Below are positions 1-64,000 of a stretch of DNA of 64,000 bases, piece by piece. The stretch spans positions 15,647,309 to 15,711,308 of the forward strand of contig OX463786.1 in assembly GCA_949825025.1 (NCBI GenBank). The letters run 5' to 3'. The DNA comes from Siphlonurus alternatus. Its lineage: Eukaryota; Arthropoda; Insecta; Ephemeroptera; Siphlonuridae. Below the pieces are notes generated by a model that made no database searches, was not told the origin of the DNA, and saw only the letters and a list, made by a program, of their open reading frames with translations. Positions within the stretch are counted from its first letter, which is position 1. Each line of letters starts with the position of its first letter. Position numbers and translations under genes: made by a program.

Positions 1-1745
1 GATGCTTGTTAGAACCTTTCATATATTTTTTTAACCAAAATATTTTTTTTTTTTTCATTTTTCTACTACGTTATAGCCTAAAGAGTTAAAACTTGTTATC
101 CTAACATGAGATAATAGAAATATATACGTAACAATATTGTATACTTTCTGTCTCATTTTTATGAACTCTTTCTCTCTACCTTTATAATAAAAAAGGTAAA
201 ACACCTACAGCGAAAACTTGTTACTTCATTATGTAAAAAAAAAATAACATTCAAATTGTCTAATTATAAATATAATGATGATAAGATGGTTGCGGCTTTT
301 TTTTTAAAACAGACTTCTTATTAATCGTAATTTATAATTTCTTTTTATAATAAAGAAAGTATTTTTCTTCATAATATTCTATTATATCAAAAGAATAATA
401 TACAATAAAACGAATATAAATTTAAAATAATATTAATTAAATTATTTCTGTATTATACACTTTATTGTACTTTATTATAGGGTCTTGAACTACATTATTA
501 GTATGTATTTACGTAAAAAAAAAGTACATTTTTTTTTAGGAAAGAAAAATTATTGTAGAAATTTAAAAATGAGCGAAACTTCACATTTATTATAATAAAC
601 AATAAGAAAATTCTACTACCCAGAGATGAAAATTAATTATACCTTTTCAATCTCCAGCTATAAGATCAAAAGGCGGACTATTTTCATAAAATGGTTAATC
701 TGGAAATATATTTTTATGGACAGCTGGAACAGTGCAGTATATAATACATATCATCATTATTTGTTGTATTATAATTTAACCAACAATGGTCTATTTATCC
801 GAACCTTCCGAAGCCCTATTTTGGGCATGCGTTTCGTCTTTATGATTAGGAAATCTATTCTGGGATGTACCACAGTGATTGAGGGAACCGTAGAAACTTG
901 AGTTAGGATGGGCGCTGTTTAATTATGCATCTTACATTCAATATTTTATAATTTTAAAAACATTTAAAATTCTGTGCACATTTAACAAAAAATAAACAAA
1001 GAAAGTAAATATACACGTTACTTAATAATTTTTATGTTAAAAAAATGTAAATACGTTTATTTTTAACAAAATTTCAACGTCAATTAATTAAAAAAATAAC
1101 TAATTTTAATTTATTTTAACTACCACACATTATATTCTCCCTGTATATGTATACATGGTCAAGTTATAATATAATATAACAGAAAAGGAAAACAAAACAT
1201 TGTATAAAACACACACATATTCTTAATGAAATGCAGAGAAATATAATAAAGTATACAAAATATAAAATGGGTGTAGGCGATTTATGGTAGTACGCATTAT
1301 TCTCATGGTTATACAGTAGTAGGAGGAGGGGGGTATTTGAATAAACTAAAGGGTTATAGTATACATACAGTGTGTTGTACACAATATGCGTGTGTGTATG
1401 ATGTTGCTTTAAAACTTATTAGCATAAAGAACCTCTATACTACTACTTTATATACAAAGTAATTTTAAAATAAAGGTAATTCCAATTAAAGAAAAAAAAA
1501 TACTTATAATAATTTTGATTATATAAAGTGCAAACGTAAAATGCGTTGGCAAAAGATAATTATATTAAATTGAGTATTTCAAATGCTGTAGTTCTGTAAA
1601 AGTAATAACTTTCTCAAAAATATGTAGTGGCACAAATGCAGGTGGTGCAAGGAATGGGAAATATTTTTTCATGCAAAGTTTGTGTAACAAGAAGTAAGAG
1701 TCTTATGAGAAAATTCTAATTTTAACTCTCGCGATGATGAGCAGT
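1..1745. other. AT-rich intergenic DNA, no gene seen
   Basis: Homopolymer-rich A/T sequence. The short open frames here have no recognisable domain and a composition typical of random AT-rich DNA. I see no tRNA, repeat family or promoter that can be supported. Confidence 0.7.
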
Positions 1746-1746
1746 A

Positions 1747-1807
<61 letters not shown>
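1746..1807. repeat. (CT)n microsatellite
   Basis: About 60 bp of nearly uninterrupted TC dinucleotides with one phase break. It produces spurious Arg-Glu reading frames on the complement. Confidence 0.95.
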
Positions 1808-1809
<2 letters not shown>

Positions 1810-1868
1810 ATGTGTAATGTTATTTAATTGGGAACTTTTTTTTTTATTGGTCATTTTAAATATACACA

Positions 1869-1906
1869 TCAGCCAAGGTTATAACATATAACCTTATTGG
1901 CTGATT
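1869..1906. repeat. short hairpin with 16-bp arms
   Basis: ATCAGCCAAGGTTATA and its near-complement TATAACCTTATTGGCTGAT face each other across a few bases, with one bulged base. It could fold as a cruciform or RNA hairpin. No transcript evidence is visible. Confidence 0.5.
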
Positions 1907-2718
1907 CAAAATACATGAAAATAATTTTTTTCAAATCCTTGCTGATATTAATTTTTAACTTCACAAAAAAAAATTAAGACAGACTTCTTATTTTTTTCTA
2001 AACATTCTTAACTAAACTTTTTTATGCAATATAATATTGGGACGTGTGTCTTATATGTTTTTTGGTATTCATATTATATAAACCATTTATGTATAATTAT
2101 ATGTTACTAACATATAACTGCAGGGTATTTGATGTATGGGATATATTTCTATTAGAAAATTGAAAAATTTATACCTCTTATAATACATAATTGCTAATTA
2201 AATACTTACGATCATACTCAAACTCGAAATATTTTATTAAATTTTAGTATTTTTTGCCAGTAAAAAATATTTAAAAATCCAAAACTACGATTAATTTAAA
2301 AAAAAAAAAAATTCTGTATTAGAAATTGTCAATAGTTGCTTATACTTTTGTCGATAAAATTAAACGCTTATTTTAAATTTATGAAATTTAATTAAGAAAA
2401 TAGTTTGAGATCAGAATGTTTATATAAATTATACTATTATTTATTGCCTGACTTTTGAAACAGTATAAACTTTCTTGATATTAGCATAAAAATATAATAA
2501 ATTCACGTTTCTCTTTAATATAAAAGCTAAAACAATATTGTTTTGTTTTTGAAGAAATACATTAATAACACAAATCGATGAAAGGCAGGCGGATTCTTAA
2601 TAAATATATTTTATAAAATAACACTAATAATTTAGTGTCAAATGCATAGTAATTTTACGAGTCATATTATTTCAATACTGTCAGGCTGAAAATCAATCAA
2701 ATGAATAGTTTAGTCATA

Positions 2719-2721
<3 letters not shown>
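1907..2721. other. AT-rich intergenic DNA
   Basis: No coding potential or repeat family recognised between the hairpin and the next CT array. Confidence 0.6.

Positions 2722-2774
<53 letters not shown>
2722..2774. repeat. (CT)n microsatellite
   Basis: About 53 bp of pure CT dinucleotides, the second such array in 1 kb. It underlies a spurious Ser-Leu reading frame. Confidence 0.95.
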
Positions 2775-2777
<3 letters not shown>

Positions 2778-3243
2778 AAATATATGTTTAAAGATTGTTC
2801 GCTACCAACATGATATATATAAAGATGGTAATAATTCATACAGAATAAAATTATATTATAATTACCAATATGCAAAAAAAAAATATATTAATCATAATTA
2901 AGATTGCAGCAAACAATGAAATGAACGAAATGCTTTGGAAGTACTTTTTGACCATGTATAGGAATTTCAGGACAATATTAACGTTATATTTGCTCTATTT
3001 TGTGGGTATTGTCACACATCTTATGTAGTAACTATTAACCTTAAAATTATATTATCTTCTACCTTAATATACTCCAAAATTACAAATCTTGTCATGCTTT
3101 TTCCATGAATCGATGGTATATACTGTATAATACATTGGTATGCATACACTCCATTCGAATAAAAATGCCCATGTTTAAGTATCGGGCAATTTTATATGAA
3201 TAAGGTGTACTTCATTTCACTGCATTTTTCAGTGTTTTGTTTT

Positions 3244-3312
3244 AAGGCCGTTTTGATTTAGAGTTTCCATGATTCCCTTAGTCACATGTTAATTGAAGTG
3301 CGAAAATAGTCA
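3244..3312 (+). mobile_element. SINE body fragment
   Basis: The segment around gagtttccatgattcccttag matches the middle of the tRNA-derived SINE at 18915-19185 (gatttccatagttcccctag). The tRNA-like head is not visible, so this is a relic of the internal domain only. Assignment rests on eye alignment to the other copies in this window. Confidence 0.4.
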
Positions 3313-3347
3313 CTACGAGTTTAATATATTTAGCAATATGTTAACAA

Positions 3348-3662
3348 TAGAGTCTCCAAATTTTTTTATTGCAGAAATGGATAGAGCGTGCAAAGTTATG
3401 TTACCCTGATTTTTTTCAGATTTTTTAGAGCCCGGGAACTATTTCTAAAAAATTATTGAAAGTATCCTTTTTGTGACGTCACGAGGCGGCAAGTCTTATC
3501 TTTTTTTTAAGGAGCGGCGTCTTGTGACGTCACAAAAAGAACTTTCAATAATTTTTTAAAAATAGTTCCCGGGATCTAAAAATCTGAAAAAAATTAGGAT
3601 AGCATAACTTTGCACATAACTATCCATTTCTGCAATAAAAAAAAATGAAGTCGATACTCCAT
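3348..3662. mobile_element. PAL1 palindromic MITE, copy 1
   Basis: The whole element is an inverted repeat. Each arm contains, from outside in, TTTTATTGCAGAAATGGATAG, a GCAAAGTTATG block, AGCCCGGGAACTATTT, and a GTGACGTCAC palindrome next to a roughly 40-nt GC-rich loop. There are no coding frames, so it is non-autonomous. Right ends across the family are followed by TA, which suggests a TA target duplication as in Tc1/mariner-type elements, but left flanks are less consistent. Further copies lie at 5667, 6206, 28259, 46202 and 63889. Confidence 0.85.
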
Positions 3663-5073
3663 TATGCATGACATGTTGAAAAAAATACAAATGTACAGTC
3701 AGAAGTAAGAATTTTTGTACTACCTTTATTTTATTTAAACCATGATCTTGGCTAGATTGTACATTTGTGTTGTTTGTTAGAATTTAATTAGAGAACTGTT
3801 GGCTAGAGCGTCGTCGTCGTGTACATACTAGCTTACCATATTATACCATAGCAACAGCTATATCATTACATTTTTCTTACTAGTATAAGAGAAAAGTGAA
3901 AGTTAGAGGAGGGTACATGTACTTTATTTACATTACTAAATATAATTATAAATATTATGACTTTATTTTAAATAATAACTTGTGGAAATTAAAATAAAAA
4001 AAATATGCATTATTTTTTTATTTTACGATATTATATAATTTAATTTTTGTATTAAAGACATGCTGCATCTATTTAATGGTAAAAAGGTACCATGAGGATG
4101 ATTTAATACATTGCAGTTATTTATAATAGTAAAGTATCCTTTTTATGACCTATTTGATATACTTGAGAAATAATAAATCTTAATTTGCAGTCAAAAGTAT
4201 TGTAGTTTTCTCATTGATAAAAATTAAAATTATGCATTATATCCATTCAATATATATTATAAAGGTCAAAATTCGATATCGACTTCAAGTTTCGCAGTTA
4301 TGCTTTCAAATAAAAGTATTTAAAATATCATCAAGTATTTTCTTTTGTACAGTTTTTTTTTTTTTGCAATGTTGCACTTGTGAACACATGCAACAAAAAA
4401 ACACATAAGAACCAGTATCTCAGAACAAGAGCTTAAAATTTTGAACTTTTGATCAAAGAAGGAATTATATATCTTTTTGAAGAGAACTGCAGAATTGGAA
4501 AAAAAGGATCACAAAGTAAAATATTTTTGTTACTATTGCAATATATAAAAAAAAATCAATATATATAAACAAAAATAGCTACCCTACAGCATATTACAAT
4601 TTCACGTATTTTGTTTTAGTAAAATCCAAATATATCCGCTGTGACAGAAACAAAAATATTCCTTTAACAATTTTTTTTTTTTAATATTTCAATAATTCCC
4701 TTTCCATGTAAAACAAATCTTTTGATGTTGTTTTTTATATACATGTGTGACGGGATAGAGGTACCCTTTATTGTTTTAACATCAAAAATAACAGCAAAAA
4801 GAAAATATTTTATTTATTTCTTTCATTTTTTTTTTTTTTCTTTGAAAATATTCTTGATTGAATATCGAACTGAAAGGAAGTAGGGGTAGCTAAAACAAAA
4901 TATTATTGTTTTAAATTCAAAACTATTATTGATATATTAAGTAAATCAATATTAATCATAATTAACTATTAGAGTAGTTCGTGTGTTAGAAGAATAACTA
5001 GTGTAAATATACTAAAATATTTAGTAATGGTTAATATTTCATTTCTTTATCAGAAATTCAGAGTATAATATAG
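3663..5073. other. AT-rich intergenic DNA
   Basis: Long A and T runs and no recognisable gene, RNA or repeat family. Confidence 0.6.
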
Positions 5074-5318
5074 GGAGGCTTCAAGTCAGCTGATTTTGTG
5101 GTGTTTTCACCGTCCTATCTAAACCTATGTAAAAAAAAAACTCGAATTTGCTTTTTTGGTGTTAAAGGATTTTTTTAGAGAAAAATAAGTTCTTGATTCA
5201 TTATCAGAAGACCCTTCAATGGGGGGTAGGAGATGGTTACTGAGACAACAAAAAACAATTTTTCTAACATGGATGCTCATGGAGAAAACGTTTCAGCCGG
5301 GGAACACGTGAAGCCTCC
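5074..5318. mobile_element. GAGGCTTCAAGT MITE, copy 1
   Basis: It opens with GGAGGCTTCAAGTCAGCTGA and closes with its inverted end ACGTGAAGCCTCC. The interior has a GTTTTCACCGTCCTATCTAA block and a short G-rich segment shared with copies at 52952 and 56357. It has no coding capacity. Better-preserved copies show TA on both sides, implying a TA target site. Confidence 0.8.
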
Positions 5319-5666
5319 AGTGATATTATGGACTTAAACTTTCAGAATTATTGTGGACCTGATTTAGCATTGTTTTAGGATTTTGTGAATCACATCAGCC
5401 ATACTGTAATGGCCACTGAATGGTTATATCGGTAATATTAAAATAACGTTTCCAGAGAAAAATGCTAAGTAAATTAAGTGAACAAATTAGCAAGTATTTA
5501 TGAAAATTATGTAATGATAAACAATGACGAGAAAAATAGTTTATTGCCTGATAAAATTAATAAATATATAATTATAATTTGTGATTTTTTTTTCTTACGA
5601 TTTTGTTATTACTACGAGCGCCATTCAAAAGGTTCTAGGACCAGCCTATAAGTGGCATCACTTACA
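5319..5666. other. AT-rich spacer between two MITEs
   Basis: Nothing recognisable. Confidence 0.55.
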
Positions 5667-5983
5667 ATGGAGTATTGTCCTCAATTTTTTTTATTGCAGA
5701 AATGGATAGAGGGTGCAAAGTTATGCTACCCTGATTTTTTTCAGATTTTTTTGAGACCTGGAACTATTTTTAAAAAATTATTGAAAGTCCTTTTTGTGAC
5801 GTCACGCGGCGGCAAGTCCTATCTTTTTCTTAAGGAGCGGCGTCTCGTGACGTCACAAAAAGGACTTTCAATAATTTTTTAAAAATAGTTCCCGGGCTCT
5901 AAAAAATCTGAAAAAATCAGGGTAGCATAACTTTGCACCTTCTATTCATTTCTGCAATAAAAAATTTTGAGGACAATACTCTA
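5667..5983. mobile_element. PAL1 palindromic MITE, copy 2
   Basis: This is the cleanest copy. The arms are nearly exact complements around a loop of about 40 nt, with GTGACGTCAC on both sides of the loop. Ends read ATGGAGTATTGTCCTCAA and its complement. The open frame across the left half is a by-product of the palindrome and has no protein family signature. Confidence 0.9.
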
Positions 5984-6205
5984 TTAGTTTAACTTATAAT
6001 ACTTGTTTCTCATGTTCAAGTTAAATGCATGAAAATGTATGAAATGAATGTGCGTATATAAGTACTATTAAAAAAAAACATTAAATTATTTCAAATTTAT
6101 TATGTAAATTAAACATCCGAACGTCTAACAGTATTTATATATTTTCACACAATTCATCACATTTTTACTATTATATTAAATTTACAGTAGTTAATTTATT
6201 CACTA

Positions 6206-6535
6206 ATGGACAACATACATGAAATTTCTTTATTGCAGAAATGAATAGAGGGTACCAAAATATGCTCCTCTGAATTTTTTCAGATTTTTTTGAGACCCGG
6301 AACTATGTTTAAATAATTATTGAAAGTCCTGTGATTTCAGTTGGCACCTCTGAATTCTTAATAAAAAGGATAGAGACTGGACGCCTATTGACGCCTCCAG
6401 GGGGCGTGGCCGCACTTTCAATAATTATTTAAAAATAGTTCTGGGTTTCAAAAAAATCTGAACAAATTCAGAGTAGCATATTCTGGTATACTCTGTTCAT
6501 TTCTGCAATAAAAATTTTTCATGTATGTTGTCCAT
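6206..6535. mobile_element. PAL1-related palindromic MITE, copy 3 (variant)
   Basis: Same architecture as copies 1 and 2 (TTTATTGCAGAAATGAATAGAG arms, pairing AATAATTATTTAAAA blocks) but with different ends, ATGGACAACATACATGAAA, and a different loop containing GACGCCTCCAGGGGGCGTGG instead of the GTGACGTCAC pair. Flanked by TA on both sides. It marks a second subfamily, which the truncated copy at 63889 also fits. Confidence 0.85.
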
Positions 6536-8016
6536 TATAGCAATCGCAAATTATAAAAATCTATTGCTTTATTTAATACTTAAAATCAGCAAATTTCAAA
6601 ATAAATAATTAATTATATTTATATTATTTAAAATGAAAAATATTTCTTTTATAATGAATATAAATGTATTGATTATTTTTAAACTATCATCTTTATAAAC
6701 AAAGCTTTAACAATAAATTCAGAATACTTGATTATTTTTGGTCATCAATATCTATTACAAAATAAACATATGATTACTATGTAAAACATATTCATTATAG
6801 TCTACGCTATATAAAACATAATACAAATTAATTACAATTTATAATTAATTTATAATTTGGACATTTATATTTACATTTTAATTTGTTTATATTGATTCTA
6901 TCATGTTTATATTTTAGCATACATGTACATTACATTAATAATAAAAAATGTTGACATTTTTTTTTTAATTTTGTAAAATGTTTGTGTTGTTTCTATGTAG
7001 CAAAAATAATACACCATTAGCATAATTAGTTAGATGTGTTGTCATATATTGACAAAACTTTTGTAGACAATGCCATTTTTTTTTTTCATTGACTCAAAAT
7101 ACATCAATAATATAGATTGTATATAACGGTATTCAATTGCAACACTAATTATTGCATTAAATGAAGATAAAATTCATTGTACTAAAATCGTTCAATTTTT
7201 GTCGCGTGTAACGAGAAACGAAACTGTGCAATTTTTAATTTCACGTGCCATTTTTTTTATTAACTGAAACTCTAGGTTTAGAGTACTGGCAACAATCTTA
7301 ACTCTCTTGGCTGTTCATGGATCTGACTTAATGTTGCTTGCAATTTTGTGAGTTCCTTTCAAAGTAGTCATTTACCTATTTTTAATTGAGGAAACACTGT
7401 GGAAACCTCAGCAATAATGTTTAGCAACAATAACATACTAAATGTAAAAGCCCATGTTCTTTACCAACAGTGACTTGAAAAACAAACATTATAAATAAAT
7501 ATTTTGACATCATCAGAAAAATTTAACATATATTTTCTTATAGTGTATATAATTTAAAATTACAATATACATATCAAAGTTAATATTGCTATATAATTAC
7601 GTTTCTATAGTATACATAAGAACAACATGTGTCGTATATTAACGTCTCGAATTTTGCATCTCTTTTGTCTTTGATGTTACACAAGACACGCGATGACGTA
7701 TTTTAAACACGCTGTACGATAAAAAAATTATCATTATTTGATGTTTTCATTTTATTACAACCTTTTATTATTTGTCACGTTACATTATAATAACTTATGA
7801 AAATCACTTTGATGTTGGTATTTATCGACCTGACATAATTTTAAAAGACAAAAGAAGTTCTTTACTTTAATACAGACTCTTCATAGGACACCTGCCCCTG
7901 TTTAATTTGCTAGAGGTTCGAGAGACAAAGGGATGAAGAATTAAAAAGGGGGGGGGGAGGTGAAATCTTTAAAATTTTAAAAAGATATTATGACTTCATA
8001 TGTCCTATCTATATAT
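6536..8016. other. AT-rich intergenic DNA
   Basis: No gene, RNA or repeat family recognised. Confidence 0.6.
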
Positions 8017-8162
8017 ACAGTACTTAAGTATCCCATGTGACCGCTTTTCAGTGTTATAATTGGATAAAGATGATTTTTTTTTATACTTAAGTATTGTACT
8101 TAGGTGTCTTTAAGTAATGTACTTAAATGTCTGACAATGAGTGGTATCCTTAAGTACTGTGT
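8017..8162. mobile_element. small MITE with ACAGTACTTAAG ends
   Basis: TACAGTACTTAAGTA on the left and CTTAAGTACTGTGTA on the right are inverted copies about 146 bp apart, with further CTTAAGTA repeats between them. It has no coding capacity. A single copy is seen, so the call depends only on the terminal inverted repeat. Confidence 0.5.
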
Positions 8163-8371
8163 ATAGATGTGTCATTATGGAAAATACCAGCAATCAGAGC
8201 ATTGATAACTTTCATCACGAGATTATTACTTTGAATTAATATTAAATACCATCATCTGATGGAGCTATATTATACATCTCGTCTTCACTGACTTTTAAGA
8301 TTTATAGTTCCTTCTTTCAATGTGATTCTATATGTAGTATAGCAAATTATTTTCCCAGGATACATTATTAG

Positions 8372-8618
8372 TTGAAAAATTATGTCTTCAACTCATCCTT
8401 TACACGTCTAAACCTAATCTCTTTACCTCTAAAATACATCTTATTATCTCTTCGTTCAAAATTAGGATGATATGGAGACAATATTTGTAGAATTTTATGC
8501 TCAAGAAGAGAAAAAAATACGTATTTTTCCTTCTTTTCCCTTCTAAAATGGCGCAAAATAGAAGGGAATTAGACTTAATAGCGAATAAAAGATGAATTTT
8601 ATTCAACTCTGGTAAAAT
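8372..8618 (+). repeat. dispersed repeat R1, copy 1
   Basis: From GTTGAAAAATTATGTCTTCAAC to TTATTCAACTCTGG this matches, on the opposite strand, the segment 14930-15232. Shared blocks include CTTCAACTCATCCTTTACAC, CTAAACCTAATCT and GATGCTCAA-like sequence. Diverged, non-coding, type unknown. The reading frame over it is not convincing. Confidence 0.65.
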
Positions 8619-9203
8619 GACGGGAAAACAGAACAAATCTCTCAGTGTACCTATCACGATGGTATTTCCACCTCTTATATAGCCTGTATTATGAAGGTCG
8701 TATACATAGTACAACATGACACATACACGGGTACATGGCATGTAAGGAATGCTTGTGTACCATACAAGGAAAGCAAGGGTTCAAAGGGAGCCGTCGTGAC
8801 AACATACATGAAACTCGATCTTCAAACAAAACAACCACATCATTTTTTTATTATTTTCTTTTTGTAAAACCCTTTCTTCCTATCAAGCGTTATCATGATC
8901 TTAGTGGTCTAAAAATATTTGATTTTTTTTTAATTGTGACCACGATAAGACAAAGAGCATCGTATAGGAAGTGTTAAAAGCTTCTTTGAGTAGATCAAAT
9001 AAGAAATTAACTCCTTGTAAGATATCAAGTATACAAACTGTGTGATATTGATACTTTAAGAATTTTAATATCAAAATTTTAAGTACTCTATAAAATTATA
9101 ATTTTTCTAGTGTACTTCAAATAGCTTACTTGAGTTTTCTTTGATGTTCATTTTATCATGTAACGTCATAATTTTTTCTCAAAATTAAGAGAAATTTTAA
9201 ATC
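8619..9203. other. AT-rich intergenic DNA
   Basis: Nothing supported here. The short open frame near 8735 shows no domain. Confidence 0.55.
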
Positions 9204-9419
9204 TTAAGGTTGATTCAGATGGCGACAACGGCGATGCGACGCGATTTTGACGTAAAAGCTGTGAAATCCTATGCGGCGGCGAATTCGCCGGGAATCGCGT
9301 TAATTACGATGCTCTTTTTCTTTTAATTGCCAAATATGGCCGCCAATGGATGTTACAGCAAGTGCGCATTATTCGCGTCGCGTCGCATGATAAAAATCGC
9401 CTTGTGAATCCACCTTTAA
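9204..9419. mobile_element. GC-rich MITE flanked by TTAA
   Basis: TTAAGGTTGATTCAGATGGCGA on the left pairs with an inverted GGTGGATTCACAAGGCGA on the right, and TTAA stands at each edge. The arms continue into CG-rich blocks (GATGCGACGCGA and TCGCGTCGCGTCGCAT). The TTAA flanks suggest piggyBac-type mobilisation. The CG density is strikingly unlike its surroundings. Confidence 0.65.
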
Positions 9420-9802
9420 ACTTACTTAGAAATATAAAATAGAATCTGCATGCGAAAAAAAATATATTCAGCCGAAAAAAATGTTTATCAAAATGAGAAA
9501 AACTTACTGCACACATCTATTCTTAACAAGAAGAGTTAGTTATCTGTATATACTAGTAATGATGTCACGAAAAACAAACTTAATAATTTTTTTATTTGTA
9601 ATGATTCAACCAATAAATTATTTTTAAATTTAAATAACAACTTCAGTAAAAAAAACACAAAAATTAGGTAAATTTTAAATTTTTTTTATTATAATCTTTG
9701 CCCAAGACCATTAAGAGAGTTTGTGGCCATTAACACAGGCATTAGATTTGACTAAAAACACTGAAAACAGCATACATATATCTTTGATACTTGTTTCAAA
9801 TA
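9420..9802. other. AT-rich spacer
   Basis: Nothing recognisable. Confidence 0.5.
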
Positions 9803-10088
9803 GAGGCTTCAAGTCAGCTGATTTTTCGGTGTTCCCACCCGCTATACCAAACATATGTAAAAAAAAAAACGTAAATTCGTTTTTTCACTAAGAATAAGAT
9901 TTTTCAGGGAAAATTCCTTTACGGAACTTTGGTCCAAACTGAAAAATAAAGTAAATAATTGAAGATTTAGATTTTTTACTTGATTTATAACCGAGAAAAG
10001 TTAAAATATCACTTTGCTTCATTTTCAAGTGCAAGATGGACCTTAGCAACAAACAGTTGCGCAGCGCGAGCGCGTCACTTGAAGCCTC
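9803..10088. mobile_element. GAGGCTTCAAGT MITE, copy 2 (variant interior)
   Basis: GAGGCTTCAAGTCAGCTGAT starts the element and ACTTGAAGCCTC ends it, with TA on both sides as a likely target duplication. The right half differs from the other copies (GCGCAGCGCGAGCGCGTC before the end), so this is a separate subfamily sharing ends and the left block. Confidence 0.85.
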
Positions 10089-11290
10089 TATTATGCTATG
10101 GTGAACCAGTTAAATTTGAATACCTATTAAAATATCACCGCTAATTTATTTGTTTTTGCTAAAATAAGAAACAAAAAATTTACGTAACTTCGCATTGACG
10201 TACATTCCTTTTTTTTAATAATTAATGTGATAGCAAATTATTCTCATAATTGAGTGTACATTTACTTTAAATTAAAATGAAAGTTATTTAAACATTGAAT
10301 AAGAAATTTATAACACTAAAAATTTATATTTTTTTTTTGCTTTGAATATACAAACAAAACATTTTGGCAACAAGCCAAATAAATAAACATTAAAATATTT
10401 TAAAGTAAAAATTATAACATTAAAAGATAATAAAATGAACTTTATTGAATATGATAAGTTAATTTTACGAGAAGCATTCCAAAAAGGCACCGCCTACATT
10501 ATACAAGGGTAAAAATCTTTGTGAGGTAGTAGCCACTCCCTGTATGGTAGTCATGGAAACCACCAATAGAATCCTCACAATTGTTTATCAGAACCAATCT
10601 TATAACCATCCAATCATAACATTTTAAAATAATATTTTAACATTTTTTTTTATATCAACAGGTACTAGGAATATGTTTCGAAAAAGTGAAAATAATAACA
10701 TCACATTTAAACAACATTTTAAAACAAAATCGGTACGTATAATTCACAGAATGTTCTCCAAATGTTCTCCAAAGTCTGCTACTCACAATAGATTTTTATA
10801 TAATTATTTTTTAATTCTATGATGTGTATAAAACCGTGATTCGAGTGGTGATTTTAGGATTTATGATTCAAGACATACACATTAACAATTAGTATTGTTG
10901 TAGATGAAATTTTGAACTGAATATCACTTCAACTAAGTTACAAGTTATATAGTTAACTTTGCTTATTTAACTAAAAATAAAACAAACAAAAATGAAAGTT
11001 TATATTTAAAATGAATCTTAATATATAATATTATAAACTCAATTTCAACACTGTAATGATAAGAATAAGGTAATAAATAAATGTTCAAAGGACTCATTAT
11101 TCAAGTTAAGATATTTTTTTCTATTATAATGATATGTAAATGATAAATATGAATGATAATAATAATGATAATTAATCCTAGAATTTATTCACATCATTAG
11201 AATATAGTTGAAAGACACTGATGGATTAAAAAGGAAGGAATTAATCTTTAAGAATGTCATGAACTTAACAATATTAAAAGTTACAAACAT
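10089..11290. other. AT-rich intergenic DNA
   Basis: Only a short local duplication of atgttctcca near 10750 stands out. No gene recognised. Confidence 0.55.
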
Positions 11291-11390
<100 letters not shown>

Positions 11391-14300
11391 TATGGGGGTA
11401 GGAGAGGGGGGGGGGGGATCAGCAATTTGTTACGTCGAAACGTGATGGGTAAAGTGTGATAAAATTTTCTACAGAACGTGTAAGAATTTACTAAATTTCC
11501 CATTTTATTTTTAAATACACAAACCTATCACGGTTCAGAATACAGAGAACTTTTATCTTCTAACATAAAAGGTTTTAGTATAATTTTCATTATTTATGAA
11601 TCCAATCGTAATTTATAATTCATGTAATTATTAATAATGCTTTTGACTTAAATTAAATTATATATTAATTAACTCTCTTGTGGATTAAAATATATTACGT
11701 AACTATAATGTGTTCAGAGATTTCCTACTTTCATAAGTGTACATCACTTTATATGTGTTACACTATACACCGGTAATGTATATACACAGTTTTCTATTAG
11801 CACTTATCGTCATGTTATGTTAGCTAAACATTAATTTTAATTACCGGAGTTGCTATTTTTACTAAAATAATATAAAGGACTTTTATATTTTCAGGGTTAA
11901 AAATAGACAGTACCAGAATAAAACGTTTTTAGTACTGATGTTACTGTATGATGTATTTTAAATAAAAAATTGTTAGTTTTGGTGTACGATTTTAGTTAAT
12001 TCATTGAAGATAGCTTGTTTTGAAGGGTTGATAATGATATTAAAAATATGGATTCAAAAAAAAAAAAAAAACAGAACAAAACAAAACAAATGCTATCATA
12101 ATTTAGCTTTGTCGATTAAAATCACAAACTAAGTAAAATCACAAAATTTAATTTATGAAATGAATCACGTTTTGGGATTTCAAACGCATGCTCAAATACT
12201 GTTTGATTTAGAAGAATATGAAATTATGCCAGGAATATATTTGTAAACTTTTTTTTATTTTTTGTTTGTTTTTTATATGTTATAAGACATGAATTTATAA
12301 TAAATATACTGCATAAATAAACACAGATCACAAAATAAATAAGTGCATTAATCTGGTTAAAAAAAAGAGGGAGAATAAACAATATAAAATACTACTTTAC
12401 ATAAAAACCATTTTATCTTATTTGTGGTAAATGCATAAAAAATAATTTCTTCTTCTCTAAATTTAAATATGTATATTTTTTTTTTCTACTGTCTTATTTT
12501 ATCAAATAAACTTTTTAACGTAGCAGTATAAATCGAATTTCTCTGATGATCAGACTTGAATATAAATGCAAATTAGATCAAGACTCAATAAATTTACTCT
12601 TTTTTTATTGTCATCCCTGTCTCTCTCAATTTAATATTATACTTAACCATAATCAATGGCCCATATTCAATGAATGAAGTTTTGTATATATTTTTTATAA
12701 TTTTAATCAATGAAATGAATAGAGAATGAAATAATGTTTGTCATTTTATAAAATTTATTACATATTTTGATGTGTAAATAATACTATCATAACTCACATC
12801 TTCATAAAAAATTGATGCAAATAGAACTTCAACTTCCATTTTTATAATATTAAGTTGATCAATTCAATAAAATATAAAAGTTAAATGAATACACATGTGC
12901 ATGTATTCTTAATAATAATATACCTAGAATAAATCTCGATCCCAAATTGTATAATTTTTAAAATGGCATCGTGATTATTATGCAAAAAGATGAAGTATTT
13001 GTAATAAAACATAAAACGTTTTCAGTATTAAATATCTTGAAAATAAAGTAGCCTTTGAAAGACTTTTTGTATGCAATTTCAAAAACGTTAAAAAAACTTG
13101 ATGTATTATTTAAAATACATTTAACCTTTTTAAAACAAGTTTAATCTTTGTAAAGAGAATAATAAATTTAATTTGTTGCAGAAGCATAATTCTTAAACTT
13201 TTAAATTTGTACTTGATTAAACTTTTTGAAACAATTTTTTATAATACATATTAAAATATAAAGATGCAATATTTTTCTACTACATATTTATGAAGTAAAG
13301 TGCAACAAAAAATATAAAAGCAACAATAGTATTACAATACAAAAAATAATATTTTTCTTCTTTAATTTATTGAATGCAGTTATTCATTTTCTTATTTTCT
13401 TAATTTTTTTATTAGAAGAAATATAAATAAAAGGTAGAAAATATTTAATTTATATTTTCTGACAGGAATGTTTTATTATATTTAATTATATTTTCATACA
13501 TTGTATATAAGTAAATTGAATTTAAAATAACTTAAGAACTATTTTACTATGAAATAATGATATAAAATAAACCTTTAAAGATACTAAAAGATGTATTTTA
13601 AGTACTATATCTTAGATCTCAAATATTTGTTCCTTTCACGAAGTAAGAAGAGTACACCGTTTTAATTAAACTTTTTGAAGCAAAAATATGTGTGTGTAGA
13701 GAGAGAAAGAAACTATAGCGCATTTTATTGAGTTGCTCTTCACCTTCTAAAAATGTTATATGAAACTTTTCTCTCTTTGATTCCTTAGTGTATATAAAGG
13801 TAATTTTGAAGAAAATTACATTAAAAATTTATAACATTTAATTATAATTATACATATTGTTTTATAAAAATGATAATAATAATGAAAGTCCTAACATTTT
13901 ACAACATTTATTGCAATGATTTATATAAACAAAAAATGTAATTAATATTACTTTTATACAGGATGGTAATAATTTCTTACGTAAAGAGATTAATTTTTAA
14001 AATAAATTATTAAGAATTTCTTATTTGACTTCTGTTTCTTGCATTAAATAATATAACATTGAAACATAATTATTCACGTAAAAAAAGCAAAACAATTAAA
14101 TAATTTATTTAAACAAATACAAGCGTTGATTTCTACAAATTATGAAATAAGTCAACCACGTGTAAGATATGTAGGTAAAAGCGTAGGTCATTATTTTCCC
14201 CTTTGTCTTGCATTTCCAATGAATTTACATAATTAATGAGTTAATTTTGTGCAGTGGCTTATCATACACCAGGCTTGAAGTAATTACGAACGTGGTTTTC

Positions 14301-14463
14301 ACAAAAGGCGAGGGTGGACGGTGAAAAAAAAAAAAAAAAAAAAAAAGGGAAGGGAAGGGAAATTTAAAATATTTTATAAGTTAGTTTGCAGGTCAGAAAG
14401 AAGTCGTGAATATGTTATAAGCTCAAGAATTTATGTAACAAACTACAAGTAAATATAACTATG
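11391..14463. other. long AT-rich stretch without features
   Basis: Three kilobases of A/T-dominated sequence with homopolymer runs (A15 near 12056, A24 near 14323). No coding, RNA or repeat-family signal that I can support. Confidence 0.6.
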
Positions 14464-14583
14464 GTACGCTCCTCGCCTGTGAAAAGTTCCGTTTTGCAGC
14501 CTTTTTAATCTCCATTATGATATACTCACAGATCATGGTGATTAACAAGGTTGCAACGGAAACTTTTCAGAAGCGACGACAAT
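14464..14583. mobile_element. AACAAGGCTGCA MITE, copy 1
   Basis: An inverted pair, GCAGCCTTTTTAATC and GATTAACAAGGTTGC, lies between outer ends CTCGCCTGTGAAAAGTT and CTTTTCAGAAGCGACGA. It belongs to the roughly 130-bp foldback family best preserved at 55163-55296. Confidence 0.65.
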
Positions 14584-14929
14584 ACATTGTTCATTTATTT
14601 TCTCGAATTCTTGAAGCTAATATGAGAAAATGATAAAAGCTGATTGATAAACTAATAAACATCAAATGTAATCTATGAATGTTGCACTTAAGATTCTTAA
14701 TTTTATTTTTTAAGACTATTTTTCCAATCTATATAACTATATATGGTATAGTAAGAAATTACTACATTGAATGAATGGAGTTGAAGCTGTTATAAATAAA
14801 ATATAAAACAAACAAATCATTATTGCAAAGAAAATTTGATGACAGTAATTTGATGCAATATTTTATTTTCTACTACTGCATATAGAAAGTATATATTTTT
14901 TTTTTTTTTAAATTTCCAAATAAAATTAT

Positions 14930-15232
14930 GATACCCGAGTTGAAATAAATTTCATATTTTATTCGCTATTAAGTTCTCTCCTCGTCTGATTTTCTCTTAT
15001 TTTGCACCATTTTATAGAAAAAAAGTCTTATTTTGCACCATTTTATAGGAAAAAAGAAGGAAAAAGACGATATTACAACATATTCTTTCCTCTTATTGAG
15101 CATCAAATGTTAGAAATATTGCCTCCATTTCATCCTCATTTAGCGAGGAGGAAAGAAAGTGAGTTTTAGAGGTAAAAAGATTAGGTTTAGATGTGTAAAG
15201 GATGAGTTGAAGACTCAATTTTTCAACTAGGG
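14930..15232 (-). repeat. dispersed repeat R1, copy 2
   Basis: Inverted relative of 8372-8618. It contains an extra local tandem duplication of about 29 bp (TTATTTTGCACCATTTTATAG, twice near 14998-15056) absent from the first copy. Confidence 0.65.
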
Positions 15233-15235
15233 TAG

Positions 15236-16755
15236 TTATCTGTGGAGAAAAATTGATATTTTTGAAGAAAATCAAAATTCATGAATTTCATTTTTTCCCC
15301 CTCTCTAAGCAAATAAGCAAATAATAAAAATGTTAATAATAACCCAATTTTGTCAATGCAAATAATTACATTGTATAATACATCTTATTGTTAGTATACT
15401 ACAGGTATTAATAAATTCATCTCAACATAAAGTACCATCTCGGTCCCTAGATGCAATACAATGCACTCTTGTGTAAGATTTACTGTGTCCAGAAGTTTTA
15501 GTGTGTTGGAACAAGTTGAAACATGTTGCTGCAGTCTGTGGGGATCACTTTGCCTGCACACAGGGACATGCTGCAAATAGCCTTGTGTGTTCACCTTAAC
15601 ATTTTATTTATAACTTAAGAAAAAAGATTTTTACAAGACCAAAAAAAAAAAGTTTATTTTTGTAAATAAAAATATATGTAAAATATTGATGTCAATAAAA
15701 TGCATATTTACGTCACAGGAAAAAAAGGTACCTATAATCATATTAATATATGTTTTACAGCGAATATAATACATCAGAGATATTTGATTTAAATAATGTT
15801 CCTAGTAGTTTATAATTGATTTAAATGATGTCTTACATTTGAAATGAAACTTCAAAATTCATGACATTTACTTTAAATATTTTAAAATAAAATTTGCTGC
15901 ATTTCTAAAGGCTTAAAAATTATAGCTGATTTGTTTATGAACTTAAAATTATAGGAACAATGTCTGTAAGAAAAAAATTATTCTAAACTAAAACTACCAA
16001 AATAACACGAGTATTGATGAATAAGAATAATTTATTAAATAAACATATTGTAATTTCTAAACTTAAATTCAATTCATAATTATGTTCAGTTGATTTTCTA
16101 TGGTATAGAATATAAATTCATACGTCGTAACGATTTTTTTTAAAGGTGTTACAATGCACGAACTGTATTCAAAATTAGTTTGTAAATCAAATAATTTAAA
16201 AGAAGTTTTCACAAAAATATAAAACAATAACAAAGCAAGAAAAAAATTACAAAACATTGATACTTAAAAAAAAAACAGCAAATGTAAAAACAAAACAACA
16301 TGAACTTTGGTATTTTAAACAATAGAACTGTTATTCTCAAAGATTTACATACATGCAGTAGCATCAATACAACATGTGCTACATACATAATTTACGTGTT
16401 TAACCCCCTAGGGGGTGTAAGCCGGGGATATGAGAGAAGAGAGGGGGCGAGTCCATCCCTTTCTCGTTTCTATATACAACCCCAAGTGACCTAGCTACTG
16501 CCGTATCGACTGTGTTGCGCCAAAACTGAACACTTGCATTGTAAAAAAAACTGTACTTGCATTATTTTGCGTTACTTGTGTATGAAATAAAAACAATTAT
16601 TACAGTACAATCTTGAGGTCTGTATAAGCCCTGCCCAGTGTACACTTTCTTACACCAGTTTCGAGGGTGGGGTAATAAGTGCAAGGCATCTAGAGTTACT
16701 TTTTTTTTTCGTTAACTTGCTAAACTTGTAAACAGGCAGGGTTTACGAACAATAT
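15236..16755. other. intergenic DNA with one less AT-rich patch
   Basis: 15391-15604 is visibly richer in G and C and open on the minus strand for 67 codons with a mixed residue composition. I recognise no family. It could be a lone exon, a decayed element or chance. At 16399 a short AACCCCCTAGGGGGTG palindrome occurs. The rest is AT-rich. Confidence 0.4.
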
Positions 16756-16870
16756 GTATACTCGTCACCTTGGACCCTCTTGCAGCCTTGTTAATCAACT
16801 TGCCCTGGGTTATTCTTACGGGACATGGTAATTAACAAGGCTGCAAAGGGAAAATTTTCGAGTACAGTAC
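16756..16870. mobile_element. AACAAGGCTGCA MITE, copy 2
   Basis: GCAGCCTTGTTAATC and ATTAACAAGGCTGC form the inner inverted repeat. Outer ends are TATACTCGTCACCTTGG and TTTTCGAGTACA. Same family as 55163-55296. Confidence 0.75.
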
Positions 16871-17536
16871 CTATAACTGCTAAATTCGCTAAATATTATA
16901 ATTTAATCATGCTAAATTCGCCTTGTATATTGCGCCTTGTTTATTGAGGTTAGGCAACCTGTTCATCACTTCAGCCATGCAGGTTGCAAATGCAGCAGGG
17001 GCAAGATGGCGGTATTTTTTTTATTCAATGCATAATAATGTATTTTTTTTACATTTTTTTATGGCTGATCTGGTTAAAAAGTCTTGTACTTAAACCGAAA
17101 CTTGTATTGTAATATGTGTTTTCTGAATGAAAGCCTTTTGAATCTGAATATGTTACAAGATTCTCCATGTCGCAAATGTATGTACTGTAGAGTTAATTGA
17201 CTTGAATTTTCATCAATGGATCATTCGACGGTCCACCAACAAGCAAGCAGTCGGACCAGAGGAAAGGCTAACTCGAGAAAATGACTCTCATGACAACGAA
17301 AGAACTCCCCACTTCCTATAAACTCCCTAATGTTGACGATTATTAATATTTTAATATAACAAATTCAAATAGCAACATAATTTTTAATGATTTAACAGTA
17401 GAGTAAATATAACAGTAATAAACGCGGATATTTAAGTGTTTGAATAAAGCTAAATTAAATCTTTAAGATTATTTTGTTCTTTTTAAGAATGAAGAATTTT
17501 GCAGCAGGTTGAATTCTCAGATTAATAAAGAAGCTA
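16871..17536. other. AT-rich intergenic DNA
   Basis: No gene or repeat supported. Confidence 0.5.
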
Positions 17537-17740
17537 TAGTCAAATTAATATGATATTCCTTCCAGAAGTGATCGGAAGTGTAAGGTTTCTGGTCTTTCTA
17601 TTCGTATTTCAGCATTACAATTTCACATACAGGTCAATACTTGCTACTTCAAACCACTTTGTAAAGTTTCAAAACTGAATTACAAATAGAAGAGCTGCAA
17701 ACTTCACACTTCCGGAAGGAATATCAAATTAATTTGACTA
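17537..17740. mobile_element. MITE with TAGTCAAATTAATTTG ends, copy 1
   Basis: The left end TAGTCAAATTAATATGATATT continues into CCTTCCAGAAGTG. The right end is the inverted form with only a few mismatches over about 34 bp. TA lies outside both ends. A second, more diverged copy is at 59838-60021. There is no coding frame. Confidence 0.8.
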
Positions 17741-17867
17741 TATTGCATGTGATGTCAAGTGAAAATAAATTTTATTAAAAGTTATATTGAGATAATAATT
17801 TTATATATTTTGATTTTATATAATCATAATATTCTCTAGTTTACTGATATCTTTGGCGTAGATCATC

Positions 17868-17939
17868 GATCTTGAGTAACACAGAGTATGGTGATTAACA
17901 AAGCTGCAAGTGAGAAGTTTTTCCAAGGCGACAAGTGTG
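17868..17939. mobile_element. AACAAGGCTGCA MITE, copy 3 (right half)
   Basis: Only the right half, GTGATTAACAAAGCTGCAAG to CCAAGGCGACAAGTGTG, is present. The left arm is lost or too diverged to see. Confidence 0.6.
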
Positions 17940-18090
17940 AAATGAAAAAAAAAAAAAAAAAATCCTAATAAACTCATATAGACTAAATAATTGTAACAAA
18001 TTTGACATTTTACATTCATAATCTTTATTGTTTATTGATTGATTTTACAATATAAGCAGGTGAAATCTAATAATTTATACTTTAGACATC

Positions 18091-18204
18091 AGATCTGTTC
18101 GTAAATACACAATCAGAAAGAATCGATTATTTGTGATGTACATTGAACATAAGGTTCATCACAAATAATCGATTCTTTCTGATTGTGTATTTACGAACAG
18201 ATCT
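18091..18204. repeat. perfect 48-bp-arm hairpin
   Basis: Left arm 18091-18138 and right arm 18157-18204 are exact reverse complements over all 48 positions, separated by an 18-nt loop. The arms begin AGATCTGTTCGTAAATACAC. Perfect arms in such AT-rich non-coding DNA mean either recent formation or selection. I see no target duplication and no second copy in the window. Confidence 0.95.
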
Positions 18205-18914
18205 AATACGTCGATCATCTACATATAAACATAAACAACATAGATCACTACAACAAATACATGCATGTTAATGTTTTTGTTTATAAATGCTAATATTTAC
18301 GTATTCAAAGATATTTATGTGCAGATATATGCTTGATACGAAATATATTTTTTCTTAATAATTTAAACCTGAGTATTCGAACGTACTAAAGTAGAGCACA
18401 AGGTATAAAATCCTCTCGTGACCACAGCATTATTTACTATAACGTTTTTGTGGTAAAAATATATAATAAAAAAAATTAAATTCCCTACTACCAACAACAA
18501 CAAGGTTTTATATTATTATAAAAACCACATAAAATAATTAAGCAAATAGGATTAACTATAATAAAAAAATGTTACGTAATATTTTTTAAGTTTTTAATGA
18601 GGAGATTAACATGAAAACAAGGATTTTAATCAGCAATTTGTCACAACACTGACTCAGAAAAAAAAATAAATTAAAACATTGTATTTTATAATGTTATTTA
18701 AACGTTTAATTACTTTTTACATAAAAAACAAGTTAATATATTGAAATTTACCTCACATTGTTGAGTTAAAAAAAAAATCAAAGGTAACATATTGTTGGTT
18801 TTGTAAAATATAGTATATTCTTGCATCTATGCATGTACTGTTTATTTTAATAATAACACGTACAGTACAAAAAAGAATAAATCGGGAAATAAAAATGTTT
18901 TTGTATATTATCAT
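18205..18914. other. AT-rich intergenic DNA
   Basis: Nothing supported. Confidence 0.55.
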
Positions 18915-19185
18915 CGTTGAGCACTGTTGTTGGTTTGTGTATGTAACTCATAATCAGATGGCCGTGAGTTCGATTCCAGGCTAAACTAAAGTTTTCCACA
19001 TGGCGCTACCTAAAGAACACCCACTGGTGCATCCGGAAGTTGATTGATGGCATCTTTTAGCAACTGTCGACCATTATGACTAAGATTTCCATAGTTCCCC
19101 TAGTCTTAATTAGGCAAATGCTGGAATGGACCTTCAAAATCTATCTGCTATATCGGGCATAAAAAAGCCGGGACAAGAATTCAGT
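18915..19185 (+). mobile_element. tRNA-derived SINE (Met-like head), copy 1
   Basis: The head contains CTCATAATCAGATGGCCGTG followed by the B-box-like GAGTTCGATTCC. This resembles the anticodon loop and T arm of elongator tRNA-Met. The body then carries CGACCATTATGAC, GATTTCCATAGTTCCCCTAG and AGGCAAATGCTGGAATGG, resembling the conserved middle domain I know from arthropod SINEs. It ends in an A-rich stretch near 19170-19200. The A box is weak. No transcription can be inferred. Confidence 0.7.
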
Positions 19186-21869
19186 TAAGAAAGAAAATTC
19201 ACTATCATCATCTTAGCTGATACTTTGATGACGTCATTAGATATATGTATGAAGTTTAGTATATGAAAGTGTTAGTAGGCTATTTTCTGCCTCCGTAAAC
19301 TTTTCTCTTCTCTCTTTATTCGTCTTTTTCCAAGCGTATATACCGCCTATAGTAGTTCGCTAGAATATTCTCTCTCCCTTATAATACTGCCGCCGCTTCA
19401 ACCCTTTTACGTTCTTAACTTTTCTTTTTTCCGCAGTTTGCGTACGACTTAATGAAGAAAATGCAGTAGAAAGAAGAAAAACATTTTACAATTTTCTATA
19501 TATGTACTGTAAAATGAATTTTATAAACTTATTATGAATATTAATATTCTAAAATATGATTAACACAATTTTGAATATTTTATTTACAATATTTCTATTA
19601 TGATATTTAAAATGCATGGAATTTTGAATATAATTGTTGATAGTTTTTTTTTTTCCTTAAATTATAACTCTAACCTGAGATTCCCAGAAAGCACTCAGGA
19701 ATGCAAATAATTTTTAATGTCTTATTTAATTTTGAAAACATTACAGAGGATTGTAACACACCCTCCTCTCCCACTACTCTAATTTTCCATAGTTTGAAAC
19801 TGTTATGTTCATAGCTTGCAACAGTTCTCTAATTATAAGTGCAATATGCAATATAGCGAATACCAGTGTATCAAATTGCTTGCTTAAATTACCATGCATT
19901 AGACATAATGGATTAATTTGAGTAAATATGTGTCCATGTTTTTGTTAAAAAAAATGCATTTAAAAAAAAAAATTCATACCCTATGACGTCAAGCTAGGAA
20001 ATAAAGGAGGATAGCTTGCTTTTGAGTCAGCTGCTATTGCCACCATTACAACACTCATGTCTCCTAGTGACGTCATCAGGTTGCGTTTTAATAGTTCATT
20101 TAATTGGCCGGCTGTTATCCACTAGTTATCTGTATATGTTTCTGACTTTGCAACAGAGAGCGTAGAAAGCAAAACAGTATGATGAGTATCTCTGGACGGC
20201 CGAGGTAATAATGCTGCTGGCTTACCCCGTAAGGAATATGGCGTCATTTTCTGTATGTATGTTTCTTACTAATGAGGTGAACTGTTCTGCATGAAGGTTG
20301 AAAAAATAGTCAAGAACCGTACTTCTTAAATTTGACTTTGTACTTATAAAATTTAATTTCTTAAATCCATGACAAATCATTAATAAATGGATTATTTGAC
20401 GAACAACTCCAAAAGTCGACTCTCACTATATATCTTCCCTATTATGACGTCACATGGCGACGTAGTGGACTCCAGTCTAGACAACATTTCCAACTTCCAT
20501 CAGACTCGCAGCAATTCCCGCGAGGAGGTCGCACAACAACCAGTTATCTCCGGGTTCATGTAGCTACGGTCTAAACATGTACAGTACTTTGAAAATATGC
20601 GGCAACACCATTTATGATATCGGTGATATGAGCACTTCCTTCTTTAATAAGTCATAAATTATGATAATTAAAATAAAATGTTTTTGCTTTCATAGCATCA
20701 ACAATTAATATTTAAGTTTCATTTGATATTTTACAGTCGCGAATGAGGCGTGAATATGTTTATATTCTACAACTATGTACATAGTACATAGTATGTATGA
20801 GAACGTTATAGAAGAAAAAATAAGTAAGAATTGTTGCCATAACATAAATATTAAATACATTGAAAGTTACTTGTTTCGCAGAAATAGCTTTTATATCTTG
20901 TCAAACTCCATACTTTCGTTAGATTATCATTATCATGTGTTAAAACTACAATACTAATTATTTTAATAATAATGAATTATAGTTAAATAAAGTTCCATAA
21001 TTTAAGAAAAAAATGAAAAATTGTAGCAAAAATTCGCCAAAATTTTGTAACCATTCGATAACATGCAGCTACTAACAACTCATATAAAATAACGGCATAT
21101 GGTGTATGTTCATTGATTTTCACAGTATTGAAAATTTGACTTAAATGGAGACTGTGTTTACCATGCATGTAAATATTTAACATTGTCCATACAATCAAGT
21201 AAATATCACAACAATTCGCAAAAAAATGGTCATTATATACGAAGTCATATTTTTACCAATACAAGATAATGCTTATGAATAACTAGACAGACAAAACAAT
21301 TCGTAATTGAAATACATTTATATTTTACAGTGTAAAACTGCTATAGAAGTTAATATCAAGGGACCTTACACACACAAACTGAGAGAGAGCATCCATCCAA
21401 CATCAACCTCCTAAATGTGCATTAAAGGTAAAACACATGGGAATATAATAATACAAAAGTATATAATATATATAACGTGTTAACATTCGTATATAATGTA
21501 ACTTTTTGTCTGTTAAAAATTCTACCAAGTTCACTCTCTGTGCTATTAATTAACGTTTTATAAAAGTTAGAGAGAGAAACAAAAAAAAAAGTTGCATTAA
21601 GAATGCTTTGTAGCATTAATTTTTTACATTTTTATTTTTTGAAGTTACAAAAAAAAAAAAAAAAGTTCAAAGAGATGTTAAAAGTAAATTTTATTATTTG
21701 ACGCCGCTTTATGTTAAAAAAAAATGTGTATGGTTGTAATTTTTTATTTTGTAAAGTTAGTATTTCTTTTAAAACAAGTATATTATAGTATGTGAAATAT
21801 TATTTAAGCACAAAAATAAGCTTTGGGTTACTTATTTTCAAATGACTACATATAAATAATTAGTAAATT
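19186..21869. other. intergenic DNA with a TGACGTCA cluster
   Basis: Between 19229 and 20452 there are four TGACGTCA octamers (19229, 19984, 20068, 20445) in sequence less AT-rich than the surroundings, plus a TATATA near 19340 and several CpGs. This could be a cis-regulatory region or the edge of a gene, but no convincing exon is visible. The rest, to 21869, is AT-rich. Confidence 0.4.
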
Positions 21870-22227
21870 CACAGTACAGAGAAGATAGTAGCCAAACTTC
21901 TATACCTGCGCTACGGGGGAGCTGAAGTCAATTTTTGACACTTTTTGAATATTGGGTTAAGAGCTTACTTTTTTTTTTGTAAAAAATACTACATTTTTTT
22001 TCTAATATTTTAGTGAAAGTTTCACTGTGCTAGCTTTAATAATTTTCGAGTTATATAGAGCAGATTATAGTTGATTCTCCTATACCATAACATTGCAGGA
22101 TGCCCCATTTGGTCGTGCCCCTTTCCTATGATTTTAACATTGCGGCGGACAAACATGCCGTTGACGCGACCAGTTTTCGACTTCGATTCTAACATACGAC
22201 TTTCTCTACTATCTTCTCTGTACTGTG
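21870..22227. mobile_element. hAT-type MITE with 8-bp target duplication
   Basis: The ends are a perfect 22-bp inverted repeat, CACAGTACAGAGAAGATAGT and onward. AGTAAATT stands immediately outside both ends (21862-21869 and 22228-22235), an exact 8-bp target duplication. An 8-bp duplication with CA-starting ends is the hAT signature. At 358 bp with no coding frame the copy is non-autonomous. The intact duplication suggests recent insertion. Confidence 0.85.
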
Positions 22228-23619
22228 AGTAAATTCGTATTAATTTAGTCTTTTTTTCGCAAAGATTTGAAAGATTTATGGGTGATGAACATTTTATAAT
22301 ATTAATGGCACTGTAGTACGAAAAAGATATTCTGCTAGTTGTTCAACTTTCCAATAAATTTTAATGAATTTAAAAGAATCATGCATGTCCAAATATGGAT
22401 AAACAGAAATTTACTACAGAATTAAAAATTTTCACAGGTAGGAATCAAACCCACATCTTAAGAATTTCATGAGATACCACTTTTTCAGTTATAGTTCACC
22501 TGTGGTGTTTCACGCTCAACTCTGAAAATTTTCGTATTTAAGAAGTTTGAAATAAAATAAAAGTGACAGCGATTTTGAAATTACTAAAAAATAAAATAGA
22601 TCTCATTTTTTAACAAATTCTTAACAAAAATACATTTTCCAGTATTTGAAAACAAATATTCCAGAAATAGAGAAAAATGTATAAATGTTGTATTCATTTA
22701 ATCATATTCAAAAACAATAAGCAATTTGTTGTTTCTCATATCATAAATTGTAATGCCGCCAAACTTTGTTTATTCAGACGGTGTGTAGAAATATGAAGCA
22801 GTAAGTTGACTGCAACACTGGCGTAAAATTTCTCAAGGGACACGGCGAACGTCAGAGTAAAAGATTGATTACTGAGAGCTCTCTCTCTAGCCTTGGGTGT
22901 GATCTATGGACTACTGCAATGCATGTGAATGTGTTAAAATGATGCACTCTTGTTGTTATATGGGGATCATTTCATTGATATTAAACTGTATATTAATCCA
23001 GAAAAAAACACGGTTAATGTCATTGAGATGATAATAATCGATGTTAATGTGATTAATTGAAAATAAATTGATCGTTTCTTATTTGATCTCCGAAAAACGT
23101 GAATTTGTATAACTTTTAACTAAGGACAAATTTTCTACTTTATTTTGACTCCCTTTAGTTTAATCAGAAATTATACTTACAAGTGCAATAATACTGGATA
23201 TGTGTTTAATTTTGCTTATTTAATGCACTGAATTATAATAAAATCCGTATTATAATTATAAGTTGAAAATTAAAATACTGAAAATCCATTCAGTATCAAA
23301 TAGATATTTAAAACTGTATCTGTATGGGTATCACAATTATAATATGTTAAAGATTTTAGAACAAGTTTAAAATATTGTTTTTCGATCTCAATATTTATTT
23401 CACTACTCATCAATCAAACTGCAGTGACGGACTGCAACACGAACTGTAAGAGACATTGCACTATATTTTCATAATTCAATGAAATACCAAAATATTGATT
23501 TTATTTAATTTTTCTTTTTTAAATTATTATATTTAATGCATTACAACATATAATACAATTCATTAAATTTAAATAAAATTATAATAACAAAATTAGTTTA
23601 ATTCTTTATTATATAATTT
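22228..23619. other. intergenic DNA, possible SINE head relic
   Basis: On the minus strand at 22437-22505, GTGGTATCTCATGA and GGGTTTGATTCC are spaced like A and B boxes of a tRNA-derived SINE, but no body follows clearly. The remainder is AT-rich with no gene. Confidence 0.35.
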
Positions 23620-23621
23620 CA

Positions 23622-23688
<67 letters not shown>

Positions 23689-23690
23689 AT
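23620..23690 (+). repeat. (AAAT)n array
   Basis: About 17 AAAT units. Similar arrays end the LINE at 31203 and the SINE at 58100, so this may be a retroelement tail, but no body could be identified upstream. Confidence 0.9.
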
Positions 23691-25874
23691 GGGCAATCAG
23701 ACACAAATAACAGATAAACTAATCACTTCCGGTTATTGTTAATTTTATCAAACTATATTAATGTTACAGTAGGCCTACTTTAAAACTATCACGACGACAT
23801 TCTTGTAGTACTATAGCATTGTTGTCGTATCTGCTACTGCCACTACGTCGTATAACAACAACGCCATCAAAGGATCTTCAAAGGAGAGTAAGGAATTTCA
23901 CTTAACTTGGTCCCTGTTGTAATGCGATACCAAGAAGTCGTCTCCCGTTACAAAGTTTTTGAGATAAACAAAATAATCCAAGGTATATAACGTTTTAGAT
24001 ACCTTACTTTAATTAAAAATAAAATAAAAGAATTGAAGTGTATTTTTAAACCTATGTGTCTTCGACTTTCTTTATATTTTGTTTATAAAAGAATTTGACA
24101 CTGTTAGTAAACATTATTAAATCGTTAAAAATGTTTACAAAATTGTACCTATAATGTTTACTCTTTTATCAGATATGACAATTTTCTTTAAAATAATTCA
24201 CAATATTGTTCTCATTTTCTGTGCATGGTTTCTCCATTTTTGATGGTTTCCTCAGTTTTCTTGGCAAATCAGAATGAAATAACGTGAGTCAAAAAGTAGA
24301 TTTTATACTTTATTGTAAACATAGGTAACAAGAATTTCAGTAAAAATAAAAAAATCTTCGCTTCAATAATTAAGTTATTAAATTTTTTAGTCAATATTTC
24401 AAATTTCTTCAAGTTCTAAGCTTAAATTGGAACTAGTAGAATCGAGAGGAAGATAAAAAAAACACAATTTCCTGTAGTATTAGAAATAGCTTGCACCCAC
24501 GCACACAACTAACAAATTTGTTGTTCATATCTTTTACGAATAAAAAAAAAAGGAATCCTAGCTTCATTCTCTGTCTCCCTCTTCGTATTTTTTTTTTTTA
24601 TTATAAACCAAAAGTATATAGCAAGTGGACGATACTAAAGTTTTTTTTTTAAATTTCCGTTTTATACGACAAGGATGACGACTACGACAAAGAATCTTGG
24701 GTGGGGGTCAAATAGATGTTAGATAAGTGAAGTAATATACCTACCCCCCAAAAAAAACTAAGTAAGGAAAATCCTTACTTTAATATGAAACTTTTATTTC
24801 TTTTCTACCAATAGAAAATAAGTATATAAAAACAATTCAATTTAAGAATTGTTTACGTTTTTTATATTATATATAATTTAATGTAAAATTAATGAGCAAT
24901 ATGTGTTATTTTTAAGTATAACATTTTCTTCCAATTATGTATTACCTTTAAAGCAATTAAAATAAAATGCAGAAGAATACTTGGCAAAATATGCAAAGAT
25001 ATTTGCTATCAAGGTACTGTCAGTTTCAAATATCTCGATATGACATCAGGAGATCAAGAAGTTTATTTTACTTAATAAATATTATTATTTTTTTTTAATC
25101 ACAGCAAATCATAAATATTATAATGCATTATGAATTATGAATAAATTTTACATAAAATTTATAATTTTAACAGGGGTGAAGAAATTGATTTGTCAACATT
25201 ACATGTGTAAAATATAACTATTCAGTAAGTGCTTTAGTTTATTTAAATAAATTTAATTTTTAAAACATTTCATAAAAAGCTAAATATTAATATATAATAA
25301 AATAAATAAACTAAAATAATAAACAATTTTTGTTACATTTTAAATAAATAATTAAAAATATTTAATTTTTATATTACTATATTTTTCATATTAATTTTCA
25401 ACTCATTTGGTTTGTTAAGTTATAATTATTAAATTTAACGCAAAGATATGAGGTTTTATATTTTTTTAAGCAATAAAGCACTCGAGAATAAGATAACGTT
25501 CATGTTTTTTGATACATTGCATTATAAATCAATGCAAGAATATTTTATAAACTGATTTAAGAGGGTAAAAATAAGAGGAATAGTTTTTGATAAGCATGAA
25601 GAATAGTCAAGTGAAAATATTATGGATTTCTAACAAGACTTCTACCCTTTTTAACTTTATTAAAATAAAATTAGAAAATATGGTATATAAAATTATAACT
25701 TTTATTTTAACATAATTAAAATTAACTGATACAATAAAAATATATACGCATAACCATAATTTGCTAATTATCCTTAATTAAAGAGACTAACTAATCTTAT
25801 GCTAATTTGATCCTACAATTGATGTTAATTTTTTTAAATAAATTTAAATTTGTACACCATACTTAGAATTAATA
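23691..25874. other. AT-rich intergenic DNA
   Basis: A somewhat less AT-rich patch occurs at 23760-23950, without a recognisable frame. Nothing else supported. Confidence 0.5.
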
Positions 25875-26007
25875 GAGGCTTTTAAGTCAGTTGATTTTGC
25901 GGTGTTCCCACCGTCCCATCTAAACTTATGTAAAAAAAGAAAAATGAAATTGCTTTTTTGACATAAAAGAAATTTTTTAGAGAAAAACGAGTTTTTGATT
26001 TATTGTA
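25875..26007 (+). mobile_element. GAGGCTTCAAGT MITE, copy 3 (truncated)
   Basis: The left end GAGGCTTTTAAGTCAGTTGA and the CCCACCGTCCCATCTAAAC block are present. After about 130 bp the sequence changes into another foldback element (26008). The right inverted end is missing. Confidence 0.75.
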
Positions 26008-26122
26008 TGTACAATCATCGTCTCGGAAAACATCCCTTTACGGCCTTGTCAATTATACATTTCCCCGTAAGAATAACATGACGTGGTGATTAAAAAGGCT
26101 GCAAGTGGGAAATTGTCATCTG
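26008..26122. mobile_element. AACAAGGCTGCA MITE, copy 4
   Basis: It begins TGTACAATCATCGTCTCGGA and contains GGCCTTGTCAATT paired with GATTAAAAAGGCTGCAAG. It abuts the broken GAGGCTTCAAGT element, so it may have inserted into it. Confidence 0.7.
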
Positions 26123-27055
26123 CTATAGGAATGGTGTCATTGACCCTTTTAAAACTATAATTCGGATGAGTGAGAAATACTTGCAACTAATTTTTCCATA
26201 CTTAGCAGCTGTAATAATAAGTTTGATTCAAGATATCAGGAAAGAGTTATGAAGAGCACAAAGTCTAGCGGTGACCACGCCTACTTATTAATATAGACTG
26301 CGTGATAACATATATAAGAAGAGGCTACTGCTCATAATTCAAATAAGCTTATAATATTTATCTTAACTTTCTTTTAATATGCTTTAAGTACTATCAATAA
26401 ATATTTTGTTGATTAAATCAACAAAATAAATTATATAAAATTTACATACCACATATTTTTTTTATATGTGTTAAAAAGATTTTTCACACCCCCTTACGTT
26501 ATTATTATTATTTTTTTCTTCAGATATTGCAAAAGTGAGTGAAAATTTATGACATTTTATGTAAGGCCAGCTAGTGAAGTCATAAATTAAGACATGACTA
26601 GGACAGCTTGGGTTGTTATCTTCAAGAAAAAGCAATCCCTTGGCTTGCTATGCTATATACGGTCTTCCCTTTTTTCATATTTTCATATTTATTTATATAA
26701 TTTTAGCATGCAAAACTTTTTAATATTCTTTACTATGAATTATTAAAGACATTAAAAAAAAAGTTAATTCTTACTATAATTATTATATACAGGGATAGTA
26801 TAGCTATTAAAATATGAGATTTAATTTTTTTTTATGGAAGATTAAGCTTCTTTTTTTTATAAGGTATTTTTATGACACTTTTTATATTAATTATTATTTT
26901 ATTAAAATGTTAAAATGCGTTTTTTTATGAAATAATAATAATTATTAAGTTACGATTTTTTTTTATCTTCAATTTGTTTTGGATGTGTTAGGGAAAAACT
27001 GAAGGTAAAAAAACTGCTTTGAGCATTACCTGTAGATGAAATTGTAACTCTGAAA
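26123..27055. other. AT-rich intergenic DNA
   Basis: No gene or repeat supported. Confidence 0.5.
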
Positions 27056-27262
27056 TAAAATTATAATTGAGAGTTCAATCCCAGGCACCGTCAGTGTGTA
27101 GTCCCATGTCACTGATGAAGTTAATCATTCTAGCGACCATTCTGCATACGGTTTCTAATGTTCCCTCAATCACATTATTGGTGTGTGCTGAAATATTGGT
27201 AATTAGGTGTAAGAATGGGCTTGCCTAAACCTCGCCGCAATAAAGCAATTTTCTTTTTTATT
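27056..27262 (+). mobile_element. tRNA-derived SINE, copy 2
   Basis: The B-box-like GAGTTCAATCCCAG at 27070 is followed by TAGCGACCATTCTGCATACG and GTTTCTAATGTTCCCTCAATC. These parallel the body of the SINE at 18915. It ends with a GCAATAAAGCAATTTTC stretch. The head upstream of the B box is eroded. Confidence 0.6.
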
Positions 27263-28258
27263 CTAAAGTTCTAAAATATTATACAGCCTTTAAAGTAGGC
27301 AAATCTTTGAGCTTAGCGGAGGAGAAATTAACATAACTTTCAGGGGTTTTACCAATTATTTGCCTTTGGAATCTGAATCTGAATCTTATTTGTCTTGTAA
27401 TAATTGAGCACGCTTAAAAATGTAAAATAAATAATAATTAAAATATAATTACCAAGAAAATACTAAATTTTTATTTTTAACTATAACAATAAGAATATAT
27501 ATTTTCTAAAGTAAAGAGTAACTCAAATAGCTTGCAGGTTTAAAATGAACTGTGATGTTTAATTCTGCGGTAAAATAGTAGCAATGGGGGGAAAATAAGG
27601 CCGAATATTGCCTGAAGCTATAGAGAGGGAGAGAGAGCAGAGAGAGGGGTTGAGTCATGCAACAAATGATTATTACTGCAAGGAACGTACGTGCATGGGT
27701 ACCGTTGAGGAAATTGTTCCTTTTTAGGCTTTAGATGAACGAAAAGAAGAAAAAAAAATTGCAAAAAATATATAAAATCAAGGTTAGATACACAGGAGGT
27801 AACATAATTTTTGATAAATTTTATACATACAAGTTTTGAATAGCTGATGTACAAAAAAGTTATCATTGCTTATCATTATCATCGTTTTAATTAGCATTTT
27901 TGTTAATCAAAGTACATTGTTATTAAACATTGAAACAATACAGTCAAACAGAGCAGCTAAAATTAAAAGAAAAAACTAAATTTTCATAAATTGATTTCTT
28001 ACTATCATGGACAATCAGACTACGATATTTGACATTATATACCTTCTGATAAAATTGAACAATTCCTTGCTACGTATATTTAGTTGCCAATTATAGGAGA
28101 AAAATACTAAATTCACTAATTGGTGTTTTTAATATGAAGCTGTCAATAGAATATCGTAAGACACTGCGATGTAAAGTATAATATATATCTTCGACATTGT
28201 GTTTACCAACATATTACTAGGTCAATTAAAAAATTAAAATTATTGTTTTTTTGAACAG
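27263..28258. other. AT-rich intergenic DNA
   Basis: Nothing supported. Confidence 0.5.
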
Positions 28259-28584
28259 TGGAGTATTGACCTCAATTTTTTTTATTGCAGAAATGGATAG
28301 AGCGTGCAAAGTTATGCTACCCTGATTTTTTTCAGCTTTTTTAGAGTCCGGGAACTATTTTTAAAAAATTATCGAAAGTTCTTTTTGTGACGTCATGAGA
28401 CGCCGCTCCTGAAGAAAAAGATAGGACTTAACACCGCGTGACGTCACAAAAAGGACTTTCAATAATTTATTAATTTTTTAAAAATACTTCCCGGGCTCAA
28501 AAAAATCTGAAAAAAATCAGGGTAGCATAACTTTGCACGCTCTATCCATTTCTGCAATAAAAAAAAATGAGGTCAAAACTCCAT
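28259..28584. mobile_element. PAL1 palindromic MITE, copy 4
   Basis: Same arms as copies 1 and 2, with ends GGAGTATTGACCTCAA. The loop, GAGACGCCGCTCCTGAAG and onward, is the reverse complement of the loop in copy 2, so the element sits in the opposite orientation. TGACGTCA flanks the loop on both sides. Confidence 0.9.
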
Positions 28585-29450
28585 TATTTTTACAAAAAGG
28601 AAGGTACAAGCAGAGTTAAAATAATACAGTCAGTGTTAGCTCTTATGCAAAATATACGGGAATTTAAATAATTGTATATTATTACTTTAGGATGTAGTAA
28701 AAAATGAAACGATTGTGACCATACACTGATGATTTAAAACTTATAAAAGTTGAAACTTTAATTATAAAATATAAAACTATCTAAAAATGATCATGTTTTG
28801 AATTAAAAAAAAAATCATATTAGCAAAAAAACCATAGACATCTTGTTAAAATGTTCAAAGTATAATATAGATTATAGATAAGTTGCTATATATCCAATAT
28901 ATTCTGATAAAACATAAAAAATAACATGTATATACCTGTATTGTTTAACTTCCATGTATACAATGATGTTGGTACATGTTTGTTAGAACAATATCAGCAA
29001 CATCTAACAGAACCAACTAGCTACTACTACTACTATATGTGGCAGAGAGAAAGTATCATGATCTTCTTCTTCTTCTTTGCTGTCGTATAGCTTTTCCCTA
29101 ATTGGAGACCATGTTTTTGTTCATAATACAGCAAACCCGCAAGCCTTAACTTAACTTACATATATATAGTCAAGATAATGAGAAATTATTATGACGTCAT
29201 AGTCTTTATAAACAAAAACATCGTAATATTTGTGAATTTATTGTAAGTAATATGTTTTTTATGAAATTTTAAATTTTGCTGTAAGTAAAAGTTATGACAG
29301 CTACAGCTGACGTAGTTTAATAATTTTACGCAGGAAAAAGTAAACATATTTGTTTTATTAATGAAAATCAGGAGAGTTATTGGAACGTTTGCCAAAAATT
29401 TATATAAAATTATGCAACTATATAAATAATTTAACCACTATGTTCACTGT
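28585..29450. other. AT-rich intergenic DNA
   Basis: Contains a TGACGTCA at about 29191. No gene seen. Confidence 0.5.
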
Positions 29451-30252
29451 CAGGCGCAGATCCAGGCGGCGGAGGGGGAATTTTGAAATTTTGGATTTAA
29501 AGTAAAGTGCGCGCTAGAAAAAAAAGTTGAGTTAGTATTTTCTAAAAATAGTTCAAGTCGTCCTCCATATCAAACCAAAATTAAAAAAATTCTATCTCAA
29601 ATAGGTTTGCCAGAAAAAAATTCCAAAGTCAGAGTGAACGCGTCGCTTAACATGGGGCCTTACCTGACAAAAACCCTCGAATATCTCGAAAAAATACACC
29701 GTTAGGTGGTATGAAAAAAATATAGTGATGTTTTATGACCCAAGCTTTAAGCAAAAACCGATTAAAAAAAATTTCTCTCGAATCCATTTTTCCGTAAAAA
29801 AATCAAGAAAATCTACCATGTTAATTCCCATAAGATTTTTTATTATTTTTTTACGGAAAAATGGATTCGAGCGAAATTTTTTTTAATCGGTTTTTGGTTA
29901 AAGCTTGGGTCATAGAACATCACTATATTTTTTTCATACCACCTAACGGTGTATTTTTTCGAGATATTCGAGGGTCTTTGTCAGGTAAGGCCCCATGTTA
30001 AGCGACGCGTTCACTCTGACTTTGGATTTTTTTTCTGGCAAACCTATTTGAGATAGAATTTTTTTAATTTTGGTTTGATATGGAGGACGACTTGAACTAT
30101 TTTTAGAAAATACTAACTCAACTTTTTTTTCTAGCGCGCACTTTACTTTAACATGGGCAATATAAGCATTTCCCCAACTCCATTTTTTTTTTTTTTAACA
30201 TTGGACTTATGGAGACAGTCTCTCCCGAAATTTGGTTTTGGATCCATGCCTG
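29451..30252. mobile_element. 800-bp foldback element
   Basis: Outer ends CAGGCGCAGATCCA and the inverted TGGATCCATGCCTG enclose two arms of about 310 bp (29499-29813 and 29832-30150) that are near-perfect reverse complements around a loop of about 20-40 nt. Arms start AAAGTAAAGTGCGCGCTAG. The CAGG..GGATCCA-type end resembles hAT-like MITEs. Flanking TTCACTGT and CTTACTGT agree at 6 of 8 positions and may be a decayed 8-bp duplication. No long frame. A transcript through it would form a long double-stranded RNA. Confidence 0.85.
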
Positions 30253-31202
30253 CTTACTGTAGTTAAGGTGCAAAAGAATTGATTAGCCTAAACCTCACTA
30301 AAAAAATATATTCAAGATTTTTATTTGTAATTCTACTTCTGACTGGATAGCGCGATAATTAATTATGGGATGGTGAAAAAGCACTAAAGAAACTCCTTAT
30401 ACTTTAAAAAATATATTGTTTATTCCAATGTGTCTAATACAATATTATTAAAAAGCTATATTCAGAATTTTGGAACACGATACTTCGTCAAACGAAGTAG
30501 GAAACTTTTTGCATGCAATTTTTATTAGGAGATATTCGCAAAGAATTAAGGCTTCAGTATTATTTTTTTATTTGGAGTAATTCTATGTGAATGACGGACC
30601 CTAAATACGTAATTAGTCACCAACAATTTAAATTTGAATGCAATCTTAACTGTAATTTAAGTATATATGTCTTGTCACATATTGCTTATCAACATTTATG
30701 TGATTTTCTATATATATGATAGTTTCATATGAATCGTACTATATAGTTTTTGTTACTATAAAATTAAACTTATGTATAAAATTATATATATATATAATAT
30801 AAACTATTATAATATAGCTTAGTCTCTCCGAAAAACATGAAATTCATGTAATAATTTGAATACAAAAACATTTTGGCAGCATGCAGCACCATGTGTTTTA
30901 ATCTAATTAATTAAACATTATACATTATTAATACCAGATAATTAACATAAACAAAGTTGAATTATTTAATGAAGTTTTTGTTGGTGCACATATTTAAGAC
31001 CTTAAGTTAAGGTATGGTTTTTGCATTTAATATTTTGTTATGGATAATATATACGAGCAGGGGATTTTCTTTACGTGTTTCAAAATATTAGATATTAGAC
31101 TAAAGTATTTTCTTAGTTCCTTGTCGATACAAATTAAAACATTGATTCATTTTTTCAGTGTTATTGAAAATAACGTCTTTAACGTTTTAACAGTCAGAAT
31201 AT
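30253..31202. other. AT-rich flank on the 3' side of the LINE
   Basis: No gene recognised. The 86-codon frame that starts near 31040 runs into the LINE tail and has no domain. Confidence 0.5.
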
Positions 31203-31228
31203 ATTTATTTATTTATTTATTTATTTTT
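31203..31228 (-). repeat. LINE 3' tail (AAAT)n
   Basis: On the minus strand the 3' UTR ends GAAGTTCCAAAATAAA and runs into AAAT repeats, the short-repeat tail typical of CR1, I and jockey-type LINEs. It marks the point of target-primed reverse transcription. Confidence 0.7.
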
Positions 31229-31429
31229 ATTTTGGAACTTCTTTTTGGTTGTACAAGACAAACATATGTTCAAGTCAAAATTGGACAAAATACAACATAA
31301 AAACATCAAACTTAAACACATTTACATAAGTTATTTAACACTATCAAACACAATCACTGACAATAATAATAAAAACAAAATACAAGCCAAAGTCACCATT
31401 AATACTGATAAATTTTAGTTTATGTGGAA

Positions 31430-31430
31430 C

Positions 31431-31511
<81 letters not shown>

Positions 31512-31602
31512 CATACATACATATACACACATACATACATATACATATATATATATACATACATATACATATACATATACATACATACATATACACATAC
31601 AT

Positions 31603-31640
<38 letters not shown>
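31430..31640 (-). repeat. compound TA/ACAT/AC microsatellite in LINE 3' UTR
   Basis: Alternating (AT)n, (ACAT)n, (AC)n and ATACAC runs fill about 210 bp between the ORF2 stop and the 3' tail. Five overlapping open frames on both strands here are artefacts of the repeat (Tyr-Ile-His-Thr and Tyr-Val-Cys-Met strings). Confidence 0.95.
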
Positions 31641-31643
<3 letters not shown>

Positions 31644-31682
31644 TCAATACAATGTATATGTAAATTTATAATTTTGTTTATT

Positions 31683-34586
31683 TTATAATCCTGATAATAC
31701 TTTTTCAGACATTTTATTACTCTCAAAAGCTTTAATAGAGTAAAACTCTTTATTGATCAATACATTCTTTAATTTTGTGCGAAAAAGTTTACTGGTTTTT
31801 ATTTCTTTCAAACATGCTGGTAAAAATTCATAAAATTTTGCTGTTTGATACATTGCACAGTTTTTGAAAAATTGTGTGTTATGTCTTTCAGTAACTACAT
31901 TCGATTTGTTCCTAGTATTATAGTCATGATAGCCATCATTCTGAACATAAAAATTTGGATGATTTTTTTTGAATGAGGCACAATTTAAAATATAAATGCA
32001 AGGGACAGTTAACATTTTATTAGCCTTAAAATGTGAAACACACGACTGTCCTTTTGGTATTCTTAAAATCGTTCTAAGTGCTCTCTTTTGCAAAACAAAA
32101 CATCGATTCAATAGTTCCGATTTACATCCCCAATTTATTATGCCATATGCCAAATGTGGATAAACATACGCATAATATAAGGTTAGCAAGGTTTCATGAG
32201 ATACATGATTCCTGATTGTATATAACATAAAATTGGCCGAAATTATCTTCTTACAAATCGCATTTACATGTAAAGACCAATCCAAACTTTCATTAATGTG
32301 TAGACCAAGAAACTTAACAGACTCTGCTCTTTTAATTGTTTTTCCGGCTAATTGCAACAAATAACTATTCAAAGGGATTTGTCTAGGGGAATGAAATTGG
32401 ATGTATTCGGTTTTAGTTGAATTTAATATTAGCTTATTATTTGTACACCATGTATGTACCTCTTCAATAGTAAGTTTAATCTTACGAATTAATTCATCTT
32501 CGGCTTCTGCTGTGATTATAGCTGTAATATCATCAGCATACTTTACTAATACCGCATTCTTGACATGATCTGATAAGTCATTTGTTCCTGTATTAAACAA
32601 TGTGGCTGACATTTTTCCTCCTTGAGGAATTCCAAGTGTAATCGGTAATTTGTCTGATTTATATGTAATATTTTGGCCGTTAGAATTTGAATTTAATTCA
32701 ACATATTGTTGTCTGTTTGTTAGATATGAATCTAATAGATTACGACTCGAAACTCCTATTCCCATGTTATCAAATTTATTCAATAATACATCTTTATTTA
32801 GACTATCAAACGCTTTAGATAAATCAAAAAATATTGCAACGCAAAATAGTTTATTATCTATTGCCATATAAACGTGGCTTAAAAGATCAAATAGTGCTGT
32901 ATCAGTAGAACGGTCTTTCAAGAATCCATGTTGACAGGGAGCAATTAAATGATTTTCTGTTTGATAATCCGTAATTTGATCGTCTAATGTATTCTCAAAT
33001 AATTTGCCAAAAACAGATGTATTTGATATTGGTCTGTAATTACCAATAATGAAAGTTGGGCCTTTTTTATGAGTTGCATAAATCTTAGAATCCTTTAAAC
33101 AATCAGGAAATATACCATCTGATATTGAATGGTTAATTAAATTAGATAAAGGGACAGACAAAACAGAAGCACAATATTTTACAACAGTATATGGTATTTC
33201 GTCTGGGCCAGCTGCATACTTATTAGGAAGGGATTTCATTCGATTTAAAATATAAATCGGGTCTATCGAACTAAAATTTAATTTCGTTTTACTTTTATCA
33301 GAATCGACAATAATTAAAGTATTAGAATAATTAAAAGGAAATTTTTCTGTTATTATATTTTCAATTGTCTTGACAAAAAAATTATTAAATAAATTGCAAA
33401 TTAGTTTGGGGTCTGTAATCGTTACACTATTTATACATAATTCATAATTATTCTTATTATTAACATTTGTTTTCTTTGTTTTGCATTCTTTATTAATTAT
33501 ATTCCACGTAGCTTTAATTTTATTATTAGCTCCTTTTATTTCATGGTCATTCTCTTTAAATTTAGCGGTGGCCATATTTTGTTTATAAGATTTCATTTCT
33601 TTTTTATAAGTAGACTCTAAATTTGGGTCAGTAAATTTTACATCATAGTGTAAGCGTTTTAAAGAAATCCCTTGTTCGTAAAGATGGGGGTTATTGAGTA
33701 TCCAGGAAGGTTTATTTTTGTTACTTGAAATTTTTCTTTTAACAACAGGAAAAGCCTCGTTGAAATGATAAATAAAAATTTCAAGAAATTTTGACCATCT
33801 CTCATTTGAATTGAGATCAGGATTTAATAAATCATTCCATTCTTCACGAATTAATAGGAGCAGAAAATTATCTAAATTGCATTTGTCAAATATTCGTTTA
33901 TAATAAAATTGTTTTTCTTGTATTTTATCAATGTTTTTTGAGTTATTTAATGTTATTGTGACTATAGTATAGTTATGGTCCGACAAAGTTGTTTTTTCAG
34001 TTTTATAATTAGTATTAATAGCAGATGTACTTTTAATAATATGATCAATTAAAGTAGCCGTTTTCATTGTTTCTCTAGTAGCGGAACTATTAACAATTTC
34101 CAACTTGTATGAGTCCAGTATATCTTTATATAAAATTACATTTGCATCATCAATAAATAAATTAAGATTTACGTCACCCGCAATAATAAAAAAATCATCA
34201 TTATTTTTACAGTATTTAATTAATTTTTTGCATAACATTTCAAACTCTCTGAAGAATGGTTTTATATTATTTTCTGTGTTGTCAAAATTCTGAATTTTTT
34301 TCATCACTCTAGATATATTAGGTGGGCGATATATAGAAGCAAAATAAATGTTTGTTGTCTTGTTAATTACTAATTTCGCTATGCAGCATTCAAAAACTGA
34401 TTCAATGGATTTTATTTTAATATCATTTATATTTGAACCTTTACGAGATAGAATTACTACTCCCCCACATTTTTGAATATCTCTACAGTAATATGAAACT
34501 ATCATAAAATTTTTAAAATTTATTGTTATAATTTCAGATTCATTCAGCCCATGTTCACATAATATAATTATATCACAATCAACCAT
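31683..34586 (-). CDS. LINE ORF2: APE endonuclease-reverse transcriptase
   Basis: This enzyme nicks target DNA and reverse-transcribes the element RNA at the nick. Numbering from the first Met, the endonuclease spans about 1-212, with E11 (CEHGL), YRPPN at 86-90, GDVN with D138, IDH with D181 and SDH with D203/H204. Reverse transcriptase spans about 455-765: GNYRPIS at 515-521, QHGF at 552-555, FFDLSKAFD (D588, D594), GIPQGG at 652-657, YADD (D685, D686) and FLGLHI. A thumb-like tail follows with [12 protein letters not shown] and YNTRNK. No RNase H. The first in-frame Met (34586) cannot be the true start of the domain. The frame is open upstream to 34724 and codes NIKILQLNLPGL, the first strand of the endonuclease. 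How translation enters it is unclear (see junction). Motif B (GGKMSATLF) departs from the usual GSVLGPLLF. Confidence 0.93.
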
Positions 34587-34727
34587 TTCAAGAAAATACT
34601 CAAATTTTGGTAATTTATTTTTTAGGCCTGGTAAGTTAAGCTGAAGAATTTTAATATTACATGGGGCTGAGTGAACCTGAACATTAAGTTTTTTTTTTGT
34701 TGGGCAATTTGGTGGAGATACTGTTTA
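34587..34727 (-). other. ORF1/ORF2 junction with A10 run and frame overlap
   Basis: ORF1 reads LPNKKKT then TAA at 34684-34686, directly after ten A residues (34689-34698). ORF2's frame is open from 34724 and is +1 relative to ORF1, so the two overlap by about 40 nt. The ATG formed by the TAATG at the ORF1 stop is in the third frame and closes after about 20 codons. Removing one A would join ORF1 and ORF2 into a single frame. Confidence 0.85.
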
Positions 34728-37020
34728 GTGTACTGGCACGGAGCCGTGATCTCACAGGGGAAGATTGTGTATCTTCCTGAGAATTTTTAATGGGGGATTT
34801 CAATTGAGATGCCAGATTAAAATTATCAACATTTGAACTCAAAACATTATCATTAATAGTATCATTTTTACTAATAATGGATGGTGAGACAACAGATGAA
34901 ATTTCATTAATTGATTTTTCTGAATTAATTGCACTTTTCTTAGCAGCAGTTTCATCATTTTTTAATAGATCATTTGTGAATTGGAATTTATTATCTAAAA
35001 TCGTTAGTAAAAAAGCTTTGAGTCTTGGATGTAATGAGTTCATATCTATAATATCTTGATTCAACTCAAGAGAACATACAGGATCTGGTAAGGGTGGTCC
35101 TGATTCAGGCAAACTATTGTTTACCAAAACAAGACTTGACTCCTCACTTGGGGCAATACCGTCGTTCGCCGGAGCGAGGCCTGACTCCTCGCCCGGGGTG
35201 GTACCGTCGTTCACCGAAACGAGGCCTGACTCCTCGCCCGGGGTGGTACCGTCGTTCACCGAAGCGAGGCCTGACTCCTCGCCCGGGGTGGTACCGTCGT
35301 TCACCGGAGCAAGGCCTGACTCCTCGCCCGGGGTGGTACCGTCGTTCACCGAAGCGAGGCCTGACTCCTCGCCCGGGGTGGTACCGTCGTTCACCGAAGC
35401 GAGGCCTGACTCCTCGCCCGGGGTGGTACCGTCGTTCACCGAAGCGAGGCCTGACTCCTCGCCCGGGGTGGTACCGTCGTTCACCGAAGCGAGGCCTGAC
35501 TCCTCGCCCGGGGTGGTACCGTCGTTCACCTGAGCGAGGCCTGACTTCTCGCCCCGGGTATTAGACATCTGCTCCTTCGTGGCTGGCACTGGCAGTCCCT
35601 CCACCCTCACTATGTCAGGCGTGACAATTGAGGGGCGGGTACTCTCTCGCAAGGTAGAGGTCTGGCATTGCCCGGAACTTACAAGGACCGCCAGGTTATT
35701 AGAAGGAGGGGCCCTAGCGGTAATGACGTTTGCTAGAGTAGATTGGGCTGATTCCTCAAAGAGTTCTTTAACAGCTGTTTCATCATCATTACTTGCAACT
35801 TTCTTTGCTAATGTCTTCCATCCATAATAAGCAACAATTTCAATGTCAAGATCTTTGAACACTGAAATAATGTCTTGTTTTATAGTAGACCAGTTGAAAC
35901 CGTCTCTGCCACATGCTAAACGAGGAATTGCGAGTTTTTTTATACTTAAAATCTCACAGATATTTCTTAAATTTTTTAATGCAAGTAGTATATTTGAGTG
36001 GTCAGGATAGCTGTTATGGACAGATTTAGTAACTAAGTAGAAAATAAAACTGTCATCTGAAGGTAAAACAGCTACTTCACCAGTATTTTTGAGTTGACTC
36101 TTTAAAAAAGGGGTTTGTCCATGTTTTTTTTTAAATTGAGTTGCAACTCCACGTCCTTGTTTAAATGTTTTATCAACGCAGTGGGCGTAGGATGTGCCTG
36201 GTGGTGCGTCAAACAAATTTCCTTTCTTTTCAATGAAACGGAAATTTTGATGTTTTCTTTTTATATTATTGTTGTTGGTATTTTTCTGATGTAAAGTCGG
36301 AAAAGACTCATTATTAATATGTTGTAGTACTGAAAATGAGTTTGATGTTGGTACTGTCGCACCCCACGGATTATAAGGAGGTCTTGGGGGGCGCAATTGG
36401 GCACCCTGGCTTTGGCGCGGCAGCTGGGTAGGGTGCGGTCGCTGAGCACTTGGTTGGTGTTGGAGCGGGCGACGAGGTTGATACTGACTTACAACGTGCT
36501 GCCGGCGTGTCTGCTGCTGGCGTGATTGCTCAGATTGTTGCTGCTGCTGCTGGCGTGATTGCTGCTGCTGCTGTGGCACTCTAGTGAACGACGTCGGCTG
36601 AGGTGGGCGTTGTTTTGTGTAACCAGCCGTCCTCCAAGGTCGCGAGAATTGAACTGGTGACCTGTCATAATCAGCTGTTTGTATATGACATTGATGATTT
36701 GAATTTCCCTCATTATTAAAGTTATTTGCAGAAGAAATTCCATTTCTTTCATTTAACATTAATTTAATAGTGCATTTAATTTCTTCTCTAAAGTCAGTAA
36801 ATAAGTCCTTAATATTATGTTGAATTAATTTGTACATTGGATGTACAGTCAGATCATTTGATAGGCTTTCATTGGACATATGTATATCAGAATTATTTTT
36901 ATCATAATTAATAAATTGTGAGTTAAAAACCTCCGGTGTAGTTCTAGCAGGTGGCGGCCAGTGTGGTACGAGCGGAGAGCAGAACTGAGGTGTAGCACGC
37001 ATGGAGCGTAGGTCCGTCAT
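34684..37020 (-). CDS. LINE ORF1 with TARG1-like macro domain
   Basis: Predicted ribonucleoprotein component of the retrotransposon, 778 residues. Order: N-terminal segment with a helical stretch at about 62-91; poly-Q at 150-172; Arg/Pro/Gln-rich basic region at 173-220, a plausible nucleic-acid binder; macro domain at about 259-400; low-complexity linker; ten 15-residue repeats (SGLASVNDGTTPGEE type) at 486-635; polar tail with a basic end. The macro domain shows GNLFDAP, AHCVDK, GRGVATQFKKKHG, GEVAVL, FYLVTK (K332) and ACGRDGFNW (D373). These match the motifs of human TARG1/OARD1, whose Lys84 and Asp125 are also 41 residues apart. TARG1 removes ADP-ribose from acidic side chains, and the related DarG acts on DNA. 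I see no CCHC knuckle, RRM or esterase. The start is the first ATG after an AT-rich leader, and the frame is intact. Antagonism of host ADP-ribosylation is inference. Confidence 0.9.
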   Translation of the reverse strand: MTDLRSMRATPQFCSPLVPHWPPPARTTPEVFNSQFINYDKNNSDIHMSNESLSNDLTVHPMYKLIQHNIKDLFTDFREEIKCTIKLMLNERNGISSANNFNNEGNSNHQCHIQTADYDRSPVQFSRPWRTAGYTKQRPPQPTSFTRVPQQQQQSRQQQQQQSEQSRQQQTRRQHVVSQYQPRRPLQHQPSAQRPHPTQLPRQSQGAQLRPPRPPYNPWGATVPTSNSFSVLQHINNESFPTLHQKNTNNNNIKRKHQNFRFIEKKGNLFDAPPGTSYAHCVDKTFKQGRGVATQFKKKHGQTPFLKSQLKNTGEVAVLPSDDSFIFYLVTKSVHNSYPDHSNILLALKNLRNICEILSIKKLAIPRLACGRDGFNWSTIKQDIISVFKDLDIEIVAYYGWKTLAKKVASNDDETAVKELFEESAQSTLANVITARAPPSNNLAVLVSSGQCQTSTLRESTRPSIVTPDIVRVEGLPVPATKEQMSNTRGEKSGLAQVNDGTTPGEESGLASVNDGTTPGEESGLASVNDGTTPGEESGLASVNDGTTPGEESGLASVNDGTTPGEESGLAPVNDGTTPGEESGLASVNDGTTPGEESGLVSVNDGTTPGEESGLAPANDGIAPSEESSLVLVNNSLPESGPPLPDPVCSLELNQDIIDMNSLHPRLKAFLLTILDNKFQFTNDLLKNDETAAKKSAINSEKSINEISSVVSPSIISKNDTINDNVLSSNVDNFNLASQLKSPIKNSQEDTQSSPVRSRLRASTLNSISTKLPNKKKT
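35116..35565 (-). repeat. 45-bp coding minisatellite in ORF1
   Basis: Ten head-to-tail 45-bp units, eight close to identical and one degenerate unit at each edge, coding GTTPGEESGLASVND. It is GC-rich (GCCCGGGGTGGTACCGTC on the plus strand) inside an otherwise AT-rich element. The plus strand is also open in two frames across the array, purely as a consequence of the repeat. Confidence 0.95.
35821..36246 (-). other. macro domain (TARG1/DarG type) within ORF1
   Basis: Residues 259-400 of ORF1. Length (about 140 aa) is close to that of TARG1. The substrate-loop glycines (GRGVA) and the lysine-aspartate pair are kept, so hydrolase activity is expected rather than simple ADP-ribose binding. Family assignment is by motif recognition, without a database search. 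Confidence 0.88.
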
Positions 37021-37260
37021 GATGTTGTTCTCAAGAGAATATTTATCACACCTTTATATTTAAAGTTCAATGCACAGGACACTTAGTAGTAATGTATCAC
37101 TTAATAGAAAAAAACTTCAACTTTCCGATGAACAGACTTTCTTTTTAATTAAATGATAGACAAAAAGGTTAATCTTTAAAAATTACGGAGCAGTGAAAAT
37201 ATTGTAGTTAAGCTCTCAGGTGCTGCCACCTACCTCCACAATATAGTTAAGGTATCGAGT
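37021..37260 (-). promoter_or_regulatory. LINE 5' leader, probable internal promoter region
   Basis: About 240 bp of AT-rich sequence precede the ORF1 ATG. Its far end holds GGTGGCAGCACCTGAGAGC on the minus strand. LINEs of this type normally carry an internal promoter here, but no defined core element can be read with confidence. Confidence 0.4.
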
Positions 37261-37294
37261 TTCAATAATGAACGTGCTTATATATGCGATTATT

Positions 37295-37295
<1 letters not shown>

Positions 37296-37353
<58 letters not shown>

Positions 37354-37560
37354 TTCCAAACAATGAAAACAATGAACATAGGAAAACGTTTTCGATTAAT
37401 ATGACTTAAGCAAGCCACAAGAATGTTAGAGAGGCTTTAAAAATGCAATAAAAAAATTAAAAATGAAGGCTGCTATAAAAACAATAATCCCCAAAATTGC
37501 AAAGAAGACGGATTAATTATTCAGGGTAGTGAAAATTACTGAAGTTATACTGGAGGCTGC
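37296..37560 (-). mobile_element. short retroelement with (AAAT)n tail beside the LINE
   Basis: On the minus strand a body of about 200 bp ends GTTTTCATTGTTTGGAATAAA and runs into an (AAAT)n tail (37296-37355). Its 5' part, around GCCTCCAGTATAACTTCAGT then TTTTCACTACCCTG, loosely resembles the LINE leader at 37188-37224. It may be a non-autonomous, internally deleted relative of the LINE. Confidence 0.4.
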
Positions 37561-37732
37561 ATCAATCATACTTACTGCATGACGGGGTCTAATTGACTGT
37601 CCAATTAGAGAAAAGCATCAAATTTGTATTATAAATATAAAAATAATACCTTCCTAACATTGTTTTGTATTTAACTATAACAGGTTTGTTCGTATAATAA
37701 ACCCCTTGAAATATACATACGTAGGTTTTCTA

Positions 37733-37878
37733 CACATGATTTCGGCGCTTCGGAAAATTTCCTCTTGTGGCCTTATTATAATCAAATCAACATGCCCCGT
37801 AAGAATAACACAGGGCAAAGTGATTAAATGGTGATTAACAAGGCTGCAAGTTGGAAATTTTTCAAGGCGACGAATGTA
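37733..37878. mobile_element. AACAAGGCTGCA MITE, copy 5
   Basis: TTCGGCGCTTCGGAAAATTT at the left pairs with GGAAATTTTTCAAGGCGACGAA at the right. GTGATTAACAAGGCTGCAAG is in the right half. A small internal duplication (GTGATTAAATGGTGATTAAC) is present. Confidence 0.7.
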
Positions 37879-40800
37879 TTTGGATTATCGGGGTGTCCAT
37901 CGGGGGTGTGTACAGTGGGTAGGGTTTACTAATAAACCCAATACCAGCACGACAGATCTCTTTCAGCCACACTATTTAAATTTGTTTAAAACAATATAAA
38001 ATTACGTATTCAAATCACGAGAACAATTCAATGAAACTTGATACTCTTCTTTTATTTAAAAAAATAATATAAATAATTTGCACTTTATTAAACCAAAAGT
38101 TTTTAACAGTAATAAAGAAGATAAGGACGTAATTCAGAAACGTATCCAATTGTTACAGATAAGAAATTACAACAATGTAACACCTCATTGCATTGTCTAT
38201 AGTGACAACAATACAAAGGAGGATATGGAGAGAGAGAGGAGGGGGAGGGGAAGACAGAGAGAAGCAAATGAACTTTATTTTAAGACAACAAAGACAAGCA
38301 ATTTCGTCACCAAAGATAAAGTAAATGGGAAAAAGAGAGAAAGAGAAAACTGCGTATAATACAGTTTGATTAAATTAAGAAATCTCTCCAAAATATCTTG
38401 AAAATTTCGAATTTTTACATCGAAATTATGTTTAAAATTATCAGCAACAATGCAGGAACTCTTCCATATGTTTCTTTAAAAATAACAAGTGTAACAATAT
38501 ATAATTTTGCTGACTTCCTGTTAAACTTTTATACTTGTTTAAGTAATATTGTTGTAGAGAAAATCTTAGAAAACATCTACCGAGTCTTACAAATGTAACT
38601 TATATAAAGAAAAAACAACTTTTCTGAACTTTAAAATAAAAAAAATGTAGCTAACTTTGCTGAAAAACTAAAGTTAGCTTTTGTAAATTTTATTTTTTAT
38701 TGTTGAATAAAAGATACAACATGTAAATAAATTAATAATGATGTGAAAGTTTGAACAAAAACTATTTTATTTTTAAATAAATATTTTCAAGATTTTATTC
38801 CAGTAAATTTACTAACATCATTATTGTAACTTCTATTATATAAAGTTATTTACTTATAGTTATACCTCAAATACGAACTGTATTTGACTAAATAGGAGAC
38901 TGAATTATAACTTTATTGAATGAATTACTAAATTAGTAAGCATTTGCAATAAAAAATGCAATTCAAAGTCCTGTACCTTAAAAACCATATTTTAAATAGA
39001 ATGCAAAACTTTTAAAGTAATAAAACATGGAAAATAATACCCCCCCCCCATTTTGGACTCTAAACACACGTTGTTCAAATTATATAAAGTACACATGAAC
39101 CTACTTCTTATAAATAACTTAAATGTACTATTTAAAAAAAAATCTAATCTATTTTCTCAATTACAGGTTATATGATGAGAAATATATAAAAAGGGGGGAT
39201 GATGATGATTCCTTTGTTGTTTTCATGATAAAGGGGTTGAAATATTGTTGAAAATTGACCGCTACACGACCAAGAGGAAGGATATAAAATAGTAGTAGAT
39301 CAAGGGAGGAGAAGTGCATGGTATAGGAGAAAGCTTATACACCGGAAAGCTCTAGTAGTAATGATTATGGTTCAACCCCTTTATATATAATAAGTGGAGG
39401 GGTTGAAAAAATATGAGAAAGAGTTAAGGGTTGAGTTTTTTTTTTATAATTAGATTAATTTTTGTATCCTCTTTGATGTATTTTTTTCATACAGTTTCGG
39501 TAAAACGTAGAATATGAAGTAAAATGTGCATCTTTTTATATATGATATTTTTATAAATAAATGTGAAACGTCAAGAATGATATTTACGTAGTGCACGCTT
39601 TTCCAGTTGATATTCTTTTGTCAATGAAATTGAAATTTACTTTAATTTTATTAACATTAGGGTGTTATTTATATACTTGTCTATATGATATATAACTGAA
39701 TCTTATGCTTTTGCCTTAAGATACGTACCGAACTTATAATTAAAATTTCAATTGCAAATTAAATTAACATTTCTGTATTAGAATAATTTAAATTAATTTA
39801 TATCTCTTTAACATAAATTTTATATACAATTTTCCTTCGAAAAATAATCAAATTATATTTACATACTATTTTTTATTTTTATTACACATATGAATTATAC
39901 ATAATGTAGTTTAAAATACATTAATAATACACACATGTGTATATACCATGCTCATAATATTAACGTGATAAATGTTTACCATATATACAGTCTCAGCATT
40001 CTGTGGTTAAGCAAGTACATTGCAAAGAAAGGGGGGACCCAAAAGTCAACACATATTGTATACCTAAAATTTAGCTACGTTATTTAAAGCTACTGTGGGT
40101 ACCATACACTTAAGATAATTATCTTAGTTTATAATTTAATAATATTAAATTTTAAACAACCCTTACTTTAATATATAATAATGTACATTTAAGCAGTAAT
40201 TTATAAAATATTATATTTTACAAAATTAATGTTATTTATTTTAAAGTAGAGAAATTATGCAGGGTAATTTTCAATGTATACTTTTAATGTTTAAATAACA
40301 GAAAATATAACGGAGATTAATTTTATGATTTCATTATTTTCAAGATATATTCTGTAATTGAACGATTGGCAATTTTTTTAATTCCATTATAATTTATGTA
40401 TTATTTTATCTTGTATCCTTTTTTACTTATTTCAATTGTATATTATTCTTTATAAAAATACACAATTTTATTTAATAAAAAACATATTTCAGTATTATAA
40501 ATAAATTGCATTTGAAAGACAAATATAGATACAGATATTAGATTCTTTGACTATTTTTTATCATATTTTCTGTTTCAATTTTGTTATATATTCACTTCAT
40601 CATGTGTTTATTTTTCACACCTGCTATAGTATATAATATAAAACCATATTCAAATATACATTTTGTTTATTTAAACTATATAAAAAGAATATTTTTCTTT
40701 ATACTTTTATTTTATGGAAAATAAAAAAAGCAGAATTTTACGGAGGCTTTTTGTATTTTGCTACTCTACTTTATGAATAGTGCAAAAGTTTTTCTTGATG

Positions 40801-43265
40801 TATGTAAGATTTCCACTTGCGTAGCTTCTTCTTCTTCTTTGAGTGATTGTTATTTATGCATTATCTTTCATACACTTTGCTATGTCTTCCTTATACCCCT
40901 AGCTTGCACTCACAAGTTCCTTTTTGGAAAAGAAATATCTAAATTTATATACACACTACCTTTTTTACAAACAGAAAATTTTAATAAAAATTTTCATTTA
41001 AAGTTTTTAAATATTACCGTATTTTCTAATTTATTGCAATATATTGCTTATGATATTTATTCGTGCATCATACCTTTGCAGTGTTAGTTTTTTTAATGAA
41101 TATATCGTTTTAAAGATTTAATTCAAATTTACGCTCTCTAAACTTTTATATTATCATGGAATTATGAACGTAGTACCACTATGATCAAAATTTATTTACT
41201 AAAACATACATTATGTTTATCAGAATTAATATTACCTAAATTAATTAATTATTTTTCATTTTTAACTACTGTATAAATTAACAAACAACTGTACAATATT
41301 ATCATGACTACGGTTTCCATGGTTTCTTCAGTTCCATGCATATACTGCAAGGATAGAATTTGCCGATTCAACAAAAAAAAAAAAAAAAAACATCTTACAG
41401 GATAATTCTCATATTTTTAGTTTATGTTCTTAATTTTGAGAGTTACTTAATTATATATTGCAGTGACTGAAAGAAAAATATCTCTTTGGTTTATAAAGAT
41501 TGTAGATTGTTATTTTATAAGAAGTACTGTTAAAAAAAAAAAAAAAAAAACGAAAGAAGAATAAAAATTCAATATCTATTTTATTTCAATTTTCCATAAG
41601 CTACTAATTAAGAATATTAAAAAAAAAAAATGAATGTATATCTGTAGAGATTATTAACGCGTTTTATCAATTAATGTTACTTTCATTTATGATGAATGGA
41701 TTGTTAAAGTAATTAAAAGATGGAATGAAAAATCGCAAAAGAGGGAGAAAATTTATTAATTACTAATTCCCGCATTGTCATCCGCACAAGGTGTTGATTT
41801 ATTATTTTAACCTCTTAACTCAATAACATTTAAGTCATTAATTTACACAGCAATTATAAAGAAATAACAAAAAAATTCTGTAATTAAAAAATAACATTTT
41901 TATCTCATTTTTATTCATCAATGTAAAAATTAAACTTCAAAAATATAACTGGACTTCTTTTAAATATTTTATGACACATTAGGTGGTGATATGGCTTTTG
42001 GTTCATTAACTGCAGTGTAAATACCTTACAAAGATGTCGGGATAGATTGATTTTAATTTCGTTAAAAGAGTAATACGAGTTCAGGGGTATAATGATAAGT
42101 GACTTTTAAAAATGAAGAATAAAAAAATTTGAGCACTGATAAAAGTTTTTCCTCATTATTATTATTATTTTTTTTTGTGGAAATACATTGCTCGGAACTG
42201 TACTACAATTTTTTTCAGAATTTTTGGAGTTGTATTTTACACTTTTTTCCCGCTTTAAAAAATTTACGGGTCGGATTGACTCCCCCCCCCCCCTGGTAAT
42301 GCTAGCTAGGGTTGATATATATGAGGCTTTTGTAGTATAAAACATGTGTTTTGTCATTGTTCATATTATAATTATGCAAATATGTCATGTATGATTTAAT
42401 ATGACTATGTTTTGCTGTTTTATGCCATAGCATATGAGTAGTAAAATTTTGATTTTGCATGTAATTTTGCATATAATAACTAATTTTAAATGCAAATTAT
42501 ATTTCTTGTATCTCTAAGCTTAATATAATATGGTATTTAGAGAAAAAAAAAACAAGTAGGATATTATATATATTAACCTCCCCTTTAAATAAAAAGCCCT
42601 GTTTTTTTAACAAATTTACTCAGAATTTGGTATAAAACCTAAAATATGTATATTACATCATAAATATTGATGACTTTTTTAACAAAAATACCAATATTAT
42701 TAACATTTTTTGGTTAAATATTGATCATAATTTTAGGTATAGTATATTAAACTTTTTTGAATGCAAAAAAAAATATATAAATATATATATGAGATTAGCA
42801 TATTAAAGCTACAAAGTTAGGTTAAAATCTATGCAAATTAAGGTTACATAGCGTGAGACCAAGATAGCTTAAATGAGTACATTAGCGCCGGCATTAACTC
42901 AGATATTTCCTTTAGTTCTAGCTCTTTTTTTTTCTTTATAAGGCTTTCAAATAAAAAAAAAAAGAATAGCGATAAAAAAATGTTTAAGATAATAATAAAA
43001 TAAAAGATAATGTTCATAAAAATGAAGTTTGTAAAGTCTTTTAAGAGACTTAATTTTATGTTTTAAATTATTGATAAAATATAAACAAAAATACCGCATT
43101 ATTTTTTATAAATAAAAATAAAAATGCAGTAATAAAAGTTAGAATATTACATTATGAAGAAAATGATCGTGAATTAACTTAAATTTATACTGAATATATC
43201 CATATTGTTTGTCGTTTCAAGTGAAAATATACACAATAAATGTGTTTTTCGTCATGTTTGTAATG
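37879..43265. other. AT-rich intergenic DNA
   Basis: Five kilobases with no gene I can support. At 39227-39386 an inverted ATAAAGGGGTTGAA/TTCAACCCCTTTAT pair encloses about 130 bp of less AT-rich sequence and could be a small MITE (single copy, weak). C runs occur near 39042 and 42282. The 83-109-codon frames near 40758 and 42106 show no domain. Confidence 0.5.
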
Positions 43266-43562
43266 TATTGGTAGCAAGTCCTCTGCTCATTGTTACTACA
43301 CATTGTTGTGTAATGTCTGTCACGTGAAAAGAAAAACATGGGACGGTTGTTCATTTACATGTTAACTTATGGAAAATGACCGTTAATTATGAAGTTGAAA
43401 CGGTTACCTAGCGCCAACAATGTCATTACGTTCTCTGCTCTGGTGGCAAAATTAGGGACTACGTCGTCCCATGTTTAACAATAAAAAAGGCTTCATGCGA
43501 CAGACATTATAAACAATGGTTTGTTACAACCATTGTGAGTAGAAGACTTTTCATTGGTAGAC
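43266..43562. mobile_element. foldback element with roughly 95-bp arms
   Basis: ATTGGTAGCAAGTCCTCTGC, then AATGTCTGTCACGTGAA and AACATGGGACG on the left pair with the inverted CGTCCCATGTT, TTCATGCGACAGACATT and CTTTTCATTGGTAG on the right. The arms are imperfect. The intervening sequence has no coding frame. Single copy in the window. Confidence 0.6.
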
Positions 43563-44190
43563 AGTTTGTAACGAAGATTCTCACTGGCGCAAAGATGAGT
43601 CGAAATACTCTCAAATATTTTCTACGAAATTTAAATTGCATGTGAAGACCCGTGGGCCCGTGTAGTACAATTTTACCAAAATGTTAGAAACCTTCCTTCA
43701 TTAATTCAGCAGAATCAATAATAATTCTTCACATATGATATCGCACATGTTTTATAGCACGCATTGATTCACCTTTATATCGTACACTTTGCACATCAGA
43801 TCCAAAAAAAGTTGTATTTACCACATTGGCCGGACCACAAAACCAAACAGTGTTGGTGCAACCGTAACTCTCTTACCTGTAACAAAGAAATAAAACAGTG
43901 GGTTAGAAAAATAAAGAAATATATCACATGTAAAGAGTACTTGTAACTATTTATTATTAAGTTTGGAACATGGAGGTTATACAAGAGCAACACAGAGCAG
44001 TACTGATGTTCATGCAAAAAAAATGGAATAAATTTTTTACAATTTGTTTCGCATTTCATTTCTAAAATCAAAACTACTGTAGCACAACATACATATTTAG
44101 TATTAATACACAGTGCATTCGCACACGTCACCTTTTCCGAGACTTCATCTGCATATTTATGTTATATTTACACATTTAAACATGTAAATT
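43563..44190. other. AT-rich intergenic DNA
   Basis: The 111-codon minus-strand frame here has no recognisable domain and looks like noise. Confidence 0.5.
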
Positions 44191-45428
44191 TACTCAAAAT
44201 CCGGCTTTTTTTTGTTTGTTATTGAATTTTCAAAATTCCTTCATATTCAAACTCCTAGGGTCCAATTACATGACGTCAGGTGTTTTCAGCATGATCGAGC
44301 TAAAATTAGAAGTTTTGGTTTTGTCAAGCTTTGCCATTTTCACTGTTTCGAAGTTTAAGGCCTCAAAATCCGGCTTTTTTGTTTGTGATTGAATCTTCAA
44401 AATTCCTTCATATTCAAACTCCTAGGGTCCAATTACATGACGTCAGGTGTTTTCAGCATGATCGAGCTAAAATTAGAAGTTTTGGTTTCGTCAAGTTTTG
44501 ACGTTTTCACTGTTTTGAAGTTTAAGGCCTTAAAATCCAGCTTTTATGTTTTTGATTGAATCTTCAAAATTCCTTGGTATTCAAACTCCTAGGGTCCAAT
44601 TACATGGTTTCAGGTGTTTTAAGTATGATCGAGCTAAAATTAAAAGTTTTGGTTTTGTCAAGTTTTGCCGTTTTCACTGTTTTGAAGTTTAAGGCCTCAA
44701 AATCCGGCTTTTTTGTTTGTGATTGAATCTTCAAAATTCCTTCATATTCAAACTCCTAGGGTCCAATTACATGGCGTCAGGTGTTTTCAGCATGATCGAG
44801 CTAAAATTAAAAGTTTTGGTTTTGTCAAGTTTTGCCGTTTTCACTGTTTTGAAGTTTAAGGCCTCAATATCCGGCTTTTTTGTTTGTTATTAAATCTTCA
44901 AAATTCCTTCATATTTGAACTCCTAGGGTCCAATTACATGGTTTCAGGTGTTTTCAGTATGATCGAGCTAGAATTAAAAGTTTTGGTTTTGTGAAGTTTT
45001 GGCGTTTTCACTGTTTTGAAGTTTAAGGCCTCAAAATCCGGCTTTTTTGTTTGTTATTGAATATTCAAAATTGCTTCATATTCAAACTCCTAGGGTCCAA
45101 TTACATGACGTCAGGTGTTTTCAGCATGATCGAGCTAAAATTAGAAGTTTTGGTTTTGTCAAATTTTCCCGTTTTCACTGTTTTGAAGTTTAAGGCCTCA
45201 AAATCCGGCTTTTTTGTTTGTGATTGAATCCTCAAAATTCCTTCATATTCAAACTCCTAGGGTCCAATTACATGACGTCAGGTGTTTTCAGCATGATCGA
45301 GCTAAAATTTAAAATTTTGGTTTTGTTAAGTTTTGCCGTTTTCACTGTTTTGAAGTTTAAGGCCTCAAAATCCGGCTTTTTTGTTTGTAATTGAATCTTC
45401 AAAATTTCTTCATATTTGAACTCCTATT
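44191..45428. repeat. 167-bp satellite array, seven full units and a partial
   Basis: Landmark CCGGC/CCAGC starts at 44201, 44370, 44537, 44704, 44871, 45038, 45205 and 45372, giving a period of 167 bp (169 for the first). Each unit contains AAACTCCTAGGGTCCAATTA, then CATGACGTCAGGTGTTTT or a variant, then CATGATCGAGCTAAAATTA. Units differ by scattered substitutions. The array ends abruptly at CTCCTATTATGTC. Not coding. Confidence 0.95.
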
Positions 45429-45497
45429 ATGTCAACAATTCAAGCAGTTCATTCTTGTCAACGTCACTGCATTGTTCACTTTTTCAGCTTCTGTAAT

Positions 45498-45628
45498 GGG
45501 CTCGATTCATTAAGGGATCCAGGTTTCTCACTAACCACGTTTAGTGTCATTGAATTAGGCTGGCGCTAACCATGGTTAGTGAAAAAAGCTGGATAACTTT
45601 CTGGATAACTCCTTTGTGAATCGTCCCC
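45498..45628 (+). mobile_element. MITE with GGGCTCGATTC ends, copy 1
   Basis: GGGCTCGATTCATTAA on the left and TTTGTGAATCGTCCCC on the right are inverted ends. The core TTTAGTGTCATTGAATTAGG followed by CTGGCGCTAACC recurs at 58520-58627. The core contains inverted GGTTAGTG/CACTAACC motifs, so it folds back. Confidence 0.75.
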
Positions 45629-46072
45629 AAAATATAGTTGCACATTTATATAAAATTTTGCAATAAACAAACTGTACCTATTTCTTTGTACCATAGTAAA
45701 ATTTTATCATGAGCATGTCTACTAGTAAATGAATCTTATTTAAATATTAGAAACATAAAATCACATAACAACAAATGAAATTATGTTACAAAAGTGGAGC
45801 TCTAAAACAAAGAGTTAACCATACCATTATTTGTAAACAAATATATTATTATTTTAAAAAATTGTGACGTGTTGTTGACCACATTGTTAAAACGTTAAAA
45901 TTACGTTTGTATTTTACCCCTTTTTTATACCGCTCTTACATCCCTATAGTATACTTTCATCCCCTAATGCTTATACTACATCCCTATATATAAAAATAAA
46001 TATACATCAGTTACATCACTAACGATTGCAGATAAAATAAAGTTAAATTCACCATCAAGACTATGACATAAT

Positions 46073-46160
46073 GGGCTCAATTTATCCACGTTTGTTACTA
46101 ATCACGGTTATTTTTTATGGGCTGACGCTAACCGTGATTTTTTTAAAAAAACTGCAGATT
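46073..46160 (+). mobile_element. MITE with GGGCTCGATTC ends, copy 2 (partial)
   Basis: GGGCTCAATTTATCCACGTT and TGGGCTGACGCTAACCGTGA match the left half of the family, with the inner part shortened and the right end lost in an A/T run. Confidence 0.55.
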
Positions 46161-46201
46161 ATATTCTTTTTTAATTCTATTATAAAATGTAAAATATATA
46201 C

Positions 46202-46494
46202 CATATCGACCTCAAAATTTTTTATTTAAAAATGGATAGAGGGTGCAAAGTTATGCCACTCTCTGCCACTCTGTTTTTTTTTTTTTTTTTTTTTTTTTTA
46301 GCGAGGTCGGATTTGAACCCATGCCCTTTTTGTCTTTTATTAAGATATTAAGACAGACGTCAAGAGGTGCCACTCTCTCTGTACTTGCAATAATTTTTAA
46401 AAAATAGTTCCCGGAATCTAAAAAGTTTAAAAAAAAAAATAGAGTAGCAATAACTTTGCACCCTCTATCCATTTCTGAAATAAAATTTTTTGAT
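46202..46494. mobile_element. PAL1 palindromic MITE, copy 5, interrupted
   Basis: Left arm ATGGATAGAGGGTGCAAAG and right arm CTTTGCACCCTCTATCCATT are present, but the central arms and loop are replaced by a poly-T-tailed insertion (46274-46368). Confidence 0.8.
46274..46368 (-). mobile_element. tRNA-like retrocopy with poly(A) tail inside PAL1
   Basis: On the minus strand a segment of about 70 bp ends GGGTTCAAATCCGACCTCGCTA and runs into A26. GGTTCAAATCC is a good B box and the 3' part resembles the T arm and acceptor of a tRNA. The 5' half is degenerate. GCCACTCT at 46265-46272 and 46369-46376 looks like the target duplication. The features point to LINE-mediated retrotransposition of a tRNA or a short SINE. 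Confidence 0.65.
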
Positions 46495-49330
46495 TGAATC
46501 TTCATTTGTGTAAATTACTGCTAAAGAAATTTAATGGTAATCTAATTTTACGGCAGATGGACAAAATGTGCCAATAATTTCAATCGGAAAACAATTTGTT
46601 GAAATTTATGAATAAAATAACCTGCCCAAGTGGTTATCTGCCTGGTTCGTGACTCGTGACAAATCTGCAAGTATAAATTTAATGAACACCCCTCTTTTAA
46701 CGTAAACCTCTATAAAGCAAATTAAGTGTCCCTGTGGATTTAATTATAAAAAAGTTCAAACATATATATTATTATATAAGATTTAATTGTGTAATGATAG
46801 CCACTGTCTAAAAATAAGACAGTAAAAATAAGTATGAAGAATAAAGAAAATTGTAGATACTTTTTTCGTGTAATAGAATTGTTAAATGAAAAAAAAAGTA
46901 AAATTTATTAATATCATTTTGATTATATCTTTTAACAAATTATTCGTAAAGATCAAATTAAGATAAAAATCAATTACATATAAAGATCATTTTCTTATCT
47001 TATTTCTCATTATAATAACCACTAAAAACAATTTCATTTTGATCCTTCCATACAATTTGAAGTATATAATTTAATTTTATAACAATGGCCGTTACTATAT
47101 AATATGTATGTGACCACAAATATTCCTATTATCCTGGCCACATTGATGCTGCAAACGTGTGTTGACCGCACTTTATATAAAAAAATAAGTACGTCAAATA
47201 CGTCATTCGTAAACGTAATTAATTGGAATATGTATAGAATGTTGTTTATAATCTAAATAGGAATTCTTATATATATTATTATATGGTTGTAATTTAAATT
47301 TAATTAGAATGTAATATAGTGTTAACTAGAAATTTAGATATTACACACAATACATTGTAATATAGTAAGGTGCATGAAGATATGTTAAGTCCGTAATTTG
47401 CAAAATTGAATTCTATAATTATAAAAAATAACATCAATATTATAAAAATTAAATTACTTTTATATAGATTCTTAGTTGTTCTAATATCTGGTTTAAGGGA
47501 ATAAATATAAATATTTTTAAGCAAATAACGTGATATAAATCTGCCCAATTTACGAATACATTTTCAAATAATTTATGTATATATTATGCAAATAAAAAAA
47601 ACTAAAAATAAGTAAATTAGAATGGAATAGGTTTTTTATTTAGCAAAACAGCTAATACAAACATTTCATACATGTAAAATTGCAATTAAATATATTAAAT
47701 TTATTCCCTGAGAATGATAAAATATCTTCTTAGTATTTTATTTTGTTATTTATATAATATTACATTTTAATATTAATAAAATATAACATAGAATTTAATT
47801 TTATTAAATTTCAACAAAAAATGTAATTTCAGCCTTTATTTTGTAATAATTATTTGCAATAACCTGTAGTTTTGCTTATATTATAATCACACAATTTATC
47901 CTGAGGTTGAAATAATACTGAAATACTTAAAAAGCAAGTGTTTAAAATTAACCAACAGAGCATTCTGAAGTATTATTATAATAAAACTGCAATGAATCCA
48001 CCAAGAAAATGGTATACATGTATGTACATCATAACAGTTTAGTTTTGGAACCGAAGATTTTTTTTTTTTTTAATAATGTGCGTTATGGCTATAATAACTG
48101 AATGCAGTGAAGTTAATTTTCTTTCTTAAAAAAATCATACAACTAAAAGAGTTGTAAATTTCACTTTATTGTACAGCATTTTAGGAAGAAAATATATAAA
48201 TCAATCGATTTCAATATCCTGCATTAATAAAAATAACATTAAAAGTCATTCTCTACATCACAATATAGTTATTTTTGGAGCAAGTATATAATATATCTGC
48301 AGTTTAAAATAGACCATAATGCAAATGTCTGTGACCCAGCAATGTACAATAGAATGCAGTATATATATATAGTAGCGGTCAGTATGTTGGTATTACATGA
48401 CTATATTATAATATACATAGCAAGCTTTTTAGTATCCCTTTTCTTTTTTTTTTTATGTTTTAAAATATATGTCTAAAATACTCATAGAGTTTGTTGAACA
48501 TGTAGTAGAGTTCACTAGACCGTATTTAGTTTTTACTTTTGTCATAATATGCTAAAATATTATACAGTTGAGACTTCATCCTCATGGTCAATATGATTTA
48601 TTACATTAAAATATCATAATATATAAAAAATATGTATTATTAAATTTATATATTTTAAAGAGGATATTCGGTATGTTTATATAATATGTGACCTTATTTC
48701 ATATTCTTATCATAGAGAATTACTAACAGTTAGACAAGCATGCATCAATATTATGGGAAAATATTTATGCTTCTGAAGATTTTGGGTTATTATTGCCCTG
48801 ATTTAAAATTAGTTAATAATGATACCTAATAATATCTTAGATGTATAGATAGCACATAGTAGCAAAAATACTGTGTAATATAATACAATCCTGCTGGGGA
48901 AAGTTATCAGTAATTAAAATAATCAATTAAGGGGGCATACATGAATAAAATTGTTAATTGATCCAAAACATTCACCATTGGAAGGCACCTTTTTATGCTT
49001 AATCGTATTCAGAATAAAAAAATATCAACAATATTTTTAAAAAAACAATAATATTTTTGAAAAAAAAAATTATTTTTACAAAATTGTCCTCCCTTTCCTT
49101 GACAGTAAAATTTACTATTTCATTCCAGATGCATAAATTATACTCATCACACCATTTAAATAAAAATAAAGTGCGTTTAAAAAAAAAACATGTAACTTTT
49201 ACTTATATTTATTTTTTTTAACCCTTAAAAATATATATACACAACAATTCAAGTTTATTTCTGTTTTTATTTTATTTTTTTTATATTTCTTTTTCTTGTC
49301 TTTCGTATGTGTATAAAAGTCTACCAAAAA
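46495..49330. other. AT-rich intergenic DNA
   Basis: No gene, RNA or repeat family supported. Confidence 0.55.
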
Positions 49331-49347
49331 GAGAGAGAGAGAGTGAG

Positions 49348-49420
<73 letters not shown>
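49331..49420. repeat. (GA)n microsatellite
   Basis: About 90 bp of GA dinucleotides with a GTGAGAAT interruption near the left end. Confidence 0.95.
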
Positions 49421-49422
<2 letters not shown>

Positions 49423-52400
49423 TTTTGGCACAGTATAGCAGAGGGCTGTCATAAGTAAGATTTAAGACGACTCTTAACTCCCAATGTATATATCCCCTAC
49501 ACTCTTACTCACACTTGCTCAAACAGCTCAACTATATACGACTAGACCATCTAACAAATATAGAAACTCAAAAATATAATATTTTTATAAATAAAATAGA
49601 AAGCAGATGTATAACAGAATAATTTATATACGTATTATAATTTTTATTATTTAGCTGCAGAATTTTATTTATGAAAAACAAGAGTGTTTTCAAAACAAAA
49701 ACAAAAAAAAAAGCTATATTTTATGATGATTTAAAACAGCCAATGATGACAAAAGTACTCAGTACAATGGAAATAAATATTTAAATTGTCAGCACTTGTT
49801 TTTTTGTATGATTATATAAATAAATAACAATAATAAAATTTATTTCGGTCTTTCTCTCTTTAACCCCCCCCCCCCTTTCTCCAAATATATAGTAAAACAA
49901 CTGCAGAAAATAACTATAAAAACAAGACAGTGAAACGGATATCCGGGTAAGAAAAAAAAATCCCATGTTTTGAGTCAAATAAAAATATCAAAAGACGAAA
50001 AAAAGAAGAGGATAAAACAGTAGGAGTTAGACTTATTTTTTTTTACAGATGAAAAATAAAGCTATATATCGTACTGGAAGACTATACTTGTAAGTAGGAA
50101 ATAATATATTATTTCAATGACATTATATAAGAAATATTGCAATTAGTTACTTAGCTATGATTTCACTTATAATATGTCATAGATAGAAAAGAATTGAAAG
50201 CAATAATAAATAATAATATTGCTTTATATTTTTACCAACTATAAATGTATACCATAAATTTTGGAATAAACCTTAAGTGCATTTCAATTCATTGTCAATA
50301 TGTTTTGTTCAATGATATGTAGCTATTGTTTCTATAAGAACAATAAGGGAGTTTACTTGATTTTATAAAATTTCGTAAAAACATTTATTTTAATAGTAAA
50401 TGCCTCGATTCATCATCAATTAATTGACTCGAAGCAAGACAATTCAAATGTTGAGTTCCTTGATTTCTTAAAATGTGGGTAAAATTACATCCATGAAATA
50501 AATTGCATGAAATTTATTTTGATAATAATTAATTGTAATAAAATATTAAAATAAAATTAAATTCGTATGTCAATTTTTCCACAGTTATGAAAAATAAAAT
50601 ACAGAATTAATGTTGTTTTTTAAGTTAAATTTTTTTTATTTTAACATATTTTAAATTTGTCATACATTTCTATGGTTAAAAAAAAAAAAGGACTATCCAA
50701 TTGTATATATATAGGACGTAGCTATCAGAAAGCTAGACAATTTATGTATAATATATACTTTCTCATTTCCCTGTATGCTATCTCAGCCAGCCTCAATTTT
50801 GCAACCCACTTTAACTCTGCTTGCTTTTTTTTTTTTCATCCCTTATCCTTAGGGAAACTTTTTCTCTCTAACCAAAACCGCGCGCCGCAACTGTCCAAAA
50901 CTTGGTCACTGCAACGTCAACGGTAGAATTGACTGAGAAACACTACAAGAGTGTTTTTCTTGGCTCTCTTTTTTTTTTTTCTCCATGTAGTAAATATAAA
51001 TGAGGTAAAGTCATTTATGTACTCGCAACATACACTACTTTATTTGTACTTTTTTTCATGAAGGAGTTTTACATTTTTGTGAGGGAAAGGAAGAAGGGGT
51101 TGTCTAGACGGTTTGTTTTTCTTCTTTCACACAAAATCTGTTTTTCTTGAATCTGTAGCTTGAGCAAATAAGGTTGAGTTGTTTGAAGGTGTACATTCAT
51201 CATAAAAACACTACTTTATGCATCTAAAATTACATCAAGAAAAGAAACAACAAACTTGGAATTTATTAGTATAAAAACATTGAGAAATTTGGTAACATTC
51301 TGACTATCTTAAAGTGTACTGAAAAAGCAACTGTAAAGTAAGAAGTTTATTATGATATTTTTACTTATATTATATCAAAAATTTCTAAAATTGACACGTA
51401 GAAATTAGCTAAGGGAATCGCTATAACTTAATTTTAGACGGTCGTTATTAAATTCATGTCGAAGATATTTCTGAATAATACCTGTGGAATGAATTAAACA
51501 ATTGCATTGCATTACATATTTACAGAAGAACTTGCAACCTCCGCGATTGTCTTATTTTGTCGTCGCTCGTTCACGTCTCCAAAGTTTCGGTGCAGTTCTA
51601 TGTAAAACGAATACCATTGAAGACATTCAAGACGTAAAAAAAAACTGCAGTATACACTTTGCAAATATTAAAAAAAAAATGTTTTCAGCTTCCATTTTCA
51701 AAATTTCGGGAAACCATCATACTAAAAATGGAAACTTCGGAAATCAGTATTTTTGGCTATAATAGATTTACCTTCTAGCTATATATTATAATTTTATGTA
51801 TTTCTTAAACCAATAAACAACTATTATTAAAGAATTTATTTTATATAACATATTTGCATTTTATTCTTATAAATAATACTTTCTATCCACACAGTCTGTA
51901 TTACTCTTGCCTAGTACAAAATTTACTTTTTAATCTAATGGTGCAATGGCACCCACCCTTGATTATGTACAATAAAATATTAATTTCTGATCCGTCTATT
52001 TTTTTAACATTGCCTGATCGAACTATTTGAATGGAGTGTACAGAATATATTGCAAAAAAATACAAATTTTACTATTTCTTCTTTCTGTTAATGAGTGGGC
52101 TATTCAGTTCTATCATACCTTATATTTTTGTAATACCCATGATATTAACTGGACTACGAAGCTACAGTTTTACGAATCACCGCTCTCTCTTCTTGACTAT
52201 ATACACTACTTGTAGCAGGGTTAGAACAAAACTCATTGATCGCAAAGTATTGTTACTCAAGTCACATACATGCTCCTCTCTTCTCTTTTTTTTTATTCTC
52301 CTGCTTTCTCCTCCAGCAGTAGCAATATTTAACCCATGATTATTCCCCCTAACATTCAACTCGATTTGTAAGCTCCGCCAACTTTAGGAAGAACAATTGA

Positions 52401-52520
52401 TTAAACAATTCAATTTCACAAATGTTAACTAGATCTTTTTTATTTTACTTTTTTTCCCCTCCTTTATTTTAGTTTAACGCTTTTAGAAATTATCATTGGT
52501 ATGTGGTTTTATATTTTACG

Positions 52521-52522
<2 letters not shown>
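49421..52522. other. AT-rich intergenic DNA
   Basis: Less AT-rich patches occur at 50860-50940 (CGCGCGCCGC) and 51530-51610. Neither contains a recognisable exon, RNA or repeat. Confidence 0.5.

Positions 52523-52587
<65 letters not shown>
52523..52587. repeat. (TA)n microsatellite
   Basis: About 65 bp of alternating TA. Confidence 0.95.
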
Positions 52588-52593
<6 letters not shown>

Positions 52594-52689
52594 TCTTTTT
52601 GTTGTTATTTCTTTATTTTAAGATTTTTTGAGGATGAGACCAATACGGTAAGTAGAGAACCCTGCAATGGTAAAATATCAAACTTTACG

Positions 52690-52878
52690 TGTTCAAACGA
52701 GGATTGTTGAATATTATTAATATTGTAAATGCTCTATATGACATTAGCCACAGCATAACTTTACTGAATACCATAATTAGTTGTCACATACCTTCAAACA
52801 AAATTAAAAAAAAATATGAACTTAAACAATTAATGTTGTATAATTCTTTTAATGCTATATGCATTGCCATATCCATTT
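52690..52878 (+). repeat. dispersed repeat R2, copy 1
   Basis: From ACGTG..CGAGGATTGTTGAATATT to GCATTGCCATATCC it aligns with 62670-62892, including TAGCCACAGCATAA and ACCATAATTAGTTGTCA. Diverged, non-coding. Type unknown. Confidence 0.7.
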
Positions 52879-52951
52879 AAAAAAAACTCAAATTTCTGTA
52901 CACAGAGCTTTCGTTCCTTTATATTTTTAGTTTATTCTGCATTGCATCATA

Positions 52952-53222
52952 GAGGCTTCAAGTCAGCTGATTTTGCGGTATTCCCACCGTCCCATCCAAA
53001 CCTATGTAAAAAAAACTCGAAATCGCCTTTTTTTGGCATTAAAGAAATTTTTTAGAGGAAATTAATTTCTTGATTCATTATCAGAAGACCTCTAAATGGG
53101 GGGGGTAGGAGATTGTTTCAAATTAATAGATTTAATAGTTACTGAGAAAAAAAAAATCAAATTTTGTAACATGGTGGCTTATGGAGAAAATTTTCCCGCC
53201 GGGGAACACTATAAGAAGCCTC
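52952..53222. mobile_element. GAGGCTTCAAGT MITE, copy 4
   Basis: GAGGCTTCAAGTCAGCTGAT to AAGAAGCCTC, with TA at both edges. The interior carries GTATTCCCACCGTCCCATCC and a G7 run. The reading frame within is not protein-like. Confidence 0.85.
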
Positions 53223-55162
53223 TATTATTTGTTGAAGAAGCAGCTCCAAGAAATATGGCAAATATCTATAATTTTGGGAGAGATATAGTAAGAATTCTAC
53301 TGACTTTTAAGTTTTAATAATGAGGTATGTATATATAATTATTGTATATTAGGTTCATTTTAAAATTTCCAAACAAATTGTACAAAATAGACTTGAAGGA
53401 CTGTGTAGTATTTTACATCGACATTTTTCAAAGTATCAAAATGTTGATTTTTGTAAATATATTTAAACATCCCATAAATAGACTTCCAGTAGTTTTAGTA
53501 AAATTGTTTCAATACTTGAATTAGTTATCGAAATTAATTAATTGGAAATTAAGTTTTAAAAATCAACCAAAGTTCAACTACTTAAAAGTATCTCCATGCT
53601 CTATAGATTGGTGGATATGAATCTTACTATTCATAAGAAAATCGTTTTTGTGTCAGTTATAATTTTTTGTTAGCTTTGTTTAACTTCGCTAATTGTTAAC
53701 TATATTAACGTGAAAGTGACGTCAAGTTGTGCTATTTTAGACCAAATATTTGCAGAGATCAGTTTTAAATCGGACCTGTATTCTATATTTCTATTTGTAT
53801 CATATAAAAAATAAATTCAAATGTTCAATTTGTTTAAATAATTATTTCAAAGATAAAATTTGTGATTAAGAATGTAATTGTTTCCGCAATACCTTGTGAT
53901 TATAACTTTCCGATACATTTTCAATTACTTTTTATAATATATAATTTTGAAAGACAATATTATGTTTAATTCCACACAAATAATTTCGTGTCTCCGAGGG
54001 TTAAGGGATGGATGTTTGAGCGCTAGGAAGGGGCGTTGTTCTCCAACCCTTGAAATTTTCTTCTCTCGCGTCGCCGCAATCCCGCCCCTAAATATCCGGC
54101 CCGCCCACCCCAAAATCAGCAAAGAAATTAGTAATTTACTATCTTTATATTACTACATGGTAAATAATTTATTGATATTTAATAACAAAAATATGGTGCT
54201 TCTTTTTTGTTTTAAATATATTTTAATCATACTATAATTGTTAAACATTCATAATTTCCAATTAACATACAAATTTATCAGAGTAGATGAAATATATTTA
54301 TTAATTAATATTAAAAAGAAATTAATATTAATTCTGATTTATACTACAAAATTATTCCTGAATCTCATCATAAAATGTTCGTAAAAATATTATTTGCTTA
54401 ATTTTTAATTTTGTTTAGTTGAAAACACAGAGTATTGAATAAGTTAACTGGCATAGAAATAATCAAATACACTAAAATACAATTGTTTCACTATTGCAAT
54501 ATCTTTATGTTGAAAAAAAAATGTTATTATGTTTTGCGTTTTACTTCTATTTTACGAATTTAGAACATAAGTTTTATGCATCATCCCATAAACCATAAAG
54601 ATTCAATGTCATGATTATTAAATAGGAAATAGGTCACCAAAGACCAAAGTTAATACTCAAAATGTGATGATATCAGGGATTATAAATTTATACATTACAG
54701 ATGATTCAAATTCTTGTGGAGAAAATGCTTTTATGACTAACTTATCGCAGTGATTGTTTTTAGTTCATTGTTGTTAACATAAACATTTCTGCAAATCGTA
54801 AAATACACTCATTGTTAATTCACGGCATGTAGAAAATATATCAACAAAAAACATAAAATTAATTATAATAGAACGACGTATTTATAAACATTATTCGAAG
54901 TTTAATACATCGTACAGCGTTTTTATTTAAAACATACCATTTAATAAGTTTTGAAATGGTATTCTGATGACATCAGTACACTTTTTTTAACTCTAAAAAT
55001 ACCCCAATTGGATATTTTAAAACTACGTAAATTTATTGTACAGTAGTCACCTTAGTAAATGTCCTTAACCAAGATATGACAATATTATGGATGTTGTTCA
55101 AATTTCAATTTATTAAGTAGAAATATTCCAAGGCGAAGAGCGTGCAACGCATTAATTGCATA
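53223..55162. other. intergenic DNA with a GC-rich islet
   Basis: 53990-54120 is conspicuously GC-rich (GGGGCGTTGTTCTCC, CTCTCGCGTCGCCGC, CCGGCCCGCCCACCCC) and open on both strands. I recognise no protein or repeat family. It could be an unrecognised MITE or a promoter fragment. The remainder is AT-rich. Confidence 0.45.
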
Positions 55163-55296
55163 TGTACACTCGCCACCTTGGAAATTTTACCACCTGCAGC
55201 CTTGTTAATCGCCAAACCCTGATATGTTATTCTTACGAGGCATGGTGATTATTAACAAGGCCGCAAAAGGAAAATTTTCAAGGCGGTGACTGTACA
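55163..55296. mobile_element. AACAAGGCTGCA MITE, copy 6 (best copy)
   Basis: TGTACACTCGCCACCTTGGA at the left and CAAGGCGGTGACTGTACA at the right are inverted ends. The inner GCAGCCTTGTTAATC and ATTAACAAGGCCGC also pair, so the 134-bp element folds nearly end to end. Five other copies lie in this window. Confidence 0.85.
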
Positions 55297-56356
55297 TTTA
55301 ATATTATACTTGTTGCTATGATCGAGTCTTCGTACGTATCTGAAATTTAATAACACTTTTGAGTTTCAAGGAACAAGTTGTGATCAGTAATATTAATGAT
55401 TAATAATATCAATTTAAATATCATACAATTATAAAAGTTGCATGCTGTTAGCTCTGACCCGTGTAATTAGCTAATTCATACTTGATTTCCTTATATATCA
55501 TAAGGTCGATTGAATTCAAAAATTTTACACTGATCGGAGTTTACAAAAAAACACAAACAAAATTATCATATATAATATACATTCAATTATAAAAAAAAGC
55601 ACAATAACATAAAATTTATAATCCTTACAGATAAGTAAAAATGATGGTACCTGACCTGAATGTTTAAAATACTTTTGTCCTTGGTTTAAATACATTTTAT
55701 ATTTTTCCCGCACAATTCTTTGTAATCAGATGACTGTAAAAAGGAGGTCAGAGTATTACAAAGTCAATTCATGGAGAACTAGTCTAAACATGCTGGAAGA
55801 TGGTGCAATAAAGAAACAGAAGATTCTTATCTAAATTAAATATCTACTGTCTCTTTTTATTGTCATGGATACTCTATTCCTAGACAAAAATTTTCCCTTT
55901 TTATTGTCTTTATGTATTTTATTATATATAAAATATATAATAAATTTATATTTTTTTAATGAAATGCAATATGTAAATAATACACTGCAGTATGATAATT
56001 TATAAATAAATGTATTTAAATTAAAGTTAAAAATGTAAATTAAAAGACAATTTCTAGTCAATTTAATAGAAAAATGTAAACAAATTTACATTTTATAATT
56101 GTGATATTGTGTTCTTAATTTGGCTTAATTTAAAAAAAAAAACATTTTTACAAATTTATGAAAAATAAAAAATATAATACATAACTATGTTTTTTTATAC
56201 ACATAAATATATTATAATTTTGCTTACGTTATAGCATAGATAAATCTATGCAAAGACCGTCCAAGACTTACAGCTGCTGTGAGAATTTCATATAAAAATA
56301 TGTACTGTACAGCGGGGCCGATGATTGACAGTGATATTTAAATACACATCATAATC
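55297..56356. other. AT-rich intergenic DNA
   Basis: Nothing supported. Confidence 0.5.
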
Positions 56357-56629
56357 GAGGCTTCAAGTCAGCTGATTTTGCGGTGTTCCCACCGTCCTAT
56401 TTAAACCTATGTAAAAAAAAAAAATAAACTCGAAATTGCTTTTTTAGCATTACAAAAATGTGTAGAGAAATATGAGCTCTTGATTCATTATCAGAAGACC
56501 CCTAAATGTGGGGGTAGGATATTTTTTTTCAAATTGATAGCTTTAATAATTACCGGGAAAAAATTCAAAATTTCTAACATGATGGCTAATCATGGAGAAA
56601 TTTTTCCCGACGTGGAACACTTGAAGCCT
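56357..56629. mobile_element. GAGGCTTCAAGT MITE, copy 5
   Basis: GAGGCTTCAAGTCAGCTGAT to CACTTGAAGCCT. The interior matches copies 1 and 4, including CCCTAAATGTGGGGGTAGGA. Confidence 0.85.
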
Positions 56630-57840
56630 AATTGGTTCTATTTGTCTACAATTTTCTTGTCCAGAGAATTCCAGTAATATTCGAACGCCTTGTATGATCT
56701 ATGACAATTACCATAAATTGAAAGTTCTATTTTTTTAACTCATTCGTCAATTTCAACACATTTCTTAACAAACTGCATAATCATTTTTCCTTTTCAAGTG
56801 AAAAAAAAAAAAAAAAAAAAGTTACATAAAAATCTCTTGTCCTAGTGCTAAGACGATCTATTGTTATGTAAATAAAATACACCATAAATATTATTTAGGT
56901 CAAACGTGGGAATAAAAAATGTAAACTATTTATACTGTATATAGGAAGGTCAGTATAGCTATAATCTTTGGTAACTCAAGTGCTACAGTAATATCAATTT
57001 AAATATCATAACCGGAAACCATTGAAAAATTAATGAAATTAAATAATTTGTGAATCAAATTGGTTTAGTTATAAATAAATACTTTAGGTAGAGAAGAAAT
57101 TAATAGAAATTGTCATAATTTTCAAAGAAAATTTCTACTTCCTGTTGTGTTTTTAATTTAATTAAAGTATTTATGTAGAGAGAGTGTGCTTGGAATAGAG
57201 TTGGACGGATAAGAGTCATATTTTGTTTCAATGTTGTCTTGGGATCTTGCGAGTTTTGTTTTTTTTTTAGAAGGGGTGGTAGAATAAAATAGAAGGGATG
57301 TTTTTAAGAAGGGTTATATAAAATAAAGAAGAATAAAACTACTGTGTGTATGAGTTTTAAACCATGATGTTTAGAAAATTTTAGGTTGTGTACGTTAATT
57401 TTACTTAAACTAATTTGATTTTTTACAAAAAATATAATTTTTGAATACCAATTTTTCACTGGATTAACCAAACGCTTCTCCTTTAGGTATTTTTTGTATT
57501 GACATGGCATAAAAAAGAGTTAACATTTACATATTTTTAAAAAACAAATTCCACTTTCTAATACGATTGCAAATTAATTATTATTATATCACTGTTATTA
57601 AATGTCCATAAGGTTAAGGTTATAGTTGAAAAGAATATCCAACTCAACCTTGTTGACTGTTCACATCTTGAGATTATGCTTTGTGAAATGTCCCCCAGCT
57701 AAAGAATGGTGAAAGTTTGTGGTATACTTTGTTGCTTTGAGTTTTGTATGTACTTAAATGTATCATTCAGTATACATAGCCATGACATCATCTGGATACG
57801 AAATATCATTTTTTTTTTTTAAGAAACAAGGACATGAGAG

Positions 57841-57844
<4 letters not shown>
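56630..57844. other. AT-rich intergenic DNA
   Basis: Nothing supported. Confidence 0.5.

Positions 57845-57928
<84 letters not shown>
57845..57928. repeat. (GA)n microsatellite
   Basis: About 84 bp of nearly pure GA. It accounts for the Arg-Glu and Ser-Leu reading frames on the two strands. Confidence 0.95.
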
Positions 57929-57931
<3 letters not shown>

Positions 57932-58099
57932 ATATCAGACAAAATAAAATGACAAGAATGTATACAGTTGCTTTCTTTTAAAACTGGTAAAACTGGGAGG
58001 GAATGCAAATAAACTTTCCATATAAATATAAAATTTTACTTGTTAATTCAAGGAACGCGTTTCCTCACATTTTAGAAAATAATCTGTACACTATTATTT

Positions 58100-58503
58100 A
58101 ATTTTTATTTATTTATTACAATGTTAGCTTACTACAGCATATTCTGCTATTGGTGTAAGCATTCAAACTTAACAACAGTATTAACAGTTGGAAGGATTGA
58201 TAGGAAAGGAGGCGGCTGTGGCCTTGTGTTAGGAACTGCCCCGGCATTTGCCTGGGAGTGACGATGGGAAACCACAGAAAACCATCATCGAGGCAGACGA
58301 TACCAAAGGGAACGACCTTCAGCACCTCCCGAATACAGGCAGTATAGTGGAAGAACATACATGCCATCTCTCGGGAACTTACCAGAACACGCTGCCATAC
58401 CTCAGCTCGAAGTGACGGAAAGTCACCTGAGCCAAGGCAGGAAGCGATCCTGGGTCTCCCGAACGATAGGCAGAGATCAAACCACTACGCTACGCTGCTC
58501 GGT
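58100..58503 (-). mobile_element. tRNA-derived SINE with arthropod-type domain and (AAAT) tail
   Basis: On the minus strand the head reads GTAGCGTAGTGGTTTGATCT (A-box-like) and CCCAGGATCGCTTCCTGCC (weak B-box-like). The body has GATGATGGTTTTCTGTGGTT, then CCAGGCAAATGCCGGGGCAG and GGCCACAGCCGCCTCC. I recognise this as close to a domain shared by many arthropod SINEs. The tail is TTGTAATAAATAAATAAA, like the LINE tail at 31203, so it is possibly mobilised by a LINE with that kind of 3' end. About 400 bp. The reading frames over it are not genes. Confidence 0.75.
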
Positions 58504-58519
58504 AATTTTCAAATGTACT

Positions 58520-58627
58520 GGGGGAGATTCACGAAAGAATTATCCAGAAAGTTATCCTTATTTCTCACTAACCGTGATTAGCGCCAGCCTAATTCAATGA
58601 CACTAAACGTGATGAGAAACACGCCCC
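58520..58627 (-). mobile_element. MITE with GGGCTCGATTC ends, copy 3
   Basis: Reverse-complement relative of 45498-45628. GGGGAGATTCACGAAAGAATT, GGTTAGTG-type core motifs and the CCTAATTCAATGACACTAAA block are shared. It lies 16 bp from the head of the SINE. Confidence 0.75.
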
Positions 58628-61600
58628 ATTATGTTTTAATAAGTTACAAAGCAATGTGATATCGATAAGTTGATTCAAAATTATTTACATACATTATAAT
58701 ATATTGTATCTATTTTTATTGAAAATTATGTACTTTTATAAAATGAATTTGACTATATACAATGTTGTAATGTACATAAAAAAGACTTTTGTAGACTAAG
58801 AGCTTTAAAAAAGTAAAATGTCTCTTATATTTTTTGGCTAGAAAAAGGAAGTCATTCTATTTTAACACTGTCTCACTACTATACGCAGCTCAACTACTAT
58901 AGTAAAAGTATAGTAAAGCTATTTTCCTTCAACTAAGGTCCTTTCAAAATATATAGACGTTACTATATAGACTACCATACTGTGTATATAGAAGTCTTCT
59001 CAGGGCTAAAAGGATACTAAAATTTGACTGGAAATACACACCACATTTATGGACAAAGTATAAAAATAAAAAGGTTGATTAAATTTCAATGTATTTTTAG
59101 TATATACATACATATATATATTTTTTTCTGTCGTTATTATACATATAAATTTTAAGACTGTAACCACTTTTCTATTGGAAAAAAAAATATTAAATATTTT
59201 GATCCTACAAAAATCATAATACACATGGATGAAGGTTTTATGATTTTAATGCCTGAAAATTTTCCTTCTCAATATTAGCTCATAATAAAATTGATTGTCA
59301 AAATCCTTATTGCAAGTCTTATTATGCTATTAAGACTAAAAGTATTTCAAAACTGTGTGCAATATTCATAATTTTTTAACCTGTTCAATAACTATGATAA
59401 ACATGTAATTCATTCACACCTTATTTTAACAAATTTAAATAATTATAATATTACATTGATTATTTGGGCTCTATAGGCATTCCTTATTTTTTTTTTCTTT
59501 AATATTATGTTATGATTACTATATCCTTGCCCTAAATAGCTAAGTACGATAGACTCCATACTTGCTACCTCAATATTACACCTCTTAAGCATTTAGTTCC
59601 AATAATAAGCATTAATTCCATGTATAGACACTACCTTAATTATATTTGTTCTTGCTTTCCTCCTATTTTAAAATCTGGATCATTTGTCTTTCTATTAAAT
59701 CAGTAACGTTTTGAGTATTTCGAAGTGCACTCAGAATGGTTGATACCACTGCACTATATACATTTACAAATAATCAATGTTTTCATCATCGCTACAACAC
59801 TGCACCATAACGTGTGATAATACGTCTCCTCACATATACAGTCAAATTAATTAAAAAATCTCACTGGAAATACCCAGAAGATCAATTTTATCCTGTTGAT
59901 TCTTAAAAAAAATAATGCCCATTTTTGAATGAAAATTTTAAAAATGAAATTATTACATAAAATGCAAAGAATGTTAGATTTTAAGCAACATTCGGCGGAA
60001 ATTTTAAATTAATTTGACTATATACCATGTATGTAATTATTATACACCCACGTTTAATTGTTATAGTCCCCTTCAGGTTTTTAAATAAATAATTTTAACT
60101 ACAAATTGCAATATCTAAATAAAACATATTTATGTTTTTGAATTTCATTATATTAATTTTTTATATATTCGATGCAGATGAAACAAAATTATTTCTTTCC
60201 AAATAATTTAATAAAAGCATCGTTTTAAAAATACTGAAGTTAAAATCTTGCATTTGAAAATAACTTAATATTTAACCGATTGGATAAAATAATTTTTGTA
60301 TAATTTTAATCTTTTTACTGACTCACAAATTTATTTACCGTAAATTTCTCTTAAATATAATAAATAAAATTAACAAAATAAATAAGTAATTTTAAAACAT
60401 AAACGCAAGCGGTTCATTTTTTCCACGAATGTAAAAAATCTAAAATACTAAAAATAAAGGATTCTCTATTATATATTTTATAGTTGTAGGTTGTAGTAAA
60501 AAAAATAGTTACTCTTTTAGGCTGGGAAAAAAATATGCTGATTTCCTTTTTCTATTTTATTTTTTTATAAATATGCTATATAAATTAAAAAAATAAAATA
60601 GACTAATTATTGCTTTAACTCTTTCAACTAATACCAACATCATCATGCATGCAATACAAGTTTGCTAAAACTTCATTAACAAACCACTACATATACATAC
60701 TTACAACAGTTTCGTATACCTCATCAATGTAACATAAAATGATAAGATTTTAACTAATACAAATAATCAACATAAAGACTTATATTGGTACAACGATCAG
60801 AAACAGTAAATATAATATGGTTCTAATGTAATACATATATACAATATATGTGAATCATCTGAAGCTGGCTCACGCTTCATATATCTCTCTTTCTCTATAT
60901 GCATACATATGTTAAAGCTCACATCAATAATATAACAAACAGAATACATTTACCACTTCTACATATAAAGCTTTATATATGTATAGGTTTAAGCTATAGT
61001 ATAGTACTTATATATGCTTTAGTTCTTACTATAGCTATATAAACTACAACATATACAGTAGTATAGAAAGCTTATGTTATATGTGGTTTTACTATAACAT
61101 GTATATATATTTTAATGTTATAAGACATTGTCTTATATATTATCTGTTAACTAGTAGACAAGAAAATCCCTTTGTTTGAAGTTAATTTTATGTTATAGAC
61201 AGTGTAAAAAAAGTGTAACGTGATTTTGAGGAATTATAATTTTATCATAATTAAAATGAAAGATTTAATCGTAAGATTTGTTAAAAGTACATAATGTTAG
61301 TTTAATGATATTGTATTGTTACTCGGCAATTAAATAATAAATGGAGATATACTATTTAACCTCTGATTTTCTTTGTTATTCAATTGTTATTAATCATTGT
61401 TATTTCTGTCATTCTCTGTTAAGTTTTAATTCTTAGTAACACATTTTCAGTTTTTTTTTTAACTCCTATAATATATTTTATTTTTATGAAGCAGCCTATA
61501 ATAATAGTGCTATATTAAAATATATTCTTGTCTAGCATTGAAATGTGTGATATATAATAATCATCATCACGTTTCTATTTATTTATATTATAAGCTAATT

Positions 61601-62566
61601 TCATCTCAAATTACAAACAACTTATTTTATTTATTTTATGTAAACGGCTTTACATGGCGAGAGTTAAGGCATGAATGCCTTTTTTGTCTCTAAACAATAG
61701 TTTTACAATATTATTACATTAGATATAAGAATGTAAGAATAATACAAAAAGTTTGAAACAATTTCAGTGATAAATTGTTAAAAATTACAATTAATAATTA
61801 CTTAAATTGAATAAATTATAAAGAAACAATAATAATACAACAAAAATATACATTTTGTTAATTTTAATTTTTGTCAACTTATATTCAAGTTCTATTAGAG
61901 TCATGTACTGTACTATATATGTATAAACATAATTTATGTTCGTAAGAATGCATTTAAGAATAAAATGCAGTTCTTTAAATGCAGCACTAAAAAAAGTAGT
62001 AAGGCATTTATTCACCTATGAATGATAGTAACGTTTAATTAACTATACTACATTAAGTAATGACCTTCTTTACATTTGTATATATTACCAAAGTACATAT
62101 ATATATAAGATTATATTTGTATATAAAAGTACTTAGAAATTATATAGTTGTAATCACAAAACTTAAACATAGCGTTAAATTGCTTCGCGGTTTCGTAAAT
62201 GTAACGGTAGTTAATTCTTATACTACAAGTTTAACGTTGTAATTATACGTTTTACAATAATAAAATAAAAAAAAAAGTTATAAAGGGAATACGAAAATAT
62301 CGATTCTTATATAATATAACACCGGTAATAGCACGTTATTAACATTGGTCATTTCCGGTTTTATATACAGTGTATACTCAACTTTGTAAAGTTAAATGTA
62401 TTGTATATCATATTTCATCTTAAAACGTGATGATGAATACAAATTAAATATTGGAAATTTTCTCGTTAAGTTATCATAATGAAACAACTGAATTTTTTTC
62501 TTTTTTTTTTTTTTTTTTTTCTTATTATTGACGTCATTAAGTTATTGCGAACCTAGTAATCGTTCA
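58628..62566. other. AT-rich intergenic DNA with two small relics
   Basis: Apart from the MITE at 59838-60021 and a possible LINE/SINE 3' end on the minus strand at 61618-61720 (GCCATGTAAAGCCGTTTACA then AAAATAAATAAA), nothing is recognisable. Confidence 0.5.
59838..60021. mobile_element. MITE with TAGTCAAATTAATTTG ends, copy 2
   Basis: ACAGTCAAATTAATT on the left and AATTAATTTGACTATA on the right are inverted ends 184 bp apart, as at 17537-17740, with a diverged interior. Confidence 0.65.
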
Positions 62567-62619
62567 GAAACGATTACTGAACATTTCAAATCATTCTCCA
62601 TTATGAATGAAAAAAAAAA
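62567..62619 (+). repeat. direct repeat R3, copy 1
   Basis: GAAACGATTACTGAACATTT through CATTATGAATGAAAA is identical to 63398-63448 over more than 43 bp. The copies lie about 830 bp apart. The left copy also forms a small palindrome with preceding GTAATCGTT. Confidence 0.9.
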
Positions 62620-62669
62620 AAAAAAAAAAAAATCGTTATGTAGTGTATGTAGTGGTAATTGCTGGAACT

Positions 62670-62892
62670 ACGTGCGTCTGGCGAGGATTGCTGTATATTA
62701 TTAACATTGTAAAATCATGTAAATGCTCATCAGTAGCCACAGCATAATTTTACAGAAATGAAAACACCATAATTAGTTGTCAAATACTTTCGGACAAATA
62801 TAAAAAAATATTTCAACTTCGCAAGTGATTTCTTTCCTAAAAATGTGATAATTTTTGTGATTCTCCCCATGCTATAGGTATTGCCGTATCCT
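62670..62892 (+). repeat. dispersed repeat R2, copy 2
   Basis: Diverged relative of 52690-52878 with small insertions. It lies between the two R3 direct repeats. Confidence 0.7.
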
Positions 62893-63397
62893 CGATGCAA
62901 AGAGCAAAATTTTCAGACGTCAGCGCCATCTCTTGGTCCTTTATGTCCTCTATTCCACAGTAACTATTACAACTTTAATATTTATTTGCATCTTTATAGC
63001 CCCCTCTCCCCTCCCAAAGGAGTCTTCTGAATTTTGTATCAAGATATTATTTTGGAGAACAAACTCCCTGATAATTGTATATATAAATATTATAAGTAAT
63101 TATGACAAAATCAAGACTTATTATTGATTTTTGAGAAATGCAAAACTGGTTGATCACTCATTTGCCAAAATGAGGCTGTACAATTTTTATTGTTGGAAAT
63201 CATTTTGCATGCACTATCATACAAAACTATCATACAAAGTAAATGAATCTTAATATCTTCACAATCTCTTAGAAAGTAGCATTTCTCTATAATGTCATAT
63301 ATCCTGTTTTGAAATTCATTATTATATTACTTTCTTAATTTATTAATTTTGATGAAAGTTATGAGAGAATATTTGAATGTTTCCTGACCTTTACATT
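62893..63397. other. AT-rich intergenic DNA
   Basis: Nothing supported. Confidence 0.5.
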
Positions 63398-63448
63398 GAA
63401 ACGATTACTGAACATTTCAAATCATTCTCCATTATGAATGAAAAAAAA
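63398..63448 (+). repeat. direct repeat R3, copy 2
   Basis: Second copy of the block at 62567, identical until the A run. The exact identity in AT-rich non-coding DNA implies recent duplication. Confidence 0.9.
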
Positions 63449-63888
63449 TATCGATATTTTTATTGACATGATTGTACTTGTACATTGTAGATATGGTGGC
63501 TTCAGCTCAATAATATTTAGTGAGAGTCAAATTGAACGACCAGGAGAGGAGGAGATATTTGCTGTGTTTAGCCGAGCCTACACCTGTCATGCAATGGAGT
63601 TGCTACCGTGTCAAATGTCATATCTAATCAACATTAATGCTTACATCCACCACTCTCTTTTCCCTCCACTCGTTTCGCATGTACATACATGTATATATAC
63701 AGTATATGTTAACATTAATTCAACGTACGTTTTATATTTTGTTCAATATTAAACGTGACTGACTTGTTATATATAAACTTTTTTTTTTTTCAAATGTAAT
63801 ACAAATATAATTGAGTATTTTTATATTTTAGTATATAAAAAGGGTTATATATTAGCAAAGCTATATTACCATAATTAGAAAAATATTT
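63449..63888. other. intergenic DNA
   Basis: A 104-codon frame crosses this stretch but has no domain. No other signal. Confidence 0.45.
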
Positions 63889-64000
63889 ATGGACGACCTG
63901 CATGAAAAATTGTTATTGCAGAAACGAATAAAGAGTATATATACACAAATTATGCTATTTTGAATTGTTTTCATTTTTTTTTTATTTAGTCCCGTAACTA
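63889..64000. mobile_element. PAL1-related MITE, copy 6, cut by window end
   Basis: ATGGACGACCTGCATGAAAAA followed by TTATTGCAGAAACGAATAAAG matches the left arm of the variant copy at 6206-6535. The remainder lies beyond the window. Confidence 0.7.

Follow-up and report, generated by a model that had tools for sequence, protein, structure and literature searches.

A LINE retrotransposon of Siphlonurus alternatus, located on the minus strand of contig OX463786.1 within the window (the entire stretch of 64,000 nucleotides analyzed), carries in its first open reading frame (ORF1) a macro domain whose sequence match, predicted fold, and catalytic dyad are all those of TARG1/OARD1 (C6orf130), the identity proposed in a preliminary description. 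The best reading is that the macro-bearing LINEs represent a new type of ORF1, equipped with an ADP-ribosyl hydrolase of host type. The window copy comprises the following features.

31202..37234, minus strand: whole LINE copy, approximately 6.03 kb, from its 5′ start GGTAGGTGGCAGC to the A-rich (AAAT)n 3′ tail; ends read by eye
37021..37234, minus strand: 5′ untranslated region; conservation among copies reaches the 5′ junction
34684..37020, minus strand: ORF1, 778 amino acids, with the TARG1-type macro domain
36745..36840, minus strand: long N-terminal helix, ORF1 residues 61 to 92 (predicted structure, block pLDDT 75 to 82)
35821..36246, minus strand: TARG1/OARD1-type macro domain, ORF1 residues 259 to 400 (sequence, predicted fold, alignment)
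36025..36027, minus strand: K332 codon, aligned with TARG1 catalytic K84; invariant in 27/27 transposon rows
35902..35904, minus strand: D373 codon, aligned with TARG1 catalytic D125; invariant in 27/27 transposon rows
35157..35559, minus strand: 45-bp tandem repeat, 9 copies, in frame (15-amino-acid unit), after the macro domain
34903..35028, minus strand: predicted C-terminal helices, ORF1 residues 665 to 706 (block pLDDT 79 to 84 over residues 661 to 700)
34684..34724, minus strand: stretch shared by the end of ORF1 (A-run, LPNKKKT stop) and the ORF2 frame, the latter offset by one base
31683..34724, minus strand: ORF2 open frame, 1013 codons, with endonuclease (QLN motif, residue 28) and reverse transcriptase (YADD)
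31202..31682, minus strand: 3′ untranslated region and A-rich tail, with an (AT)n/(GT)n microsatellite at 31431-31640

Architecture of the LINE and its ORF1

LINE membership is indicated by an endonuclease-reverse transcriptase ORF2 following ORF1, copies dispersed over many contigs, and the A-rich 3′ tail, all of which are present. ORF2 of the window copy lies on the same strand, overlaps the end of ORF1, and matches Pfam RVT_1 (E 5.9e-31); its Pfam endonuclease match is weak (E 0.15), and PF03372 or PF14529 is present in many of the 120 relatives listed. No Pfam RNase H match was obtained in this ORF2, and an endonuclease plus reverse transcriptase lacking such a match is compatible with the Jockey superfamily clade (CR1, L2, Jockey, and others). 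The 5′ start is common to the window copy and six further readable copies, one of which starts 3 bases later, while an eighth copy (L005) is masked by N at this point; the 3′ end was compared with seven further copies. A clear target-site duplication was found in none of the seven copies readable on both sides, though short duplications could be concealed by the repetitive tail. Rfam gave no match at gathering scores.

The macro domain is the sole confident globular domain in the predicted ORF1 structures; helix 61 to 92 of the model is a possible oligomerization helix. The preliminary description had regarded this ORF1 as unusual, and the searches support this: RRM/CCHC, the L1-type coiled coil-RRM-CTD, PHD, and esterase domains (types I to IV) were absent both by Pfam, which in 22 ORF1s detected no family other than Macro at E ≤ 0.01, and from the confident folds. 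A classical ORF1 with an unnoticed RRM was ruled out by the same Pfam search and predicted folds. This ORF1 resembles types I to V of the Jockey superfamily (PMC4120745) in being the first ORF of a two-ORF LINE, but differs in its domain content. Precedents in that paper are the esterase of type IV, an enzyme domain within ORF1, and the exchange of ORF1 between lineages; its main text contains none of the words macro domain, macrodomain, or ADP-ribose. No earlier report of a macro-domain LINE ORF1 was found in the part of the matching open-licence PMC literature that was covered.

All six motifs quoted in the preliminary description were recovered, in the order given there, from the translation of 35821-36246 (minus strand), with K332 and D373 spaced by 41 residues as it had stated. 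The nearest solved relative of the domain (ORF1 residues 257 to 398 or 259 to 400) is human TARG1/OARD1 (4j5r; phmmer E 2.8e-25), a match well beyond chance, and TARG1 accounts for each of the five best distinct PDB sequences. The predicted fold superposes on TARG1 at 0.7 Å, with model residues 6 to 146 on residues 12 to 152 of chain 4j5r_A (141 aligned), placing K332 on K84 and D373 on D125. Pfam Macro is weak for the window copy (21.2 bits versus a cutoff of 22) and matches 15 of 22 related ORF1s at E ≤ 0.01. Profile and structure searches alike do lead to TARG1. The DarG antitoxin macro domain shares 23 to 25% identity with the LINE domain; a DarG-like identity was ruled out by the TARG1 top matches and the structural alignment, and no DarT gene occupies the neighboring frame, which is the LINE ORF2.

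Across the 27 transposon rows, some of them near-duplicates, the equivalents of H32, P118, and W129 are invariant along with those of K84 and D125. Compared with human and insect TARG1/OARD1, the domain sits inside a transposon ORF1, and the D20 position and the G121-L124 loop vary. Specifically, the position of Asp20, the adenine-binding residue of TARG1, holds D in 15, N in 10 (including the window copy), and C in 2 of the 27 rows, and is variable among the host's own rows too; the G121 position holds A in 13 and S in 4 rows, and the G123 position K in 2. With these positions varying, affinity or substrate may have shifted. The domain is a candidate ADP-ribosyl hydrolase for acidic residues, U-ADPr, or T-ADPr.

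Spread, selection, and origin of the domain

At least 58 ORF1 matches at 99 to 100% identity, the window copy included, are present in the genome, and in 52 a 789-codon frame runs through without a break; three ORF1 copies have frames 15 codons shorter (774 versus 789). All 45 scored genomic ORF2 matches, again including the window copy, are uninterrupted. Three genome searches with macro domains each returned at least 150 matches in many diverged families; in one of them, identity went down to 38% and 147 of the 150 matches listed (window copy and one host exon included) had no stop inside the domain. Transposon ORF1 frames carrying the domain span 476 to 828 codons, and the overlap between an ORF2 frame and the end of ORF1 recurs in 19 of 21 elements. 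The domain is therefore spread over many families instead of being a one-off insertion, and the group is diverse and apparently recently active; the element may be active at present.

The dN/dS comparison across copies suggested in the preliminary description points to purifying selection on the macro domain. Of 12 pairs, 8 had a usable dS (domain dS above 2 in two of the eight), and the domain values in these were 0.043 to 0.179. In the same pairs, the ratio was 0.44 to 0.64 for the rest of ORF1 and 0.07 to 0.31 for ORF2, computed for L021 and L037, whose ORF2 is broken, from the first open piece alone. These ranges exclude one saturated pair and three pairs of nearly identical copies, whose dS was at most about 0.02 and dN/dS 0.25 to 0.28.

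Among the matches listed, 26 of 46 ORF2 frames of at least 990 codons, taken from the best 124 ORF2 matches listed, have a macro match 2.0 to 2.9 kb upstream as judged by eye, and 20 have none. Most of these 20 resemble macro-bearing families in length and score, and 5′ truncation or incomplete match lists may explain the absence; for C62 the contig ends. Not so explained are four families, C1:53086499 and C2:4053809, C4:29025622, C11:902367, and C6:837470, likewise without a macro among the matches listed. Outside this genome, P0001 is the only ORF1 relative among the best 7986 candidates by shared words, and a scan of genome contigs, and of viral contigs with the window domain, yielded no further one.

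A host-type origin, as anticipated, is borne out by two trees in which the transposon domains group with the genome's own OARD1-like genes (support 98/96 and 95/97), apart from the viral domains and from human OARD1, the sole other animal OARD1 in both trees. Sixty viral rows were collected, 7 of which lack the Lys/Asp pair or that region; after removal of 9 rows and 10 duplicates, 41 entered the first tree, and 9 entered the second. A viral origin is ruled out by these trees with respect to the sampled viral rows; Kadipiro virus VP8, first by fold at 35% identity among the domains of this fold carried by arthropod-associated viruses, lies outside the trees. Alphavirus and coronavirus macro domains resemble the LINE domain in being parasite-borne and plausibly directed against host ADP-ribosylation, but share only 13 to 16% identity with it in structural alignments, whereas the LINE domain groups with animal OARD1. 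The domain may have been captured once or several times: a single clade of transposon rows has support 68/0 in the first domain tree, and the one-clade constraint is not rejected, with p-AU 0.158 for all 27 transposon rows and 0.379 for the 23 LINE rows. The ORF2s of 17 macro-LINEs (those with ORF2 frames above 900 codons) form one clade against 63 database ORF2s (SH-aLRT 99, quick tree; the 63 compared by ORF2 alone).

Candidate roles of the macro domain

We consider it rather probable that the TARG1-type hydrolase, replacing the usual nucleic-acid-binding core of ORF1, strips host-placed ADP-ribose from the LINE. ORF1p is probably an RNP protein, composed of a long helix, an arginine/glutamine-rich disordered stretch, the macro domain, and a basic tail; it would bring an active hydrolase onto the element's RNA, where ADP-ribose set by host transferases would be removed. 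The favored substrate would be base-linked ADP-ribose (uracil or thymine) on single-stranded RNA or cDNA, which should hinder reverse transcription; next in line would be ADP-ribose attached to Glu/Asp, either on ORF1p/ORF2p or at the nicked target. Enzymatic activity, substrate, RNP association, counter-defense, and benefit to the element are all part of what we infer.

The chemistry has precedents. Uracil in single-stranded RNA is ADP-ribosylated in vitro by the human PARP10 catalytic domain and the mark is removed by human TARG1; a synthetic U-ADPr probe is hydrolyzed by Drosophila Targ1 and Targ3, but not Targ2, according to this in vitro study from 2026, which itself states the need for confirmation in cells (PMC13036486). 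TARG1 also reverses thymidine ADP-ribosylation, the rescue being abolished by K84A (PMC8501950). As to possible writers, the genome holds 22 PARP-domain matches above the Pfam cutoff, and a cluster of such loci is PARP12-like where examined; human PARP12, a mono-transferase type, was the best match of both open frames inspected. It is conceivable, though on balance doubtful, that an arms race is involved, in which host mono-ADP-ribosyltransferases mark retrotransposon RNA or cDNA bases and LINEs with a host-type TARG1 erase the mark.

Alternatively, the hydrolase could act during target-primed reverse transcription, clearing PARP1/2-type poly- or mono-ADP-ribose at the nicked target or flaps so that second-strand synthesis continues; if frameshifting yields an ORF1-ORF2 fusion, it would adjoin the nick. 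No ATG precedes the endonuclease QLN motif in 15 of 19 adjoining ORF2 frames, which makes a fused product possible, but ORF1 as a rule far outnumbers ORF2, which fits action throughout the RNP instead of at the nick only. A PARP1/PARP2 complex at single-strand breaks, with PARP2 recognizing the L1 integration gap (PMC8535693), and the removal by TARG1 of PARP1-catalyzed ADP-ribosylation on single-stranded DNA of unligated Okazaki fragments (PMC11102865) speak for such a site. The link between PARP proteins and LINE-1 drawn in the preliminary description is backed by two papers, in both directions: according to a review, PARP1/2 aid human L1 integration, and L1 retrotransposition drops when PARP1 or PARP2 is lost (PMC8535693), whereas mono-ADP-ribosylation by SIRT6 represses L1 (PMC4695847). 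Removing ADP-ribose thus need not benefit a LINE and may hurt it at the nick, and we regard this alternative as unlikely.

Erasure of host-placed marks on the RNP also has to be weighed against roles without catalysis. The domain might be a reader that binds ADP-ribose or poly(ADP-ribose) and draws the RNP to PARP-marked chromatin or condensates, hydrolysis being incidental. Macro domains can be readers, and for chikungunya virus, whose hydrolase-deficient mutants replicated normally in mosquito cells, selection on ADP-ribose binding, not catalysis, has been proposed (PMC12632316). Even less probable, in our view, is a purely nucleic-acid-binding or structural core replacing the RRM, with catalytic residues kept for folding, even though ORF1 shows no other confidently folded globular part and RNA-binding cores occur in other LINE ORF1s (PMC4120745). 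Dyad loss does occur: in domain 1 of L118, an OARD1-like domain at another place in this genome, both residues are replaced (K to R, D to N); a dyad constant in 27/27 rows while binding-loop residues change, together with the invariant H32, P118, and W129 equivalents, is hard to explain by a mere binding or scaffold domain and makes the reader improbable as well. A host OARD1 fragment caught in one copy, or an annotation artifact, deserves practically no credence: nothing was found in its favor, and it is ruled out by families with long open frames, the rarity of internal stops, the recurrent ORF2 overlap, and purifying selection.

Significance for LINE biology

A close parallel is provided by Jockey LINEs whose ORF1 includes a viral helicase (PMC5563155): there, too, an insect ORF1 gained a foreign enzyme with its motifs intact, and an advantage to the transposon was proposed. 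The enzyme in that case is a virus-derived RNA helicase and not an ADP-ribose hydrolase of host type. The macro-LINEs add an ORF1 type whose conserved core is a mark eraser and not an RNA-binding fold, and a LINE lineage keeping the TARG1 active site offers a natural test of the in vivo relevance of U-ADPr chemistry (PMC13036486). The tools needed to test the domain directly, enzymes, probes, and assays alike, already exist. Domains of this kind take ADP-ribose off proteins, RNA, and DNA; the finding suggests that macro-LINEs may remove a chemical tag of a sort that their host is able to set on them, and it makes ADP-ribosylation a candidate host mark on retrotransposons. Should the arms race be real, base ADP-ribosylation would be an animal transposon defense, parallel to bacterial DarT against phage.

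Architecture of ORF1 and its junction with ORF2

The macro domain (ORF1 residues 259 to 400) is encoded within a LINE copy whose features, in window coordinates, are as follows:

31202–37234, minus strand: LINE copy, ~6.03 kb
34684–37020, minus strand: ORF1, 778 aa
31683–34724, minus strand: ORF2 frame, 1013 codons, overlapping ORF1, with endonuclease region and reverse transcriptase
34684–34724: overlap of the ORF1 end and the ORF2 frame
35157–35559: 45-bp minisatellite, 9 copies, coding for a 15-aa repeat in ORF1

Other copies begin at the same 5′ start and likewise end in an A-rich (AAAT)n tail, and no clear target-site duplication was found at the LINE copies compared. The 3′ untranslated region contains an (AT)n/(GT)n microsatellite (31431–31640), which is also present, with varying length, in seven other copies compared. 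Outside the LINE, a tandem array of 7.4 copies of a 167-bp unit occupies positions 44193–45426.

The structure of the whole ORF1 was modeled from 22 ORF1 rows, excluding the host row, with a mean pLDDT of 52 and a pTM of 0.36. The macro domain forms a block with pLDDT values of 87 to 97; values are below 50 for 524 of the 778 residues, and the model further features one N-terminal helix (residues 61 to 92) and C-terminal helices (residues 665 to 706). Beyond the macro domain, the sole invariant column in the 22 ORF1s is N227, located ~30 residues N-terminal of the domain in an N-x-F-x-x-L motif (residues 227 to 232; window 36325–36342), of which F and L are nearly invariant, the rest of that region being poorly conserved. 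The minisatellite is one unit shorter in three genomic copies, and the ORF1s of three other macro-bearing LINEs (L029 to L031) carry another 15-aa repeat at roughly the same position. Macro was the only Pfam family detected at E ≤ 0.01 among the 22 ORF1s scanned (in 15 of them). Because of this result and the whole-ORF1 model, the macro ORF1 belongs to none of the types described for LINEs in PMC4120745 (RRM/CCHC, L1-type domain, PHD, and esterase), which bears out the preliminary description's view that it is not a usual LINE ORF1; the main text of PMC4120745 mentions neither macro domains nor ADP-ribose.

In 19 of 21 elements (the window LINE and L021 to L040, further macro-bearing LINEs of the genome), the ORF2 frame overlaps the end of ORF1, by 37 to 109 nt in the window and L021 to L039 set; in L034 and L040 it lies farther downstream, and in L021 and L037 ORF2 is broken. 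Since the overlapping frames are offset, by one base in 13 of the 19 and by two in 6, and 15 of the 19 lack an ATG ahead of the endonuclease QLN motif, the arrangement suggests frameshifting or non-AUG reinitiation, possibly yielding an ORF1-ORF2 fusion protein.

Copies, families, and selection

The macro-bearing LINEs form a lineage. A search of the genome (455.7 Mb, 102 contigs) gave at least 58 ORF1 matches at 99 to 100% identity, including the window copy, of which 52 keep all 789 codons uninterrupted and one contains a stop; all 45 ORF2 matches scored were open, a lower bound. Three queries were used (the macro domain of the window, one OARD1 of the host, and a diverged macro domain), and each gave at least 150 macro-domain matches; identity among those listed for the window domain falls to 38%, and the matches listed for the other two include further families. 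For 20 of 46 full-length ORF2 frames, no upstream macro match was found among the matches listed. Among the further transposon rows (L120 to L124), L120 is followed downstream by LINE ORF2 DNA that is 36 to 42% identical to 16 of 17 macro-LINE ORF2s compared and 30% identical to that of L039 (best database ORF2 among the matches listed, 31%); this DNA is collinear with an ORF2 frame of 1035 codons. For L121, too, an ORF2 match lies downstream, at a distance of 2.5 kb. Spread beyond the S. alternatus genome is represented by one protein, P0001 (710 aa), with 47% identity across ORF1 and 77% in the domain.

The equivalents of TARG1 K84, D125, H32, P118, and W129 are invariant in all 27 transposon rows (window, L021 to L040, P0001, and L120 to L124, including near-duplicates); that of G123 is K in 2 of 27, and at the D20 position 10 rows have N and 2 have C. 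Of 12 pairs compared, 8 had usable dS; in these, dN/dS (Nei-Gojobori) was 0.043 to 0.179 for the macro domain, 0.44 to 0.64 for the remaining ORF1, and 0.07 to 0.31 for ORF2. The contrast carries more weight than the values, since the disordered parts cannot be aligned safely and dS varies from region to region within a pair. Three near-identical pairs gave 0.25 to 0.28, based on a handful of changes, and the remaining pair was saturated.

Origin of the domain and exchange of modules

In a tree that used 41 viral domains for comparison from outside, 22 LINE domains and the host OARD1 were separated from human OARD1 and the viruses (support 98/96); the same split was obtained at 95/97 in a tree with further OARD1-like genes of the genome and further transposon rows. 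The host OARD1 exon on contig C5 (L050) has TARG1 as its best PDB match (E = 1.5e-41). Three OARD1-like frames (L117, L118, and L119) are presumed to be host genes because they are short or two-domain; L118 (G000 C3:10610700–10611700) encodes two tandem domains, of which the second retains both catalytic residues and the first has lost them (K to R, D to N). The split therefore points to a donor of the host's type, one human sequence being a thin outgroup, and would be compatible with one or several captures.

OARD1-like macro domains are also widespread in phages (14 INPHARED records, H1 to H10 among them) and were present at 60 IMG/VR loci (L057 to L116), 7 of which lack the Lys/Asp pair or its region. 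One locus, L057 (contig of ~79 kb), fell on the animal side of the tree with 41 viral rows (100/94) and with viral rows in the tree with added OARD1-like and transposon rows (85/19), its position being unsure.

Against 63 database ORF2s, those of 17 macro LINEs clustered as one clade (SH-aLRT 99, quick tree), which favors a single lineage. Within it, the domain and ORF2 trees conflict for L025 to L028, L032, L033, L035, L036, and the window element. The placement of L028 and of L032/L033 depends on whether the domain or ORF2 is used, and each alternative arrangement was rejected by AU tests, with groups chosen after the trees were inspected (p = 0.0016, 0.005, 4e-6, and 2e-100). The two trees disagree, so ORF1 and ORF2 modules have been swapped between LINE families of the macro lineage.

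ADP-ribose chemistry and a possible role

TARG1 removes ADP-ribose from Glu/Asp, and LINE ORF1 protein normally coats the RNA of its own element. The genome contains 22 PARP catalytic-domain matches, some of which are probably exons of one gene, with six clustering at C8:24922550–24972709; the two frames examined (L052 and L056) had PARP12 as best human match (E = 7e-22 and 2e-15). Judged from these sequences, the host likely possesses ADP-ribose writers. TARG1 also reverses thymidine ADP-ribosylation in a K84-dependent manner (PMC8501950) and removes PARP1-made DNA ADP-ribose at ssDNA (PMC11102865); it also takes off the ADP-ribose that the PARP10 catalytic domain places onto uracil in RNA in vitro, and Drosophila Targ1 and Targ3 hydrolyze a synthetic U-ADPr probe (PMC13036486).

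The most economical reading would be that an ORF1 protein with a TARG1-type domain keeps the element's RNA, cDNA, or proteins clear of ADP-ribose. SIRT6 represses L1 via mono-ADP-ribosylation of KAP1 (PMC4695847), and in Drosophila lacking PARP-1 eight mobile elements changed significantly, five up and three down, read by the authors as mainly derepression, possibly indirect (PMC7712786). A simple counter-defense of the LINE against host ADP-ribosylation is, however, opposed by the assistance of PARP1/2 in L1 integration (PMC8535693) and by chikungunya virus, for which ADP-ribose binding may outweigh hydrolysis and hydrolase mutants replicate undiminished in mosquito cells (PMC12632316).

No earlier report combining a macro domain with a non-LTR retrotransposon or LINE ORF1 was found among the open-licence PMC papers listed. 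Enzyme domains in LINE ORF1 are already known, namely an esterase (PMC4120745) and a viral helicase (PMC5563155). Since several arthropod-associated viruses also have domains with the fold of the ORF1 macro domain, this fold may have been useful to parasites of arthropods more than once.
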